NCBI RefSeq assembly: GCF_003611695.1
Contig: NZ_RAWE01000003.1
Span: forward strand, 1 to 64,000
DNA: 64,000 nucleotides
Source: Corallococcus carmarthensis
GTDB lineage: Bacteria > Myxococcota > Myxococcia > Myxococcales > Myxococcaceae
Direction: 5' to 3'
Shown piece by piece: positions 1 through 64,000 of the stretch (position 1 is the stretch's first letter; every line of letters begins with the position of its first letter). The position numbers and the translations under genes are program-made. The notes beneath the pieces are model-generated. The model had not been told where the DNA came from, did not search any database, and worked only from the letters and a program-made list of their open reading frames with translations.

Positions 1-1
1 C

Positions 2-3000
2 ACCCTGCACTTCCCCCCCGAGCTCCCCATCTCGAGCCGGGTGGAGGACATCACCGCGGCCATCACCGCCCATCAGGTGGTCATCGTCGCGGGGGCCACC
101 GGCTCGGGGAAGACGACGCAGCTGCCGAAGGTCCTGCTCGCCATGGGGCGCGGCCGCCCGCGCCAGATTGGCGTCACCCAGCCCCGGCGCATCGCCGCGA
201 CGAGCGTGGCGGCGCGCGTGGCTCGTGAGCTGGGCACGGAGCTGGGCACGGACGTCGGCTACCAGATTCGCTTCGAGGACCGCTCGTCCAAGCGGACGGC
301 CGTGAAGTTCATGACCGACGGCGTGCTGCTCGCGCAGATCCACAGCGACCCGCTCCTGAAACGCTACGACACCATCGTGCTCGACGAGGCCCACGAGCGC
401 AGCCTCACCATCGACTTCCTGCTCGGGTGGCTCAAGCGCATCCTCCCCAGGCGCCCCGACCTCAAGGTGGTGGTGAGCTCGGCCACCATCGAGACCGAGC
501 GCTTCTCCCAGTTCTTCGGGGGGGCTCCGGTCATCCAGGTGGAGGGCCGTACCTTTCCGGTGGACGTGCTCTACGAGCCGCCCCCCGAGGACGACGAGCT
601 CGCCGACGCCGTCGCCGATTCGGTGGCGAACGTGATCTCGCTCGATCCGAACGGGGACGTCCTCGTGTTCCTCCCCGGGGAGCGGGAGATCCGCGAGGCG
701 GAGAATGCCCTGAACGCGCGCGAGCTCCGCGGCACGGTGGTGCAGCCCCTGTATTCGCGCCTGTCGGCCGCCGAGCAGTCGCGCGTCTTCGCCACCATCC
801 CCCAGCGCCGCGTCATCCTCGCCACCAACGTCGCGGAGACGTCGATCACCATCCCGGGGATCGTCTACGTCGTGGACACGGGGGTGGCGCGCCTGTCGCG
901 CTACGACCCACGCTCGGGCACCACGCGCCTGCACATCGAGCCGGTCTCCCAGGCCAGCGCCGACCAGCGCAAGGGGCGCTGCGGCCGCGTGCGCGACGGA
1001 ATCTGCGTGCGCCTCTACGACGAGGTGAACTTCACCACGCGGCCCGCCTTCACCGACCCGGAGATCAAGCGCACCGGGCTCGCGGGGGTCATCCTGCGGA
1101 TGAAGTCCCTCGGCCTCGGTGACGTCGAGGACTTCCCCTTCCTCGACCCGCCCCAGCCGAAGGCCATCGCCGAGGGCTGGCGGGTGCTCGAGGAGCTCGG
1201 GGCCATCGAGGGCAAGGAGCGCACCTTGACGCCGCTCGGGCACCAGCTCGCGCGCTTCCCGGTGGACCCGCGCATCGCGCGGATGATCCTCGCCGGCGCC
1301 GAGTACGGGTGCCTGGAGGAGGTGCTCATCGTCGCCGCGGCGCTCAACCTGCAGGACCCGCGCGAGCGGCCACGGGAGCTCGCGCAGAAGGCGGACGAGT
1401 CGCACCGGCGCTTCCGTGACGAGCACTCGGACTTCACGGGGCTCCTCAAGCTGTGGGCGTTCGTGCGCGAGGCCGAGGGCCGGGGGACGTCCCACCTGCG
1501 GCGCGTGTGCCGGGACAACTTCCTGTCCTTCCTGCGGGTGCGCGAGTGGCGGGACGTCCAGCGCCAGCTCGAGGAGACCGTCCGCGAGCTGCGCCTGCCG
1601 CGCAAGGGCCAGGGCGCCCCGGCGCGCGGGGACGTGCTGCACCAGGCGCTCCTTACCGGGCTGCTGTCCCGCATCGGCCAGTGGAATCCGGAGCAGCGCC
1701 AATACACGGGCGGCAAGCAGACGCGCTTCACGGTTCACCCCTCGTCGGCGCTCGCGAAGAAGCCCCCTGCCTGGGTGATGGCGTTCGAGCTCGTGGAGAC
1801 GTCCCAGCTGTTCGCGCGCACCGTGGCGAAGCTCGACCCGGAGTGGCTCGCGGCGGCGGCTCCCCACCTGCTCAAGCGCAGCTACTCCGAACCGCACTGG
1901 TCGGAGAAGTCCGCGCGCGCCGTCGTGAAGGAGAACGCGACCCTCTTCGGGCTTCAGGTCTTCAAGGAGCGCCCCGTGGCCCTGTCCAGCATGGACCCTG
2001 CCCGGGCACGGCTGATGTTCCTCGAGCATGCCCTGGTGCGCGGCGAGTACCGCACCCGGGGGGCGTTCCAGGAGGAGAACCAGCAGGTGCTCGATCGCGT
2101 GGCGCGCCTGCGGGACAAGGCCCGGCGCAGCGAGCTGCTCGACAGCGAGGCGCTGCTGACGTTCTTCGACCAGCGCGTCCCGGCGGACGTGACGGACGGA
2201 GCGGGCTTCGAGGCCTGGCGCCGCAAGGCCGAGGCGGCCGACCCCGACGTGCTCATCCTCACGATGGAGGATGCCCTCTCTCACGACCCGGGCCTGTCCC
2301 CTGCGCAATACCCGGATGCCATCACCCTGCACGGCGCGTCCGTGCCGGTGACGTACACCTTCGACCCCTCGGCCGACGACGACGGAATCACCCTGAGCGT
2401 GCCGCTGCTGCTGCTCGCCCAGCTGGTCCCGGGTGAGCTCGACTGGACCATCCCCGGGTGGCTGCGGGAGAAGCTCACCGCCCTGCTCGAGCAGATCCCC
2501 CGCGCCCAGCGCAAGCAGCTGGGGCCGGTGCCGGACCTGGTCGACCGTCTCCAGAAGGAACTGGTGCCCTTCCGCGGGCCGCTGATTCCAGCGCTCGCGC
2601 GTGCGGTGTCCCGGCTGTGCGGCGTGGACGTGCCCGAGGAGTCCTTCCGGGCGGATGCCGTGCCACCGTACCTGCGCATCACGCTCCAGGTGCTCGACGA
2701 GCGGGGAAAGGAGCTCGCGCGCAGCCGCGACGCCGACGCGCTGATCGAGCAGCACGGGGGACGTGCACGAGCGGTGCTGCGCAGCGTGGCACCGGCTTCG
2801 GACTGGGAGCGCAAGGGGCTGACCGCCTGGACCTTCGGCGAGCTGCCTTCTTTTATTACCCGGCGGGTCGGCGGGCTCGACGTCCGCAGCTACCCCGCGC
2901 TCGTCGACCGGGGCGCGGCCGTGGACCTGGTGCTGCTCGAGACCTCCGCCGCCGCCGACGCGGCCACGCGCACGGGAATCCGCCGGCTCCTGATGCTCGC

Positions 3001-3670
3001 CGCGCGCGGACACGTGGCCGTCAGCGCCGCGCGCATGCCCCTGCCCTTCCCGTCCCTGGACGGCGCGCCGCCCGCGCGGGGCCAGGCCGACGCCTTCCGG
3101 GCGCTCGTCCTGGCGCGCAGCGTCGACGATGCGTTCAAGCTCGCACCGGGTGCGCCGCTGCCCCGCACGAAGGCGGCCTTCGAGGCGCGGGTCCAAGAGG
3201 GCTCACAGCGCATCGAGCAGGAGGCCAAGGACTGGGCGAACGTCGTCGTTGCCACCTCCGCGGAGCTCGCTGAGACGCTCGCCGCACTCAAGGCAGCCTC
3301 CAAGGGGCCGAGCGGCGCGGCGGCCGTGCGGGACATCCGCTCGCAGCTCGGGCACCTGTTCCCCGCGAAGCTCATCGAGTGGATTCCCCTCGTGCGCCTG
3401 CTGAACTACCCGCGCTACCTCCGCGCGGCCCAGGCCCGGCTGTCGCGTGCGGTGGCGAACCCCCCCAAGGACGCAGCGAAGGCCACGCCCTTCACGCCCC
3501 TGTGGGAGTCCTTCCTCGCCAGGAGCGCCACCGTGCGTGATCAGGAGGCGGCGCAGGAGCTGCGGTGGGCCTTCGAGGAGCTCCGCGTGGCCATCTTCGC
3601 TCCGGAGGTGACGACGCCCGTGTCGGTGACGGTGGCGAAGGTCGGCGCGGCCCTCGCGGCGCTGCGCTAG
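2..3670 (+). CDS. hrpA: ATP-dependent DEAH-box RNA helicase HrpA (5' end outside window)
   Basis: DEAH/RHA-family RNA helicase expected to unwind or remodel RNA in the cytoplasm. The frame is open from base 2, and residues before the first GTG (base 41) read like the family's usual lead-in (FPPELPIS), so the true start is upstream and the gene is partial. Counting from base 41, Walker A GATGSGKT is at residues 18-25 and DEAH at 115-118. The SAT motif (VSSATIE) and the helicase motif VI region (QRKGRCGR) follow. Then come the winged-helix/ratchet region and the long C-terminal DUF3418-like part typical of HrpA. About 1,220 codons are visible, close to the 1,240-1,300 usual for the family. No partner gene is visible. 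The next gene starts 288 bp downstream and looks unrelated. Family assignment is very secure. Confidence 0.96.
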   Translation, partial: TLHFPPELPISSRVEDITAAITAHQVVIVAGATGSGKTTQLPKVLLAMGRGRPRQIGVTQPRRIAATSVAARVARELGTELGTDVGYQIRFEDRSSKRTAVKFMTDGVLLAQIHSDPLLKRYDTIVLDEAHERSLTIDFLLGWLKRILPRRPDLKVVVSSATIETERFSQFFGGAPVIQVEGRTFPVDVLYEPPPEDDELADAVADSVANVISLDPNGDVLVFLPGEREIREAENALNARELRGTVVQPLYSRLSAAEQSRVFATIPQRRVILATNVAETSITIPGIVYVVDTGVARLSRYDPRSGTTRLHIEPVSQASADQRKGRCGRVRDGICVRLYDEVNFTTRPAFTDPEIKRTGLAGVILRMKSLGLGDVEDFPFLDPPQPKAIAEGWRVLEELGAIEGKERTLTPLGHQLARFPVDPRIARMILAGAEYGCLEEVLIVAAALNLQDPRERPRELAQKADESHRRFRDEHSDFTGLLKLWAFVREAEGRGTSHLRRVCRDNFLSFLRVREWRDVQRQLEETVRELRLPRKGQGAPARGDVLHQALLTGLLSRIGQWNPEQRQYTGGKQTRFTVHPSSALAKKPPAWVMAFELVETSQLFARTVAKLDPEWLAAAAPHLLKRSYSEPHWSEKSARAVVKENATLFGLQVFKERPVALSSMDPARARLMFLEHALVRGEYRTRGAFQEENQQVLDRVARLRDKARRSELLDSEALLTFFDQRVPADVTDGAGFEAWRRKAEAADPDVLILTMEDALSHDPGLSPAQYPDAITLHGASVPVTYTFDPSADDDGITLSVPLLLLAQLVPGELDWTIPGWLREKLTALLEQIPRAQRKQLGPVPDLVDRLQKELVPFRGPLIPALARAVSRLCGVDVPEESFRADAVPPYLRITLQVLDERGKELARSRDADALIEQHGGRARAVLRSVAPASDWERKGLTAWTFGELPSFITRRVGGLDVRSYPALVDRGAAVDLVLLETSAAADAATRTGIRRLLMLAARGHVAVSAARMPLPFPSLDGAPPARGQADAFRALVLARSVDDAFKLAPGAPLPRTKAAFEARVQEGSQRIEQEAKDWANVVVATSAELAETLAALKAASKGPSGAAAVRDIRSQLGHLFPAKLIEWIPLVRLLNYPRYLRAAQARLSRAVANPPKDAAKATPFTPLWESFLARSATVRDQEAAQELRWAFEELRVAIFAPEVTTPVSVTVAKVGAALAALR

Positions 3671-3958
3671 AAGCGAGAGCATCGGCGGCCTCGAGGTGCT
3701 GCCGCCCGACTGCCCACCGCCGGCCGCGGGCGCTGCTGGGCGCTCCCTGCTCTCCGGCCCCTGAGCGCGGTCCCCATCCCGGCCCGAGGCCCGGATTGTG
3801 GCGGTCTTGTAACGTCCACCTCGGGATGGGATGGCTCATTTCACTACACGGCACTCCCGGAAGCGCATCACGAAACCGCGCAGGCCAACGCGCCTCCGAT
3901 ACACGAGCGATGACGCCAGGCACCGCATTGGGGAACACGGAATACCGTCGGAGACACC
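3671..3958. other. intergenic spacer between hrpA and the TIR island
   Basis: 288 bp with no convincing reading frame. It becomes visibly less GC-rich toward its right half. It should contain the promoter of the TIR-TPR gene, but I see no clear -35/-10 or -24/-12 pair. A GGAG at 3950-3953 is the ribosome binding site of the next gene. This is one edge of the conflict island, and I found no terminal repeat or integrase here. Confidence 0.5.
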
Positions 3959-6532
3959 ATGGGTCAGCGCTCCACTCCATCCGTTCGGAAATCACGCACC
4001 GGTACCTTCCGCTACGATTTCGCTTTCTCGATGGCGGGCAGTCAGAGGCGCAGAGCCCGGCGTCTCGCGTTGGAACTGCGCCGCCTGTACCCGAATGTGA
4101 AGCTCTTTCTCGATGAGGAACGCCCGTCGGAACTCGACTGGAAGAATGAGCACGACCTTCGCGAAATCTACGCCTCCAGCGCGCGCTACGTCGTGACATT
4201 CATCTCCAAGGACTACGAGACCAGCGACTGGACGCGCCTGGAGTTCGAGGCCGCGAGGTCGGCGGAGCGGCAGCGAGGCAATCGTGTCCTCCTCCCAATC
4301 CAGTGCGATGACACGACGTTCCTGGGACTGGGAAGCAACGTCATCAAGCCCGACGCGCGCAAGAGGACCCTCCGGAGCATCGCCGAGTCACTGCTTGCCA
4401 GGCTGGAGGAGAAGAGGCCAATCGAGCCTGGAGCGCCGCCCGGGCCACCGGTGCGCGAACTGTCGCGGCTGTTCTCGGCCAGCCATCGCCGTGCCCTGGG
4501 GCTGCTTGCCGTTTTCGATTGGGTTCCTTTGGAGCTGCTGCATCCGGCCTTCCCCGACATCCCCTGGACGAAGGTTCTCCGAGACGTGCGAAGCTCCGGG
4601 CTCGTGATGTCCGAGGATGGGCTCCTTCGGCTCAAACCCGAGCTGAGCCGATCGCTCCTGCAGGACGCCGATGAGGCGAAGAAGCATCAGTCTCGTTGGA
4701 AGGAAGGACTCACGAAGCTCCGGCATCATCCCGACATCGCCTTGATGTACGCAAAGGTCAGCTTCGACCTGGGCGACCTCCAGTCCGGGTGCGAGGCGCT
4801 GATCTCCGCAGGGCATTCCGTGGAGTTCCCCGCGTTGTTGAGCGCCTATACCGATGCCCTTGTGGGCATCCTCACTCACGAGCGCTTCCATGTGATTGGA
4901 AGCCACCAACGCAGGCGCGCCCTCAACTCGCTGGGCATCTGCCTCTGCCGGCAGGGAATGCTGCAGGAGGCGCTCAAGTACTTTCAGCATCTGCAGAGCT
5001 GGAGCAGAGCCTCGGGCGATGCCTGGGCACAGGGGCAGGCGCTGATCAACGCGGGTGTCGCGGAGGCCCGACTCGGGCACCTGCTCCATGCCAGGGCATT
5101 CTACGAAATGGCCGCCGAATTCGGCCGGAAGACCTCGGACCGCACCCTGCGGGCCAGGGCTCTGGGGAATCTCGCGATGACGGGAATGGGCCGTCCGGAG
5201 CGGGCCGAACGGATGCTGCGGGAGAGCATCGCGCTCAAGGAGGTCATCCACGATGAGGCCGGCCTTTTCGCTGGAGACTTCACTCAGGGGCTCCTGGCCG
5301 CGGGGGCTGGCCAATGGCGCGAGGCCATTCCACACTTCGCGAAGGCCGCCCAGCGAGCCCGGAGTACGGGAAGAGTGCCTGAAGAGGCGGCTGCGCTCGT
5401 GCAATTGGGTGAATCCCGGTTCAAGGCTGGACGCGTCTCGGCGGCCCTCTCGACCTATCGGAAGGCGCGACAGCGCGCGAGCAGCCTGCCGGAGCAGCAT
5501 GCGGAGCGGAACGATGCACTCATCGGAGCCGTCCAGGGCGAGGCGGTGGTCCTGCGTGAGTCGCGGCAGTGGAAGGCGGCGGAACCCCTGTTCCTGGAGC
5601 TCATGCAGCTCAAGGAACACGGCGGAGACCGACGGGGCGCCCTTGACGTCGCCCACGACCTGGCGCTGCTTCACGAAGAGCATGGGAAGAAGGCGGAGGC
5701 CCTGAATCTCTTTGAGAAGACGGCGGCCCGGGCGCTCCGGTTGAAGCTCTTCGAGCCTGCCTGCCGGTGTCTCCTGGAAGCGGCGAGACTCACAGACGGG
5801 AAACACGCCCGTGCTCGCACACTGCTCCGGCGGGCACGGGCCGTGGTCGAGACCCACGGAACTTCCGAGCAGCGCATCCATGTCGCACGCCTCCAAGCGG
5901 CTTACGAGAACGCGCAGGGGTGCCCTGACAAGAGCGAAGCACTCCTCCGGGACGTCCAGCCCCTGGCGACGGAAACAGGACTGAAGCTGGAGCTCCTTCA
6001 TTCCCGGATGGAGATACTCTTGCAGGCAAACCGCTGGCCGGAGGCAAGGCGGCTGTACTCGAGACTCACGCACCTTGCTGCGGAGAGCGGTCAGCACGCG
6101 GCATCTATCAATGCCCGCCTGGCCATGGGAGGCCGCCTCTGGGCCGCCGGCGGCGAGTCTCGCTTCGAGGCCTGTCAGGCCTATGTCATGGCGCTGCTCC
6201 TCGCGATTTCAGAGAGCGAGCACCTGGAGGCCGACGCGTTCATCACGGTGGGCATCCAGATGGTCGCGACCCTCATGAGCAATCCCAGCGGCAAGATTCC
6301 CTTCGAGAAACTCTCGGACAGGCTGGCGCGCTGGCTCATTCGGGAATGGGATCTGGCCAAGCACCCCGAGTTCCAGCATCTCGGACTCTGGCCACTTGCG
6401 GTCGTCCGTACACTTCAGCCGATACGCCAGCGGCGCAAGCCTTCCCTGCGCATCATCGAACGAGTGGTCGAGCACGAATTCAGGAGCGCACTGGACGGGG
6501 TCCAGAAGGTCCTCGTCCGCGGCCCCCAATGA
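3959..6532 (+). CDS. TIR domain-TPR repeat protein (putative NADase/immune effector)
   Basis: 857 aa, no signal peptide, so cytoplasmic. Residues about 18-115 are a TIR_2-type domain: a YDFAFSMAG first strand, a FISKDY fourth strand and a W91-x3-E95 motif that places the expected catalytic glutamate of NAD-cleaving TIRs. About residues 150-230 form a small helical linker. From about 235 to 800 the protein is a run of TPR-like helical pairs (for example ALNSLGICLCRQGMLQEALK). In known systems TPRs act as sensors or oligomerisation platforms. Start: ATG with GGAG five bases upstream. The gene converges on the TIR-STAND gene with only 28 bp between stops. Role in phage defence or other conflict is inferred from architecture and neighbours. 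A signalling or self-recognition role is also possible. Confidence 0.85.
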   Translation: MGQRSTPSVRKSRTGTFRYDFAFSMAGSQRRRARRLALELRRLYPNVKLFLDEERPSELDWKNEHDLREIYASSARYVVTFISKDYETSDWTRLEFEAARSAERQRGNRVLLPIQCDDTTFLGLGSNVIKPDARKRTLRSIAESLLARLEEKRPIEPGAPPGPPVRELSRLFSASHRRALGLLAVFDWVPLELLHPAFPDIPWTKVLRDVRSSGLVMSEDGLLRLKPELSRSLLQDADEAKKHQSRWKEGLTKLRHHPDIALMYAKVSFDLGDLQSGCEALISAGHSVEFPALLSAYTDALVGILTHERFHVIGSHQRRRALNSLGICLCRQGMLQEALKYFQHLQSWSRASGDAWAQGQALINAGVAEARLGHLLHARAFYEMAAEFGRKTSDRTLRARALGNLAMTGMGRPERAERMLRESIALKEVIHDEAGLFAGDFTQGLLAAGAGQWREAIPHFAKAAQRARSTGRVPEEAAALVQLGESRFKAGRVSAALSTYRKARQRASSLPEQHAERNDALIGAVQGEAVVLRESRQWKAAEPLFLELMQLKEHGGDRRGALDVAHDLALLHEEHGKKAEALNLFEKTAARALRLKLFEPACRCLLEAARLTDGKHARARTLLRRARAVVETHGTSEQRIHVARLQAAYENAQGCPDKSEALLRDVQPLATETGLKLELLHSRMEILLQANRWPEARRLYSRLTHLAAESGQHAASINARLAMGGRLWAAGGESRFEACQAYVMALLLAISESEHLEADAFITVGIQMVATLMSNPSGKIPFEKLSDRLARWLIREWDLAKHPEFQHLGLWPLAVVRTLQPIRQRRKPSLRIIERVVEHEFRSALDGVQKVLVRGPQ

Positions 6533-6560
6533 CGAGCTTCGGGGAACTCCTGATAGCGAA

Positions 6561-9500
6561 TCAAGACCACCAGGTGCCCACATCAAGAATGGTGTGGATG
6601 GTTCGGACCAGTTCCTGCTCGCCACCGAGGAAGAGGAGGACGGGAGCGAGCGCCTCGAGGTCCGATAGCAGCTCCCTGCGTGGCCTGGCGGAGAGCGTGG
6701 GCAACATCTCGGCCCAGAGGCGGCGCAGTTGCTCTCGGGGGAGTCGTCGCAGCTCTGGAGCGAGCAGGTGAAATGCGGATTGGCGCGAGGCGGCGTGGCA
6801 GGCCTCTCGAAATGCTTCCTCAAGAGCCTCAATATGCCGCGCCGAATTTCCCATCTTCGCCAGGGTTCCAAGCACCACCGCGCGTGCTTCGGGCTCGGGC
6901 TGTTCCCTGGCGAGTTGGAAGAGCATCGGTAACAGGTCGACTGGAATGTGCGGTGCGATCTTGAGCAGCGGCTCCTCGGTCCAGACCAGACTGTATTGCA
7001 GGCAGCCGCTGAGCGCGCCTGTCAGCACGTCAGGTCTTCCTGGAAACCGGACAACCAGCGAGGCCAGTGCCTCGGTCTGGAGGTCCCCTGTATTCATGGA
7101 TTGTGCAACGGAGATCGCCTCCTCGGCCAGGACGTCTGGAAGGAGTGGGGTGACCAGTCGCAGGAACTCCGCGATATCCATGTCGGTCGGCGATTCGCTC
7201 CGTAGCAGCTCGAAGGCCTCCCACAGCACAGGCTCACGCTCGGAGATGGAGAGCCGCGGGAGCAAGGCACCCAGCACCACTGCGCGACCGCTTCCTGTGC
7301 ACCTCGCGACCAGGTCACGCGCCTGCGGGAGGAGATGGCGCTCCAGAGACGGAAGCAAGGCAACCAGCGTTTCGACAAGCTCGCCTGGCCTGCTGGCATG
7401 GCTGGAAGTGTCGAGGACCCAGCGCTGTGACTCGGGTGGCAGCCGTGGCGCCAACTCGCGGAGCCCGCCGCGAGCAAGCCATCCCTGGGTGTGCACGAAC
7501 ATGGCTTCCAGGGCATCCTGAAAGAACGCCTCAGGAATGAAGGGGACGAGCAGGTCCAACGTATCGTTGAGAATGTCCCTCCTCCGTTCCGCGACGAGGT
7601 GGCCCAGGGTCTCCCACACCCGTGGGTGGCCCGCAGCCTCACCCAACACGCGAAAGACGCCCCGCCAATCAAAGATGAGTCCCCGGACATTCGCTGCGGC
7701 GAGCGCTTCATCAAGAAACCCGGTTCGCATGGGTTCCTCGCACACCGATGCAAGTCGTGCCATGAGCCGATGCCAGTGGGGCTGTTCGCTTCTGAGTCGG
7801 GTGCCCAGTTCCACGAGCACCGGCTTCCGTGTCGGAAACGGAAGCCGGGCTGCGATTCCAATGCACGCATCAACCAGTGCCCACGAGTCCTGGACTTTTC
7901 GGGCAAGGGCCAGGGCTTGATGGAGCCGTTCCTGGCGTCCTGGAGCGGGCGTTCGCTCTGCCAGACTCGCCAGGACCCGGGCTTGGACATGTGGGGTCGG
8001 GAGCCTGTCCACGGCGCGCACGGCTTCATCGATTGAGTCCTGCTCGAGAAAGGGCGCCAACGACTCGATGGCAGTTCCCCGGGCGAACTCGTTGGGAATG
8101 GCGAACGCTGCCTTTGTCAGCCGCGGCAGGTCGCTCCTGGCCGGAGCACCCGGCAGTTTCGCCGGCTCGACCGCATGCCGTTTCCAAGCCTCATGCAGCG
8201 CCCGCTGGCCCTCTCGCATCGCATCCTCGTCGCCGAGCAATTGATTTAGTGCGAGCCCCAAGTCCAGGGGGACATGACTTCCGTGGGATTCGATTTCTGT
8301 TATTCCATGATGCAGGCGCAGGTCCGGGGACAGCTCCCCCAGAATCAGCTGCTTTGTGTTCTGTCGCGCTGCCGCGGCAAATGAGACAACCTCCTTCACC
8401 AATTCATCCTTGTTCGCCTCGGGCTGATGGTTGGCCAGGAACGCCAACACACGTGCCCGGAAGGACGCAGGCCGGAGTTGACGTGCGGTATCGATGACCT
8501 GGGCGGCGAGCTTCGGTGACAGGTGGGGAGCCAATTCGCGCAGTGCGTACTCCAGCGTGTCCTCCGGCGCCCGGAAGGTATGCTCTATCGCCTCACGCAG
8601 ACACTCCTCCTCTTCACCGGGACAGGCCTTCCCAAGAGCAATGAGCGCCGTCACCCGCCCCACCACATCCGGAATCTGCCTCGCGTAGGCCCGGCACTGC
8701 GACAGTGTCCACTCCCCATGCTGCACGAGTCGTCTCAGGAGCAAGGGAGGGATGTCTTGCGCCAGCGTGTGGACACTGGCTCTTGCCATGGCGCAGCGGA
8801 TTTCATCCGCCACTGCGCTTGTGGCGCCGCGACGTGCGGCAAGCTCCGCCTCCCGCTGGACTGCGCGCGACGCCCGTTCAAGATCAGTCAGGAAACTGGC
8901 GAGGGTCGAGTCACGCGCTTCCACCGCACGCCGCCATTCGTCACTCACGAGCCGCAACATCGTCGAGGCTCCGCTCCTGGCTTCCTCCAGGTGCGCCCCC
9001 AGATACTGAAACAGATATGGGGGGACTTCCGCTGGCGTAACGTCACCGGTCGCGAGCCCGCGCAGCGATTCCTCACCCCATTCGAGGAATCGCTCCTTCC
9101 ACCTGCGCCGATCCCCTGTGCTCAGCTGGCCGGCAAAGTAGGTGCCCAGGCCTGGATGCGTGAACGTGTAGCCCTGATCGCGACCATTCCCGATGATGAA
9201 GCGGGCCAATGGCCGCAGCATCTCCACAAGTTCAAGGTCCGTATCGGCCCTCAAGAGCTTGAGGACCTCGTCCCGGCGCATTGGCCCCAGGGCGCAAGCC
9301 AGAAGGCCCAGGAGGTTCCAAACAGCCCGCTCATGTTGGGCAGCCTGGGCACCCCAGAGTTTCAGTTGCTCACTCCACCATCGCTCGAAGTAGCCCGTGA
9401 GTCCTGGATGGAGAGTCCCCATTCCAGCGGGTTCGTGAACGGGCCTCCCTTGCTCCTCCCATTCGGCGAGGTACAGGCTCAGCACCAGGGGGGCTCCCTC

Positions 9501-10703
9501 GGTGAGCCGGTACAGTTCATCCACCCGCGCTGAGTCCCGGGCGAAGTCCCCCAGGGGCGGTCCCAACTGCTCGATGGCCTCCTCGACTCCATCACGGTCC
9601 AGGTGCTCGAGCCCGCTCACCGAGGCGAGCCGAGCACGCTCCCAGCCCAGCTCCTGCCGCCACCAGACCGCATCGCGCGCCACCATCTGCCGTGCGGACA
9701 ACAGCACGCGCAGTCCTGGCAGAGGGGCTTGTGGGAACAGGGCTGGGCCGAGGTCCAGGTCGGCCGCCTCATCGATTCCATCGAGGAGGACCAGCAGAGG
9801 GCGCCCGTCCTTCAGCGGCCGCGTCAGCGCATCCGAAATGAGCCGGCGCCAGGTCTCCAGCGTCATGTCCCGGCGCGAGGGAACAGCCTCGCCGTGAAGA
9901 AACGCGAGGCGCGCGCCCAGGGCACTGAGAATTGCCCCCGCGAGGTTGGTCTGGAAGCGCACGCTCACGGGCATGTACGCAACAGCCACGTCCGAGCGTG
10001 CCGCCAACCGGGATACCCACTGCGCGAGCAGCGCGGACTTGCCCTGGCCTCCTGGTGCCAGAAGCAGGCGGTAGGGAGCCTCTGTGCCCGATGCGAGCCA
10101 GGTGTCGAGCGCGCTCAACTCCCCTGCCCGACCGCCGAATGGCGCGGCTCGGCGGCTCGGCGCGCCCACGTAGTGGCGGAGGAAGCTCTCGATCCGATGC
10201 GCCAGGTCTTCCGGGAGCTCGGTGATGCCCCGAACCAGTGCCTGGACCGGGTCTGTAGGGGCGGCAAGCGACGTCACAGGCAGCGGAGTCGGAGGCACCT
10301 GCGTCCCGGGCTCCGCCACCGCGCGAAGGAGTTCTTGGACTCCACGCTCCCAGTGCCCTTCCGGAAAGACGTCTACCGCGTGACATGCCCTTAGGGCCGG
10401 GAGGAGAGCTACGTTCTCCAAACGAACCGGAATGACCCGGCAATCGCGGCCCGCCAGTTGGCGCTGTAGCGCGAGGTCAACCTCGCGCTCGACCCAGCGG
10501 CTCTCGCACGCGCCACGCGAGAGGCAAACCACCACGAACTCGGCTCTGGCGATCTCCTGTCCGATCCGGGAGGGGAAGGGCTCTCCTGCCCGGAGCCCGG
10601 TTCGATCCCACCAGACCGTGTGGTTGGCTCGGCGGAGCGCCTCCTCAAGCCGCGCGACCTTGCGCTCATCTTCACGTGCGTATGAAAGAAAGATCGTCGC
10701 CAT
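6561..10703 (-). CDS. TIR-STAND NTPase with helical-repeat C-terminus
   Basis: 1,380 aa, cytoplasmic. An N-terminal TIR domain (residues 1-about 125) opens with IFLSYAREDE and carries W70-x3-E74, the predicted NADase glutamate. After a linker comes a STAND/NACHT-like NTPase: Walker A APGGQGKS at 216-223, Walker B LLVLLD at 303-308 followed by DE, and an arginine-rich sensor region near 340. Residues about 430-560 look like a winged-helix segment. The remaining 800 residues are leucine/alanine-rich helical repeats (alpha-solenoid), a usual ligand-sensing part of STAND proteins. This matches the plan of NLR-like bacterial immune receptors (Avs-like and related). Here the effector is a TIR at the N-terminus. 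It is the last gene of the leftward row, 135 bp after the TIR-SLOG gene. No clear Shine-Dalgarno is visible before the ATG. Confidence 0.88.
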   Translation of the reverse strand: MATIFLSYAREDERKVARLEEALRRANHTVWWDRTGLRAGEPFPSRIGQEIARAEFVVVCLSRGACESRWVEREVDLALQRQLAGRDCRVIPVRLENVALLPALRACHAVDVFPEGHWERGVQELLRAVAEPGTQVPPTPLPVTSLAAPTDPVQALVRGITELPEDLAHRIESFLRHYVGAPSRRAAPFGGRAGELSALDTWLASGTEAPYRLLLAPGGQGKSALLAQWVSRLAARSDVAVAYMPVSVRFQTNLAGAILSALGARLAFLHGEAVPSRRDMTLETWRRLISDALTRPLKDGRPLLVLLDGIDEAADLDLGPALFPQAPLPGLRVLLSARQMVARDAVWWRQELGWERARLASVSGLEHLDRDGVEEAIEQLGPPLGDFARDSARVDELYRLTEGAPLVLSLYLAEWEEQGRPVHEPAGMGTLHPGLTGYFERWWSEQLKLWGAQAAQHERAVWNLLGLLACALGPMRRDEVLKLLRADTDLELVEMLRPLARFIIGNGRDQGYTFTHPGLGTYFAGQLSTGDRRRWKERFLEWGEESLRGLATGDVTPAEVPPYLFQYLGAHLEEARSGASTMLRLVSDEWRRAVEARDSTLASFLTDLERASRAVQREAELAARRGATSAVADEIRCAMARASVHTLAQDIPPLLLRRLVQHGEWTLSQCRAYARQIPDVVGRVTALIALGKACPGEEEECLREAIEHTFRAPEDTLEYALRELAPHLSPKLAAQVIDTARQLRPASFRARVLAFLANHQPEANKDELVKEVVSFAAAARQNTKQLILGELSPDLRLHHGITEIESHGSHVPLDLGLALNQLLGDEDAMREGQRALHEAWKRHAVEPAKLPGAPARSDLPRLTKAAFAIPNEFARGTAIESLAPFLEQDSIDEAVRAVDRLPTPHVQARVLASLAERTPAPGRQERLHQALALARKVQDSWALVDACIGIAARLPFPTRKPVLVELGTRLRSEQPHWHRLMARLASVCEEPMRTGFLDEALAAANVRGLIFDWRGVFRVLGEAAGHPRVWETLGHLVAERRRDILNDTLDLLVPFIPEAFFQDALEAMFVHTQGWLARGGLRELAPRLPPESQRWVLDTSSHASRPGELVETLVALLPSLERHLLPQARDLVARCTGSGRAVVLGALLPRLSISEREPVLWEAFELLRSESPTDMDIAEFLRLVTPLLPDVLAEEAISVAQSMNTGDLQTEALASLVVRFPGRPDVLTGALSGCLQYSLVWTEEPLLKIAPHIPVDLLPMLFQLAREQPEPEARAVVLGTLAKMGNSARHIEALEEAFREACHAASRQSAFHLLAPELRRLPREQLRRLWAEMLPTLSARPRRELLSDLEALAPVLLFLGGEQELVRTIHTILDVGTWWS

Positions 10704-10838
10704 GCGCGGCGGACGCGCAATGGAAGCGCATCCTGCGCCGGCATTAAACCCACCTTCCGAAGCGACACAACCCAGGTCGACTCAATCCGTGCGCGGGGCG
10801 TCGGACGCACGCCACAAGACCGCAGGAGCAGCGCGTCC

Positions 10839-12905
10839 TCACTTCTTCGCGCGCAGCCGGGACAGGCCGGTGAGGATCAGCTCAATGATGCGGTTGACAT
10901 CGCGCGTCCAGAACAGCTCGCGGTTCTCGGGGCCGCTGAGCTCATTGCCACGGGAAAGTCCCTCAACGCCCGTCGTCCTCAGGAACTCGGTCATCTCGGA
11001 GTAGTCCCACCACCTGACGCCGCGCTCGTCATAGAGGCGGCGCATGCCCTCGGCGTGGGGCGCCTGCCTCTGGTAGTCCCAGGTGAACTCGCGCCGGGGG
11101 CGGTCCTCAAGGAGGTCGACGAGAACCGCGGAGGCACCTCCGAAGGCGCCCACGACATACAAGGCGCCATTCGCCGCGAGCGTCAGCAGCGCCTCCTCGA
11201 TGACCCCGGGGATGCGTCCGGAGTACCACTGCTCCTTCTTGCCACCGTCCGGCGTCGCCGTAAGCGTGGGGCCGGCCTTGCCGCCCATCAGGATGCGCGC
11301 CTGGACCTCCTTCACCTGGCGCTCCCGCATTACGGTCATCCCACGGGCCCAGGCGTAGCGGCGCTTCTCATTGTCCGCAGGGAACCACGGCGGCTCCTCG
11401 GTGAAGGTGCCGGCCTCCAAGTCCTCAATCCCCTCAGGACGGGAGACGCGGACGAACGTCGCGAGCTTCCGGTACTCCGAGCGCTGCTCCTTGGAGATGG
11501 ACAGCGGCCACCCCACGTAGTTGCGGATCCGCTCGACGGGAGGAATACCGCTCATCGACTGATGGGCCTTGACCAGGTTGAACAGAGTGGCGGTGTAGCC
11601 CTGCTTTCCAAGGTGCCCTCCGTAGGCCAGGCTGGCTCCGCGTACGAGCAGGTAGCGGGAGACCTCGACGAGCGCCGCGTCCAGGTGCTCTGGCAGGACT
11701 CCGTAGCGGTGCGGGTCATCACTCTCGGAGATGGACAGCGCGAGGGTGAGCCCCGCCAGCGGTTGCCCGGCGCTGGCGCGCTGGAGCGGAGTCTCGATGT
11801 GATGGCCCAGCGGCTCGAAGAGTTCGAGCTCCTCGTCGCCGAGCGGTGGGTCGGGGTACAGGACCCCCGCTCCCTTGGGGAGCCGGACGAGGGTTGCCAG
11901 CTCCGGGGGGACGGTGAGCACGACATCCCCCTTCCGCATCTGGGCCTTGAGCACGCATCGAGTGTGAAAGTGCCGCAGGGTCTCCTTCAGCATGAGGTCG
12001 ACAGCGCGCGCGGCGCTGCCATCAGTCCAGCGCATCACGGGGGTGTTGCCGATGTACGGGAACCTGCGGAGGTCGAGGTCATCGAGCGCGTCGACAACCA
12101 CGAGCGGGCGGTTCTTTTCCTTGGCGAGCAACACCTCCCGGCGGCACCAGGGACGCCCGCTGTAGCTCTTCGTCACGAGGGCCAACAGGACCGAGTCGTG
12201 AACCCCTTCCGCGATGGCCGTGGAAAACTCGGAGCCTCCTTCAATCTTCGCGCTGTCCACCCAAGTCTCGACGGGCTGGGTGGCATCCAAGTGCTTGACG
12301 ATTTCGCTGAAGACCTGGGGAGCCGAGTGGATGTCCTGCTTGGCGTGGCTCAGGAACACCCGCACCGGAACCTTGGTGCCCCGCTCCTGCCCCATCAGGA
12401 AGCGAACCAGCTCGACGACGACGATGCGGGTGGTCCAGGCCGTGCGCTCCGCCTGGGGCTGGAGGAACGCCTTGTGGAAGCTGGTCTCCTCCAAGCGGGG
12501 GTCCAGTGGCCAGGCATGCTTCGTCAACTGCACCGGCAGGAAGCGATGCCGCCCGTCACAGCAGCGCTCCCACAGGTCGCCGATGAAGGTGGACCAGAGC
12601 TGACGGCCTAGTGGAAGCGTGTCGGGCTCGCTGTTCAGGTCGTCATCCGCGAGAACCACCACGATGCTGTTCTGGGCTTCATCCAGGGCGTGCTGAAGAG
12701 GGGGATGCCCCGTGCCGTCCTCGGCGACGAGGACGGTGGGCACGCGCAGCCCCGGGAGTGCAGGGTCGTCATTGAGCGCGCGGTGAAGTTCGACGGCCAG
12801 GGCCCGGGCCTCGTTGGACGCGGGATGGAACACGAAGTGGACGAGCAACGGAGTGGACACGTGCACCTCGGCGGGAGAGTGGGATGCCGCAGCCGAGCTT
12901 CCCAC
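10839..12905 (-). CDS. TIR-SLOG fusion protein
   Basis: 688 aa, cytoplasmic. Residues 18-170 form an alpha/beta domain with short hydrophobic strands (IVVVLADDD) that looks like a degenerate TIR or receiver-like fold. Residues about 181-310 are a clear TIR (VRVFLSHAKQD, then W253-x3-E257). From about 383 the sequence changes to a Rossmann-like domain (LTLALSISESDD, LAYGGHLGKQGYTA, LYVVGAFGGASAVL). I read this as a SLOG domain of the cluster found fused to TIRs, and SLOG domains bind nucleotide ligands such as cADPR isomers in ThsA. Start is uncertain. The GTG at 12905 sits directly on a GAGGA, while a second GTG at 12860 has GAGG five bases upstream. It lies 114 bp after the patatin gene and may share its transcript. 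A sensor-effector role is inferred. Confidence 0.82.
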   Translation of the reverse strand: MGSSAAASHSPAEVHVSTPLLVHFVFHPASNEARALAVELHRALNDDPALPGLRVPTVLVAEDGTGHPPLQHALDEAQNSIVVVLADDDLNSEPDTLPLGRQLWSTFIGDLWERCCDGRHRFLPVQLTKHAWPLDPRLEETSFHKAFLQPQAERTAWTTRIVVVELVRFLMGQERGTKVPVRVFLSHAKQDIHSAPQVFSEIVKHLDATQPVETWVDSAKIEGGSEFSTAIAEGVHDSVLLALVTKSYSGRPWCRREVLLAKEKNRPLVVVDALDDLDLRRFPYIGNTPVMRWTDGSAARAVDLMLKETLRHFHTRCVLKAQMRKGDVVLTVPPELATLVRLPKGAGVLYPDPPLGDEELELFEPLGHHIETPLQRASAGQPLAGLTLALSISESDDPHRYGVLPEHLDAALVEVSRYLLVRGASLAYGGHLGKQGYTATLFNLVKAHQSMSGIPPVERIRNYVGWPLSISKEQRSEYRKLATFVRVSRPEGIEDLEAGTFTEEPPWFPADNEKRRYAWARGMTVMRERQVKEVQARILMGGKAGPTLTATPDGGKKEQWYSGRIPGVIEEALLTLAANGALYVVGAFGGASAVLVDLLEDRPRREFTWDYQRQAPHAEGMRRLYDERGVRWWDYSEMTEFLRTTGVEGLSRGNELSGPENRELFWTRDVNRIIELILTGLSRLRAKK

Positions 12906-13019
12906 TCCTCAGCGGTGCCTGCACTCCACTTCTTTGCCACCGTTCAGGACCCGAACCTGCGCAGGTCGTGGAACTCCCATCGCACCAATGTCAGACTCCA
13001 CGGTTCTTCGAGGCCGGCT

Positions 13020-13985
13020 CTAGAGTCGGTGATTGGGAACGAACGACTCGGCATGGACTCCGTTGAGAAAGCGCTGGCGAACGGAGGCTAGATGCGCCTC
13101 CTTCATCCCCTCGCCATGTCCGAGCGCAATGAGATCGTCGATAGCGCGAGCATCATCGAGGGAGAAACGCCCGGGGCTGACCACCTGGTCGATTCGATGC
13201 ACGTTGCGCCCCGTCAGCAACTGCGCATGGGCCTGCGCCGCTTCTGCCTGACCTCTCATCAGGATATCGATGAGCGCCTTGTTCCACCCAAGGATGCCTG
13301 CGCGCCGGCGGCTCGGGGAGACGCTGAATGGCTCTCCAAGCGTCCCAATGCTAAGTACATCTATTTGATCCAGTGGAATCTCGAGGAAGTGAACTGCCTC
13401 GGCTACTCCAACCATGATGGGGCAGTTGGCCCACACACCGCCATCGACGTAGCTGGCTCCTGGATGGTCGGCGAAGGCGGCGGCGGCAAAGTAGGTGGGA
13501 GCCGCCGAAGTTGCGAGGGCGCAGTCCACCGCGCTCGCCTTGTACTCCCCGGTGAAGCGAGCATGGTGCGCGGTCTTGAGCAGGAAAATGCGTCCCCCGA
13601 CAGCGTCGTACGTGGGAATGACGAGTCGGCAGCGCGCCTCGCCCAGGCGCATGTCGTTAAACACCGAGCGCAGCGCGGCCTTCAGCGCTTCGTGCGAGCG
13701 CTTCGGCGCGAACAACTGCCGGAGCGTGAGACTCGTGCGCTGCACGAGCCCCGTTCCTGGAAAGATGTCGAGCCCCTTGTCCCGGTAGAAGTCACGAATG
13801 GTCGACGCTGGGAGGCCCAACGCGAGACCAAGGGCGATGATCCCACCGGTCGACGTCCCTGTAATAAGATCGAAGTGGTCGACGCAGGCGCGGCCCGTCT
13901 CCTTCTCCAACGTCGCCAGTACCGAAGCGGAGAAAGCTCCCCGGATTCCCCCACCATCTAGACTCAGGATACGGAAGCGGCTCAT
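13020..13985 (-). CDS. patatin-like phospholipase
   Basis: 321 aa. Hydrolyses acyl chains from phospholipids in this family. Oxyanion loop DGGGIRG is at residues 10-16, nucleophile elbow GTSTG at 43-47 (Ser45), and the catalytic aspartate in DGGVWAN at 181-187, so the Ser-Asp dyad is intact. There is no signal peptide, consistent with attack on the inner membrane from within. CapV, the patatin effector of CBASS, has the same layout but is activated by a cyclic nucleotide from a CD-NTase, and no such cyclase is present here. ATG at 13985 is preferred over upstream TTG (14003) because the family starts just before the glycine-rich loop. Its position between two TIR genes suggests a membrane-damaging effector arm of the island. 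The biochemical family is secure. The role is inferred. Confidence 0.88.
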   Translation of the reverse strand: MSRFRILSLDGGGIRGAFSASVLATLEKETGRACVDHFDLITGTSTGGIIALGLALGLPASTIRDFYRDKGLDIFPGTGLVQRTSLTLRQLFAPKRSHEALKAALRSVFNDMRLGEARCRLVIPTYDAVGGRIFLLKTAHHARFTGEYKASAVDCALATSAAPTYFAAAAFADHPGASYVDGGVWANCPIMVGVAEAVHFLEIPLDQIDVLSIGTLGEPFSVSPSRRRAGILGWNKALIDILMRGQAEAAQAHAQLLTGRNVHRIDQVVSPGRFSLDDARAIDDLIALGHGEGMKEAHLASVRQRFLNGVHAESFVPNHRL

Positions 13986-14118
13986 CAGATTCACTCGCCT
14001 CAAAGGGTGTCAGCCGACCGGGCTTCAGATCAAGAGCTTGCTCCTGATGGGGTCTCCCAGGGAAGGGCAAGCGACGGCGCGGAAGGAAACCCACATGCTG
14101 GACCATTTGGGCGCCCCG

Positions 14119-15945
14119 CTACCGGCTCCCGGTGATGCCCCACAGCAATTGGCTAAGAGGATCAGGAGCGGTTCTGCGGTAGTCCACCCACATCATCCCC
14201 TCGAGAAACAGCGGTAACGTGGGTTCACCGACCAGACTTGGCAGCAGCACCGGGATCACCGGCCGGTGCGAACGCACAAAACCACGCAGGAGCGCGTCCA
14301 CCTCCAACTGCTGCCAGGGCCCTGGCCCGCTTCCTCCCAAGAAGACGGCTGCCGCCTGGGCCTGCCGGACCTGCTCCTCCAGTGCGGTTTGCCATGGCAG
14401 ACCTGGACGAAGCTCCCACTCATCGAACCAGGGCCGCAAGCCGACTGCCCGCATCTGGTGGGCAATGCTCCTCACCGCTGTCTTGTCCGCACTGTTGTGG
14501 CAGAGGAAGACATCAAAGCCGCTCGACTTGGCCGTTGGTGCGCATGGCGTGCACCTGCCCTGAAGGCGGTACTCCACGTCGGCATGCTTGACCAGGGGAT
14601 GCGAGTCAACCAGCCGCTGGCCTCCTATCCCGGCCGAGCGGAACATGTCCAGCCCAGCACGTGGCCCCACCTCTTGGAAAACGGCTGTCAGCGATGGATG
14701 ATCCGGCGCGATGCAGGCCGCAGTCAGCGATGAGATCCTGCTTCGCGTCGCCTCCAGCCGCTGCCTGCCGGTTGTCAGCGCCTCCCGGGCTCGTTCCAAC
14801 TCCGGGCCCACCCGCTGCCTCAGTTGCTCAATGAGTTCCTCCTCCGTGGGCAAGAGCGCCAGGAGACGCCCAATCATATCTGCCTGGAGCTTTTCCATCT
14901 CGCGTACCCAGCCATTGCAAGTCTCCTGGATGACCAAGTCCGGAGGAGGCAGGCTTTCGGAGAGCAACGGCTGGACATGGCTTTGGTACAGTCGCTTGAG
15001 CTTGGCCTGCTCTCGATCTACTGCCTCGCGGCTAGCGCCATGGTACTGCAACGTGCCGATGGTCCGGCTTAGCCTTTGTAGATCCCGTTGCACCCGACGG
15101 ACCTCGCCGAGGACTTGATCTGCTCGCGCGGCATCCAGGTTGGGGATTCTGCGAAGCGCAGCAGCAAGCAGCCTGGGGCTGCCTTCTTCTACTCTCCTCC
15201 TTACCTCCAGAAATGCAGACCGGATGACCTCCTGCTCCAACTGATACTGCGTCTCACAGTCGACCAGACTCTGCCTACCGCGCGCCAGCGACCAATCCTG
15301 CTGCTGCAATTGCTCCGCCAAGCTGTTGGCGGTCTGGATGTTTTCCAGGTAGCGACTGAATGTCGGCTGGCAACGCAGACGTTGCACAACTCGCCGTAGG
15401 ATCGGCACCAACTCATGGAGGTGCTCAGGGGCCAGTGGGACGATGCACTGTTCCCGCTGGGGGATGCCGTCGATCACCACCATGCAGGGGAGGTGGTCCA
15501 ATACCCCCAGTGATCGAGCGACCTCATCGGCTGCCGGCGTCACGGCCGTGATCTCCCGTGTGCTTCCAGACCACAGGGATTCCCCCTCCTCCACCAACCG
15601 CCGAGCACGCCCGAAAGCCATTCCAGGCTCGCGGCTGATATTCTTCAAGTAGACGTCATCGTTCTGTGTTTTCCGGATCGAAAACCGAGGCCTGGGCGAC
15701 TCGGCGTATTCGCCATGCGACCGCACCCGAATCCGGCGTGCCAGGATGGCGCAGGCGATGTCCTCGCCGGTCAGAGAGTCGATAGAGACCAAGTGGCGCG
15801 CGAACCAAGTGGCGATCTCCGCATCGGCCTCCCCGAACAGGAAGAGGAGGTAGCCGCCGAAGGGCCGCCCGAAGACCTCGCCCGGGTTGGAGACGAGTGA
15901 CGGCAAAATCGGGTCCGAGCTTCGCTCAACCTTTATCTGAAACAT
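14119..15945 (-). CDS. coiled-coil protein with C-terminal TIR domain
   Basis: About 608 aa, cytoplasmic. The first 200 residues are an unrecognised alpha/beta domain. A segment reading LGVLDHLPCMVVID resembles a thioredoxin-fold strand-turn, but I cannot name it. Residues about 200-430 are rich in Gln, Glu, Arg and Leu and look like a long coiled coil. The last 132 residues are a TIR: FDVFLCHNSADK, FDEWELRPG, then W-x3-E (glutamate 548 counted from this start). The ATG at 15945 is chosen because GGAGGGGG precedes it closely. An ATG 36 bases upstream lacks such a site. It is the first gene of the leftward row and its codons look less GC-biased than those of the flanks. The architecture suggests a sensor or oligomeriser joined to a TIR effector. 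The N-terminal domain is worth a structural search. Confidence 0.8.
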   Translation of the reverse strand: MFQIKVERSSDPILPSLVSNPGEVFGRPFGGYLLFLFGEADAEIATWFARHLVSIDSLTGEDIACAILARRIRVRSHGEYAESPRPRFSIRKTQNDDVYLKNISREPGMAFGRARRLVEEGESLWSGSTREITAVTPAADEVARSLGVLDHLPCMVVIDGIPQREQCIVPLAPEHLHELVPILRRVVQRLRCQPTFSRYLENIQTANSLAEQLQQQDWSLARGRQSLVDCETQYQLEQEVIRSAFLEVRRRVEEGSPRLLAAALRRIPNLDAARADQVLGEVRRVQRDLQRLSRTIGTLQYHGASREAVDREQAKLKRLYQSHVQPLLSESLPPPDLVIQETCNGWVREMEKLQADMIGRLLALLPTEEELIEQLRQRVGPELERAREALTTGRQRLEATRSRISSLTAACIAPDHPSLTAVFQEVGPRAGLDMFRSAGIGGQRLVDSHPLVKHADVEYRLQGRCTPCAPTAKSSGFDVFLCHNSADKTAVRSIAHQMRAVGLRPWFDEWELRPGLPWQTALEEQVRQAQAAAVFLGGSGPGPWQQLEVDALLRGFVRSHRPVIPVLLPSLVGEPTLPLFLEGMMWVDYRRTAPDPLSQLLWGITGSR

Positions 15946-15993
15946 TCCCCCTCCACGGCGATTGGCTGGATGGGATCCCATCCTACCAGCACG

Positions 15994-16167
15994 TCACACG
16001 GCGTCGATGGGGTGACGCATGGCTTTAACAAGCTCGGAGAGCATAGGATGGCACCCTGCAGCCCGCGGGGGCTCGCGCGCCGGGGGCAGGCGCGCACCTG
16101 CCATGGGCAGGCCCAGGTGCTCCAAAATCGCGCGCCCCCTCGCGGCGTCTTTTCCTTCAGCGGCTCC
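15994..16167 (-). mobile_element. remnant of a transposase C-terminus
   Basis: A 57-codon open stretch on the minus strand, bounded upstream by an in-frame TAA (16168-16170) and ending at TGA. It reads AILEHLGLP, then LPPAREPPRAA. This Leu-Gly-Leu-Pro tail followed by a Pro/Ala/Arg-rich end is the usual finish of transposases of several insertion sequences in myxobacteria, often of the IS91 type. No start codon, upstream domains or terminal repeats are visible, so it is only a relic. It lies immediately right of the TIR island and supports an accessory origin. The family name is a guess from the tail motif. Confidence 0.45.
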
Positions 16168-16265
16168 TTACCGTGAACCGTTCCGGCATGAGCACGAGCC
16201 AATCCGGAGCGGGCCCCCTCCTCCCGCTCCGGTGGCATGGTCCCACGGCGACATGCCGCGGTCCT

Positions 16266-16742
16266 TCACTGCGCGGTCCAGATGGCGGCGATGCTCTCGT
16301 TCACCGTGGCACCGCCCGCTGTGTCGATGAAGATGGACCGGATGCGCTTGGTGGACTGGACGCCCACGAACTCGAAGGCATTGGGATTCGTATCGAGCAC
16401 CGCGTCGTCGAGGACCTCCTGGGTAGCGTCCGTGAAGGTCAAGGGCACCTTGTGCCGGGCCAGGTTGTTCGTGAGCAACTCCAGGCCCACGGCGGAGACC
16501 GGACGCAAGAAGGCGATCTCGTAGTCGTCCTCACCGCTGGCGAGGATCGTGGGCTTCACGGTGGGGATTCGTGTTGTTGCTGTGGTTCCAGCCGGGTCCC
16601 ATGAAGCAGAGCCAGGTCTTGGCGCGAGGCGCCAGGACGTTGATGGTGGGCGTGCTGAAGCCCCACGGCAACCCTTCACCGAGAAGGACCTGCGGTTCGG
16701 GTAAGGCTCCCTGCCGTCCAAGACAACGGTTCGGGACTTCAC
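16266..16742 (-). pseudogene. frameshifted gene for an unknown protein
   Basis: Two minus-strand frames join into one credible protein. The upstream frame ends with a stretch reading LPWGFSTPTINVLAPR and then WNHSNNTNP. The downstream frame continues TVKPTILASGEDDYEIAF and runs to IAAIWTAQ at 16266. The join is restored by removing one base from the four-G run at 16563-16566 (CCCC on the coding strand). The beta-rich sequence (YEIAFLRPVSAVGLELL, then RIRSIFIDT) resembles exported jelly-roll/PEP-type domains that often precede anchor signals, but I cannot name the family. A clear start and signal peptide are not visible, and a second compensating shift near 16705 is possible. It is either a decayed gene or a sequencing error. 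Confidence 0.5.
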
Positions 16743-16795
16743 GTTGGGTCCGCGGCCCAGCGCCGCGCGCCATCCTCACGTCTAGGCTTGCCCCC

Positions 16796-17938
16796 ATGGC
16801 AAACCGGCACCGCGTCTATCTGGTCCCCGGCTTCTTTGGCTTTACCCAGATGGGTGACAAGGAAACGGAGCGCATCGCCTACTTCCAGAACGTCCCCCGT
16901 TTGCTCCAACAGCGGTTCAAGGAGCGCGGCATCGATGCGCAGGTTCATGCCGTGGCCTCCTCCCCCACCTCCGGGCTGGAGGCGCGTGCCCGCGACGTGT
17001 TCCAGGAGATGGCACGGACCGCGAACGAGGACGACGCGCAGCTCCACCTCGTCGGGCACTCCACGGGCGGGCTGGATGCACGGAGCGTCGTCTCACCGCG
17101 CATGGCCCAGGAGGCCCCGGCCTTCGTGAAGCGCGTGCGCTCGGTCGTGACCATCGCCACCCCGCATCACGGCACCCCGCTGGCCAGCTTCTTCCACGAG
17201 GGCGACGTGGGGAAGACGCTGCTGCGCTACCTGTGGCTCTTCACCTTCCTCACCCTGCACCGCAAGGCCATGCCCTTCCGGACCGCCGCGCTCCAGGCGT
17301 GCTACTGGCTCGTCCTGAAGAGCGAACAGGCGAAGCTCCCGCCCAACCTCTTCAATCAGATCGTCCGGCTGACGGCGGACCTCTCCGAGGGCGAACGCGA
17401 AGACCTCATCCGGTTCTTCAGCCAGGTGGGCGAGAACCAGACACTGATCCAGGACCTCATGCCGGCCAGCATGCGGGCCTTCAACGCGACCACGGCGGAC
17501 CGGGAGGGCGTGCGCTACGGCAGCGTCGTCACGGGCGCGCCGCCGCCCAAACGGGCCATCCCTCTTCTGCTCACCCCGGACACGCTCCTCCACGGAATCT
17601 TCTCCTTCCTGCACGCGAAGAGCGCGCCCCTGTCCCCGGAGCTCCAGATTCCCGCGCGCACGGCGGCCCAGTCCCAGTCCCTCCAGGATGTCTTTGGCAG
17701 GAAGTTCGAGCCCCGGAGCGACGGCATCGTCCCGAGCCGCTCCCAGGTCTGGGGACGGGTCCTCCACGTCGCGGTCGCGGACCACATGGACGTCATGGGC
17801 CACTTCGACCAGCCTCCTGAGTACATCAGCTGGCTGAAGTCGGGCTCCGACTTCCAGGAGCCGCAATTCCAGGCGATGTGGGAACGGGTGATTGACTTCA
17901 CCGTGGGCGGCGCCGCGACTGTTCACCCAGGGAACTGA
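16796..17938 (+). CDS. alpha/beta-hydrolase lipase (PGAP1/LipA-like)
   Basis: 380 aa, likely a triacylglycerol lipase or acyl esterase. It begins HRVYLVPGFFGF, the oxyanion strand-turn of the alpha/beta-hydrolase fold. The nucleophile elbow is HLVGHSTGGLD near residue 87, followed by TPHHGTPLA, a signature of true lipases of this group. A conserved DGIVPSRSQ near residue 310 supplies the acid Asp, and the DHMD near 330 supplies the catalytic His. No signal peptide is evident, so it is probably cytoplasmic or exported by another route. The chosen ATG lies just before the first conserved strand. Upstream in-frame codons look like noise. It stands alone on the plus strand, next to the frameshifted gene and before the sugar dehydrogenase. 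Substrate unknown. Confidence 0.85.
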   Translation: MANRHRVYLVPGFFGFTQMGDKETERIAYFQNVPRLLQQRFKERGIDAQVHAVASSPTSGLEARARDVFQEMARTANEDDAQLHLVGHSTGGLDARSVVSPRMAQEAPAFVKRVRSVVTIATPHHGTPLASFFHEGDVGKTLLRYLWLFTFLTLHRKAMPFRTAALQACYWLVLKSEQAKLPPNLFNQIVRLTADLSEGEREDLIRFFSQVGENQTLIQDLMPASMRAFNATTADREGVRYGSVVTGAPPPKRAIPLLLTPDTLLHGIFSFLHAKSAPLSPELQIPARTAAQSQSLQDVFGRKFEPRSDGIVPSRSQVWGRVLHVAVADHMDVMGHFDQPPEYISWLKSGSDFQEPQFQAMWERVIDFTVGGAATVHPGN

Positions 17939-17998
17939 GGCAGCGGTGCGCGCCCGTCGGCGGATGACGTCCAGCCCGTCTCGACGGAGAGTCACCCC

Positions 17999-19327
17999 AT
18001 GCGCCATGGACTCGTGACCCCGTTCCTCGCCGCCTTCCTGCTGAGCGCCACCCCCGAAGCGCAGGCCCAGACGTCCCGGCCGCCCACGCGCCAGGAAGGC
18101 AACCTCGCCCCGGGACGCGGCGGTGACAGTCAGCAGTCCGTGCCGCGCCAGGGCGACATCCCCTCGGGCGCGCCCGTGGAGACCGCGCCCCCCAACGTTC
18201 CGGAGTTCAAGCCCGCGTTCCCGCAGCAGACGCGCGCGCCAGCGGTGAAGACGCGCACGCCCATCGTCGTGACGGAGGTCGCCTCGGGCTTCAACAAGCC
18301 GTGGGCCATCGCCTTCCTGCCGGATGGCCGCTTCCTCGTCACGGAGAAGCCCACGGGCTCGCTCTTCATCGTCACCGCCGCGGGCAAGAAGTCGCCCCCG
18401 GTGACGGGCCTCCCCAAGGTCGACGGCCGGGGACAGGGCGGGCTGCTCGACGTGGAGGTCGGGCCCGACTACGCGAAGAGCGGGCTCATCTACTGGACCT
18501 ATTACGAGCCGCGGGAGGGCGGCAACGGGCTCGCGGTGGCGCGCGCACGGCTGGTGGACGGCCCGAAGCCGCGCATCGAGGGCCTCCAGATCATCTTCCG
18601 CATGCAGCCCACGCTCAAGTCCACGCTGCACGCGGGCGGACGGCTGGTCTTCACGCCTGACGGCAAGCTCTTCGTCACGCTCGGCGAGCGCTCCATCCTC
18701 CAGGGCCGTGTCCAGGCGCAGGACCTCAAGAGCGACTTCGGGAAGATCGTCCGCATCCTCCCGGATGGCTCCATCCCCCAGGACAATCCCTTCGTGGGCA
18801 GGAAGGACGCCCGGCCGGAGATCTGGTCCTCCGGACACCGCAACGTCCTCGCCGCGGCCCTGGACGCCCAGCAGCGGCTCTGGGTCGTGGAGATGGGACC
18901 GCGAGGAGGCGATGAGCTCAACCGCCCCGAGCCCGGCAAGGACTACGGCTGGCCCACGATTGGCTATGGCGAGGAATACTCGGGTGAACCCATCCACAAG
19001 ACGACGCAGGCCGCGGGCATGGAGCAGCCTGTCTATTATTGGGATCCGGTCATCTCGCCCTCGGGGCTCACCATCTACTCGGGGGCGCTCTTCCCGGAGT
19101 GGAAGGGGAACTTCTTCATCGGCGGCCTGTCCAGCCAGGCGCTGGTGCGGCTCGTCCTGAAGGACGACCGCGTGGTCGGCGAGGAGCGCCTGCTCACGGA
19201 GCGCAACGCGCGGATCCGCGAGGTGGTCCAGGGACCCGACGGTGCGCTCTACCTGCTCACGGACGATTCGAACGGCCGCCTGTGGAAGCTCACCCCGGGG
19301 GCCACCCCGCCGGGCCGCGCCCCTTGA
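17999..19327 (+). CDS. exported PQQ-dependent sugar dehydrogenase
   Basis: 442 aa, soluble quinoprotein glucose/sorbosone dehydrogenase family. It oxidises aldose sugars in the periplasm using PQQ. Residues 1-24 form a Sec signal peptide ending AQAQ, and 25-80 are a Pro/Gln-rich linker. The six-bladed beta-propeller follows: ASGFNKPWAIAFLPDGRFLVTE opens blade 1 (shown in part as WAIAFLPDGRFLV), and further blade signatures are LHAGGRLVFTPDGKLFV, SSGHRNVLAAALD and WVVEMGPRGGDELN. The active-site histidine equivalent should be in the LHAGG or GHRN segments. GGAG lies nine bases before the ATG. The gene starts 60 bp after the lipase gene, is read in the same direction and may share its transcript. 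I see no pqq genes nearby. Some members act without PQQ, so the cofactor is a family inference. Confidence 0.9.
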   Translation: MRHGLVTPFLAAFLLSATPEAQAQTSRPPTRQEGNLAPGRGGDSQQSVPRQGDIPSGAPVETAPPNVPEFKPAFPQQTRAPAVKTRTPIVVTEVASGFNKPWAIAFLPDGRFLVTEKPTGSLFIVTAAGKKSPPVTGLPKVDGRGQGGLLDVEVGPDYAKSGLIYWTYYEPREGGNGLAVARARLVDGPKPRIEGLQIIFRMQPTLKSTLHAGGRLVFTPDGKLFVTLGERSILQGRVQAQDLKSDFGKIVRILPDGSIPQDNPFVGRKDARPEIWSSGHRNVLAAALDAQQRLWVVEMGPRGGDELNRPEPGKDYGWPTIGYGEEYSGEPIHKTTQAAGMEQPVYYWDPVISPSGLTIYSGALFPEWKGNFFIGGLSSQALVRLVLKDDRVVGEERLLTERNARIREVVQGPDGALYLLTDDSNGRLWKLTPGATPPGRAP

Positions 19328-19339
19328 CGCGGCGATACC

Positions 19340-20134
19340 TCACCCGCCCAGGAACGCTTCCAGCGCTTGGGCGAGCGCCTTGGGGTCGACGGCATGCGTC
19401 TGTCCCTCCAGCGTCCGGTGGCGTGCGTTGGGAATGGCCCGTGCCAGGGTCTGGATCGCCTCGCGCATCCAGCCCGGGCTCGCACCTCCTTCCATGACGA
19501 GCGTCGCCGCGCGGACGGCCGACACCTGCTCGAGACGCAAGGGACCGCGGGCCGTGATGAGCAGGTCGTAGCTCAGCGTGTGAGCGAGGTGCTCGAGGCC
19601 CGCCCACATCGGCGCCTTGCGCATCTGCGCGACGGCCGACGCGGGCATCTGCATCACCTTCGTGAAGTACAGCTCGACGGCCTCCGAACGCCGATTCCCC
19701 GCGGCTGCGTCGTCGAGCTGCTTCGCGAGGTCTTCAAACGCCCGGGCCCTGCCCTCATCGAGGATGACGGGAGGCTCATAGACGACCAGCTTCGGGATCG
19801 AAAGGCCTCGGGCCGCGGCATCAAGGGCCAGCAGGCCACCGGACGAATTGCCGAACACGGCGGCGGATCCGCCAGCGGCGGTGATGAGCGCAGCGAGGTC
19901 CTCCACTTCCCTTTCGAGCGCATGGGGCGGTGTGTCCTCGCTGTCCCCACGGCCGCGCCGGTCGTAGCTGAACACGGTGAATCGCTGGGCCAGCAGGGCC
20001 GCCAGCGGAGTTCCCGAGGCCGGCGCCGTGCGGTCACAGAACGCTCCGCCGACCAGGATGAGCGGTGGACCCTTGCCGGTGGTTTCGAACGCGATGGACG
20101 TCCCATCGGCGGACTTCACGGTGTTGATCTTCAT
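19340..20134 (-). CDS. alpha/beta-fold hydrolase
   Basis: 264 aa, cytoplasmic hydrolase of the alpha/beta fold. It opens with IAFETTGKGPPLILVGG, the oxyanion-loop strand. The YDRRGRGDS motif follows strand 4, the nucleophile is in VFGNSSGGLLAL near residue 95, and the final QTHAVDPKAL supplies the histidine. This pattern fits esterases/epoxide-hydrolase-like enzymes of unknown substrate. GAAGGAG lies about six bases before the ATG. The gene begins ten bases after the stop of the upstream sigma factor gene on the same strand, so the two are almost certainly co-transcribed and the hydrolase may serve the same response. Confidence 0.85.
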   Translation of the reverse strand: MKINTVKSADGTSIAFETTGKGPPLILVGGAFCDRTAPASGTPLAALLAQRFTVFSYDRRGRGDSEDTPPHALEREVEDLAALITAAGGSAAVFGNSSGGLLALDAAARGLSIPKLVVYEPPVILDEGRARAFEDLAKQLDDAAAGNRRSEAVELYFTKVMQMPASAVAQMRKAPMWAGLEHLAHTLSYDLLITARGPLRLEQVSAVRAATLVMEGGASPGWMREAIQTLARAIPNARHRTLEGQTHAVDPKALAQALEAFLGG

Positions 20135-20144
20135 GGCAACTCCT

Positions 20145-21086
20145 TCAGGGCAAGGCAGCAGGCGGGTAGCCGTGCGTGCGGAAGGGGACGTCGAGCTCGC
20201 GGCAGACCTCGGTCAGCAGCTCGGGCGCGTGGTAGTAGTTCCGCAGCCGCGCGATGTGGTCGCCGTCCAGTTCGACCCGCACGACGGCGTGCACTGCGTC
20301 TCCCGACCACCAGAGGAAGAGCGATTCACCGCGGTGCGCTCGGAGCTCGCAACGAGGCGGATCCACAAGCCCGTAGCCGCCCTCGGGACAGCCGAAGAGC
20401 GTTCCCTTGAACGAGCCGTCCCGGACCGCCTGGGCCCCGGACTCGATCTTGAAGCCCGGATACTCCAGGGTCGCCGTATCGAGGAGGAGCGCCGTGAGAC
20501 GATCGAGGTCCCGCGCGTTGAAGGCGTCACAGAAGGCGTTGAGGACGGCGGGCGCCACCGGAGCCGGTTCGGCCGGTTCCGGCGTCACCAGCTTCGCCCT
20601 CCCCCTGTGCAGGGCGGCCTTGATGGCTCCGGTGGTGGTGGAGAGCGCTTCGGCGGTCTCCTCGAGTGACAGCCCGAAGGCATCCTTGAGCACGACCGCG
20701 GCTCGCTCTTGTGGCGAGAGCTGGGAGAGCAGCGTTCCCGCGGCCTCACGCGTCGCACGAGGCTCGGCGCGCGTCGCCGGCTCCGGGACCTCGACGCCTT
20801 CGGGGATCGGGGCCTCTCGCGCCTGCCGCATCCGGTTGAGCCACAGGTTGCTCGCGACCCGGAAGAGCCACGCCCGCGGGCTGCGCGGTGGCTCCGCCAT
20901 GATGGCGAGGCTCGCGAACGCCCGGGCCATCGTCTCCTGGGCCATGTCCTCGGCATCCCAGGGGCTGCGCGTCAGCTGCCGGCAGTACCGGTAGAGGTCC
21001 GGGCGGAGTGGCTCGTAGGTATCAAGGAAGCGGCGCCAGGACGCCTTGACGGCTTCTCCCAGCGGACCTTGCGACTCAGTGCTCAT
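20145..21086 (-). CDS. ECF sigma factor with C-terminal SnoaL-like domain
   Basis: 313 aa RNA polymerase sigma-70 family factor. Region 2 is at about residues 25-95 (LTRSPWDAEDMAQETMARAF). Region 4 with its helix-turn-helix is near 130-175 (LSPQERAAVVLKDAFGLS, then LHRGRAKL). The last 120 residues form a SnoaL/NTF2-like domain (LNAFCDAFNARDLDRL). ECF factors with this extension replace the usual anti-sigma factor by their own C-terminal domain, which affects their activity. No anti-sigma gene is adjacent, which agrees. ATG at 21086 starts just before the conserved region. An in-frame start 78 bp upstream adds unsupported residues. It forms a two-gene unit with the hydrolase downstream. Confidence 0.88.
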   Translation of the reverse strand: MSTESQGPLGEAVKASWRRFLDTYEPLRPDLYRYCRQLTRSPWDAEDMAQETMARAFASLAIMAEPPRSPRAWLFRVASNLWLNRMRQAREAPIPEGVEVPEPATRAEPRATREAAGTLLSQLSPQERAAVVLKDAFGLSLEETAEALSTTTGAIKAALHRGRAKLVTPEPAEPAPVAPAVLNAFCDAFNARDLDRLTALLLDTATLEYPGFKIESGAQAVRDGSFKGTLFGCPEGGYGLVDPPRCELRAHRGESLFLWWSGDAVHAVVRVELDGDHIARLRNYYHAPELLTEVCRELDVPFRTHGYPPAALP

Positions 21087-21173
21087 GACGGAGAGACACG
21101 CGACAGGCGAAAAAGGATACGGGCACTGCGGAGGCCCCCGGACATGCTCCGGGAGCCTCGACACGTCAGCGCG

Positions 21174-23387
21174 TCAGGGGCACTTGCTCACCATCAGCTC
21201 GCCGCCATTGTTGGTGGCATTGATGCGGAAACTGAACACGTAGTTGCCGGCCTCCGGAATGGCGAGCGAGGACTCCTTGCCGGGGCCCGCGGCGAGCGAC
21301 ATGGGCTGCTCCGAGGCAATCACCACCGGGGCCGAGCCCGACACCGCCAGCTCCGTCGACCAGTCCGCGCTGGCGAACTTGAACGTATAGGCAGTGACCG
21401 CCGGCTCGTTGACCACCACCTGGTAGATGTTGTCGCCCTTGTAGGCGAACCGGCGGTTGGCGGGCGTCGCACCGAAGTTGTCCCCACCCACGTAGCTGCC
21501 TCGGATGAAGAGCTCCTTGCCGAGCGGGCCGAGTCCGTCGACCGTCGGAGCGTCGCAACGGGCCAGCGGTCCCTGACCGGAGAGCCCGCCTCCCGGGCCT
21601 GTCTGCGGGCCCTCGGCCGTCGGCGAAGCGATGTCGAAGAACCTGCCCTCGAAGGGCTTCAGCGCAATCGCATGGTGCCCTTCCGAGAGAGCCACATCGG
21701 TGCCCCCCAAGAGCGCGACGAGGGCTCCCCCGCTGCCAATGGCCGTCCCTGCCACGGTGATGACCGCGGGCGTCGCCTTCGCGTTCAACACATACAAGAC
21801 GTTGTCAGCGCCCTTGTCCTTGCGGTCGATGAAGACGTTGTCGTCCGCGTAGATGTGCGTCCGGCTGCCGTTCGCCAGCGCCGGATGGGCATCGCGCAGC
21901 GCCATCAGTGAAGCGACGTGGTGCCTCAGGTCCGCCTGCGCGGGCGAGAGCACCGTGGCGGGCGCCCCCACCGTGGTCGGGATCCCTTCCACGAGGGCGG
22001 AGGTCCGGGAGACATGGTCGTCGCAGACGCCCCGGACGGCGCAGGTCGCGTTGTCCTCCCGGGCCGCGAAGCCCGGCAGCTCCTGTCCGACCTCATCACC
22101 GTAGTAGAGGGTGATGGGGCCGCTGTACTCGGCCATGACGCTGAAGGCGGCCTTGTGCCGCGCCCACCAGGCGCTGTCCTGGGGCTCCGCCAGGGCCCCG
22201 CGCTGGAGGAGATCGCCGAAGCGGACCAGGTCGTGGTTGGTCAGCATCAAGTTCGGCATGGCGTGGGCCGGATACGCCAGCTGGTTCTGATACCCGGCCT
22301 GGAGGTTGCGAGCGGCGCGGTTCCCCGTGCCGGACTCCTCGACCGCCAGGGTCTGCACCAGGCTGGTGCGCATTGGGAAGTCGAACGCGGACAGCAGCGC
22401 GGGGCTCGCGGTGGTGCCATAGCCGTTGCTGGCGATGTCGTTCGGCCCGCTCCAGATCTCCGCCACCATGTACCCCAGCGGATGGACGATCTGGCCGGCT
22501 GCGTTCGTGTAGCTCACGTCCGCCGCGGCACTGGCGACAGCGGTCCGCAGGTCGTCCCAGTACTGCACCGGAACCTGGGCGGCCTGATCCAGGCGCCATC
22601 CGTCGACCTTGTACTCGGTGACCCAGTGCGTGGCGACCTCCTTGAAGAAGTCGAGGTCCGCCGGATAGACCGCCGCCCGCCCGGTGCCTCCCTGCTGCCC
22701 CGTGGTGGAGAGCTTGCGGCCCAGCGGCGAGGTGTAATCACTGGCATTGACCTTGTAGTGGCCGAACACGCCATCGAGGAAGACATACAGGCCCCGGGCA
22801 TGGGCGCCCTCCACCAGCTCCTTGAGCCTGGCGTTGGTGCCGAACTTCGGATCGACGTTGAAGTAGTCCGAGGCGAAGTAGCCCGTGGCATCGAGGCGGC
22901 TGGCCCAGTCGTCCTGGCCACTCACGGGCACGCTGGTGAAGATGGGGGTCAGCCAGAGGGCGTTGACGCCCGTCGCCTTGATGGCGTCGAGGCTGTTGAT
23001 GATGCCTTGCAAATCTCCCTTGTGATGGCTGGTGCCGTAACCGGTGTTGTAATCCGCGGTGCTGTCGGCATCGACGAAGGCCTCGACCATGACCTGGTAC
23101 AGGCGAAGGTTGCACTCGGGTTCGCCGTTGCCCTTGAAGCAGGCCAGGCGGCTGTCGGCCCGTGCCGCGGCGGCGCTGACAGTCGCGGTGTAGACAGCGC
23201 CCGCATCCGTCCCCGCGTCCACCCCTCCATCCTCCACGCCAGCGTCCACACCCGCATCCACGCCAGCGTCCTCACCCGCATCCGATGGCGGAGGCTGGGT
23301 CCCTCCATCGCTTCCACTGCTCTCGCCCTGGCAGGCGACCAGGGCACCCGCCATCGCGAGCGTGAGAATGGACTTCCGCCAATGCAT
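21174..23387 (-). CDS. alpha-amylase family (GH13) lipoprotein
   Basis: 737 aa surface or periplasmic lipoprotein likely to hydrolyse alpha-1,4-glucans. The signal peptide ends in a lipobox LVACQ, then an Asp/Ala/Gly repeat linker (residues about 30-60) lifts the enzyme from the membrane. Catalytic barrel signatures are YVFLDGVFGHY, VDGWRLDQA (nucleophile Asp), GYMVAEIWSG (acid Glu) and MLTNHDLVRF (third Asp), so the triad is complete. About 125 residues at the C-terminus (LGKELFIRGSYVGGDN, then VVVNEPAVTAYTFKF) look like a carbohydrate-binding or pullulanase-type beta domain. AGGAG stands eight bases before the ATG at 23387. It is transcribed alone. The downstream sigma factor gene begins 87 bp later. 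Confidence 0.93.
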   Translation of the reverse strand: MHWRKSILTLAMAGALVACQGESSGSDGGTQPPPSDAGEDAGVDAGVDAGVEDGGVDAGTDAGAVYTATVSAAAARADSRLACFKGNGEPECNLRLYQVMVEAFVDADSTADYNTGYGTSHHKGDLQGIINSLDAIKATGVNALWLTPIFTSVPVSGQDDWASRLDATGYFASDYFNVDPKFGTNARLKELVEGAHARGLYVFLDGVFGHYKVNASDYTSPLGRKLSTTGQQGGTGRAAVYPADLDFFKEVATHWVTEYKVDGWRLDQAAQVPVQYWDDLRTAVASAAADVSYTNAAGQIVHPLGYMVAEIWSGPNDIASNGYGTTASPALLSAFDFPMRTSLVQTLAVEESGTGNRAARNLQAGYQNQLAYPAHAMPNLMLTNHDLVRFGDLLQRGALAEPQDSAWWARHKAAFSVMAEYSGPITLYYGDEVGQELPGFAAREDNATCAVRGVCDDHVSRTSALVEGIPTTVGAPATVLSPAQADLRHHVASLMALRDAHPALANGSRTHIYADDNVFIDRKDKGADNVLYVLNAKATPAVITVAGTAIGSGGALVALLGGTDVALSEGHHAIALKPFEGRFFDIASPTAEGPQTGPGGGLSGQGPLARCDAPTVDGLGPLGKELFIRGSYVGGDNFGATPANRRFAYKGDNIYQVVVNEPAVTAYTFKFASADWSTELAVSGSAPVVIASEQPMSLAAGPGKESSLAIPEAGNYVFSFRINATNNGGELMVSKCP

Positions 23388-23490
23388 GACACGCGCTCCT
23401 CTGGGGCCGGCGCCCCATGAAAATCCATGGAGCAGCATACTGTCGGCATGGCGAGGTCCACCCCTCCTTCGGAACGCACGCCGCGAAAGC

Positions 23491-24300
23491 CTACGTGAGC
23501 ACCCTCGCCCAGACTCCGAAGGCCAGCTCCCCGATGTAGGTCGCACCCGCGTTCACGCGCTCCTCCGTGAGCCGCAGGTCGAGCGTGTCCACATCGAGCT
23601 CCGCCTCCGTCGCGACACCGTGTCTCACGATGCGGGGCACCATCGCGCGGACGATGGCTCCCGTGGGATGCGCCTGCGCCGGCGTCTGCACGACGGCCAC
23701 CGCCCGGACCTGTTCGACCGTGAGTCCCGCCTCCGTGAAGACCGACGCCAGATCGAAGCCCATGTGGATGTTCGCGCCCTCGCGCTCCACCGTGCGCCAG
23801 ATCCACTCACGCACCTTCGCGTGAAGCGGCAAGGGCGTGAGGCTCACCGGTCCCACCGTCGAGTCGTGCTCCTGGAAGACCATCAGCCCTCCGGGCTTCA
23901 CCGCCCTTGCGAGCCCCCGCACGGCCTCGACGGCGTTCGCCTGGTACATGAGCACCCGTCTTCCCACGACGGCGTCGAACAGGCCCTGCTCGTTCGGAAT
24001 CGCATGGAGGTCTCCCTCCACGAACGTGACGTTCGACAGGCCCTGTTCCCGAGCCCTCACGCGGGCCTGTTCAATCGCCCCGGAATCACGGTCCACGCCT
24101 ACGACCTGCCCCTGCGCTCCCACCAGGCTCGCGGCCATGAAGGTCACGTCGCCCCTTCCACAGCCGACATCGAGCACCCGCATTCCCGCCCGAAGTCCCG
24201 CATCCGCCAGCAAGCGTTCCGTCATCGTCGCCACATTGTCCATGCGACCGACCGTAGGCAGCCCGCGCCGTCCTCGGAAGGGCGCGGCTTCGGATGGCAT
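23491..24300 (-). CDS. SAM-dependent methyltransferase
   Basis: 269 aa class I methyltransferase. Motif I is VLDVGCGRGDVTFMA, the acidic motif II is QVVGVDRDSGAI, and motif post-I/III is VTFVEGDLHAIP. A motif IV-like VKPGGLMVFQEHD follows. Its overall form is that of UbiE/COQ5-type small-molecule methyltransferases, but the substrate is unknown. Start uncertain: ATG at 24300, or ATG at 24243 (beginning MDNVATMTERL), which would be closer to the family start. Neither has a strong ribosome site. It lies alone between the amylase and the divergent hydrolase pair. Confidence 0.87.
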   Translation of the reverse strand: MPSEAAPFRGRRGLPTVGRMDNVATMTERLLADAGLRAGMRVLDVGCGRGDVTFMAASLVGAQGQVVGVDRDSGAIEQARVRAREQGLSNVTFVEGDLHAIPNEQGLFDAVVGRRVLMYQANAVEAVRGLARAVKPGGLMVFQEHDSTVGPVSLTPLPLHAKVREWIWRTVEREGANIHMGFDLASVFTEAGLTVEQVRAVAVVQTPAQAHPTGAIVRAMVPRIVRHGVATEAELDVDTLDLRLTEERVNAGATYIGELAFGVWARVLT

Positions 24301-24504
24301 CGGCGGATCTTTCGATACGCGCTTTCGTGCGGGGGGCGCGACGGCGGGCTGAAGTGAGGCGCCCGCTTCGTACTGAGTTCCGCTACTCCGCGAGCCGCAT
24401 CAACGCGTCGAACAGGGAGTCCTCTACGTCCCGCCAGGCCGCGCTTCCGAAGCTTCAACGTGCCGATCGACTCGAAGGCCACCACGCCTCCTGACGTCAG
24501 GCGC

Positions 24505-25449
24505 TCATTTGCTTTCAACCCGTCCCTGCGGAGTCGGGCTCGCCATCAACTCCGCGCACGCCACGGACCAGGCGCGATCGTCGGGGTAGAACGCCGTGCG
24601 GAGGTACGCCCACGTGAGCCGCTGGACGGCTGCGACCCTCGCGGGGTTCTCGTCGGTCGTTTCCGTCACCAGAGACCCGGAGATTCCACCGAGCAGGTGC
24701 TCGGCTCCAAACAGCGTCAGGAGCGACTTGGGACCCGGGCTCAAGGTGTACGCGTCCGTGAACCATTCCGGACCGCGGACAGTCAACGGAGACTGGTCCC
24801 GATCGCCCGCGACGACGAGGGTCGGCGTGGTCATCTCGGCATAGACCTGATTCAAGTACGGAAAATGCTCACGCGCGAGCGGGCTCAGCGCGTCGCCCCC
24901 TCGGCCACCCGCGCAAAGCAACACGCCGACCTTGATCCGAGGATCGGACAGGTCGTCACCCAATCGGCCATCGGGCCCCCTCATTCTGGCGCCAAGCAGC
25001 ATCCCCGTCGTCTGAGCCCCGAACGAGTGCCCAACCGCGGCGATCCGGCTGCGATCGACGCGGCCCGTGAGTCCCGGAACGGACGCTTCGATGACGTCCA
25101 GGTGATCAAGCACGCGCGTGACATCTTCGATGCGGTGTTTCCAGATCGACGGAGTCCGCGGGTCGTCCGGTCCGAGGCCGAACGTCCTCGAATCGAGAAA
25201 GGTGGGCTGGACCACGACGAAGCCACGAGCCGCCCAGGAGTGTGCGAGGGGAAGATAGCCGTCCGACGATGACCCATAACCGTGCGCGAAGACGATGATT
25301 GGCAAATCGCTTCCCGTGACGGGCGCCGAGACCCGCACTTCCAGATCCGCGCCACGCCCCGCCGCCGGCAGAACGACAGGACTCACCGACACCACCGGCG
25401 CGGGCGCGCCGAAGGCTCCGTCTTCAGCTCGAGTGATTGGCTTGCTCAT
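24505..25449 (-). CDS. alpha/beta hydrolase (dienelactone/PAF-acetylhydrolase-like)
   Basis: 314 aa, no signal peptide. The IIVFAHGYGSSSDGYLPLA segment provides the oxyanion hole, and nucleophile elbow AVGHSFGAQT lies near residue 140. A GDRDQSPL segment probably holds the acid, and the FGAEHLLGGI near 265 holds the histidine. The best match is to chlorophyllase/PAF-acetylhydrolase-like esterases. The gene is divergent from an AraC-family regulator whose start lies 60 bp away, the classical arrangement for a regulator controlling its neighbour. Substrate unknown. Confidence 0.85.
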   Translation of the reverse strand: MSKPITRAEDGAFGAPAPVVSVSPVVLPAAGRGADLEVRVSAPVTGSDLPIIVFAHGYGSSSDGYLPLAHSWAARGFVVVQPTFLDSRTFGLGPDDPRTPSIWKHRIEDVTRVLDHLDVIEASVPGLTGRVDRSRIAAVGHSFGAQTTGMLLGARMRGPDGRLGDDLSDPRIKVGVLLCAGGRGGDALSPLAREHFPYLNQVYAEMTTPTLVVAGDRDQSPLTVRGPEWFTDAYTLSPGPKSLLTLFGAEHLLGGISGSLVTETTDENPARVAAVQRLTWAYLRTAFYPDDRAWSVACAELMASPTPQGRVESK

Positions 25450-25509
25450 AGGACCGCGCTCCCAATGTGTGACCTGGTCTTGGGATACCGCCTGCGCTAT
25501 GGACGATCC
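25450..25509. promoter_or_regulatory. shared divergent promoter region, hydrolase/AraC regulator
   Basis: Sixty bases separate the start codons of the hydrolase (minus) and the AraC-type regulator (plus), so both promoters and the likely operator lie here or overlap the gene ends. I cannot pick out a dependable -10/-35 pair. Confidence 0.45.
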
Positions 25510-26514
25510 ATGCGCAAAACTCCAAAACAGTTAGCTGAAAAGCCAACGCCGTTGGAGCTCCGCGATCCACGTGGAGACGCGGTCGCCGACGTGCTCGGCG
25601 CCTCGCTGATCCGGCACGCGCTCTACAATCCCATCGAGGCGCGCGCGCCGTGGGGGCTTCGCATTCCCCGCCGGAATCGCGCGAGCTTCTACCTTGTCGC
25701 GCACGGCGGCGCGCGGCTCGAGGTCGAGGGGGAGCGAGCACACGTCCTATCGCCTGGAGAGGTCGGGTTCGTCCCACACGGCACGGCCCACGCGCTGCGC
25801 GACTCGGCTGACAGCGAGCTGCTCCCGGTCTGCGACGGACCCTACTCTCCCAGCTGGGTACCCCGGCGCATCGGGGGGCGCGGCGCAGCCACCACGATTG
25901 TCGCGGGCTTCTTCGAACTGAGCGACGGACGCGGGCCGGTGCTCCTTCAGGGCGTGCCGCCGCTCGTCGTCTTGTCGGCGAGCGACCCTGCCTCGGGGCC
26001 ATGGATCTCCGCCGCGGTTCAATTCATTCTCGCCGAGAGCGCGGCGCCCCGGCCGGCGAGCAACATCGTGCTTCAGCGTCTTGCCGACGTGCTGTTCGTG
26101 CTCGCACTCCGCTCGACGGTGGGGGATGGCCCGTGTAAGCGCGGCGCAATCCCCGCCGTTGCCGACCCACGGATCTACGAGACGCTGAGCCTCATGCACG
26201 CCCGCGTCGCCGATCCCTGGACCGTCGACGTGCTCGCGCGACGCGTGGGCATGTCGCGCTCAGGGTTCGCGGCGCGCTTCACGGAGCTCGTGGGCGAGTC
26301 CCCGCTCCAGTACCTCGCGCGCTGGCGCATCGCGCGGGCCGCGGAGCTGCTTCGCGACACCACCGAGAAGGTGGAGACCATCGCGGGCCGCGTGGGGTAC
26401 GAGAGCGTTCCTGCGTTCAGCCGCGCGTTCAAACGGTGGCAGGGCACGGGCCCGGCGGCGTTCCGGCGCGGGCCCTTCGCACACACACTCGAGAAGCGCT
26501 CCGCGACGCGATGA
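25510..26514 (+). CDS. AraC-family transcriptional regulator
   Basis: 334 aa. The N-terminal half is a cupin ligand-binding domain (SFYLVAHGGARLEVEGE, then LSPGEVGFVPHGTAHAL). The C-terminal 100 residues have two helix-turn-helix units: the first around VDVLARRVGMSRSGFAARF, the second around IAGRVGYESVPAFSRAFKRW. This is the AraC/CuRV-type layout with cupin_6. The ATG at 25510 is preferred because upstream codons in this frame are antisense to the hydrolase gene. It probably regulates the divergent hydrolase, responding to an unknown small molecule. Its stop codon touches a duplicated fragment of the downstream methyltransferase gene. Confidence 0.92.
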   Translation: MRKTPKQLAEKPTPLELRDPRGDAVADVLGASLIRHALYNPIEARAPWGLRIPRRNRASFYLVAHGGARLEVEGERAHVLSPGEVGFVPHGTAHALRDSADSELLPVCDGPYSPSWVPRRIGGRGAATTIVAGFFELSDGRGPVLLQGVPPLVVLSASDPASGPWISAAVQFILAESAAPRPASNIVLQRLADVLFVLALRSTVGDGPCKRGAIPAVADPRIYETLSLMHARVADPWTVDVLARRVGMSRSGFAARFTELVGESPLQYLARWRIARAAELLRDTTEKVETIAGRVGYESVPAFSRAFKRWQGTGPAAFRRGPFAHTLEKRSATR

Positions 26515-26592
26515 GCGCGAGGTTGCGCGGAGACAGGCGTGGGGAGGAGCTCGACCTGGAAGCCCAGCTCCTCCAGGAGAATCGCGCGATCG
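26513..26592 (-). repeat. direct repeat copy A: fragment of the methyltransferase 3' end
   Basis: 80 bp that match 27320-27410 in the same orientation. Two identical blocks (30 bp and 34 bp) are separated by an 11-base gap in this copy, followed by a block with three mismatches. In copy B the sequence encodes the C-terminus of the METTL25-like methyltransferase. Here it is an untranslated fragment that begins at the AraC stop codon. It results from a duplication or insertion event that placed the small lipoprotein gene between the copies. Confidence 0.9.
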
Positions 26593-26617
26593 CGAGTGAC
26601 AGTCGCGGGCGCGCCGG

Positions 26618-27133
26618 CTACCTCGCGCAGGTGTACAGGTTGCTGCCGACGTTGATGCCACTCATGGCATACCCACCGGCCCCGCACACATGCATGGGAT
26701 AGGAGTCGGTGGTCGCGGGATTCCCGTCCACGTACTCGGAGACGACAGCCGTCCCCGGCGCCTGGCACGCCAGGTGGTTCTTGCTGGTGTTCATGCCGAC
26801 CATGACGCTGCCGTAGGGACAGGCATGCATTCCGTTGCGCGAAGTCCCCGTGTCGAGGTAGCGGGCGCCGCTCGTGGATGAAAGCTGGGCGCACTTGAAG
26901 ACGTTGTTGGTGACGTGCGCGCCAATCATGGCGTAGCCCACAGGACAACAATGCATGGTACTGCCATTGACGGTGCATTGCGTTCCCGCGTCATTGACCA
27001 CCCATCCCGTGAAGGAGAGCGACGACTTCGACAGCTCGACGTCGAACTCCTCCACGCTTTCGGGCGTGCCACCACAGCCGCCCAGCACGGTGATCGCCGC
27101 CAGCACCAGGACCGCCTCGAATGCGCTCTTCAT
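26618..27133 (-). CDS. small lipoprotein with threefold Met-His/Cys repeat
   Basis: 171 aa. A signal peptide with lipobox TVLGGC precedes a short linker. The rest holds three similar units of about 35 residues, each containing a core MH-x-C, then G-x-x-M-x-G, then N-x4-C (for example MHACPYGSVMVGMN and MHVCGAGGYAMSGIN). Paired cysteines suggest disulfide-stabilised small domains, and the clustered Met, His and Cys could bind a metal ion, but this is only inference. I do not recognise the family. GGAG is nine bases before the ATG at 27133. Upstream is an AT-rich spacer with a possible promoter. The gene is boxed in by the two copies of the 80-bp repeat. Confidence 0.8.
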   Translation of the reverse strand: MKSAFEAVLVLAAITVLGGCGGTPESVEEFDVELSKSSLSFTGWVVNDAGTQCTVNGSTMHCCPVGYAMIGAHVTNNVFKCAQLSSTSGARYLDTGTSRNGMHACPYGSVMVGMNTSKNHLACQAPGTAVVSEYVDGNPATTDSYPMHVCGAGGYAMSGINVGSNLYTCAR

Positions 27134-27289
27134 GATTTCATTCTCCGTTCGTCCGCCGTTGAGACCGTCGGCGGCTCTTGATGCGTTTCCCTGGACCGGT
27201 GGGCACCTGCCACACACAATTTCAGGCTTATCCGCATTATTACGGAGTTTGATTTTTCAAGCAAGACAATGCTCACAGCGGGAGTTATT
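27134..27289 (-). promoter_or_regulatory. AT-rich putative promoter region of the repeat lipoprotein
   Basis: On the minus strand, TTGCTT (near 27268) is followed after 16 bases by TAATAA (near 27240), a plausible sigma-70-type pair in an unusually AT-rich stretch. A small TTGA-AAAA-TCAA dyad overlaps the spacer. No experimental support. Confidence 0.35.
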
Positions 27290-28513
27290 TCAATCACCAA
27301 CAGTATGACACGATGCGACGAGCGCGAGGTTGCGCGGAGACAGGCGTGGATCGAAGAGCTGGAGGAGCTCGACCTGGAAGCCCAGCTCCTCCAGCAGGAG
27401 CGCGCGATCGAGCAGGAGCACGACCTCCAACGCCCTCGCGAAGCGGTCTCTCAGCAGATGGCAGAGCAAGAGGTCCCGCGTCTCGACGCGAACGGACACC
27501 TCGAAGGCATCCAACTCAGCGTCCGTCATGCCGGCATCCAGGCCCAGGCGCTCCAGGCGGTCGCGCGCATAGACGGCGAAGCGTCCGTCATAGAGCGTCC
27601 GGGGCGCGTCCCCTGCCCTCACGAAGCCGCGCTCGGGGAAGCGCTGTCTCGACAGGAGATCGAACGCGAAGCGCCACGCGTACACCTGCTTCATCCGCGC
27701 GAACTCCACCTCGGTCTTGTGATGCCGTCCCCGCGTCGTCAGTGCCAGGGCATGCGGGGTGAAGGGCAGCGGATGCGCGCTCCCGAAGCGGGAGACGGGG
27801 TAATCCCTCGGGGCCTCCAGCTTGTCGTAGCAGCAGCCGATGTTCAGGACGAAGCCCGCCCCCTGGCTCTTGCGGAGCTGCGTGAGGGCGAGCGGCCCGC
27901 AGGTGTGCAGACCGATGGAGGCCCGGTCCCGGCCGTGGAAGAGCGGATCGATTCGCGGTTGGAGCCCGTCCTCGACGGAGGCCTGGATGAAACACAGGGT
28001 GTCCCCGCCCGGGGGGTGGGTTTTCGTCAGCCACCGCCGGCCCTTGTCCTGCAACGCGGCGTCCCGGTCGATGCTGTGGAAGGTCCACCCGAACGTCCGC
28101 GCACAGAGGCGGGCGAGATGTCCCATGCCGCCGCCGATATCGACCGCATGGTGGATGAAGCGCGTTCTGGGCGCGAGCAGGGCGAGCACCCGCTCGAGTT
28201 CGTGGGTCTTCTTGGCGCTGAGTCCCTGCGTCTCGGCGACCGTCAGTGCGTGAAGGCCCTCATGCCAGGGCAGCGCCGTCAGTTCCTGGAGCGCGCCCAG
28301 GAGCGCATGCAGGGACGGAGGCGGGACGCCCACGAGCGCCCCCTGGTCCAGCCGCCGCTCGCCCGCTTCATCGAGTGACCGGGCATAGGCCAGCCACTCC
28401 TCGGGATAGGCGGCGCCGGACCCGGGCCAGCCCTGGAGGATGGAGCGGGACCAGAGCGGGGACCAGGGCTGGAGTTGGTGCGTGAGCGCCTCGAGTCGCG
28501 CCTGGAAATCCAT
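27290..28513 (-). CDS. METTL25-like SAM methyltransferase
   Basis: 407 aa, cytoplasmic. The central segment carries AVDIGGGMGHLARLCA (SAM motif I), FHSIDRDAA (motif II) and IGLHTCGPLA followed by VLNIGCCYDKL, the signature of the Methyltransf_32/METTL25 family. No substrate is established for the bacterial members that I know of. The last 30 codons are the source of the duplicated 80-bp repeat found at 26513-26592. It starts 18 bp after the stop codon of the upstream lipase-type gene and is read in the same direction, so these two may form a unit. Confidence 0.82.
   Translation of the reverse strand: MDFQARLEALTHQLQPWSPLWSRSILQGWPGSGAAYPEEWLAYARSLDEAGERRLDQGALVGVPPPSLHALLGALQELTALPWHEGLHALTVAETQGLSAKKTHELERVLALLAPRTRFIHHAVDIGGGMGHLARLCARTFGWTFHSIDRDAALQDKGRRWLTKTHPPGGDTLCFIQASVEDGLQPRIDPLFHGRDRASIGLHTCGPLALTQLRKSQGAGFVLNIGCCYDKLEAPRDYPVSRFGSAHPLPFTPHALALTTRGRHHKTEVEFARMKQVYAWRFAFDLLSRQRFPERGFVRAGDAPRTLYDGRFAVYARDRLERLGLDAGMTDAELDAFEVSVRVETRDLLLCHLLRDRFARALEVVLLLDRALLLEELGFQVELLQLFDPRLSPRNLALVASCHTVGD
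27320..27410 (-). repeat. direct repeat copy B, within the methyltransferase gene
   Basis: 91 bp inside the 3' end of the METTL25-like gene. It matches copy A at 26513-26592, 807 bp away. It carries 11 extra bases (27350-27360) relative to A and keeps the reading frame, so B is the functional, presumably original copy. Confidence 0.9.
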
Positions 28514-28531
28514 GTCGGCGCATCCTATGCG

Positions 28532-29533
28532 TCACTCACCCTGCCGTCGGTGGAGAGCGCGCTGATTCTCTGCCGGGCCCGCTGCGGCGGCGCTCGGCGG
28601 GACGTGTGCTTCCACCCAGCCCACGATGTCTCCGACGACCTTCGCCGCGTCCGGCTCGTGCGCGAGGTCATGGCGCTGGCCCTCGTAGATGATGAGGCGC
28701 TTGTCGGAGCTCGTGGCCTGCTCCACCAGGGCGCGGCTGCCATCGATGGAGGTGATGACGTCCTCGCCCCCGTGCACCACCAGCAGTGGGAGCTTCAGGT
28801 CCTGGAACTTCCCATCCAGCGCTTCGATGGCGGCGATGAGCGCCTTGGCGGAGCGCGCGGGCAGCTTCTCGTGGGTGATGAGCGGATCCGCGAGGAACTT
28901 CTCCTTCTCCGGGCCGTCGTGCAGGAACATCTGGCTGTCCAGGTCCTGCGCGGGAAGCCCGGGGAGGATCGTGCCGAAGATCTTCGCCAGCCGCGTGTCG
29001 AAGCCAGTCACCCCCGGCGGCAGCACGATGCCCGCGCCGCTCAGGATGAGCCCGGACACGCCGGAGGCGTGCTGGAGCACGTAGTGCGTGGCGATGAGCC
29101 CGCCCATGCTGTGGCCGAACACCATCACCGGCACGCCCGGGTGTCGCGCGCGGGCCTCCTGGACGACGCCGTCCACGTCATCCACCAACTGCTGCATTGA
29201 CTCCATGCGCTGACGGTCCCCGCCGGAATGGCCATGGCCCCGGTGGTCCTGCGCGACGACGGCGAAGCCCTGGGCCTGGAGCGCTTCCGCGAGCCGGCCG
29301 TAGCGGTCGGAGTAGTCACGCAGGCCGTGGATGAGGACCACCACGCCACGCGCGGGCGGTTGGGTGGGCTCCCACCGGACGCTGCTCAGGCACATGCCGT
29401 CGGAGGCGGTCCGCTCGAAGCCGGGGGACGTGGCGGGACGCGTGCGGCACGCGGTGGCGGCTGCGCAGCCCTGCAACAGGACGAGCGCGGCCAGGGCGGT
29501 GAAGAAGGGGACGGCGGGAAAGGGCTTGTTCAT
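28532..29533 (-). CDS. monoacylglycerol-lipase-like lipoprotein (S33/Hydrolase_4)
   Basis: 333 aa. The signal peptide ends in lipobox LLQGC, so the enzyme is anchored to a membrane. The hydrolase part has VVLIHGLRDYSDRYG (oxyanion loop), AQDHRGHGHS, VFGHSMGGLIATHY (nucleophile) and the late GGEDVITS and GQRHDLAHE (Asp and His). This set is the classical monoacylglycerol lipase/lysophospholipase pattern, so lipids released from prey or self membranes are likely substrates. ATG at 29533 is chosen for the signal peptide. It lies 51 bp after the HD-GYP/LuxR gene and reads in the same direction. Confidence 0.9.
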   Translation of the reverse strand: MNKPFPAVPFFTALAALVLLQGCAAATACRTRPATSPGFERTASDGMCLSSVRWEPTQPPARGVVVLIHGLRDYSDRYGRLAEALQAQGFAVVAQDHRGHGHSGGDRQRMESMQQLVDDVDGVVQEARARHPGVPVMVFGHSMGGLIATHYVLQHASGVSGLILSGAGIVLPPGVTGFDTRLAKIFGTILPGLPAQDLDSQMFLHDGPEKEKFLADPLITHEKLPARSAKALIAAIEALDGKFQDLKLPLLVVHGGEDVITSIDGSRALVEQATSSDKRLIIYEGQRHDLAHEPDAAKVVGDIVGWVEAHVPPSAAAAGPAENQRALHRRQGE

Positions 29534-29584
29534 GGGGCCCCATTCACCATGCGGTGCCCAGGCCCACATCGGCCAGATGGCGGA

Positions 29585-31093
29585 TCACACGATGCCCGCG
29601 CGCGCGGCCACCAGTGAGGCGCCCGCGCGGGTGCTCACGCCCAGCTTTTCGTAGATGTGGATGGTGTGGTGCTGCACCGTGCGGTCCGACACCCCCAGCT
29701 TCCCGGCGATCTCCTTGTTCGTCGCTCCACCTGCCAGCAGGCGCAGCACATCCACCTCACGGGGCGTCAGCGCGGACGTGGGGCCGGGCTCGGGGACTCG
29801 CCGGACGTCCTTCGTCCCGGCCACCACCGCGACGCAGTCCGCGTCCAGCCTGCCCGCCTTCACCTCGGCCTCCAGGACCTGCTTCGCCAGGGCCGCGGCC
29901 CGCGCGGGACGGTGGGGCCGCTCCTCCTGGAGCGCGACCCAGACGTCGGCCACCGCGAGCAGTCGCGCGGCGCGGGACAGGCCCGCGGGCGGAAGGCCCC
30001 GGGGATAGCCTCCGCCATCCAGCCGTTCGTGATGCGCGCCCGCGAGCCGCGCCGCGTCCCGCAGCATGGGCGTGGCGGTGAGCAGCTGCTCGGTGGCGTG
30101 GGCATGGCTCCGGGAGGTCTCCCGGTCCGAGGGGGACCAGTCGGGTTGCAGCCACAGGCCGGTGGGCAGGGTCACGTGTCCCAGGTCATGCAGGTACGCC
30201 GCGAGCTGGAGCGCGGACTGCTCCGCCGCGTCCAGGCCCAGGCGGGGCGCGGCGGAGGCGCACGCTTCCGCCACGCGCCGTGAGTGTCCGCGCGTGAAGG
30301 GGCTCTGCAGGTCCGCGAAGTCCCCGAAGGTCGTCGCCAGCGCGGTGGCGTCGATGGTGGGCGGCGCTTCGAGCAGGCATGCTTCCGCCGCCTCGATGCG
30401 CGCATCCGACAAGGTCTGGAGCGAGGCAGTCGCGGCCAAGGCCCGCTTCGCCCACGCCGGGTCCAGCGTCGTCCCGGCTTGCAGCGCCAGGGCTTCCTGC
30501 GCCACGGCCGCGCCCGAGCCAACGAAGAAGACGACGGCCACATGCGCCGCCTGCGCGACGCGCCCGACCTCGAGCAGGTCCGTGCCGCCCAGCAATCGCG
30601 GGCCGCCCTCCCCGTCCCAGCGCTCGTACGCCTCATCGAGCCCCTGGAGCACTCGCGCGTCCAGCCCCAGGCCGGAGGCGAGCAGCCGCGCCGCGCCACA
30701 TGCCTCCGCGAACCATTCCGAGCGCAGCCGCCGCGAGGACGTCAGCAGACGCGCCAGCCCGGCGGTGCGGCGGGGCAGGCTGGGATTGGCGTCCAGGACC
30801 GAGCGTACGACATGCGCGGTACGGCCCGCGTCCCCGCGCAGCAGGTTGCGGCGCAGGTGCACGTCGTTGCCCAGCCGCGACTCCTCGGCGGCGTAGGCGG
30901 TGCAGCCCAGGTGGCGCAGCAGGCCCACGTAGAAGGCGGCCCGGGCGTCGGCCCGTGACAGGCCGCCGTCCAACGCCAGCTCCAGCGAGAACAGACCGGT
31001 CAGCAGGCTCTTCTCCCCCTCCAACCCATTGGCGAGGTCGAGCACGGAGGACAACGCGGAAAGCGAAGCCACCGGATCCTGGCGCAGGTTCAT
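29585..31093 (-). CDS. HD-GYP-like phosphohydrolase fused to LuxR-type HTH
   Basis: About 502 aa, cytoplasmic regulator. The first 250 residues are a helical sensor-like region. The HD domain follows with HDLGHVTLP and the HHERLDGGGYPRG motif, very near the HD-GYP consensus of cyclic-di-GMP phosphodiesterases, although the usual HDIGK is HDLGH here. The last 65 residues are a LuxR-type helix-turn-helix (LTPREVDVLRLLAGGATNKE, recognition helix VSDRTVQHHTIHIYEKL). A single protein may thus read or degrade a nucleotide signal and bind DNA. ATG at 31093 is preferred, as the in-frame extension upstream overlaps the divergent promoter region. It may be co-transcribed with the lipase-type lipoprotein. 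Confidence 0.87.
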   Translation of the reverse strand: MNLRQDPVASLSALSSVLDLANGLEGEKSLLTGLFSLELALDGGLSRADARAAFYVGLLRHLGCTAYAAEESRLGNDVHLRRNLLRGDAGRTAHVVRSVLDANPSLPRRTAGLARLLTSSRRLRSEWFAEACGAARLLASGLGLDARVLQGLDEAYERWDGEGGPRLLGGTDLLEVGRVAQAAHVAVVFFVGSGAAVAQEALALQAGTTLDPAWAKRALAATASLQTLSDARIEAAEACLLEAPPTIDATALATTFGDFADLQSPFTRGHSRRVAEACASAAPRLGLDAAEQSALQLAAYLHDLGHVTLPTGLWLQPDWSPSDRETSRSHAHATEQLLTATPMLRDAARLAGAHHERLDGGGYPRGLPPAGLSRAARLLAVADVWVALQEERPHRPARAAALAKQVLEAEVKAGRLDADCVAVVAGTKDVRRVPEPGPTSALTPREVDVLRLLAGGATNKEIAGKLGVSDRTVQHHTIHIYEKLGVSTRAGASLVAARAGIV

Positions 31094-31413
31094 CACGGGA
31101 AGATCTTGGCACGGAGACGGAGCAAGTGTCCGGAACACAGCGGGTCCTGGCCCGGAGCGCATCGGCCAATTGGCGGAGGCCCGACTGCCCGGGGACGCCA
31201 ACCCCACTGCCTTCGGCCGACGCACGACCGGCAAGACAGGGGCAATCCATGACACAGTAGCCCCCGTGAGGGGGACACATGGACGGGTCAGCCGGGCTTC
31301 CTCGCCCACGACCCGACGCAAAGCCGCCCGCTCCTCCAGCCAGACGGTGATGGGACTTGCGTATGTTCTCCGGCACGCGACACGCCGACAAACATCCCCC
31401 CTGGGACCTCCCC
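31094..31413. promoter_or_regulatory. divergent intergenic region, HD-GYP/LuxR and MYXO-CTERM protein genes
   Basis: 320 bp between start codons. It holds a perfect CCCCC-GTGA-GGGGG hairpin at 31261-31274 and, at 31357-31365, a CTTGCGTAT that recurs at 34339-34347 upstream of the next gene on this strand. The recurrence suggests a promoter element, but the function is unproven. No gene seen. Confidence 0.4.
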
Positions 31414-34281
31414 ATGAATACCGCCTCCCTGCTCCGGCGCTTCTGTCTGGCGCTTCCGCTGTTGTTCTCCTGTTCCACGCCGCCTCCTCCGGCGGCACCG
31501 GAAGCGGCGAAGGTGACGACGCGGGATGCCGCGCGGCTCGTGGCGCTTGGCGATGAGCGCACCTTCGGCCCGACCACGCCCCTGCCGTCCGCGTTCGACC
31601 AGCAACTGCCCGCGCTCTCCTCTGATGGCACCGGCTTCCTCGCGGTCTGGTCGGACGACGGGGCGCGTGGCGCCGGAAACATTCGCGGCGCGCGCATGGC
31701 GGCGGATGGAACGCTCGTCGACCCCGTGGGGTTCGCCATTGGCGAGGCGACGCAGTACTACCGCGTGGGTGCCCCCGGCGTCGTCTGGAACGGAAATGAA
31801 CATCTCGTGGTCTGGCAGCGCGGCTACTTTTCGGAGTCCGGGAACATCCTCGTCACCGTCGAGTCCGCGCTCGTCAGCCCGTCCGGCGCCATCCGGCGGT
31901 CCGCCCTGGCGCCGCGGCTGAACCTCCTGGTGCCGCAGGCCGTGAAGATCACCATGGGCGCCCACGGCTTCCTGGCGGCCTGGTCCGTTGGCACGCGCAT
32001 CATCGGCCTGCTCTTCGATGAGAGCGGTACCCCCGCGGCCCAGCCCATCGAGCTGATCGCGGGCAAGAGCCTGGGCGAGGGCCTGACGGTCATCTTCGAT
32101 GGCACGAACTACCTCGTCGTCGGGTCCGGGCAGCTCACCACCGGCGGGAGCCAGGGCATCTGGGCGCGCCGCTTCAACGCGTCGGGGGCGCCCGTGGATG
32201 CGGCGCCCTTCAGCCTGAGCGGCGATGTCCTCGCCGCCAGGCCCTCCGCGGCGCGGGTGGGCGACAACGTGCTCGTCGCATGGGAGGACGCGGGCTCGAC
32301 CGGGGGCGCGGAGTGGGACATCCAGGGCGCCCTCGTGACACCGGGCAGCACCGCGGCCGACCGGTTCCTCATCGCGGACGGGACGGCTGGCAATGGCAAG
32401 AAGCAGCCCGCCATCGCCTTCGACGGGACGCACGCGCTCGTGGCCTGGGCGGATGAGGCTTCCAAGCAGGTGCGCGCCGTGCGTGTCCCCGCGGCTGGCA
32501 GCGGTGGGCCGGGCGAGCCCATCACCGTGCTCGACCCGCAGGGGGTGGCCACGGAGCCTTGCGTGGCGTTCAGCGGCGGCAGCTTCCTGGTGGCGGGGAC
32601 CCGGTCCCTCCCCGTCGGTGGCAACGACGTCGTCGCCGCCCGCGTGAGTCCGGAGGGCACCCGCGTCGATGCGGCGCCCGTGACGCTTTCGGTGGGGGCC
32701 CCGGCGCAGATGACGCCTCGCGTGGCCTGGTCCCGGGACCGCGCGCTGATGGTCTGGTCAGCCTGGAACGGCGTGGCCTTGGACATCCACGGCGTCCGGC
32801 TGGATGCGAACTTCCAACCCCTGGACGGGACGCCGTTCGTCATCTCCGGTGCGGAGGGCAACCAGGATGAACCGGACGTGGTGTCGAACGGAGAGGACTT
32901 CCTCGTGGTCTGGCGGGACGACCGGAAGGATGACACCGGAACCCGGCGTGACATCTACGGCGCGCGAGTCACCGCGGAGGGAGCGGTGATGGACGCCCAG
33001 GGAATCGCCATCGCCGCGGGCGACCCGCCCGTGGGCCCTCCGACGGCGCGCCAGCATCCCCGGGTCGCCGTCGATGGCTACCGCTACGTCGTGGGCTGGT
33101 CGCACGACAACAGTGAGGTGGAACTCGCGCAGGTCAGCCCCCAGGGTTGGGTGAGCGGGAACGTCACTGTCGCGAAGGCGAACAACACCAGCAGCTTCGG
33201 GCTTGCCTGCACGCTGAATGGCCTCTGCGCGGTGGTGCTCCCGCTGGACTACCGGGGGTTCTCTCCCCTGGCGTTGTACCGGTTCGACTCCCTCCTGACG
33301 AAGTTGAACGAGGCGCCGATGTTCGTCTCGCCTCTCGAGGACCACACCCGGGCCGCGGGCCTCACGTTCGACGGCACCCAATTCGTGGCCGCCTGGATAT
33401 CCAACAAGAAGTCGAGTCCCGCGGTGCTCGCGGCCCGGTTCACGCCGGTGGGGACCGTGCTGGATGGAACACCGGTCGAGGTCGCGACCGAGGCGAACGC
33501 CAGCGAGCCCCAGCTCGCGTCGGACGGCCACGCCGTGCTCATGACGTGGGAGCAGCGCACCTCCGGCAGCTGGGACGTCATGGGACGGCAGTTCGACAAG
33601 GCGCTCGTGGGACCGCCAGCGGAGGCGCTCGCGAAGCGGCCCACGGACGAACGCGCCCCGTCGCTCGCGGTCTCCGCGGCCGGCGCGGTCATCGCCGTCT
33701 GGGAACTGGATGACCCGGGGCAAGGCGCCATAAGGGTGCACGCGAGCACGGGACGCCTCCTCTCCGTCCTGGGCACGGCCTGTGGCGCCGCGACCGACTG
33801 CGGCAGTGGCTTCTGCGTGGACGGCGTGTGCTGCGACTCCGCCTGCGGCGGTGGCACGTCCGACTGCATCGCATGCAGCATGGCGGCGGGCGCGGCGGCG
33901 GACGGGACCTGCGGTCCCCGGGCGGCCAATGCCACCTGCGACGACGGAGCGGCGTGCACGCAGAACGACCTCTGCCAGGGCGCGAGCTGCGTCGGAGCCC
34001 CCAAGACGGCGCCCTCGCCCGGCCCGTGTCAGGTCATCACCCCGGTGTGTGATCCCGAAACAGGGGACTTCCCCACCACGCAGGCGCCGGACGGAACCGC
34101 CTGCGACACGGGTGAGTGCCGCGCGGGAGCCTGCGTGCCAAAGAACGACCCTCCGGACGACGCCGAGCCGGAGGAGTCCGGCTGCGGCTGCACCACCGGC
34201 CCTGGCGCGGCGGGCACGTCGTTCATGCTCCTGCTGACGCTGACGGGAATCCTCTGGCGCCGGGCGGGACACGGCCGGTAG
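31414..34281 (+). CDS. surface beta-repeat protein with Cys-rich stalk and MYXO-CTERM-like signal
   Basis: 955 aa. The signal peptide ends in a lipobox-like LLFSCS. Then come about 700 residues of repeated beta-strands with a recurring pattern (SDGTGFLAVWSDD, DGTNYLVVGSG, DGTHALVAWADE, NGEDFLVVWRDD), typical of propeller-like secreted proteins. Residues about 805-920 are a Cys-rich domain (CGAATDCGSGFCVDGVCCD and CDDGAACTQNDLC) similar to growth-factor/dickkopf-type repeats seen in myxobacterial surface proteins. The C-terminus has ESGCGCTTG, a hydrophobic segment and a final WRRAGHGR, the MYXO-CTERM pattern for cell-surface sorting. Both a lipobox and a C-terminal signal are present, which is unusual. 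Function unknown, and adhesion or prey contact is only a guess. Confidence 0.83.
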   Translation: MNTASLLRRFCLALPLLFSCSTPPPPAAPEAAKVTTRDAARLVALGDERTFGPTTPLPSAFDQQLPALSSDGTGFLAVWSDDGARGAGNIRGARMAADGTLVDPVGFAIGEATQYYRVGAPGVVWNGNEHLVVWQRGYFSESGNILVTVESALVSPSGAIRRSALAPRLNLLVPQAVKITMGAHGFLAAWSVGTRIIGLLFDESGTPAAQPIELIAGKSLGEGLTVIFDGTNYLVVGSGQLTTGGSQGIWARRFNASGAPVDAAPFSLSGDVLAARPSAARVGDNVLVAWEDAGSTGGAEWDIQGALVTPGSTAADRFLIADGTAGNGKKQPAIAFDGTHALVAWADEASKQVRAVRVPAAGSGGPGEPITVLDPQGVATEPCVAFSGGSFLVAGTRSLPVGGNDVVAARVSPEGTRVDAAPVTLSVGAPAQMTPRVAWSRDRALMVWSAWNGVALDIHGVRLDANFQPLDGTPFVISGAEGNQDEPDVVSNGEDFLVVWRDDRKDDTGTRRDIYGARVTAEGAVMDAQGIAIAAGDPPVGPPTARQHPRVAVDGYRYVVGWSHDNSEVELAQVSPQGWVSGNVTVAKANNTSSFGLACTLNGLCAVVLPLDYRGFSPLALYRFDSLLTKLNEAPMFVSPLEDHTRAAGLTFDGTQFVAAWISNKKSSPAVLAARFTPVGTVLDGTPVEVATEANASEPQLASDGHAVLMTWEQRTSGSWDVMGRQFDKALVGPPAEALAKRPTDERAPSLAVSAAGAVIAVWELDDPGQGAIRVHASTGRLLSVLGTACGAATDCGSGFCVDGVCCDSACGGGTSDCIACSMAAGAAADGTCGPRAANATCDDGAACTQNDLCQGASCVGAPKTAPSPGPCQVITPVCDPETGDFPTTQAPDGTACDTGECRAGACVPKNDPPDDAEPEESGCGCTTGPGAAGTSFMLLLTLTGILWRRAGHGR

Positions 34282-34411
34282 CGCCACGAATAAAAGACAA
34301 CCGCGGTCCGCTCCCCCATGTGACCAGGAATGGGGGCCCTTGCGTATCTCGTACATCCCGTCCTCGCCCCGCGCCTGGGGCACGGGAGCACCGAAAGACG
34401 CACTGGGGGAA

Positions 34412-35899
34412 ATGATGAAACGACCTGGCTTGATCGCAGTCTTCCTGATGGGATTCCTGCCCGCCGCGACAGTAAGCGCCTATGTGCTCAACTCGGGGAA
34501 CCGGTGGAGCGACAATCCCTATGTCATTGATGTCATCACCGGCCCGTTCCAGAGCCACTTCGGACTGGACGCCACGCGCACCATGCACATGGCGCGCTCG
34601 GGCCTCCAGGCCTGGCTGAACGTGGGCGTGGGCTTCTCCACCAACCTCGCGTTCTACAACACGACGTCCAGCGCGTCTGACATCGAGATCGAAGCGAAGA
34701 CGTGCTGCGATGGCGACTGCACCTCGGGGTGCCTCGGACGCGCGACCAACGTCCCCTTCTCCGACAACTGCGCCCTCGACATCTACAAGAACACCAACAG
34801 TCCCCAGAGCTACTCGGACGACCGTACCGGCACCTGGGACATCCAATCCATCCTCTCTCATGAGTTCGGGCACTGCCTCGGACTGGGCCACCCCTCCAAC
34901 CCGGAGGAGGCCATCATGAAGCAGGGGCAGTACGCCTTCGCCGCCTATCCGAAGCGCTTCCCACGCGTGGACGACAAGACGGGCGGGCAGCACGCGCAGT
35001 TCATCGCGGACTACCCCATCCGGGTGCGGGAGCGCACCGGCGGCGCCTGGACCCAGGTGGCGAAGACCTCTGGCAGCGTCGGCGTGGCGACCCGCGCGGA
35101 TGGCTGGTCCCTGGTGGCCTATGAGACGGATCCCACCCGGGACACCACCAGCAACGTGGCCCACCTGGCCATCTCCGCCACCGGTGGCGTCAGCCCCGAG
35201 TGCATCAACTGGGACGAGTGGACGTACGACGGCGTGGCCGTCTCCGAGGACACCTCCGGCGGCTTCGCGAAGGCGTTCCTCGCGGCCAACGACGGAGGGC
35301 AGATCCTCGTCTACCGGAATATCTACCCCGCCCTCCTGGGCTGCATCACGGGGACGCGCACCCTGACGACGATGTCGTCCCGGCGCCGTCCCAGCCTCGC
35401 GTACGACGCGGGCACCGCCCGGCTCGTGATGGCCTTCATCGACCGGGACAGGGGCCTGCTGCGACTCTCCACCTCCGACAGCTCCGGGGCGTGGACGACG
35501 CCCACGCAGCTGAACACGGAGTGGACCGACGCGCCCGTCGGCATCGACTGCGGCTACTGGGCACCGGCCGGTGCGAACCGCTGCTTCATGGCCTTCCCCT
35601 CCGCGGATGGCACCCACCTCCTGCGCATCGCGGAGGGTTACATCAATGCCTCCGGCAACTACGTGCACGTGGGGACCTCCGTGGCCGGGGGCTGGACCCT
35701 CAACGTCGCGCCGGACCTCCAGATCATCAACGGGAACCGGCTGGAGATCATCCACGGGTCCACGGACAACACGCGCAACGCGTATATGTATGTCCGTGAT
35801 TGCAGCAGCGGGTGCACGGACTCCACGTATCCCCTGGATCAGCGGACCTACGTCGGCGGTGGCATCTCGAGCACGAAGCTGGTGACGGCAGCCCCATGA
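34412..35899 (+). CDS. exported matrixin-like zinc metalloprotease
   Basis: 495 aa. It opens MMKRPGL and then a Sec signal peptide of about 20 residues ending VSAYV. The catalytic domain (about 30-190) carries HEFGHCLGLGH, the extended HExxHxxGxxH zinc site of metzincins (matrixin/astacin type). MKQGQYA downstream is a candidate Met-turn. The remaining 300 residues are beta-rich, with strands (LVAYETDP, RLVMAFIDRD) like a propeller or sialidase fold, possibly a substrate-binding part. Several cysteine pairs (CCDGDC, SGCLG) agree with export. GGGGGA lies four bases before the ATG at 34412. It follows the MYXO-CTERM gene by 131 bp. Confidence 0.88.
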   Translation: MMKRPGLIAVFLMGFLPAATVSAYVLNSGNRWSDNPYVIDVITGPFQSHFGLDATRTMHMARSGLQAWLNVGVGFSTNLAFYNTTSSASDIEIEAKTCCDGDCTSGCLGRATNVPFSDNCALDIYKNTNSPQSYSDDRTGTWDIQSILSHEFGHCLGLGHPSNPEEAIMKQGQYAFAAYPKRFPRVDDKTGGQHAQFIADYPIRVRERTGGAWTQVAKTSGSVGVATRADGWSLVAYETDPTRDTTSNVAHLAISATGGVSPECINWDEWTYDGVAVSEDTSGGFAKAFLAANDGGQILVYRNIYPALLGCITGTRTLTTMSSRRRPSLAYDAGTARLVMAFIDRDRGLLRLSTSDSSGAWTTPTQLNTEWTDAPVGIDCGYWAPAGANRCFMAFPSADGTHLLRIAEGYINASGNYVHVGTSVAGGWTLNVAPDLQIINGNRLEIIHGSTDNTRNAYMYVRDCSSGCTDSTYPLDQRTYVGGGISSTKLVTAAP

Positions 35900-35961
35900 G
35901 CGGCGCTCGCGCAGGCCTGTCACGACACCTCACTGTGAATGACTTTCGGAGCAAGCCAATC

Positions 35962-36865
35962 ATGATGCCTTTCATGAAGCAGGGAATGACGCTCGTCCTT
36001 GGAGCGGTCCTGGGTGTGGGCGCCACCGGAGTGGCGACAGGGTTCCTCCCCGAGCAGGCCCGGTCGGGGCCCGTGGCGACACAGGGGCAGATCCACGATG
36101 ATTATGGCGAGTATGACTTGGGCCCCGAGGGGTACGTGGCCCAGTCGGACGTCATCGTCACGGGCCGCATCACCCGGGTCCTCGGCGCACGAACGGAGAC
36201 GCGGGGGAGCAAGAACCCGCGGTACTCCCACCAGCTGGAGCTCGAGGTGGACGAGGAGCTCTACCGGAACACGGAGCGCGTGCCCGGCGAGCGGAGCGCG
36301 CGTCTGGTCATCTCCGTGCCCGCGGCGGGAACGGACCTCTCCACGGGGCGCCCACATCGCGGCCCCGGGCGGAGGCACGCACCTGTTCTTCCTGAGGCGC
36401 TCACCGCTCGTTCCGGGAGCCTTCGTCCTCCTGCACGGGGAGAACGGGCGCATCGACCTGACGGGCCCCTCGGTACGGCACGAGGTGCTGCGCGGCGGCA
36501 CGCCCTCCGCCGTCCTCGACGAGGTGCGGCGCTACGCCGCGACGGCGCGGGCCTCGCTTCCCTCGACGGTGCGCGAGTCGCTGGGTGCGCTGCCCGAGGG
36601 CGTGAAGCCGGGCCGGTTTTACGGGCGGAGCGACACGCCGGCCACGCTGCGGCAGACGCTGAAGACCCAGGCAGAAGGGGTGCCGGTGTTCGACGCGCTG
36701 CCGGAGGGCGCGGTGGCCTCGCGGCTCCACGTCCTCAACGTCGGGGACAAGTGCTTCGTGCGCATGCAGTGGGAGCCCGGTGCGGCCTCCGGACCGGTGG
36801 CGATCCATGTGAAGGACGCGACCCTCGCACCGACGTGTGAGGCATTGCTCGATAAGACCTTCTGA
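35962..36865 (+). pseudogene. frameshifted exported protein of unknown function
   Basis: The first part reads as a signal peptide (MKQGMTLVLGAVLGVGATG) and a beta-rich domain to LVISVPAAGTDLST. The frame then must move by one base at the four-G run 36345-36348, after which HIAAPGGGTHLFFLRRSPL continues to DKTF at 36865. With the extra base removed it gives about 300 residues with no internal stop. GGAG lies ten bases before the ATG at 35962. ATGs at 35965 and 35974 are alternatives. The second half contains a small proline-rich and Asp/Arg-rich part that I cannot name. It could be sequencing error, recent decay or slippage. No similar family recognised. Confidence 0.6.
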
Positions 36866-36871
36866 CCCACA

Positions 36872-36907
36872 CCACGGCCCGCTTCGAGCAGTCGGGGCGG
36901 GCCGTGG
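36872..36907 (+). terminator. hairpin terminator after the frameshifted exported protein
   Basis: Perfect 11-bp stem (CCACGGCCCGC / GCGGGCCGTGG) with a 14-base loop, 6 bp after the stop codon. No T-tract, as is common in GC-rich genomes. Confidence 0.75.
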
Positions 36908-36934
36908 CGGAGGATGACGGTCTATTGGGTCCAC

Positions 36935-36965
36935 GGACGTGTCAGGACCTGGCATTGACGTGTCA
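36935..36965. promoter_or_regulatory. tandem TGAC-N2-GTCA operator candidates
   Basis: Two sites 21 bp apart: a near match at 36935-36944 (GGACGTGTCA) and a perfect palindrome at 36956-36965 (TGACGTGTCA), 106 bp before the protease start. A closely similar pair with 20-bp spacing occurs at 53403-53432. Confidence 0.45.
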
Positions 36966-37070
36966 CGGGCCCGCGTGGACGAAACCGTGCCCCACGGGCA
37001 TCCAGGGAGGCCCAGGAGGCATGTCCCCTGCAATGCCTGCTTCGAACCTTCCGCTCGTGGAGCGTGTCCC

Positions 37071-38219
37071 GTGGCCCCCCTGCTCTCGAAGTCCCGCACG
37101 AAGTCTTCGCACCGCATCCGCGCGGTCCTGTCCCTGGGCGCGATGGGCGCCGCGCTGATGGGCGGCTGTGGTCCTCAGGACCTGCCCAACGCCGGCGTGG
37201 GGGAGGTGTCGCAAGAGATTGTGGGTGGCACCCCCGCGGCCATCACGGACTTTCCCTGGCAGGCCTCCCTGCGGACAGCGAACGGCTCGCACTTCTGTGG
37301 CGGTGCCATCCTGGGCCCCTGGTACATCCTCACCGCGCAGCACTGCGTCGTCGGCAGGAACCCGGCAAGCGTGAGCATCGGGGTCGGCAGCGCGACGCGC
37401 AGCACGATGGCGTCCACGGGGCAGGTGGTGCAGGTAGCCGACTTCCTGTTGTACCCGGGGTACAACTCCAGCACGGTCGACAAGGATGTTGCGCTCGTGC
37501 GGCTCGCCTCTCCGTTGACCTTGAACACCACCACGGTGAAGGGCATCACCATGGCCACGGCGGCGGACGTGACGGCCGGCCGGACCAACCTGGGCGTTAT
37601 CGCCACCGCGACGGGCTGGGGTATCACGGCCCAGGGGGGCACCCCTCCGGATGACCTGAGGACGGTGGACCTGCCCATCAGCGCGTACACGAATCCCCCC
37701 GTTCCGTTGACCGCGTTCATGCTCGCCGCGGGCGGCGTTGCGGGGCAGAGCGCTTGTGACGGGGACAGCGGGGGTCCGCTGGTTGTCAACGGTGCGTCGG
37801 GGAAGATCCTGGCGGGACTCGCGAGCTGGGTCGTGAACTGCGTCCAGGCCAGCCACCCGACCGTTTTCGCCCGCGTCTCGGCCATCGAACCGTGGGTGAC
37901 GAACATCCGCGCCCGTCCCGTCACCCCGCGCCTGTCCGAAGTCCTGTCAGTCCCCGCGGGGACCGGGTGGGCCCATTACACCTTCACCGTCGCGGCGGGC
38001 ACCCCTTCGCTCAACGCGCAGTTGGTGGGGGGGACGGGCGAAGCAGACCTCTACGTCCACAGCGCCATGCCCACGACGAGCACGTACACCTGCCGCTCGA
38101 ACCAGAGCGGCAACGCGGAGTACTGCACCATTTCCAGCCCCGCCGCTGGCACCTGGTACGCCTCCGTGCGCAGCGTCTCGGGCGTCTCCAACACGGCGCT
38201 GCGCGTGACGACCTACTGA
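37071..38219 (+). CDS. trypsin-like serine protease with C-terminal PPC domain
   Basis: 382 aa exported S1-family protease. Signal peptide with possible lipobox LMGGC, short pro-segment, then IVGGTPA at the trypsin activation point. The triad is complete: His in LTAQHC, Asp in DKDVALVRL, Ser in CDGDSGGPL. The last 110 residues (AHYTFTVAAG, EADLYVHSAMPTT, GTWYASV) are a bacterial pre-peptidase C-terminal domain, often found on secreted proteases of this group. GTG at 37071 is chosen because GGAG lies eight bases upstream and it places the signal peptide at the N-terminus. The tandem TGAC-N2-GTCA sites lie upstream. Likely extracellular digestion of prey or matrix protein. Confidence 0.92.
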   Translation: MAPLLSKSRTKSSHRIRAVLSLGAMGAALMGGCGPQDLPNAGVGEVSQEIVGGTPAAITDFPWQASLRTANGSHFCGGAILGPWYILTAQHCVVGRNPASVSIGVGSATRSTMASTGQVVQVADFLLYPGYNSSTVDKDVALVRLASPLTLNTTTVKGITMATAADVTAGRTNLGVIATATGWGITAQGGTPPDDLRTVDLPISAYTNPPVPLTAFMLAAGGVAGQSACDGDSGGPLVVNGASGKILAGLASWVVNCVQASHPTVFARVSAIEPWVTNIRARPVTPRLSEVLSVPAGTGWAHYTFTVAAGTPSLNAQLVGGTGEADLYVHSAMPTTSTYTCRSNQSGNAEYCTISSPAAGTWYASVRSVSGVSNTALRVTTY

Positions 38220-38564
38220 GCCTTGGCAACGGAGGCCAGCACGCGCCGCCTGCGCGATGCCCCACCCGCAACGCCGCACCGTGGCATCGGGGCCGTGGCA
38301 CTGGGAGTACCGGCCCCGGAACGGCGAGGACGGCCTGGTGCGACCGTTGGACGTGCAACCGCCTGCACCCCGGGTCGGTCAGGATGCGAGCTGAACGCCC
38401 GGCCGGGCAAGCCGCCTGGAAAAGTTCAATGATTCCAGGCCCCTGGCGATTCGACGCTCCTGGCCCGCGCGTGTAATCCTGGAAAACGAGTCTCAAGCAA
38501 CTCGCGCGCTTCGCGTCCGATAATCAGTTCAAGTTCCGCCCCTTCCAAACCTACGAGGCCCACC
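38220..38564. other. intergenic spacer
   Basis: 345 bp without a credible gene. It holds the hairpin at 38288-38318 and, near its right end, GAGG six bases before the next ATG. I see no clear promoter. Confidence 0.5.
38288..38318 (+). terminator. possible hairpin terminator of the serine protease gene
   Basis: 8-bp stem CGGGGCCG / CGGCCCCG with a 15-base loop, about 70 bp after the stop codon. No T-tract. Confidence 0.45.
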
Positions 38565-39593
38565 ATGGGTTTCCCCGACATCAAGCGCACCTTCAACGCC
38601 GTCCGCACCAACGTCCAGCAGACCTTCGAGGCCAACAAGCAGCTCGTGAAGGGCGGGATCGCGGTCGCGACGCAGGCGTCGAAGGCGATCAACTTCAGCA
38701 AGGACGCCTTCCAGCAGATCAAGAACATCAAGGACGGCGCCCAGGGCATCCTCGGGAAGACGAACCTGGACTTCGTCCGCAACCCGACCTTCTCCCAGGG
38801 CTTCAAGGGGCTGACCAAGTTCGGCGCGCAGATGGGCGCCGCCATGCGCTACGCGGGCATCCCCGGCGCGGTGGCCGCGGGCGCCACGGCCTTCAAGGAC
38901 GTCCGCCAGGCCATCCGCTCCGGCAGCAAGGACGACATCATCACCGCCACGCGCTCCTCCCTGGACGCGGCCAAGTCCACCATCTCCGCCGCGACGGGCG
39001 GCATCGTCGGCAGCAAGGTGATGGGCGGCGTGCTGGGCGGCAGCATCTTCAAGGGCAAGCTGGACGCCGGCAAGGCGGCCTTCGACACCTTCAAGAAGGC
39101 GCTCCCCAACGCCAGCGACGACGTGCTCAAGGCCGTCAAGGGCGCCGCCACCAAGGGCATCATGGAGGGGGCGTCGCTGAAGAACGTGGGCCGCGCCGTC
39201 ACCACCGCCGCGGGCGACGCCGCGAAGGCGGGCAGCACGCTGGCCAAGGGCATCCTGGGCAGCGGGACGCGCTCCGCCGCCAAGGCCGCGCTGTCCACGG
39301 TGGGCCGCGAGGCCGGTGAGGCCGCCCTCAAGCAGGGCGCGAAGGCCGCCGCGGGCACCGCCGCCAAGGCGCTGGGCCGGTTCGCCCCGGGCGTCAACGT
39401 GGCCATCGCCGCCGTGGACGTGGCCAACGCGGGCGCGACGCTGATGGACAAGAACGCGGGCGTCGGCAAGAAGGTGACGTCGGTCATCACCGCGGTGGGC
39501 TCCATCGCCGCGGCCACCAACATCCCCATCGTCAGCCAGGTGGGCGCCGCGGTCTCCACGGTGTCCAGCATCGTGGGCGCCTTCTTCAAGTAA
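38565..39593 (+). CDS. Ala/Gly/Lys-rich helical protein of unknown function
   Basis: 342 aa, no signal peptide, no recognisable family. After 100 residues with normal composition (DIKRTFNAVRTNVQQTFEA) it becomes extremely rich in Ala, Gly, Lys, Ser and Val with few aromatic residues. Repeating units such as AAKAALSTVGREAGEAAL and GKAAFDTFKKAL look amphipathic, and hydrophobic glycine-zipper-like stretches fill the C-terminus (VNVAIAAVDVANAGATL, then IPIVSQVGAAVSTV). Such composition is seen in secreted pore-forming or membrane-inserting proteins and in some contact-dependent toxins, but this is only resemblance. GAGG lies six bases before the ATG. It is followed by a trigger-factor paralogue on the same strand, which could help keep it soluble. 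Confidence 0.75.
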   Translation: MGFPDIKRTFNAVRTNVQQTFEANKQLVKGGIAVATQASKAINFSKDAFQQIKNIKDGAQGILGKTNLDFVRNPTFSQGFKGLTKFGAQMGAAMRYAGIPGAVAAGATAFKDVRQAIRSGSKDDIITATRSSLDAAKSTISAATGGIVGSKVMGGVLGGSIFKGKLDAGKAAFDTFKKALPNASDDVLKAVKGAATKGIMEGASLKNVGRAVTTAAGDAAKAGSTLAKGILGSGTRSAAKAALSTVGREAGEAALKQGAKAAAGTAAKALGRFAPGVNVAIAAVDVANAGATLMDKNAGVGKKVTSVITAVGSIAAATNIPIVSQVGAAVSTVSSIVGAFFK

Positions 39594-39598
39594 GCGTT

Positions 39599-39615
39599 CA
39601 AACCCTCGCGGTTTG
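39599..39615 (+). terminator. small hairpin after the helical protein gene
   Basis: 6-bp stem CAAACC / GGTTTG with a 5-base loop, 5 bp after the stop codon. Weak, and may only attenuate read-through to the trigger-factor paralogue. Confidence 0.35.
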
Positions 39616-39717
39616 TCAGAGCGGCTCGGCTGGACTAGATCTCAGTCCATGCCGAGCCGTCGCTTTGTTCCCCATTGGCGCGGACGCGGACACGTCGTCT
39701 ATCTCCCGGGAGCATTC

Positions 39718-40803
39718 GTGACCCCCCCTCAAGGGACTGCAGGATCCGGCCGCGGTGTCGAGCGACTGCTGAAGATGAGCCCGGTGGTGAGCAGCGTCTC
39801 CGCCGAAGCTCTCAAGCTTCCCAGCGTGCAGGCCCCCTCCCTGGAGGGCATCGCCGTGAGCGTCCCCACCCCGGACGACCTCACGGAAGAGGACCTGCTG
39901 CGCGCCTTCCACGAGAAGCGCCGCGCCCTGGCCACCACGCGCGAGCGTCAGAAGGGCGAAGCGCTGGAGCCGGGCGACGACGTCCAGCTCAACATCGTGG
40001 GCTATTGCGACGGCAAGCTCATCCCCTTCTCCGCGCGCTTCGGCATGACGACGGAGCTGGCGCCCATCGAGGCGCTGCCCGGGTTCTGCGAGGCCCTGGC
40101 GGAGGGCGGCAAGGTGGGCGAGTCCATGCAGATCGCCCTGGAGCTTCCGGCGGACTACCCGGTCGAAGGCCTCCAGGGGAAGCCCGCCCGCTTCCTGGTG
40201 GACATCGTCGGCGCCCACCAGGTGACGATGCTTCCGGACAGCTCCCCGGAGTTCCTCCAGAAGCTGGGGATGGGCAGCACGCTGGAAGAGGTGTTCGCCA
40301 ACATCCGCGAAGAATTGGAGGACGAGGTCGCGGGGCAGCTCTGGGCTCGGGCCCAGGACATGGTCCTGGACGAGGTGGCCCGGCGCGCGCCGGTGGAGCT
40401 TCCCCGGGTGCTGGTGGAGGAGGAGCTCCGCCGCCGCTGGGTCCAGGCCGAGGGCCAGGCCATGGTCGCCTACCACTTCGACGTGGACGAGCAGCAGGAA
40501 GCGCTCCAGGGGTGGCTCACGGACCCCACCACGCGCGCGGACACCGAGCGCCGGTTGCACATCGGCATCGCGCTGAAGGCCGTCACCGAGGCGGAGAAGC
40601 TGCAGCTCACGCCGGAGAAGCTGGAGCAGCTGATCCGCGACTACGTGGAGCCCTTCGGGTTGAGCGCGGAGGACGCCCACGCCGCCCTGCGTGAGTCGCC
40701 CGAGACGACACGCCGCCTGGCCGAGCTGGGCTGGTACCTGCTCGCCGTGGAGCACGTCATGAACAAGGCGAAGGTCACCTTCGAGGGCGCGGAGCAGGGC
40801 TGA
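39718..40803 (+). CDS. trigger-factor-like peptidyl-prolyl isomerase lacking the ribosome-binding domain
   Basis: About 361 aa. The FKBP-type domain (VQLNIVGYCDGKLIPF, then ALPGFCEALAEGGKVGES and LQGKPARFLVDIVGAHQ) and the helical C-terminal domain (LGMGSTLEEVFANIREELED and RVLVEEELRRRW) are those of trigger factor. What should be the N-terminal ribosome-binding domain with its GFRxGKxP motif is absent, as only about 65 unrelated residues precede the isomerase part. Start uncertain: GTG 39718 has GGGAG five bases upstream. ATG 39649 would add 23 residues without a ribosome site. It is probably a paralogue with a dedicated client rather than the housekeeping chaperone. It lies 124 bp after the helical protein gene. 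Confidence 0.82.
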   Translation: MTPPQGTAGSGRGVERLLKMSPVVSSVSAEALKLPSVQAPSLEGIAVSVPTPDDLTEEDLLRAFHEKRRALATTRERQKGEALEPGDDVQLNIVGYCDGKLIPFSARFGMTTELAPIEALPGFCEALAEGGKVGESMQIALELPADYPVEGLQGKPARFLVDIVGAHQVTMLPDSSPEFLQKLGMGSTLEEVFANIREELEDEVAGQLWARAQDMVLDEVARRAPVELPRVLVEEELRRRWVQAEGQAMVAYHFDVDEQQEALQGWLTDPTTRADTERRLHIGIALKAVTEAEKLQLTPEKLEQLIRDYVEPFGLSAEDAHAALRESPETTRRLAELGWYLLAVEHVMNKAKVTFEGAEQG

Positions 40804-40823
40804 GGCGGCCTTGGCTTCGTGTG

Positions 40824-41234
40824 TCAGCTCTCGCTGAACCACAGGCCCAGGCCGCCCAGCAGGCCCAGGCCCAGGAACATCACGGCCAGTCCCCACGTCT
40901 GGCGGCGCGACCACCGAAGCCCTTCGCCGTACCGGTGGCCACACCACAGGATGAGGACGGCGAACCCCAGGCAGATGGACGCGGGCCCGGCGGCGACCAG
41001 CATCCGGCGGGCCGTGCCGCTCACGTCCGCGACCGCCAGCACCGCCAGCGGCCAGAAGCCCACGACGAGCACGCCCAGCACCAGCCAGAAGGCCCCCCGC
41101 CCTTCCCAGGTGTTCAGCTCCAGGTAGTCCACGACGCGCCGCCACCAGGTGCGGGGCGGTTCCGGGGGCGGCGGCTCGGGGCTGCGCTGGGAGTTGTCGG
41201 GGAACACGGGCGTCTTTTCTAGCACGGGGGCCAT
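40824..41234 (-). CDS. small membrane protein of unknown function
   Basis: 136 aa. A proline-rich cytoplasmic start is followed by three hydrophobic segments (GAFWLVLGVLVVGFWPLAV, the segment with GPASICLGFAVLILWC, and VMFLGLGLLGGLG), so probably three membrane spans. No family recognised. ATG at 41234 is taken because the upstream extension is antisense-like noise. It begins 19 bp after the stop of the kelch gene on the same strand and may be transcribed with it. It converges on the trigger-factor paralogue. Confidence 0.7.
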   Translation of the reverse strand: MAPVLEKTPVFPDNSQRSPEPPPPEPPRTWWRRVVDYLELNTWEGRGAFWLVLGVLVVGFWPLAVLAVADVSGTARRMLVAAGPASICLGFAVLILWCGHRYGEGLRWSRRQTWGLAVMFLGLGLLGGLGLWFSES

Positions 41235-41253
41235 GGCCGGGAGACGTCCCGTG

Positions 41254-44200
41254 TCAGTACAGCTCCGCGCTGGCGAGGTAGGGCGCGGCGGTGCTGTTCT
41301 CGCCGCCCACCACGAGCAGTCTGCCATTGGCCAGCAGCGTGGCCGTGTGACCCCGGCGGGCCTGGATGAGCGAGCCGGTGCCGGACCACACCTTGAGGGC
41401 CGAGTCATACGCCTCGGCGGTGCCGAGGATGCCGGCGGTGCCCGCTCCGCCCACCACGAGCACCTTGAAATCGGGCATCCGCGTCTCCGTGAAATGGGAT
41501 CGGGCTTGCGCGAGCCCGGCCGCGGGGCGCCCGAGGGTCTGCGCGTTGCCCGGCGTGAAGGCCTCGGCCGTGGCGAGGGCGCCGCTGGCCCCCGCCCCGC
41601 CCATCACGAGCACCCCGCCGGTGTTCAGGAGCGTCGTGCCGTGCGCGTAGCGAGCCTGGGTGACGGAGCCCACGGCGGTCCAGGTGCCCGTGACCGGGTT
41701 GTACCGCTCGGCCGTGGCAACGGCAGCGGAGCCATATCCGCCCACCACCAGTATCTGCCACTCGGGAGCCGCGGGCACCGCGGTCGCCGTGTGGGTGTGG
41801 CGACCCGCGGTGAGTGAGCCCGTCGTGCTCCAGGTGCCCGTCTCCGCGTCATAGATCTGGGCCGTGGCGAGGGCGCCGCTGGGGCCAGAGCCTCCCGCCA
41901 CGAGCACCTTGGCCGTATTGAGAAGCGGGGTCGCGGTGTGGAGATAGCGGGCCGTCGTCAGCGAGCCGGCGGCGGTCCAGACGCCCGTGGCCGGGTCATA
42001 CACCTCCGCCGTGGCGAGCCGGGCACTGCCAAATCCACCCACCACGAGCACCCCGCCCGTCGCCAGCAGCGTCGCGGTGTGGGAGTAGCGGGCCTGGGCG
42101 AGCGCGCCCGTGGCGGACCACGTCCCGGTGACCGGATCATAGAGCTCCGCGCTCGCGAGCGCGCCGCTGGGACCCTGACCGCCCACCACGAGCACCTTGC
42201 CGTTGTCCAACCGCGTCGCCGTATGGAGGCGGCGGGCCTGCGCGAGCGCGCCGGTGGCGGTCCACGCGCCGACGGCCGGGTCGTACTCCTGGAAGCTGCT
42301 CAGGGGGCCGCTGGGTCCCGAGCCGCCCGCAATGAGCACCTTGCCGTCGGGCAGCAGGGTCGCCGTGTGCCAGGTGCGGCGCTGCGCGAGCGGGGCGAAG
42401 GAGCGCCAGGTGCCGGCCGCGGGGGTCAGGACCTCGGTGCTGGAGAGGATGTCGCTGGGGCCCTTGCCGCCCGCCACGAGCACCGTGCCATCCGGCAGCA
42501 GCGTCGCGGTGTGCTGGGAGCGGGCCACCGCCAGCGAGCCCGTCGCCGTCCAGACGCCGGTGGCCGGCGCGTAGAGCTGGGCGGTGGCAAGCGGGGCGCT
42601 GGCGCCAGCTCCACCCGCCACCAGCACCTTGCCGTCGGGCAGCAGCGTCGCCGTGTGGCTGGAGCGGGCCGCGGCCAATGCGCCCGTCGCCGTCCAGGCG
42701 CCAGTGGCCGGATCATAGAGCTGCGCGGTGGCCAGCGGGGCGGTGGCGCTCCTGCCGCCAACGACCAGCACCTTGCCGTTGGGCAGCAGCGTCGCCGTGT
42801 GGCTGGAGCGGGCCGCGGCCAGTGTGCCCGTCACCGTCCAGGTGCCGGTGGCCGGATCAAACACCTCCGAGGTCGCGAGGGGCGCGCTGGGGCCCTGCCC
42901 TCCCGCGACGAGGACCCGGCCGTCGGGCAGCAACGTCGCCGTGTGGACGCTGCGCGCCTGCGCGAGCGAACCCGTGGGACTCCAGGCGCCGGTCGCGGGG
43001 TCATACAGCTCGCAGGTCGCGAGCGGGCCGCTGGGGCCCTGGCCACCGGTGACGAGCACCCGGCCATCACTCAACGGTGTCGCCGTGTGGCTGGAGCGGG
43101 CCTGGGCGAGCGCGCCGGTGGTGGACGCGGTGTGGGTGAACGGGTCGTGCAGTTCGGCGCTGGCGACGGGGCCGTTGGGGCCCTGCCCTCCCGCCACGAG
43201 CACCCGGCCGTCGGCCAGCGGGGTCGCCGTGTGGAGCTGACGGGCCTCGGAGAGCGACGGCGGCGCGGTCCAGAAGCCGGTGGCCGGGTCGTACACCTCG
43301 GAGGTCGCGAGGCGGTAGCCGCCGGGGGCCAGCCCTCCCGCCACGAGCACCCGGCCATCGAGCAGCCTCGTCGCCGTGTGGAAGCCGCGAGCCTGCGTGA
43401 GCCAGCCGGTGAAGGAGGCGCCAGTCGCCGGGTCATACACCTCGGCACTCTTGGGGGCGCTGCTGGTGCTGTCGAATCCGAACGCCTCGTGTCCGCCCAC
43501 GAGGAGCACCCGGCCATTGGGCAGCGGCGTCGCCGTGTGCTGGGAACGGCCCTGGAGGCCGGTGGCGGCGGTGGCGGCCCAGACGCCGGTGACCGGGTTG
43601 TACGCCACGGCGGTGGCGTAGACGGTACCGCTGGGGCCACCCCCGCCCGCCACGAGCACCCGGCCATCGGACAGCAGCGTCAGCGCGGGAGCGTCACGGT
43701 AGTGAGGGAGTGCACCGGTCGCGGCCCACGTGCCGGTCGCAGGGGTGTAGAGCAGGGCCGAGGAGTAGTAGCTCGTACTGGAGGTGCTCAAGGACCTCCC
43801 GCCCACGAGCAGCACCTTGCCATTGGGCAGCAGCGTCGCCCGGTGTTCGTAGCGGATGTTGGGGAGTGAGCCGGTGGGGGTCCACGTGCCGGTGGCCGGG
43901 TCATACAGCTCGGCCGTGGCGAGCGCCGTGGGGATGTTCTCCATGGGGACGCCGGGCGGGTAGCGGCCGTATCCGCCCGCCACCAGCACCTTGCCATTGG
44001 GCAGCAGCGTCGCGGTGTGTGAGTAGCGGGCCTGGATGAGCGAGCCGGTGGCGGACCACGTCCCGGTGGCCGGGTCAAACAGCTCCGCGAGGGCGACGTT
44101 GCCGCTGCTCCCCGTCCCGCCAACCACGAGCACCCTGCCGTCGTTCAGCAAGGTCGCCGTGAGGTGACGGCGGAGCACCGCGAGCGAGCCGGTGGCGGAC

Positions 44201-44502
44201 CACGTGTTGGTGGCCGGGTCATACACCTCGGCCGTGACGAGCTCACCGCTGGGCCCCGTCCCGCCCACCACGAGCACCCTGCCGTCGGCCAGCAGCGTCG
44301 CCGCGTGCTCCGTCCGGACCGACGTCATGGAGGCCGTGAGGGGGAGCGCCATCGCCCCATCTCCTTCGTGTTCCGGCCCGGGCCCGCAGGCAAGAAGCGC
44401 GAGCGCGAGCGCCGCTGCCAGGTGGATGGTGCGATGACGAGGCCCGGGGGCTGCGGCGCGCGACGGAGTCGCTGCCAGGGAGAGGTGATGCATGGGGTTC
44501 AC
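41254..44502 (-). CDS. kelch-repeat (beta-propeller) lipoprotein
   Basis: 1,082 aa. A signal peptide ends in a lipobox LALLAC, then come 21 copies of a unit of about 49 residues. Each contains the core D/N-G-K/R-V-L-V-V/A-G-G and YDPATGTW or a variant. Twenty-one units would make three seven-bladed kelch propellers. Such proteins usually mediate surface binding or, in the galactose-oxidase branch, catalysis. I see none of the copper-radical residues needed for the latter. GTG at 44502 or ATG at 44493 could be the start, as neither has a clear ribosome site. It is divergent from the large hydrolase across a region with a 17-bp inverted repeat. The high repetition makes recombination or copy-number change likely. 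Confidence 0.9.
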   Translation of the reverse strand: MNPMHHLSLAATPSRAAAPGPRHRTIHLAAALALALLACGPGPEHEGDGAMALPLTASMTSVRTEHAATLLADGRVLVVGGTGPSGELVTAEVYDPATNTWSATGSLAVLRRHLTATLLNDGRVLVVGGTGSSGNVALAELFDPATGTWSATGSLIQARYSHTATLLPNGKVLVAGGYGRYPPGVPMENIPTALATAELYDPATGTWTPTGSLPNIRYEHRATLLPNGKVLLVGGRSLSTSSTSYYSSALLYTPATGTWAATGALPHYRDAPALTLLSDGRVLVAGGGGPSGTVYATAVAYNPVTGVWAATAATGLQGRSQHTATPLPNGRVLLVGGHEAFGFDSTSSAPKSAEVYDPATGASFTGWLTQARGFHTATRLLDGRVLVAGGLAPGGYRLATSEVYDPATGFWTAPPSLSEARQLHTATPLADGRVLVAGGQGPNGPVASAELHDPFTHTASTTGALAQARSSHTATPLSDGRVLVTGGQGPSGPLATCELYDPATGAWSPTGSLAQARSVHTATLLPDGRVLVAGGQGPSAPLATSEVFDPATGTWTVTGTLAAARSSHTATLLPNGKVLVVGGRSATAPLATAQLYDPATGAWTATGALAAARSSHTATLLPDGKVLVAGGAGASAPLATAQLYAPATGVWTATGSLAVARSQHTATLLPDGTVLVAGGKGPSDILSSTEVLTPAAGTWRSFAPLAQRRTWHTATLLPDGKVLIAGGSGPSGPLSSFQEYDPAVGAWTATGALAQARRLHTATRLDNGKVLVVGGQGPSGALASAELYDPVTGTWSATGALAQARYSHTATLLATGGVLVVGGFGSARLATAEVYDPATGVWTAAGSLTTARYLHTATPLLNTAKVLVAGGSGPSGALATAQIYDAETGTWSTTGSLTAGRHTHTATAVPAAPEWQILVVGGYGSAAVATAERYNPVTGTWTAVGSVTQARYAHGTTLLNTGGVLVMGGAGASGALATAEAFTPGNAQTLGRPAAGLAQARSHFTETRMPDFKVLVVGGAGTAGILGTAEAYDSALKVWSGTGSLIQARRGHTATLLANGRLLVVGGENSTAAPYLASAELY

Positions 44503-44824
44503 GCTTTCGGGGGTGTGGAGACTTCGAGTTGAAACAGTCCTTGTTCACCGGCATGGCCAAACACGATGCAGGCCCGCGCCTGGCCCTGAATCCAGCTCAA
44601 AATAATATTCTAGTTTTACCATGAATCCATCTGTAACCGGTAAGGCTATGAATTGTAGCCTTGCCGGTTACAATCCTCCTCGGCCGCGAGTCCCCTTCCT
44701 CCGTCCCTCCTCTGAGCGGCCCCTCCGTCCTTGCGTGGCACCGTGAGTGCAGCGGAGGCATTGCCACTCCATGACCGGGACCGGGGACATTCGCCTCCGG
44801 TTCCATCCCCGCATCGGAGGTTCC
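44503..44824. promoter_or_regulatory. AT-rich divergent region with a long inverted repeat
   Basis: 322 bp separate the kelch lipoprotein and the large exported hydrolase. The middle (about 44598-44672) is distinctly AT-rich for this genome and probably holds promoters for both. It includes the near-perfect inverted repeat listed separately. No gene seen. Confidence 0.5.
44632..44672. repeat. 17-bp inverted repeat with 7-base loop
   Basis: TGTAACCGGTAAGGCTA (44632-44648) and its reverse complement with one T/C difference (44656-44672), which leaves a G-U wobble in RNA. It lies between divergent promoters, where a terminator is not expected, so an operator or a small-RNA hairpin is possible. 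Confidence 0.85.
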
Positions 44825-47647
44825 GTGAAACGTCTTGCATGGCCCTTCGTGCTGCTCACCGCGTTCTCGACCGCGGCCCTGGGCAGCACGAATCCGAAAG
44901 GCAGTCCTCCCAATCTCATCCAATCCGCCACCCGGACGGCTGTCTTCACCCCCGTGGATGACCGGGGGCAGCCCATCGACATCCTGCCCGTGGGTGACTC
45001 GCTCACCGTCGGTGCCCAGGGGCTGGAGCCCAACACCGTCTACGAGCTGCGCTTCGCGCTGGACGCGGAGCGCATCCCCACGCTGAAGGAGGCCGTCGGC
45101 TTCGCCCGCGCGACGACGGACGCCAAGGGCGTGCTCGCGCCGCACATCCTCTGGTTCCAGTCCGGTGTCGTGGGCTGCCCGGAGCGCGCGGCCCCGCCTG
45201 AGTCGCCCTACCGCTTCCCCAGCTTCGAGCGCGCCCGGGAGGCGCTCGACGGCCGCACGCTGCTCGTCACCGCGCAGGCCGTGGCGGCGGACAAGACCGG
45301 GGAGATTCCGCCCATGAAGCTTCCCGTGGGCGAGCCGGTCGCCGCGTTCAACCTCCCCATCAAGGTGGGCGCCACCCCGCGCGTCTACCCGTCCACCGCC
45401 GACGGCTGTCTGCTCAACGCCCATGAGACGGGCCGGGGCGACCTGTACGTGACGGGCTCCGGCTTCCGGGGCAACGAGACCGTGGAGGTCTCCATCGTCC
45501 CCAACCAGCGCGCCTGGCGCGAGGGCGACGCCTTCGCGGACGTGTCGGGTGACAACTTCGCCGCCGCTCCCAAGAAGGTCGTCACGGACGCCTCCGGCCG
45601 CTTCACGATTCCGGCGTGGAACGCCGATTTCCAGCGCCGTGGCGTCTACGACATCATCGCGCGCCGTCCCCTGTTCAACCCGCCCACGGGCGTCCTGAGC
45701 GCCAGCGACATCGTGTCCTACGGCATCGACACGGGCGTCGTGCTCTACATGCTCTACCCGGTGGGCGGCCCCACGATGGACCTCGCCGGCCGGCCCCTGA
45801 ACAGCTTCCCCTACTTCGAGTTCGCGGACTCGTTCGCGGACACCGCCGACCCGGTGTGGGGCGCGGTGGATCCCACCTACGTGCCCGCCGGCCACCCCGG
45901 CGGCACCTGGGCGGCCTACTACGTGGTGAACCACCGCACGGTGCTGGGCTGGACCTTGAACACCAGCCTCGTGGACGTGTCGGGCGGCATTGAAATCCAG
46001 CAGGTGAAGGCGGGGTGCGTGAACGGCACCGACGTCGTCATCTGGCAACCGCCGCTCGTGAAGGGCTCGTACGACGTCGTCGTGGACTTCGGCTCCACCG
46101 TGGCCAGCACGCCCGGCGCCTACGCCACCGACGGCAACTACAACGACACCGTCGACTTCCTGGATGGCTCCAACCAGATTGGCTTCCAGGTGGCGAAGGA
46201 TCCGTACGCCTTGGGCACCTACCCCATTGGCCAGGACAGCTACTCCGTCGACGACTACTTCCCCACCATTGGCGGCGCCTCCAACGTCGACCTGCGCGCC
46301 GTCGTGCGCTACCCGGCCGTCGCCGCGGGCGTGGGCACCGCCGTCGCCGCGGGCACCTTCCCGCTCTTCGTCATCCAGCACGGCAACCACCGCATCTGCT
46401 ACAACTCCCAGACCCACGCCGCCTGCACCAACCGCGTGCCCAATCATCAGGGCTACATGCGGCTGCTCGACACGCTGGCGAGCAACGGCATCATCGCGGT
46501 CTCCATCGACGCGTATGACCTGTCCGGGGCCGTGCCGCAGTGGATCCCCGAGCGCGGCCAGCTCATCCTGAAGCACCTGGAGCAGTGGTCGCACCTCAAC
46601 AACGCCGCCACCTACCCCAGCTACCCGAACTTCTTCGCCGGGCGCTTCAACGGCAAGCTGGACATGACGAAGATCTCCGTGTCGGGCCACTCGCGCGGCG
46701 GTGAAGCGTCGGTGTCCGCGTACATGCAGAACACCGCGTTCAACATCGTCTCCGTGTCCTCCATCGCGCCGGTGGACGGGCAGCTCTACACGCTGCCCGC
46801 GGGCGTGCCCTACTTCGTCATCCTGCCCGCGGCGGACGGCGACGTGACGTCGCTCGCCGGCGCGAAGATCTACGACCGGGCGCTGGGGACCAAGAGCTCC
46901 ATCGACGTGTATGGCGCCAGCCACAACCTCTTCAACACGGTCTGGGCGGCGGACGGCGATGACTCACCCAGCACGCGCAACGACTACATCACCGCGCCCA
47001 ACCAGCAGCGCATCGGTGAGTCCTACCTGTCCGCCTTCGCCCGCATCTACCTGAAGAACGAGACGGTCTACGCGGACATGATGCGCGGCCAGCTCACGTT
47101 CCCGTCCACCGCGGGCTACAAGATCTACGCGACGCACCACGAGAACTCGCACACGCGGCTCAACAGCGGCTCCACCACCGGCTTCACCCCGGGGGGGCTC
47201 ATCACGCTGGCCAACGCGAGCAACCCCGCGCCGCACAGCACCAGCGTCCTGCGCGCCACCTGGACGGGCAACACCGCCACCGCGACGTTCACCGTCCCCG
47301 TGGCCCAGCGCGACACCACCGGCTACGAGGTGCTGTCCTTCCGCGTGGCCCAGACGACGTCCGCGTCCAACCCCGCCAGCGGCACCCAGGACTTCCGGGT
47401 GGAGCTGGCCACCGGAGCGACCGTCAAGGCCACCTCCACCTCCCTGTTCGACGTCATCCCCAAGCCGTACGTCCGGCCGGGCAACGTCGTCCTGCACACG
47501 GTGCTGACCACCGTGCGCATCCCCCTGCATACCTTCATCATGAACGGCAACGGGGTGACGCTGACCAACGTCGACACCGTGCGCATTCGCTTCACCAGCC
47601 CTTCCACCGGAGACATCTATGTCGACGACGTCGAATTCTCCCGCTAG
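44825..47647 (+). CDS. large exported alpha/beta hydrolase (PET-hydrolase/chlorophyllase-like)
   Basis: 940 aa with a Sec signal peptide (WPFVLLTAFSTAALGS). About the first 270 residues are an all-beta, carbohydrate-free unknown region (VGDSLTVGAQGLEPNT). The hydrolase part starts near residue 480: PLFVIQHGNHRICYN is the oxyanion strand, ISVSGHSRGGEASV carries the nucleophile serine, and the VILPAADGDV and GASHNLFNTVW segments bring the Asp and His. The C-terminal 130 residues look like a beta-sandwich (DTTGYEVLSFRVAQ, then IYVDDVEFSR). GGAGG stands four bases before the GTG at 44825, and the N-terminus fits export, so that start is preferred over an upstream one. Secreted esterase or lipase with unknown substrate. 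It overlaps the next gene by 29 bp. Confidence 0.85.
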   Translation: MKRLAWPFVLLTAFSTAALGSTNPKGSPPNLIQSATRTAVFTPVDDRGQPIDILPVGDSLTVGAQGLEPNTVYELRFALDAERIPTLKEAVGFARATTDAKGVLAPHILWFQSGVVGCPERAAPPESPYRFPSFERAREALDGRTLLVTAQAVAADKTGEIPPMKLPVGEPVAAFNLPIKVGATPRVYPSTADGCLLNAHETGRGDLYVTGSGFRGNETVEVSIVPNQRAWREGDAFADVSGDNFAAAPKKVVTDASGRFTIPAWNADFQRRGVYDIIARRPLFNPPTGVLSASDIVSYGIDTGVVLYMLYPVGGPTMDLAGRPLNSFPYFEFADSFADTADPVWGAVDPTYVPAGHPGGTWAAYYVVNHRTVLGWTLNTSLVDVSGGIEIQQVKAGCVNGTDVVIWQPPLVKGSYDVVVDFGSTVASTPGAYATDGNYNDTVDFLDGSNQIGFQVAKDPYALGTYPIGQDSYSVDDYFPTIGGASNVDLRAVVRYPAVAAGVGTAVAAGTFPLFVIQHGNHRICYNSQTHAACTNRVPNHQGYMRLLDTLASNGIIAVSIDAYDLSGAVPQWIPERGQLILKHLEQWSHLNNAATYPSYPNFFAGRFNGKLDMTKISVSGHSRGGEASVSAYMQNTAFNIVSVSSIAPVDGQLYTLPAGVPYFVILPAADGDVTSLAGAKIYDRALGTKSSIDVYGASHNLFNTVWAADGDDSPSTRNDYITAPNQQRIGESYLSAFARIYLKNETVYADMMRGQLTFPSTAGYKIYATHHENSHTRLNSGSTTGFTPGGLITLANASNPAPHSTSVLRATWTGNTATATFTVPVAQRDTTGYEVLSFRVAQTTSASNPASGTQDFRVELATGATVKATSTSLFDVIPKPYVRPGNVVLHTVLTTVRIPLHTFIMNGNGVTLTNVDTVRIRFTSPSTGDIYVDDVEFSR

Positions 47648-48152
47648 CCGTCTGTTCCTCGTGGCGGCGGCCTGCCTGGCGCTGACAGGCTGCGCGGAGG
47701 AGACCAAGGGTGCCACCGAGCCCCCCGCCACGGCTCCCACCGCGGCGCCGGCCACCCAGGCCCCCGCGCCCATCCGCGCGGAGCCCACCTCGCCGGACGC
47801 GGCCCGTCCGGTGGAGGTGCTCCGGGTGTCCGCGCGCAAGGTGCGCGGGGACGCCGAGCTGACCCGGATGGCCGGGCCGGCCCTGCTCGCCCGCGCGGAG
47901 GCTCCGATCGCCATCGAGGTGCAGACCCAGGAGCCCCTGGGCTCGCTGGAGCGCTCGTCCTCGCCGGAGATCTACCTCAACGGCGAGCGCGTCGGAGACA
48001 CCTGGGCGGTTCCGCCCGACCGCCTCTTCGTCTTCCTGCCGGACGCCAAGTCGCTCAAGGACGCGAACGAGGTGACGGTGGCCTGGCTGGGCAACGAGGC
48101 CCAGACGCGCTCCACCCGTCCGGCCACGCTGACCCGCCAGATGCTGCCCTGA
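47619..48152 (+). CDS. small lipoprotein, translationally coupled to the hydrolase
   Basis: 177 aa. Signal peptide with lipobox LTGCAE, a Pro/Thr/Ala-rich linker (about residues 28-62), then about 110 residues of unrecognised beta-rich sequence (EIYLNGERVGDTWAVPPD, DANEVTVAWLG). Its ATG lies 29 bp inside the 3' end of the hydrolase gene in another frame with GGAG six bases ahead, so both are probably made from one transcript and the lipoprotein may support the hydrolase. A strong terminator follows. Confidence 0.82.
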   Translation: MSTTSNSPASRLFLVAAACLALTGCAEETKGATEPPATAPTAAPATQAPAPIRAEPTSPDAARPVEVLRVSARKVRGDAELTRMAGPALLARAEAPIAIEVQTQEPLGSLERSSSPEIYLNGERVGDTWAVPPDRLFVFLPDAKSLKDANEVTVAWLGNEAQTRSTRPATLTRQMLP

Positions 48153-48173
48153 GCCTGGGGCAGTGCTGACTCC

Positions 48174-48216
48174 GGGCGCGGGCGCTCCCCTCATGGGGGA
48201 GGGCCCGCGCCCTTTT
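48174..48216 (+). terminator. rho-independent terminator after the lipoprotein gene
   Basis: 10-bp stem GGGCGCGGGC / GCCCGCGCCC with a 19-base loop, followed directly by TTTT (48213-48216). The best classical terminator in the window. Confidence 0.9.
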
Positions 48217-48304
48217 CACGCCCGGCCTCCAACGCCCTCGCGAAGCGGGCCTTGCGAAGCCGGAGGGCTAGAACTTCTGGCGCACATGCCCGTTGAATGA
48301 CGCC

Positions 48305-51300
48305 ATGGCCTACAACGTCCCGCTTCCCCTGCGCGCGCTCCTGCCGCTGGGGTTCACCGCCCTCCTCGTGATGCTGTCGCCCCGGGTCCTCGCGGCCCGG
48401 GCCACCACGCGCTCCCTGGGCGGCGAGAACCGCTACCTGACCCACGTCACCACCGACAAGCCGCTCTACCGCCCCGGAGAGCAGGTGCTGGTGCGCGGCC
48501 TGGTGCTGGAGGCCCTGAGCCGCAAGCCGTACGCGGGCTCCCTCCAGGCGCAGCTGGAGGTGCGGGGCCCCAAGGGGGACGTCGTCACCACCAGCACGGC
48601 GTCCACGGCGGACGCCGTCTGGGGCTACGCCTGGCCCATCCCCGCCGGCCAGCCCGGCGGCGAGTACACCCTGCGCGTCACCTACCCGTGGACGGGCGCG
48701 GCCCCCGCGGAGCGGAAGTTCGACGTGCGCGCCTACCGGGCCCCCCGGCTCAAGTCCCAGATTGAGTTCCTCCGGGACGGCTACGGGCCGGGCGACACCG
48801 TCACCGCCACGTTGGACGTGAAGCGCGCGGAGGGCGGCGTGCCCGAGGGCGCGAAGGTCACGGCCAACGCGCTCGTGGATGGCGCCACCGTGGCGCAGGT
48901 GCCGTGCACGGTGGACGCGAAGGGGCGCTGCACCGTGCGCTTCCCGCTGCCCGCGGCGATGGAGCGCGGCGAAGGCACACTGGCCTTCACCATCGAGGAC
49001 GGGGGCGTGGTGGAGTCCGCGGCGAAGACGATCCCCATCCTCCTCCAGACACTGGACCTGGCCCTGTACCCGGAGGGCGGCGACCTGGTGGTGGGGCTCG
49101 CGTCGCGCGTCTACTTCGAGGCGCGCACGCCCGCGCGCAAGCCGGCGGACCTGGCGGGCCGGGTGGTGGAGGTGGGCAGCGGCAAGGTGGTCGCCCGCGT
49201 GCGCTCGGAGCACGAGGGCCGTGGCCGCTTCGAGCTGACCCCGCAGGAGGGTGTGCGGTACGCGCTGCGCATCGACTCGCCGTCGGGCATCCAGAAGAGC
49301 TTCCCGCTGCCGGAGGTGAAGCCGCGGGGCGCCGTCATCCGCGTGCGCGAGGACGTGGTGCCCGCGGGCCGGCTGGTGCAACTCGCCGTGGGCCTGTCCA
49401 ACGTCGGCCGCGCGACGGTGACGCTGAGCCAGCGCGAGGTGCGCGTCGCCTCGGCGGTGATTGGCGATGTGAAGGGCGGGCCGGTGACGCTGGATCCGGG
49501 CGAGGCGGACGGCGTGCTCGTCGCCACGGTGTGGGACCACGACGGGCGGCCTCTCGCGGAGCGGCTGGTGTTCCGCCAGCCCTCGAAGGAGCTGGCGGTG
49601 GAGCTGAAGGCGGACCGCACGCGCTACGTGCCCGGGGGCCCGGTGCAGCTCACTGCCAGGACGACGCGCGGCGGCCAGCCGGTCTCCGCGCTGGTGATGC
49701 TCACCGTGACGGATGACGCGGTGCTGGAGCTGTTGGAGACGCGCGACCAGGCGCCGCAGCTTCCGGTCATGGTGCTGCTGGAGCCCGAGGTGAAGGAGCT
49801 GGCCGACGCGCAGCTCTACCTCGACGCGAAGAATCCGAAGTCGAAGCTGGCGGTGGACCTGCTCCTGGGGACGCAGGGCTGGCGGCGCTTCGCGCTGACC
49901 GACACGCAGGCCTTCCTCGCCCGGCATGGGGACGCGGCGATGCGCGTGCTCGCGGTGCGCTGGCCGCAGGAGCCCGTCCGCAAGCCCCGGCCGTCCGTCA
50001 GCAGGTCCGGACGCGGCGGCGCCGTCGCCTCTGGCCTGGCGGGGCCCCTGGGAGACGGACAGCCCCTGATGGACCGGAACATCGTGGACGAGGATGACGC
50101 CTTCGCCGGCCACGCCGAGGGCGCGGTCCTCCCCGAAATGGCCCCTGTCGCCGCGGCGGTCGCGGCGCCCATGGCTCCGGCACAGGATGCCCTGGAGGCA
50201 GAAGCCCCGGCCCCCGTGCTCCAGTTGGCGAAGGAGGAGGTGGCGCCGATGGAGGCGCGGAAGGCCGCTCGCGCGAAGCGGGACATGCGCTTCGACGACA
50301 AGCATGTCCTCCAGGGGAATCTGCTCTACCTGCGCGAGTTCGCGCACACCGCGCGGCCGAACCGCAAGGCGGGAGACCGGGTCGACTTCGCGGAGACGCT
50401 CTACTGGAACGCCGGGGTCCGCACGGATGCCCGCACCGGCGAGGCGCGGGTGTCCTTCGCGATGAGCGACTCGGTGACGACGTTCAAGGCGTTCGCGGGG
50501 GCGGTGGGCGGTGACGGCGCGCTCGGCTCGGCGGTGGCGGAGCTGGAGTCCGTGCAGCCGTTCTACGCGGAGCCCAAGCTGCCGCTCGAGGTGACGTCGG
50601 GAGACGTGGTGCGGCTGCCGGTGGCGCTGGTGAACGGGACGGAGGCGCGGCTTTCGGGCGCGGGGGTGAAGGTGGAGCTGAAGGGGGACGTGAAGGTCTC
50701 CGGCGGCCCCACGCTGGACCTGGCCTCGCAGGCGCGGGCCCGGCAGCTCTTCTCGCTGGAGATTGGCCAGGAGGCGCGGCCGGTGGACGTGAAGCTCACG
50801 GCGAGCGCGGGCGAGTACACGGACGTCGTCACCCGCACGCTGTCCATCAAGCCCCGGGGCTTCCCGGGCCGCGTGTCCTTCGGCGGGCTGCTGTCCGCGA
50901 AGGCAGCCGCGGCGCACCGGGTGGTGCTGCCCCAGGGCCTGGTGCCCGGCAGCGTGCGGACGTCCATCGCCGTGTACCCGGGCCCGCTGGCCAACATGAC
51001 GGAGTCGCTGGCCCGCCTCATCCAGGAACCCTCCGGCTGCTTCGAGCAGACCAGCTCCACGACGTACCCCATGACGATGGCGCAGCAGTACTTCCAGACG
51101 CACACCGGCGTGAACCCGGAGCTGGTGGCGAGCGCGAAAGAGAAGCTGGAGCGCGGCTACCAGCGGCTGGTGGGCTACGAGACGTCCGAGAAGGGCTACG
51201 AGTGGTTCGGGCAGAACCCGGGCCATGAGGCGCTGACCGCGTTCGGCCTCTTGCACTTCACGGACATGCGCCAGGTGCGTGAAGTGGACACCGCGATGCT

Positions 51301-52468
51301 GGAGCGCACGCGCGAGTGGCTGCTCCAGCAGCGGGACGGCCAGGGCGGCTTCAACCGCAAGCGCCGCGCGCTGCACGTGTGGGTGGAGGACGCGGACACG
51401 TCGAACGCGTACATCCTCTGGACGCTGCTGGAGAGCGCGGGCCAGCCGGGCTCGCAGGCGAAGGAGCTGTCGCGCGAGGTGGCCTCGCTGAAGGCCGCCG
51501 CGGCGAAGAGCACCAACAGCTACGTGGTGGCCCTGGCGGCCAACGCGCTGGCGCTCGCCGGTGACACCGCCGAGGCCCGGAAGCTGATGGGCCGGCTCGC
51601 CTCCTCGCAGGGGCAGGACGGCGTGGTGGGCGGCGCGACGCAGTCCATCGTGGGCAGCTCCGGAGAGACGCTGAACATCGAGACCACCGCGCTGGCGGTG
51701 CTGGCGTGGATGCGCGACCCCGCCTACGTGGGCAACGTGGAGCGCGCGATGAAGTTCCTCGCGGAGTCCAGCGACGGTGGCCGCTACGGCGCGACGCAGA
51801 GCACGGTGCTCGCGCTGCGCGCCATCATCGCCTACGACAAGGCGCGCGCGTCGAAGCTCACCCCGGGCCTGGTGCGCGTCTACGTGGACGGACGCCCGGT
51901 GGGCGAACCGGTGCGCTTCGACGGCTCCACCCAGGAAGCCCTCAAGCTGCCCGACGTGAGCGCGCTCCTGGGCGCGGGCGAGCGCCGCGTGGAGCTGCGG
52001 ATGGAGGGCGGCGCGGAGCTGCCGTACTCGGTGGAGGTCACCTTCAACATGCTGACGCCGGACAGCTCGAAGGACACGGCGGTGACGCTGGAGGTGGCGC
52101 TGGCGAAGACGGCGCTCACCGAGGGTGAGCCCACGGAGGCGCGGGTGGTGGTGGCCAACCGCACGGGCCAGCGGCTGCCCACGGCGGTGGCCATCTTCGG
52201 CGTACCGGGCGGGCTGGAGGTGCGGCACGACCAGCTCAAGGAGCTGGTGAAGCGGCAGGTGGTGGATGCGTACGAAGTGCTCGGGCGCGACGTCGTCCTG
52301 TACTGGCGGGGCATGGAGCCCCACAAGCGCATCGACGTGCCGCTGTCCCTGATCGCCGCGGTGCCCGGCACGTACACGGGCCCGTCCAGCCGCGCGTACC
52401 TGTACTACGCGGACGAGCACAAGACGTGGAGCGAAGGTGTGAAGGTCACCATCGCCCCGAAGCCGTAG
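48305..52468 (+). CDS. bacterial alpha-2-macroglobulin with intact thioester
   Basis: About 1,387 aa, exported (signal peptide with ALLVMLSPRVLAAR). MG-type beta domains fill the first 600 residues (TDKPLYRPGEQVLVRG is a typical MG2 start). A low-complexity Ala/Pro/Glu stretch (about 600-660) is the likely bait region. The A2M domain follows (LYWNAGVRTDARTGEARVSF). The thioester motif GCFEQ is encoded at 51034-51048 and is intact. The TED helical domain (KGYEWFGQ, then GGFNRKRRALHVWVEDADTS) and a final receptor-like beta domain follow. Family members trap proteases that attack the cell. The usual partner, the penicillin-binding protein PbpC, is not next to it. ATG at 48305 is preferred over TTG 48293. 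Confidence 0.93.
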   Translation: MAYNVPLPLRALLPLGFTALLVMLSPRVLAARATTRSLGGENRYLTHVTTDKPLYRPGEQVLVRGLVLEALSRKPYAGSLQAQLEVRGPKGDVVTTSTASTADAVWGYAWPIPAGQPGGEYTLRVTYPWTGAAPAERKFDVRAYRAPRLKSQIEFLRDGYGPGDTVTATLDVKRAEGGVPEGAKVTANALVDGATVAQVPCTVDAKGRCTVRFPLPAAMERGEGTLAFTIEDGGVVESAAKTIPILLQTLDLALYPEGGDLVVGLASRVYFEARTPARKPADLAGRVVEVGSGKVVARVRSEHEGRGRFELTPQEGVRYALRIDSPSGIQKSFPLPEVKPRGAVIRVREDVVPAGRLVQLAVGLSNVGRATVTLSQREVRVASAVIGDVKGGPVTLDPGEADGVLVATVWDHDGRPLAERLVFRQPSKELAVELKADRTRYVPGGPVQLTARTTRGGQPVSALVMLTVTDDAVLELLETRDQAPQLPVMVLLEPEVKELADAQLYLDAKNPKSKLAVDLLLGTQGWRRFALTDTQAFLARHGDAAMRVLAVRWPQEPVRKPRPSVSRSGRGGAVASGLAGPLGDGQPLMDRNIVDEDDAFAGHAEGAVLPEMAPVAAAVAAPMAPAQDALEAEAPAPVLQLAKEEVAPMEARKAARAKRDMRFDDKHVLQGNLLYLREFAHTARPNRKAGDRVDFAETLYWNAGVRTDARTGEARVSFAMSDSVTTFKAFAGAVGGDGALGSAVAELESVQPFYAEPKLPLEVTSGDVVRLPVALVNGTEARLSGAGVKVELKGDVKVSGGPTLDLASQARARQLFSLEIGQEARPVDVKLTASAGEYTDVVTRTLSIKPRGFPGRVSFGGLLSAKAAAAHRVVLPQGLVPGSVRTSIAVYPGPLANMTESLARLIQEPSGCFEQTSSTTYPMTMAQQYFQTHTGVNPELVASAKEKLERGYQRLVGYETSEKGYEWFGQNPGHEALTAFGLLHFTDMRQVREVDTAMLERTREWLLQQRDGQGGFNRKRRALHVWVEDADTSNAYILWTLLESAGQPGSQAKELSREVASLKAAAAKSTNSYVVALAANALALAGDTAEARKLMGRLASSQGQDGVVGGATQSIVGSSGETLNIETTALAVLAWMRDPAYVGNVERAMKFLAESSDGGRYGATQSTVLALRAIIAYDKARASKLTPGLVRVYVDGRPVGEPVRFDGSTQEALKLPDVSALLGAGERRVELRMEGGAELPYSVEVTFNMLTPDSSKDTAVTLEVALAKTALTEGEPTEARVVVANRTGQRLPTAVAIFGVPGGLEVRHDQLKELVKRQVVDAYEVLGRDVVLYWRGMEPHKRIDVPLSLIAAVPGTYTGPSSRAYLYYADEHKTWSEGVKVTIAPKP

Positions 52469-52496
52469 CCGCGCAGGGAGCCGGACAGACGGGGGT

Positions 52497-52521
52497 GGGG
52501 AGGCCGTGCCCTGGCCTCCCC
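52497..52521 (+). terminator. hairpin terminator after the alpha-2-macroglobulin gene
   Basis: 9-bp stem GGGGAGGCC / GGCCTCCCC with a 7-base loop. An outer AGACG / CGTCT pair lengthens the hairpin. No T-tract. Confidence 0.75.
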
Positions 52522-52540
52522 GCTCGTCTACTGTAGGCGT

Positions 52541-52897
52541 ATGAGGACCGTCGCTGAATGGAAGGCAACGCTGCGTGCCGAGCTGAAAAACGCACTGCGC
52601 ACTCGCAATGCATCCGCCTCGGCGGTGCTTCGGGAAACGCTCGCCGCCATCGACAATGCAGAGGCGCCCGATATCAGCGTCGCGCCCGCACCGCTCGGTG
52701 GCGCCATCGCCGGCAGCGCGGAGGGACTCGGGAGCGGCGAAGTGTCTCGACTGCTCTTGTCTCCAGAGGCGGTGGAGGCGCTCATCCAGCGTGAACTCCA
52801 GGAGCGTCGCGACGCGGTGGCGCTCTACATCCAACTTGGAAGGCACGAAGAGGCCAGCGCGCTGCAGACGCAAGTGGATGTGCTCCTGGCGCTTTGA
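52541..52897 (+). CDS. GatB/YqeY domain protein (short)
   Basis: 118 aa. The start (WKATLRAELKNALRTRNASA) and AVLRETLAAIDNAEA are the helix and conserved turn of the YqeY/GatB-tail family, which is linked to tRNA-dependent amidotransferase and translation. The usual length is about 148, so this one is short and ends soon after the second helical bundle (EALIQRELQERRDAVALY). Single gene between the A2M terminator and an oppositely read gene. Biological role in this species is unknown. Confidence 0.75.
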   Translation: MRTVAEWKATLRAELKNALRTRNASASAVLRETLAAIDNAEAPDISVAPAPLGGAIAGSAEGLGSGEVSRLLLSPEAVEALIQRELQERRDAVALYIQLGRHEEASALQTQVDVLLAL

Positions 52898-52908
52898 GCG
52901 CGGCGGGC

Positions 52909-53280
52909 TCAGCGCCAGAACACCACGCACGTGATGGAGTTGCTCGCTCCGAAGCCCGGCAGGACGCCCGCGTCGCCACCCCAGTACACGCAGTTGGCGA
53001 GCGCATCGTTCTGGTATCCCAACACGCCGCCATGCCCGTTCGGCGTCATGGCGAGGCTGAAGTCGAAGTTGCCCGCTCCCAGGCTCGCCGTGAGCAGGTC
53101 GCTCACTGCCTGTCCAAAGGAGTCCGCCGACCCCGGAGCGTCCGTCGCCGCGCGGTAGAGCACCCAGTAGAGGTCGTCGTGCGACAGCGCATTCAGGTTC
53201 GACCTCGCCAGGAACTCCTCGCGCGTGCGGTTCTTGATGCTCTCGGGGACGGGACCGCTGACAGCCTTCGCCAACTTCAT
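52909..53280 (-). CDS. hypothetical protein
   Basis: 123 aa. The charged first half (IKNRTREEFLARSNLNALS) is followed by a glycine- and asparagine-rich end (GGVLGYQNDALANCVYWGG, then ITCVVFWR). No signal peptide and no recognised family. GGAG lies seven bases before the ATG at 53280, so the start is credible and the gene is likely real. It is divergent from the small lipoprotein with the tandem operator-like sites between them. The layout of a charged leader and a Gly-rich tail resembles ribosomally made peptide precursors, but no maturation enzyme is near, so I do not claim that. Confidence 0.6.
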   Translation of the reverse strand: MKLAKAVSGPVPESIKNRTREEFLARSNLNALSHDDLYWVLYRAATDAPGSADSFGQAVSDLLTASLGAGNFDFSLAMTPNGHGGVLGYQNDALANCVYWGGDAGVLPGFGASNSITCVVFWR

Positions 53281-53401
53281 GGGGACACTCCGTGTCGTGT
53301 GTGGAAGGAACCCTTCCTTCCCGCCCCCAGCCCTGAGCAATGACGATGCCAGGGCGCAGGAACACCCCTTCCCTCGGAAGCCCCGTCCCGGACGAATGCC
53401 A

Positions 53402-53433
53402 CTGACGCGTCAGCGCCCACGTTGACCCGTCAG
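53402..53433. promoter_or_regulatory. tandem TGAC-N2-GTCA operator candidates
   Basis: Two palindromic sites 20 bp apart: TGACGCGTCA at 53403-53412, inside the 12-bp palindrome CTGACGCGTCAG, and TGACCCGTCA at 53423-53432. Each is followed by GCGC. The pair is centred between two divergent genes and similar to the pair at 36935-36965. Confidence 0.55.
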
Positions 53434-53568
53434 CGCGGCGAGCTGATGGGCACGGCGGGTCTCCGGAGACTGCGAGTGTTCACCGGCGAAGGAGTGAGCC
53501 CATTGGCCTGACGCGAATGACAGCGCTACCCTGGCGAGGCAGCACAAACCCTCAACCAGGAGAAGCGA

Positions 53569-53835
53569 ATGCGATCGCTAATCATTGCCGGACTGATGGC
53601 CGTGGGGCTGATGGTGGGATGTGGCGGCCCCGAAGCCTCCGCGGACGAGCAGGCGACCCTCATGCAGACAGCGGAGAGCGCGAGCAACGACGAAGGTGGA
53701 GTGGTTCAAGCGGCGGGAGCATGCGACCTCTGCCATACCAGGTGGGTTGCCTGCCTCCGTCGCACGGGGGGAGATGTCAGTTGCGATGAGACCTATGAAG
53801 CCTGCCTGCTGGAGAATGGCTGCGAGTCCCAATAG
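53569..53835 (+). CDS. small Cys-rich lipoprotein
   Basis: 88 aa. Signal peptide with lipobox LMVGCG, Glu/Ala/Ser-rich linker, then about 36 residues with five cysteines (CDLCHTRWVACLRR, then CDETYEACLLENGC). AGGAG lies six bases before the ATG. It is probably a disulfide-bonded surface micro-protein. A similar Cys spacing is common in small myxobacterial lipoproteins, but I cannot name a family. Preceded by the tandem operator candidates. Confidence 0.75.
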   Translation: MRSLIIAGLMAVGLMVGCGGPEASADEQATLMQTAESASNDEGGVVQAAGACDLCHTRWVACLRRTGGDVSCDETYEACLLENGCESQ

Positions 53836-53917
53836 GCATCACGGGTTCGCGTCCACGAGTGGCCTGGGCCCGCAGCCCTGGCCACCTCATCCACGACGTG
53901 ACGCGGTTCATGAGCCG

Positions 53918-54365
53918 TCACGGGGACAAGGCGCGCCGGGCCTGCTCCAGGTGCTCCTGGCACTCGACGTTCGCGGGTTCCAGGCGGACGCACTGGAGGA
54001 AGGCCGTTTCCGCCTGAGGGTAGTCCCCCTCCCGCATGGCGAGGACGCCCAGATGGAAGTAGGCCCGCGGGTGCTCCGGATTGTAGCGAAGCGCTTGACG
54101 GAGGTGTGCCTTCGCCTTCACCGGATCGCCCCGAGTGAGCGCGATGAGGCCCTTGTTGGCCCCACAGGTCGGCGGAGCGGGGCGTGAACTCCAGCCCCAG
54201 GTCGCAGTACATCTCCGCCTTGTCCAGGTTGCCATCGAGCAATTCCTGGACGCACCGTGGATTGTAATCACTCACGTACTCACATCTGAAGGACTCCGGT
54301 TCGTGAGCGCAGTCCGCGAGGAGCAGCACCGCGACACAGGCCATGACCGCACGCATCGAGTCCAT
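53918..54365 (-). pseudogene. frameshifted TPR lipoprotein
   Basis: Reading begins MDSMRAVMACVAVLLLADC, a lipoprotein signal, and continues to TPRSADLW. It then needs the removal of one base in the four-C run 54160-54163 (GGGG on the coding strand) to go on with NKGLIALTRGDPVKAK. Two TPR units follow (HPRAYFHLGVLAMREGDYP and ECQEHLEQARRALSP). The restored protein would have about 150 residues. In-frame ATGs at 54374 and 54356 are alternative starts. Without the correction the protein would be truncated just after the signal and linker. A TPR lipoprotein usually mediates protein interaction in the periplasm. The frame change may be a sequencing error. Confidence 0.65.
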
Positions 54366-54532
54366 GCGTGCCATTTTTGCACGAAATCTTCTGGCGCGTA
54401 CGCCGTGCTCACGGCGCCAGGACGAGGCGCTGAACCCGCCTTTGACTGGCAAGCCAGGGCCGCCTGGCATGTCAGACGGGGGGAGTACTGTCTTCAATTC
54501 CTGACGCCCCCACGGCTGGAGAAGAAACGCGA

Positions 54533-57500
54533 ATGAGAACCGCATTGTTGTTCCTGACGACGACCCTCATTGGAGTCGGCACGCTCGGATGTGGAGCGGA
54601 GCCTTCCTCCGCCGTGACCTCCCAGCAGCAAGCCATTGCAGCCCCCTCGGGTGTCACCGCGGTCGCGGGCATCCGGGCGATGACCGTCTCCTGGAGCTAC
54701 ACGCCTGACACCACGGGCAGCGCCCTCGCCTCCTTCGAGGTCGTGGCCACGCCCGGAGGCGCCAAGGTCGTCACGGGCCCCACGGCCCGGAGCGCCCTGG
54801 TGACGGGGCTGACGAACGGGACGAACTACAAGTTCACCGTGACGCCCATCCTCGCGGATGGCACCCGCCAGACTTCGAGCGCCTCCGCCTACGTGCGCAC
54901 CTTCGATGTCCCCACCAGTCCCAGCTGGGGCGCGTACAAGTCGGGCGACCAGCAGGTGGAGTTGAACTGGTACGCCCCGGCGACTGGGGGACAGCCCATC
55001 CAGGGCTACACCGTCACCGCCTCCCCCGGAGGACAGACGTATGTCACCACGGGGACGTCCTTGGTCGTCACCGGGCTCACCAATGGCCAGCCGTACAAGT
55101 TCACGGTGCTGGCCACCAACGCGGTGGGCAGCTCACTGCCTTCCGGTTCGACGAGCACCCTGACGCCCGCGGCCCTGCCGAGCGCGCCCCAGAACGTGAC
55201 AGCGACGGCGGGCATCCGTTACGCGACGGTGCGCTGGACGGCCCCCACCAGCAATGGAGGGGGCTCCATCTCCGGGTACCTCATCACCACGAATCCGGGC
55301 GGCCTCACCCAGTTCGCGGGTTCCACCGCGACCTCCGCGACGGTCGGGGGCCTTGCCAACGGCGGCACCTATGCCTTCAGCGTGGCCGCCCAGAACGCGA
55401 CGGGCACGGGGACCGCAGCGACGACCAGCGCTGTCACGACCCCCTCCCTCCCCTCCGCGCCCATCAACCTCACGGGCGTCTTCCACCAGGGAAACATCGA
55501 ACTGGATTGGCGTCCGCCTGCCGCTGACGGAGGCGCTCCCGTCACCTATTACAAGCTGACGTCCACGCCCGCGGGCGCGGAACGCACGGTGGCCGCCAAC
55601 CTCCTGGTCGCCTCCATCTCCGGGCTCGCGCTGGAGACGCCGTATACCTTCACCGTGAGCGCGCTGAGCGGAGTGGGTGAAGGCCCACCGGCCACGATTG
55701 GCCCCATCCTCACGCGCCCGCAGCCCCGGGCACCCACGGATGTCCGCGTCACGTCCACCGCCCAGGGCGCCGTCGTGCTCTGGAACCCGGCGACCGCCCC
55801 CGCGGGAGATCCCGTCACGGAATACCAGGTCACCGCTTCGCCCGGTGGGGGCTCCGTCACCGTCCCCGCGGGCACGCTCGTCGCGACCGTGCCGGGCCTC
55901 GTGTCTGGCAACACCTATCGCATCCAGGTGAAGGCTCTCAACTCCGCGGGACAGGGCCGGCCGTCCGCCCCCGTGATTCACCGTCACGTCACCCCGCTGG
56001 CCTGCGAGGCTCCGTCCTTCGCGCCGGCTTCCGGGCACTATTTCAACGATGTGAGCAGCTTCGTGGGGGCCGGTGACTTCACGGGAGACGGGCTCGCGGA
56101 CGTGGTCGTGGGCAACGTCTACCGCCTCGTCGTGCTCGCCAGCGGGCCCCGCCGTTCCCTGACCCCGCTCGCGCCCTCCGTCTCCGCCGGCTCGACGTTC
56201 AGGGACCTGCCGCCCGCCGTGGCGGACTTCAACGGGGATGGGAAGCTGGACGTCGCGGCCATCTTGAAAGAGGACAGCACGACCGCGGGAGGCTTTGTCG
56301 TCTTCCCGGGGACGGGCACGGGGGCCTTCCAGACGCCCGTTCAAACGCGGCTGGCCGTGAATGTCGGGCTCGACTGCCTCCTGACCGGAGACTTCACCTC
56401 CGATGGGACGCGGGATGTCCTCGCGCACACCACCGACAAGCGAATCCTCCTCTACCGTGGCGTGGGCAATGGGAGCTTCTCCGTGCCCACGACCGTCGCC
56501 TCGTCCGCGGCCTACTGCCCGGCCGTCGCGGACTTCAACGGCGACGGGTTCCTGGACTACGCCCGGCTGGACAACGTCAACAACCGGGTCGTACAGGCCC
56601 ATGGCACCGGGACCGGCTCCTTCAAGGTCCCCCTGTATGCCGCCTGCCCCAATTGCTTCGGGGACATGACGGTCGGTGACTTCGACCGGGATGGCGCTCG
56701 GGACGACCTGGCCATCGTGCAGTCGAGCCAGGTGCGCATCTACAGCTCTCCCGCGGGCTCGCTGGGCCTGCTGACCCAGTACACGCTCCCCGCGCCCGCG
56801 GGCGCCGCGTATTCCCATCCCGTCGTCGCGGACCTGGATGCGGACGGGCTGGACGACCTCTTCTGGACGAACGCTTCGGGTGCAAGGCTGAACCTGATGC
56901 GGGGCAGCACGTCCACCCCGCCCTTCGCGCCCCCCATGACCTATGGCTTCAGCGGCGAGGGGGACGCTCCCGCCGTGGGCGATTTCGACGGGGATGGCCG
57001 GATGGACGTCGCGCTCGGGGGCAGCTCCCCGGACGTCCGGATCTTCTGGGGAGGCCCCCTGACGCCTGAAAGCCTGCGGCTGGAAGGCCAGCCCGCGGGG
57101 CTTGCCAGCGCGGACTTCAACCAGGATGGGGCCACGGATCTGGCCGTGGGCATCCGTGAGAAGAATGCCATTGCCCTGTCGCTGTCTGCCATTGGGGCGC
57201 GCGGCGCCGCGCTGCTGACGCCGGTGTTCGTGCCGCCCACGGGGAGCACCCTCACCGGCGGCGTGCAGGACATCGTCGCGGGGGACCTGGATGAGGATGG
57301 CCAGGAGGACCTGGCGGCGATCACCACGGCGTCGAACACGACGGCGGACACCCAGCTGGTCGTCTTCAAGCGCGCCGCGGGCGGGGACTTCAGCCCGGCC
57401 GAGCGCTACACCGAGGGGTATGGCCCGGCGGAGCTGATCAAGGTGGACCTCAACGAGGACGGCCGGTTCGACCTCGTGACCCTGCGCTCGGTCTCGTACA

Positions 57501-58141
57501 GCCAGGTCCACCTGAGCCTGTGGCTCAACGTGGGCGGCGGGCGCTTCGCCCCCCGGGTGAACTTCATTGTCACCGCCGAGGGCCCGTCCTCGAGGCTCCT
57601 CGCCGCGGACCTGGACCGGGATGGCCACATGGACGTGGCGGTGATGCGCCAGGGAACGCCCAGCATCACGACGGGCCTGGTCCACGTGCTCTGGGGCAGC
57701 GGCGACGGCACGGTCACCGGTCCCACGACGTTCACCGGCGAAGTGAACCTCTGGGGCATGGGCCTCGCGGACCTGGACGGTCAGGGGCGCGTGGGCATCA
57801 CGCTGGAACAGCGCGCGCTGGGGTTCCTCACCTTCGATGCCGCCCGCCAACCCACCCTGACGCCGCTGACCCCGCTGGGGGCCCGGGGGGCCATCCGCGT
57901 CCTCACCGACGACTTCAACAGCGACGGCCGGGTGGACCTCTTCTCGTTCAGCGACCACGAGGCCGCCATCGTGCTCCAGCAGACCACCGGAGCCTACGCG
58001 GCCGGGCCCAGGACGGCCTGGGGAAGGACCGTGCAGGACGCGTTGAGCGCGGACTGGAACGGGGACGGACTGCCGGACCTGGCGCTCGCGGATGTTGACG
58101 CCCAGAGCGCCACCCTCGTGATGAACGTCTGCATGCCCTGA
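54533..58141 (+). CDS. lipoprotein with five FN3 domains and FG-GAP/VCBS repeats
   Basis: 1,202 aa. Signal peptide with lipobox LGCGAEP. Residues about 35-490 hold five fibronectin type III domains (examples SWSYTPDTTGSALASFEV, VRWTAPTSNGGGSISGYL), each ending with a VTGLTNGTNYKFTV-like strand. Then about 700 residues of repeats of the FG-GAP/VCBS type: DFTGDGLADVVVG, DFNGDGKLDVAAI, DLDADGLDDLFW, DFDGDGRMDVALGG. The Asp/Gly/Asp-rich loops bind calcium in related integrin-type propellers. Surface adhesion or matrix binding is likely. GGAG lies upstream of the ATG. The gene ends before a long hairpin. Confidence 0.9.
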   Translation: MRTALLFLTTTLIGVGTLGCGAEPSSAVTSQQQAIAAPSGVTAVAGIRAMTVSWSYTPDTTGSALASFEVVATPGGAKVVTGPTARSALVTGLTNGTNYKFTVTPILADGTRQTSSASAYVRTFDVPTSPSWGAYKSGDQQVELNWYAPATGGQPIQGYTVTASPGGQTYVTTGTSLVVTGLTNGQPYKFTVLATNAVGSSLPSGSTSTLTPAALPSAPQNVTATAGIRYATVRWTAPTSNGGGSISGYLITTNPGGLTQFAGSTATSATVGGLANGGTYAFSVAAQNATGTGTAATTSAVTTPSLPSAPINLTGVFHQGNIELDWRPPAADGGAPVTYYKLTSTPAGAERTVAANLLVASISGLALETPYTFTVSALSGVGEGPPATIGPILTRPQPRAPTDVRVTSTAQGAVVLWNPATAPAGDPVTEYQVTASPGGGSVTVPAGTLVATVPGLVSGNTYRIQVKALNSAGQGRPSAPVIHRHVTPLACEAPSFAPASGHYFNDVSSFVGAGDFTGDGLADVVVGNVYRLVVLASGPRRSLTPLAPSVSAGSTFRDLPPAVADFNGDGKLDVAAILKEDSTTAGGFVVFPGTGTGAFQTPVQTRLAVNVGLDCLLTGDFTSDGTRDVLAHTTDKRILLYRGVGNGSFSVPTTVASSAAYCPAVADFNGDGFLDYARLDNVNNRVVQAHGTGTGSFKVPLYAACPNCFGDMTVGDFDRDGARDDLAIVQSSQVRIYSSPAGSLGLLTQYTLPAPAGAAYSHPVVADLDADGLDDLFWTNASGARLNLMRGSTSTPPFAPPMTYGFSGEGDAPAVGDFDGDGRMDVALGGSSPDVRIFWGGPLTPESLRLEGQPAGLASADFNQDGATDLAVGIREKNAIALSLSAIGARGAALLTPVFVPPTGSTLTGGVQDIVAGDLDEDGQEDLAAITTASNTTADTQLVVFKRAAGGDFSPAERYTEGYGPAELIKVDLNEDGRFDLVTLRSVSYSQVHLSLWLNVGGGRFAPRVNFIVTAEGPSSRLLAADLDRDGHMDVAVMRQGTPSITTGLVHVLWGSGDGTVTGPTTFTGEVNLWGMGLADLDGQGRVGITLEQRALGFLTFDAARQPTLTPLTPLGARGAIRVLTDDFNSDGRVDLFSFSDHEAAIVLQQTTGAYAAGPRTAWGRTVQDALSADWNGDGLPDLALADVDAQSATLVMNVCMP

Positions 58142-58165
58142 CCGGACGCTGGACCGCGAGGCGGC

Positions 58166-58210
58166 GTTCCGCCGCCGGGGCCCCGGGTCATGGGGACCCG
58201 GCGGCGGAAC
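58166..58210 (+). terminator. strong hairpin after the FN3/FG-GAP gene
   Basis: Perfect 14-bp stem GTTCCGCCGCCGGG / CCCGGCGGCGGAAC with a 17-base loop, 25 bp after the stop. No T-tract, but its strength and position favour a terminator. Confidence 0.8.
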
Positions 58211-58302
58211 CTCCACGGCAATGACTGAGCGATTCCTTCAAACCGACTTAGGCAGGTAAAAAAGAAAATCCGAAAAAACCAGCATCTCGCAAGAAAGGGG
58301 GT

Positions 58303-58321
58303 GATTGGCACGAAGCCAATC
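58303..58321 (+). promoter_or_regulatory. hairpin in the leader of the metalloprotease gene
   Basis: Perfect 7-bp stem GATTGGC / GCCAATC with a 5-base loop (ACGAA), 22 bp before the ATG. Outer AAGG / CCTT can extend it. It could influence ribosome access. No riboswitch class recognised. Confidence 0.4.
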
Positions 58322-58343
58322 CCTTGAGAACCAAAGGTATTTC

Positions 58344-59591
58344 ATGTCCAAGCTGAACAAGACGCTGCTGACTGCATCCGCCGTGCTCCTGGGGTTGACC
58401 GGGTGCGGGGACGCGCAGCTTCCTGATCCGGAGCTGGCCACGACCTCGCAGGGCGTAGCGCCCGCGGCAGCCATCCCGCTGCCCATCCCCGCCTGCGCGG
58501 GCGCACTGGACACGGATGGCGATGGCGTCTGTGACCTGGTGGAGACGCTGCTGGGCACCAACCCCAACAACCCGGACACGGACGGGGACCGGCTCAACGA
58601 CTACGCGGAGTCGTTCGGCTTCGGCGGCGGCCTGGACCTGACGGCCCTTGGCACGAACGCGCGCAGGAAGGACCTCTTCATCGAGGCGGACTACTACCCG
58701 GGGCTGCGGCCGACCCAGGCGACGCTGAACCGGGTCATCACGGCCTTCGCCAATGCGCCGGTGTCGAACCCGGATGGCTCCACGGGCATCACGCTGCACC
58801 TGGTGGTGGACCAGCAGATCGCCGCGGCGGACGCGGACGCGGACCTGAACCCCGTCTGGACGGACTTCGACAAGATCAAGGCGAAGTACTTCGCCGCCAA
58901 CCGCGCGCCCTACTTCCACTACATGCTGTTCGCGAACCGGTACGGCGGCGGAAACTCCAGCGGCATCTCGCGCGGCATCCCCGCGCATGACTTCGTGGTG
59001 ACGCTGGGCTTCGCCGGCGGCGTCACGGAGCTGCAGCTGGCCGGCACCCTGATGCACGAGCTGGGGCACAACATCGGCCTGCGCCACGGCGGCACCGACG
59101 ACGCCAACTTCAAGCCCAACTACCTGAGCATCATGAACTACGAGTACCAGTTCTATGGCTTCGGCATTGGCGGCCTGAACAACGTGCTCGACTACTCTCG
59201 CGTGCAGGTGGCCGCCTTCAACGAGCTGAGCGTCAACGAAGGCGCCGCGTTCACGCCCGCCGGCACGACCACCGAGGCGGACCTCGCGAGGATCAGCGGG
59301 CTTCGCTTCAACGACGCCCAGGTCACGGGCAACGCAAGCACCAACCTGGACTTCAACAACAATGGCGCTGTCGATGGCGCGACCTATGGCCGGGACTTCA
59401 ACCGCAACGGCGTCGCCGACGTGTTCCCCGCGACGCAGAATGACTGGCTGGCGCTCGCGTATGACGGCGGCGGGCAGATTGGCTTCGCCACGGCGGGCCT
59501 CACCCAGGACCTGGGCCGGCAGGAGCTGTTCCTCGTCGCCCCGGAGAAGATGGAGCCCTGCCTCACCGTGCCCGAGCGTGACGCCCGGTAA
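58344..59591 (+). CDS. zinc metalloprotease lipoprotein with calcium-type loops
   Basis: 415 aa. Signal peptide with lipobox LTGCGDA. Near residues 55-90 two DTDGDG-type loops (DTDGDGVCDLVE and DTDGDRLNDYAE) resemble thrombospondin-3/EF-hand calcium sites. The catalytic motif is HELGHNIGLRHGG, an HExxHxxGxxH zinc site, followed by SIMNYEYQF, a candidate Met-turn. A further DFNNNGAVDG and DFNRNGVAD lie near the C-terminus. It resembles myxobacterial zinc-dependent proteases (M43/pappalysin-like metzincins). ATG at 58344 is preferred for the signal peptide. It probably digests prey or matrix protein outside the cell. Confidence 0.88.
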   Translation: MSKLNKTLLTASAVLLGLTGCGDAQLPDPELATTSQGVAPAAAIPLPIPACAGALDTDGDGVCDLVETLLGTNPNNPDTDGDRLNDYAESFGFGGGLDLTALGTNARRKDLFIEADYYPGLRPTQATLNRVITAFANAPVSNPDGSTGITLHLVVDQQIAAADADADLNPVWTDFDKIKAKYFAANRAPYFHYMLFANRYGGGNSSGISRGIPAHDFVVTLGFAGGVTELQLAGTLMHELGHNIGLRHGGTDDANFKPNYLSIMNYEYQFYGFGIGGLNNVLDYSRVQVAAFNELSVNEGAAFTPAGTTTEADLARISGLRFNDAQVTGNASTNLDFNNNGAVDGATYGRDFNRNGVADVFPATQNDWLALAYDGGGQIGFATAGLTQDLGRQELFLVAPEKMEPCLTVPERDAR

Positions 59592-59621
59592 TCACCGACG
59601 TCCCCGCTGAACCGTCGCATT

Positions 59622-59656
59622 CCGCCACCGGGCCCACCTTCAGGGGGGCCCGGCGG
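59622..59656 (+). terminator. hairpin after the metalloprotease gene
   Basis: 8-bp stem CCGGGCCC / GGGCCCGG extended by three more pairs across a 3-base bulge, 31 bp after the stop codon. No T-tract. Confidence 0.6.
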
Positions 59657-59765
59657 TCGGGGCTCCAGGCCTGGACGCCCCTGGCGACGCCGACATGGGT
59701 ATCGTGTCGCGGCGCGGAGGGCCATTCACTTCCTGTTCCTGCCTCCGCGGGGAGACCTGATCCGG

Positions 59766-60248
59766 ATGAGCACCCGTGGTGATACCGCCCCCCTTCCCCA
59801 CGCCTTCGAGGTCCACGGAGAGGACGGCTTCTTCGTCTCTGACGACGCCGCCCGGATCGACCTGGACGTGGTCCACGGCTATCTGACGCGCTCCTACTGG
59901 AGCACGGGAATCTCTCGGACGACGGTGGAGCGGGCCTTGAGCAACTCGGTGCTCTTCGGACTGTATGGCGCAGGGGGAGCCCAGGTGGGCTTCGCGCGTG
60001 TCGTCACGGATCGCGCGACGTTCGCCTACCTCTGCGACGTGTTCATCCTGGAGTCACACCAGGGCCAGGGCCTGGGCAGGTGGCTGATGCAGGCAGTCAT
60101 GGCGCATCCCGACCTCCAGGACCTGCGGCGCTTCATCCTGGCGACGCGCGATGCACACAGTCTGTATGCGCGGTGTGGCTTCACTCCGCTCAAGAGCCCC
60201 GAGCGCTTCATGGAACGCCATGACCCGGACGTCTATCGCCGGAAGTAG
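59766..60248 (+). CDS. GNAT-family N-acetyltransferase
   Basis: 160 aa, cytoplasmic. The acetyl-CoA binding signature is ESHQGQGLGRWLMQAV (motif A, QGQGLGRW). Preceding strands are VGFARVVTDRATFAYLCDVF, and following is SLYARCGFTPL, as in small-molecule acetyltransferases of the GNAT fold. Substrate unknown. Stands alone with a terminator on its 3' side. Confidence 0.9.
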   Translation: MSTRGDTAPLPHAFEVHGEDGFFVSDDAARIDLDVVHGYLTRSYWSTGISRTTVERALSNSVLFGLYGAGGAQVGFARVVTDRATFAYLCDVFILESHQGQGLGRWLMQAVMAHPDLQDLRRFILATRDAHSLYARCGFTPLKSPERFMERHDPDVYRRK

Positions 60249-60264
60249 CGGCGCGCGGGATAAG

Positions 60265-60297
60265 GATGCGGCTCAATCCGGAATCCGCATCATTTTT
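60265..60297 (+). terminator. rho-independent terminator after the GNAT gene
   Basis: 7-bp stem GATGCGG / CCGCATC with a 13-base loop (itself containing TCCGGA), then A and TTTTT (60293-60297). Confidence 0.8.
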
Positions 60298-60325
60298 CCG
60301 CTCCTCGGCTCACTCCCTACAAACC

Positions 60326-62272
60326 ATGCCCCTCCACCGATCTCTCCCCGCCATCGCCGGGTTGCTGCTGCTCGTCCTCATGGCGTGTAGCGCGCAACCC
60401 GTCGGCTCCGTCCAACTCGCCGGCTCCGTCCAGCAAGCCCTCTCCTCGAGTGACGTCACCCGCGTCAAGGTGACCGTCTCCTCCTCCGACATGGCTTCCC
60501 GCGTCGTCGAGCTGGTCAAGTCCAGCGGTTCCTGGGGTGGCCTCATCGGCAACATCCCCGCGGGAGCGGACCGCTCCTTCCTCGCGGAGGCCTTCGACAC
60601 CTCCGGCACCCTGCGCTTCCAGGGCCAGGCTTCCGGTGTCTCCATCACCGCCAACCAGACCACCGCCGTGTTCCTCAGCCTCCAGGAGATTGCGGTCCCT
60701 GTTCCCTATGACAACGAAGCGCCCGTCATTGACTCCCTGACCGTCTCCGCCAACGCGCTGCTGCCAGGCGGGGCCCTCGCCCTGTCCGCCATGGTTCATG
60801 ATCCCAACCCCGGAGACACCCTCACCCTGGCCTGGACCGCCACCGGCGGCACCTTTTCCACCGCCACCGCCGCGACCTCTTCGTGGACGGCGCCTGCCTC
60901 TATCGGCGTACAGACCCTCACCTTCACCGTGACGGACTCCCAGGGCTCCGCCGTCTCCGTCTCCCTCGCCGTCAACGTCGTCCCGGAGTTCTCCACCGGC
61001 GACGCCGCCCTCGGCATCTCCTTCAACCGCTGGCCTGTCGTCACCAGGGTCTCCGCGTCCCTCAACCGCCTCGACGTGGGACAGTCCACCGCCGTCTCCG
61101 CGCTTGCCTCCGATGCGGATGCGGATGCCCTTTCCTACCAGTGGACCTCTTCCTGCCCCGGTACCTGGACGAACGCGACGTCCGGCACCGCGTCCTTTGT
61201 TCCCGCCTCCAGACCGGCTGACGCGTGCAACAACTGCCGTCTCACCGTCACGGTTCAAGACGGCCGGGGTGGGCAGACCACGGGAGCGATCAACCTCTGT
61301 GTCACCGACTCGTCTCCCGTGCGCTTTGCTCCGGCTTTCACCAGCGTCTACCAGTCCGCCACCTCCACCTCACCAGGCCAGACGGTGACCTTTGACGTCA
61401 CCGCCCTGGACTCGCAGGCCAGTCCCCTGACGTTCGCCTGGACGGCCAACACGGGCTCACTGGCCACGGCGCAGAACACCGCCAATACCAGCCAGGTCGT
61501 GTGGACGGCGCCCGCCTTCACGGGCGTGGGTGTCATCCCCACGATTACCGCTGTCGTCACCAATGCCCACGGCCTCTCGGCCTCGAAGTCCTTCTCTGTC
61601 TCCGGGCTGCCGACGGATCCCTCCTACCCTCCCGGCACCGTCACGAGCGGAGGTTTGACCTGGGTGAAGCCGGGGGCGGCCACCGTGACCTGGACGGAAG
61701 GAAACATGTACTGCACGAATACGGCGATCGCGGGGCTGACCGGATGGCGCATGCCCGTCGAGGAAGAACTGACCAATTTGTGGGTCGACAAAGGGACGGC
61801 TTTTCTCGCGGCGCAAGGCTGGCCGCTCGAATGGATCTGGAGCATGTCACCCTATTTTTCTGGCCACGTGGTGACGCGCATGGCGAACGGCGCTAGCAGC
61901 TATGCCAATGAGGCCGACAAGCAATTCCTGACGTGTGTTCGTGGGACGGGTGAATACCCGGCCACCGTCTCCCATGCGGGACTGACCTGGCTGAGGCCCG
62001 AAACGACGCCGCGGCTGTACACGGACGCGCAGACGTACTGCGCCAGCAGGACGACAGCCGGCCACACGGGGTGGCGGCTGCCGGTTTCATCGGAACTGGA
62101 CGCCTTGCACGTCGCGAAGGGCAGCCGTTTCCTCGCGAACGCGGGGTGGACGCTCGAGTGGATCTGGACCTCGACCCCCTATCGCACCGGGCACGTCGTC
62201 GTGCGCGCCGCCGCCACCGAAAGCTGGGCCGATGGCACCGCCTCGTACTTCGTGACCTGCGTCTACCCCTGA
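60326..62272 (+). CDS. Ig-like/DUF1566 lipoprotein
   Basis: 648 aa. Signal peptide with lipobox LMACSAQP. Residues about 30-130 are a beta domain with VTRVKVTVSSSDM. Then two or three Ig-like (PKD-type) domains of about 95 residues follow: APVIDSLTVSANALLPGG, then VTFDVTALDSQASPLTFAW. The last 190 residues form two DUF1566 (Lcl C-terminal) units with their tell-tale GWRMPVEEEL and GWRLPVSSEL strands and paired cysteines. DUF1566 is found on surface and fibre-associated proteins. The start is taken at ATG 60326 because it begins the signal peptide. It converges on the DoxX-like gene with 23 bp between stops. Confidence 0.85.
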   Translation: MPLHRSLPAIAGLLLLVLMACSAQPVGSVQLAGSVQQALSSSDVTRVKVTVSSSDMASRVVELVKSSGSWGGLIGNIPAGADRSFLAEAFDTSGTLRFQGQASGVSITANQTTAVFLSLQEIAVPVPYDNEAPVIDSLTVSANALLPGGALALSAMVHDPNPGDTLTLAWTATGGTFSTATAATSSWTAPASIGVQTLTFTVTDSQGSAVSVSLAVNVVPEFSTGDAALGISFNRWPVVTRVSASLNRLDVGQSTAVSALASDADADALSYQWTSSCPGTWTNATSGTASFVPASRPADACNNCRLTVTVQDGRGGQTTGAINLCVTDSSPVRFAPAFTSVYQSATSTSPGQTVTFDVTALDSQASPLTFAWTANTGSLATAQNTANTSQVVWTAPAFTGVGVIPTITAVVTNAHGLSASKSFSVSGLPTDPSYPPGTVTSGGLTWVKPGAATVTWTEGNMYCTNTAIAGLTGWRMPVEEELTNLWVDKGTAFLAAQGWPLEWIWSMSPYFSGHVVTRMANGASSYANEADKQFLTCVRGTGEYPATVSHAGLTWLRPETTPRLYTDAQTYCASRTTAGHTGWRLPVSSELDALHVAKGSRFLANAGWTLEWIWTSTPYRTGHVVVRAAATESWADGTASYFVTCVYP

Positions 62273-62295
62273 CGCCTGACTGCCTCCGGATCCGG

Positions 62296-62721
62296 CTACG
62301 GGAGGGACCGTTGCCGCAGCGCTTTGTTGGCCCCGGTGGACCACAGCGCCCAGCCCATCAGCACGGGCTGGAAGAACAGCCGCACCAACCGCTTGGTGTC
62401 CGTATCGAGGCCGAACGCGGAGAGGTGCCTGGCGTACTGATGCAGGTTGCCGGGAAAAACCAGCGCGAAGAACGCCGCCAGTCCCAGCCCGACGGGGACC
62501 CGGTGCCGCTTGTTGAAGAGCAGCGTCAACCCGAGTCCTATCTCCACTACGCCGGAGAGCAGGACCACGGTGTCCTTGTTCATCGGGACCCAGTCCGGCA
62601 CCTGCGCCTGGAAGGGCACTCGCGCGAAGGAGAGATGCCCCGTGCCGGCCCCGACCATGAACGAGCCCAGAAGCACGCGACCCACGTTCTGCAAGGTTGT
62701 CGTCCTGGTTTCTTGCAGCAC
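62296..62721 (-). CDS. DoxX-family membrane protein
   Basis: 141 aa with four hydrophobic segments (VGRVLLGSFMVGAGTGHL, VVLLSGVVEIGLGLTLLF, VGLGLAAFFALVFPGNLH, LFFQPVLMGWALW). This order and the FPGNLHQY turn fit DoxX/YphA-type membrane proteins, often linked to oxidoreductase or stress functions. GTG at 62721 has GGAGGAG four to five bases before it, a strong site. Function here unknown. Confidence 0.8.
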   Translation of the reverse strand: MLQETRTTTLQNVGRVLLGSFMVGAGTGHLSFARVPFQAQVPDWVPMNKDTVVLLSGVVEIGLGLTLLFNKRHRVPVGLGLAAFFALVFPGNLHQYARHLSAFGLDTDTKRLVRLFFQPVLMGWALWSTGANKALRQRSLP

Positions 62722-62808
62722 GTGTCTCCTCCGCTCCAGTCCCTGCTCGGAAGATGAAGAGGGGGGATGGAGGGTGCAAGGCGGGGTTGAGCCTGCCTGG
62801 CCGCTACC

Positions 62809-63669
62809 TCAGGGCACTGGCTCCCACGCTGACAGCCGGGTGAAGTCGCCCGCGGTGTAGCGGCCCGTCTCCAAGCCGTTGGTCACCCAGGCACCCTGGA
62901 GTCCCAGGGCTTCGTGCATGCCGCGATACGCTTGCACGTCGGTGAGGCTGGGGGCCACCCCGCCGCCCACGACGTTCACGGTCTCCGGCGTGGTCCACAG
63001 CCGGTCTCCCGGCACGCGGTCGAACATGAAGTTGTGGTTGTGCGCGTGCGCGACGAGCACGAAGCCGCGAGCGACCTCCGCGGCCACCCGTTCAGTCACC
63101 TCGGACCGGAGCTTCGCGCCCGCGCGGTCCGCGCCGGAGAAGTAGACGTGCAGCCGCCCCTGGCCACGCAGGACGTACGCGCTGAACTCGGTGGGGTGCT
63201 CCAGCATCGGGAAGCGCCGGGCCTGTCGTTGGAAGAGCCTCCATTCCAGACAGGAGGTGGGCCCTACCGTCCCGGCGCCGCCTTCGAGAACGCGCGCGTT
63301 GTTCTCCGCCTCGCGGCGCAGCGGCAGCGCCTGGGCCGCGAACTGCTCGCGCGAACGCGCCAGCAGCGCACGCGCCTCCACCCCGCCGGCTCCGAGCCGG
63401 GCCACCAGCGCTTCCCGGTAGCGCTGTCGCTCCGCGTCCTCGGGTGCGGGGGCCCACCACGCCGGGCTGTCAGGCAGGTCGAAGCGTTCGTGCAGCTCGC
63501 CAGGGATGGGGGCTTCGGCCAGCGGGATGAGCTCGGCGGGGCTCGAAGGCAGCTCACACGTCGCGACGGACAGGTCCGCCCTCGCCGCGGCGCCCGCTTC
63601 CGGCCGAGGTGTCCTGCAGGCAGCGCTCCCCAGGAGAAGCGCGGTCAGCGCAAGGGCTCTCATGGGCAT
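62809..63669 (-). CDS. lipoprotein of unknown function
   Basis: 286 aa. Signal peptide with lipobox SAACRTP, then Ala/Arg-rich linker. The body is a mixture of charged helices (LPLRREAENNARVLEGG) and, at the end, strands VLVAHAHNHNFMF and LRGQGRLHVYFSG. A His/Asn motif HAHNHNF could bind a metal, but I cannot name a family. Start at ATG 63669 or 63663. Its start codon is only 13-19 bp from that of the divergent GST gene. Confidence 0.75.
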   Translation of the reverse strand: MPMRALALTALLLGSAACRTPRPEAGAAARADLSVATCELPSSPAELIPLAEAPIPGELHERFDLPDSPAWWAPAPEDAERQRYREALVARLGAGGVEARALLARSREQFAAQALPLRREAENNARVLEGGAGTVGPTSCLEWRLFQRQARRFPMLEHPTEFSAYVLRGQGRLHVYFSGADRAGAKLRSEVTERVAAEVARGFVLVAHAHNHNFMFDRVPGDRLWTTPETVNVVGGGVAPSLTDVQAYRGMHEALGLQGAWVTNGLETGRYTAGDFTRLSAWEPVP

Positions 63670-63682
63670 AGAGTACCCGCCC

Positions 63683-64000
63683 ATGATCAAGCTCCACCAG
63701 TTCAACCCCTCTGGGAATTGCTACAAGGTCCGCCTGCTGCTGCATCAGCTTGAGATTCCCTTTGAAACACGGGAGGTGGATCTTGCCGCGGGAGAGGCGC
63801 GCACGCCGGAGTTCAAGGCCATGAACCCCATTGCCCGGACCCCCACCGTGGAGCTGGAGCCAGGGGTCTTCCTGGCCGAGTCCAACGCCATCCTCTGGTA
63901 TTTCGCCGAGGGCACGCCCTTCATGCCCACCGACCGGCTGGAGCGGGCGCGGATGCTCCAGTGGATGTTCTTCGAACAGTACAGCCACGAGCCCTACATC
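63683..64000 (+). CDS. glutathione S-transferase (3' end outside window)
   Basis: Only the first 106 codons are visible, open to the window edge. The thioredoxin-fold N-terminal domain is recognisable: MIKLHQFNPSGNCYKVRLLL holds the active Ser/Cys turn, MNPIARTPTVEL is the glutathione-binding cis-proline loop, and AESNAILWYFAEG is the SNAIL-type motif. The helical C-terminal domain begins at ERARMLQWMFF. Cytosolic detoxification or redox enzyme. The class cannot be set. Divergent from the unknown lipoprotein, with shared or overlapping promoter DNA. Confidence 0.88.
   Translation, partial: MIKLHQFNPSGNCYKVRLLLHQLEIPFETREVDLAAGEARTPEFKAMNPIARTPTVELEPGVFLAESNAILWYFAEGTPFMPTDRLERARMLQWMFFEQYSHEPYI

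What the first reader, a model, noticed from the sequence alone, without database searches (positions are those of the whole stretch)
38565..40803. Ala/Gly-rich helical protein followed by a trigger factor without its ribosome-binding domain
Seen: the 342-aa protein looks hydrophobic and amphipathic without a signal, and the next gene encodes an isomerase/chaperone lacking the ribosome-docking part. Inference: dedicated chaperone and client, the client possibly a secreted or membrane-inserting toxin.
Basis: partly seen in the sequence, partly recalled or inferred. Interest (0 to 1): 0.5.

Follow-up and report, generated by a model that had tools for sequence, protein, structure and literature searches.

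The report
Helical protein with its own chaperone
In predatory soil bacteria called myxobacteria, almost every 'extra' copy of a general folding helper (trigger factor) that was examined sits directly behind one family of alanine-rich helical proteins, which suggests a dedicated helper-and-client pair for a possibly very abundant protein rather than a toxin.

Summary
Window 38565-39593 encodes a 342-aa, basic, Ala/Gly-rich, all-helical protein (P1). 39649-40803 encodes a trigger-factor-like chaperone (TFL) with the isomerase and C-terminal domains but no ribosome-binding domain. The pair is a conserved cassette of myxobacteria: 134 of 150 listed P1 matches have a TFL directly downstream, and 134 of 144 TFL matches a P1 upstream. 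Genomes carry up to five pairs at unrelated places. All 50 TFLs tested form one clade apart from 16 canonical trigger factors, and the P1 and TFL trees agree. P1 paralogs share little beyond a ~76-aa hydrophobic C-terminal domain. P1 is basic and TFL acidic in 47 of 47 pairs. P1's codon adaptation is the highest of 104 called ORFs, above both GroELs, predicting an abundant protein. A published study of the M. xanthus TFLs found no ribosome binding, refolding activity, stress and sporulation phenotypes and no predation defect; the parts I read and searched do not mention the paired gene. 'Dedicated chaperone and client' is supported (inferred, not shown biochemically); 'toxin' is not. P1's own role is open; an abundant membrane- or envelope-associated structural or stress-protective protein fits best.

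The parts
38497..38524 (+). conserved promoter-like element upstream of P1 (GCAACT, 16 nt, GATAAT; 40 nt before the start codon)
   Evidence: alignment of the upstream regions of 16 orthologs: first box kept apart from one variant (GCAACC), second kept apart from one variant (GACAAT), most of the rest varies; function inferred
38565..39593 (+). P1: 342-aa basic Ala/Gly-rich helical client protein
   Evidence: ORF; family in 73 of 195 phylum genomes; no Pfam/NCBIfam match, no meaningful PDB match
39363..39590 (+). P1 C-terminal hydrophobic domain (residues 267-342), the part conserved across all paralogs
   Evidence: alignments A1 and A4; lowest dN/dS of three P1 regions in 6 of 8 comparisons (not L112, L124)
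39622..39659 (+). inverted repeat / hairpin at the P1-TFL junction that contains the TFL start codon (arms 39622-39635 and 39645-39659)
   Evidence: arms invariant in 15 orthologs except one position in one of them; fold z-score -5.0; function unknown
39649..40803 (+). TFL: trigger-factor-like chaperone without ribosome-binding domain (384 aa from ATG 39649)
39649..39810 (+). TFL N-terminal extension (residues 1-54), predicted disordered, in place of the ribosome-binding domain
   Evidence: pLDDT below 50 at residues 1-42 and 50-53
39817..40227 (+). TFL FKBP-like domain with a family-specific pocket (P126 in 49/50, S128 47/50, R130 46/50, L166 50/50; the L166 column is F in 16/16 canonical copies)
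40228..40800 (+). TFL C-terminal cradle/arm domain
   Evidence: PF05698, model and PDB 1w26 match
40824..41408 (-). c10: small protein with predicted membrane segments (three in most orthologs), convergent neighbour kept with this paralog group (exact start uncertain)
   Evidence: found next to 15 of 15 named group-A loci that have sequence downstream of TFL

Best explanation
The two genes are a client-chaperone cassette. P1 is made in very large amounts. It is basic, amphipathic and ends in a hydrophobic helical domain, so it would aggregate or insert wrongly if left free. The TFL, a trigger factor that lost its ribosome-docking domain once, before the cassette multiplied, works off the ribosome. 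Its acidic cradle and altered FKBP pocket hold newly made P1, most likely by the shared C-terminal domain, and release it at the membrane or another assembly site. There P1 acts as an abundant structural or stress-protective protein of the cell envelope or membrane; the adjacent small membrane protein (c10) of this paralog group fits such a site. Shown by calls: pairing, co-inheritance, single TFL clade, lack of the ribosome domain, opposite charges, codon bias. Inferred: binding, holding and release, site and role of P1 (my probability for the client-chaperone part alone is about 0.75, for the membrane/envelope role about 0.35).
For: Pairing: 134/150 P1 and 134/144 TFL matches are adjacent, same strand, P1 first; 51/54 named loci. 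No genome in the two lists has a TFL without a P1. Neighbours outside the pair differ between paralog groups. TFL: 50/50 in one clade against 16 canonical trigger factors, support 100/100. P1 and TFL distances correlate, Mantel r 0.65, 0 of 2000 permutations as high. In Hyalangium (G112), where one pair is split, both halves persist on different contigs (L157 P1, L187 TFL); in a relative (L185) a P1 lacking the C-domain and a TFL form one ORF. Charges: P1 positive 47/47, TFL negative 47/47, Spearman -0.42, p 0.003, not tree-corrected. P1 CAI 0.911, first of 104 called ORFs, GroELs 0.890 and 0.869; the second P1 of this genome 0.883; TFLs 0.70 and 0.79; with amino-acid make-up held fixed P1 exceeds expectation by 0.23 (z 7.1). 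Published: M. xanthus TFLs do not bind ribosomes, refold GAPDH, and their deletion gives stress or sporulation defects (PMC11559001).
Against: No interaction data. The published pull-downs report mostly unique substrates per TFL, including ribosomal proteins and OmpA; whether P1 is among them is in a supplement I could not read. Purified TFLs refold a generic substrate, so they are not strictly client-specific. A few TFLs sit behind other proteins without the P1 C-domain (L188, L190, L191), and P1-like proteins without TFL exist (L174, L177, L179, L186, L189). P1 structure is predicted poorly. High codon adaptation was shown for two paralog groups only; over 48 pairs P1 exceeds TFL in GC3 in 31. 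By z-score, which grows with gene length, P1 (7.1) is not first: five of the 87 genes scored, three of them not GroEL, reach 7.3 or more.
Confidence: 0.55

Rival explanations
1. The TFLs are simply duplicates of trigger factor that escaped a dosage limit by losing the ribosome domain and share out general folding work (the published model); the upstream gene is incidental.
For: Published in vitro refolding of GAPDH and partly overlapping substrates; four TF homologs with different stress and sporulation phenotypes (PMC11559001).
Against: All 50 TFLs form one clade on a long stem rather than nesting as repeated duplicates of each genome's own tig, and they multiply together with P1 (134/144); incidental linkage would hardly survive placement at unrelated sites.
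Confidence: 0.17
2. P1 is a secreted or membrane-inserting toxin and TFL its secretion chaperone.
For: Amphipathic helices, a near-membrane hydrophobic segment, no signal peptide; low-complexity variable N-termini in paralogs.
Against: Codon bias of a GroEL-level protein; no immunity gene shared by the paralog groups; not found in viral contigs; TFL knock-outs grow normally at 30 C and prey normally; orthologs of this group in other species and genera are 74-99% identical, not diversified like a toxin.
Confidence: 0.08
3. P1 is a basic DNA- or polymer-condensing protein (H1-like) and the acidic TFL acts like a histone chaperone.
For: Net charge +7 to +83 (median +24), Ala/Lys/Arg-rich, some paralogs with long Arg-rich repeats; acidic partner in 47/47.
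Against: The only family-wide conserved part is largely hydrophobic; TFL keeps trigger factor's architecture.
Confidence: 0.1
4. A toxin-antitoxin-chaperone type module in which TFL controls P1 toxicity inside the cell.
For: Two-gene unit, patchy distribution of this paralog group (10 of 16 genomes of the genus have a close ortholog).
Against: TFL single deletions in M. xanthus have wild-type growth at 30 C; P1 precedes TFL and is predicted to be made in excess.
Confidence: 0.03

Closest known systems
N-terminally deficient trigger factor homologs of Myxococcus xanthus, MXAN_6153, MXAN_1178, MXAN_1713 (Wan et al. 2024, PMC11559001)
   Same: Same protein family and architecture (FKBP-like plus C-terminal domain, no GFRxGxxP motif).
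   Different: The paper treats them as subfunctionalised duplicates; the words 'operon' and 'adjacent' do not occur in its main text, and the parts I read (abstract, sections 5, 7, 10, 11, passages) do not mention the upstream P1 gene.
Canonical trigger factor (TIGR00115; PDB 1w26)
   Same: FKBP-like domain and C-terminal cradle; Foldseek E 4.3e-16.
   Different: No ribosome-binding domain; altered FKBP pocket; separate clade.
Dedicated secretion chaperone-client pairs (type III secretion chaperones, recalled)
   Same: Acidic chaperone encoded next to one client.
   Different: The chaperone is a trigger factor and no secretion system is linked. Analogy only; no comparison was run.

Membership tests
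Trigger factor (tig, TIGR00115) | N-terminal ribosome-binding domain with GFRxGxxP-type motif | tested here: not met
   0 of 50 TFLs, 15 of 16 canonical; first ~55 residues predicted disordered
Trigger factor (tig, TIGR00115) | score above the curated cut-off | tested here: not met
   131.9 against 180.2 bits
Trigger factor (tig, TIGR00115) | C-terminal domain PF05698 | tested here: met
   E 1.3e-14, 55.1 bits against cut-off 22.7
Trigger factor (tig, TIGR00115) | FKBP-type isomerase domain | tested here: inconclusive
   PF00254 17.2 bits, under cut-off 21.1; fold predicted with high confidence and matching 1w26; pocket residues changed
N-terminally deficient TF homologs of myxobacteria (Wan et al. 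2024) | PPIase and C domain without RBS motif, in a genome with a complete tig | tested here: met
   TFLs as above; canonical tig at G000:C128
N-terminally deficient TF homologs of myxobacteria (Wan et al. 2024) | no ribosome binding in vitro | not testable with these tools
   shown for three M. xanthus members in the paper, not for this one
Dedicated chaperone-client pair | conserved adjacency and co-inheritance | tested here: met
Dedicated chaperone-client pair | physical binding, client instability without chaperone | not testable with these tools
   needs experiment
Toxin with immunity or antitoxin gene | linked immunity gene kept with all paralogs | tested here: not met
   no third gene shared across paralog groups
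Hydrophilin / LEA protein | strongly hydrophilic composition | tested here: not met
   GRAVY +0.16

The most novel reading that the evidence does not exclude
The cassettes are a chaperone-guided assembly or export route not yet described: the P1 C-terminal domain is a targeting module recognised by the off-ribosome trigger factor, which delivers very abundant basic helical proteins with variable N-terminal bodies to the cell envelope, without a signal peptide; cassette duplication has produced up to five such client-chaperone pairs per genome.
Probability: 0.2. Interest if true: 0.8.

Novelty: new variant of a known kind. Interest (0 to 1): 0.58.

Why it matters
It changes the reading of a published example of gene-duplicate evolution: the 'extra' trigger factors of myxobacteria look like one lineage that spread welded to one client family, instead of repeatedly duplicated general chaperones. 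It also points to an uncharacterised protein family predicted to be as strongly expressed as GroEL in a model group of social bacteria, and offers a natural system in which a trigger factor has a defined client.

Tried and rejected
Pfam, NCBIfam and PDB-sequence searches with the window P1, Pfam with 49 homologs and PHROGs with five P1s: nothing for the window P1; repeat-rich paralogs match phage tail proteins, which I read as low complexity. Foldseek with the P1 model: best E 1.5, meaningless at this confidence. Rfam: nothing near a gathering score. Viral contigs: none. Hydrophilin/LEA reading rejected on hydropathy. Covariation for the junction hairpin: arms in group A are nearly invariant, so they say nothing by pairing; the group-C alignment was too gappy and was not folded as a set. 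Of 20 junction stretches folded, 14 had z below -2 and 6 did not. An internal TFL promoter (TTGTCA, 17 nt, TA....) overlapping the inverted repeat was considered and not resolved. Literature searches: (no paper in the library names the neighbouring locus tags MXAN_6152, 6154, 1177, 1179, 1712 or 1714; these tags are inferred as neighbours, not verified). Other papers in those listings were seen as listing only.

Full report
What is there. The window lies in a 10.8-Mb genome with 530 contigs (G000:C333). Named relatives are Corallococcus, Myxococcus, Pyxidicoccus, Archangium, Citreicoccus and Hyalangium, so it is a myxobacterium, by nearest match Corallococcus (C. exercitus, 99% for P1). P1 has no family match. 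TFL matches trigger factor without the first ~95 model positions.

The pair is a unit. In 39 related genomes P1 was found in 19, and TFL copies lie directly downstream. A profile of the P1 C-terminal domain (A1) found P1 in 73 of 195 genomes of the phylum: 71 in the same family, one elsewhere in the order, one in another family at E 4e-4. A TFL profile found TFL in 70 of 96 genomes of the family. Matching the two lists: 134 of 150 listed P1 places have a TFL downstream on the same strand, and 134 of 144 TFL places have a P1 upstream (one search stopped listing weaker P1 matches, so 150 is the listed number). Unpaired P1 (16): two at contig ends (G003:C586, G134:C191; TFLs start contigs C27 and C167); one outside the family searched for TFL (G161, which is L141 and is paired); six weak, short-frame matches, of which two were read (L177, L179); three of a subfamily with a changed C-domain that were read (L174, L186, L189) and one of similar score not read (G113:C3); the split pair of G112 (C10); the G016 orphan (L071/L153); and G148:C6, not examined. 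Unpaired TFL (10): three at contig starts; G103 and G104, behind a different Ala/Gly/Ser/His repeat protein (L190, L191); G112:C21, behind another protein (L188); L185, a P1 without C-domain in one frame with TFL; L187, the other half of the split G112 pair; and two diverged second copies in G138 and G141. In 54 named loci, 51 are paired; the rest are a contig end (L133), the orphan (L153) and the split pair (L157); in L148 the TFL is broken into two frames.

Surroundings. Outside the pair, neighbouring genes are not shared between paralog groups. Within the window's group (A) one more gene, c10, is kept: 15 of 15 named loci with downstream sequence have it just beyond TFL, convergent in 14 and co-directional with a 16-nt overlap in L128; L123 and L126 end inside TFL; L127 lies outside this group's clade and lacks it. 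c10 has two or three predicted membrane segments.

Evolution. 50 TFLs and 16 canonical trigger factors separate cleanly (support 100/100, one side of a branch in all 200 bootstrap trees) on a long stem. The P1 tree and the TFL tree recover the same six groups nearly perfectly (6 and 5 changes, least possible 5), Mantel r 0.65; long branches weaken the deep part of the P1 tree. Between orthologs (seven comparisons, the near-identical L112 set aside) TFL has dN/dS 0.29-0.41; P1 0.46-0.73, with its C-domain at 0.06-0.50 and its middle at 0.52-1.03, partly because P1's synonymous changes are few (pS 0.13-0.19 against 0.21-0.27 in TFL; simple Nei-Gojobori counts).

Expression. P1 has GC3 0.99, first among 32 called genes of the window. 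With weights from the ribosomal-protein contig, P1 has CAI 0.911, first of 104 called ORFs (some counted twice because two fetched stretches overlap), GroEL 0.890 and 0.869, the second P1 of this genome 0.883, TFLs 0.704 and 0.790, tig 0.766. With amino-acid make-up held fixed, the excess over background codons is 0.23 for P1, 0.21 for the second P1, 0.23 and 0.20 for the GroELs. Other paralog groups do not show this clearly: P1 exceeds TFL in GC3 in 31 of 48 pairs. A promoter-like element and a strongly conserved inverted repeat around the TFL start codon fit unequal expression of the two genes, but how they act is not known.

TFL as a specialised chaperone. TFL is acidic and P1 basic in 47 of 47 pairs, and the charges anticorrelate (not corrected for the tree; canonical copies are also mostly acidic, 15 of 16). 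The FKBP-like domain carries residues not seen in canonical copies: position 116 is Y/F in 16 of 16 canonical and mostly I/V/T/L in TFL; position 166 is F in 16 of 16 and L in 50 of 50; P126, S128 and R130 are nearly invariant in TFL. This looks like a pocket turned to another ligand, with isomerase activity uncertain.

P1 as a client. The 47 members counted are Ala-rich (17-27%), 43 of them without cysteine. N-terminal bodies differ strongly between paralogs, up to 805 aa in all, with Pro-rich or repeated stretches. The C-domain carries an IPxxSQxG-like motif; the P1-like proteins that lack TFL and that I read (L174, L177, L179, L186, L189) have lost or changed it, while the orphans L153 and L157 keep it. 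This agrees with, but does not prove, the C-domain being what TFL recognises.

Published work. Wan et al. 2024 (PMC11559001; outline, abstract, sections 5, 7, 10, 11 and passages seen) describe the M. [quoted passage not shown] They explain the copies by dosage constraint and subfunctionalisation. Places of the copies in two closed genomes (group C at 1.44 Mb, tig at 2.29 and 2.42 Mb, group A at 7.69 Mb of 9.3 Mb in the one that has it) fit MXAN_1178, MXAN_2013 and MXAN_6153 by simple proportion; DK1622's size and numbering are recalled, and a third closed genome (G128) lies in another orientation or origin, so the assignment is a lead. If right, this window's TFL is the one whose loss weakens growth most under peroxide and salt.

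Verdict. Observation confirmed; 'dedicated chaperone and client' strongly supported by comparative evidence and not yet by experiment; 'toxin' disfavoured. The chaperone family is known; the strict pairing, the client family and its predicted abundance appear undescribed in the papers searched.

Noticed in passing
window 39614-39659: Inverted repeat with nearly invariant arms and variable loop that contains the TFL start codon; the invariant GTTTGTCA just upstream could also be part of an internal promoter.
   Followed up: partly
window 40824-41408 (-): c10, small membrane protein kept with this paralog group across genera (15 of 15 assessable named loci).
   Followed up: partly
L185 3476-5578 (-): Single 700-aa ORF joining a P1 that lacks its C-domain to a TFL in a genome of the same genus code as Hyalangium; natural fusion or assembly error not settled.
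   Followed up: partly
L188 4175-4900 and L190 1940-3064: TFLs preceded by other Ala/Gly-rich proteins without the P1 C-domain, so TFL clients may be broader than P1.
   Followed up: partly
L177 4309-4851, L179 4079-4615, L174 4602-5900, L186 3477-4715, L189 3042-4346: P1-like proteins without TFL that have lost or changed the IPxxSQxG motif.
   Followed up: partly
L065 1-621 (-): Another Lys/Ala-rich helical-looking protein a few kb from a P1-TFL pair.
   Followed up: no
window 41254-44502 (-): 1082-aa protein made almost wholly of kelch repeats (PF13418, E 1.8e-133).
   Followed up: no
window 31357-34281 (+): Large secreted-looking protein ending in a Cys-rich, hydrophobic, Arg-rich tail like the MYXO-CTERM sorting signal (motif recalled, not searched).
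   Followed up: no
L145 (record titled Comamonas sp. KCTC 72670): Record with a typical myxobacterial P1-TFL pair; the record's organism name may be wrong or the assembly contaminated.
   Followed up: no
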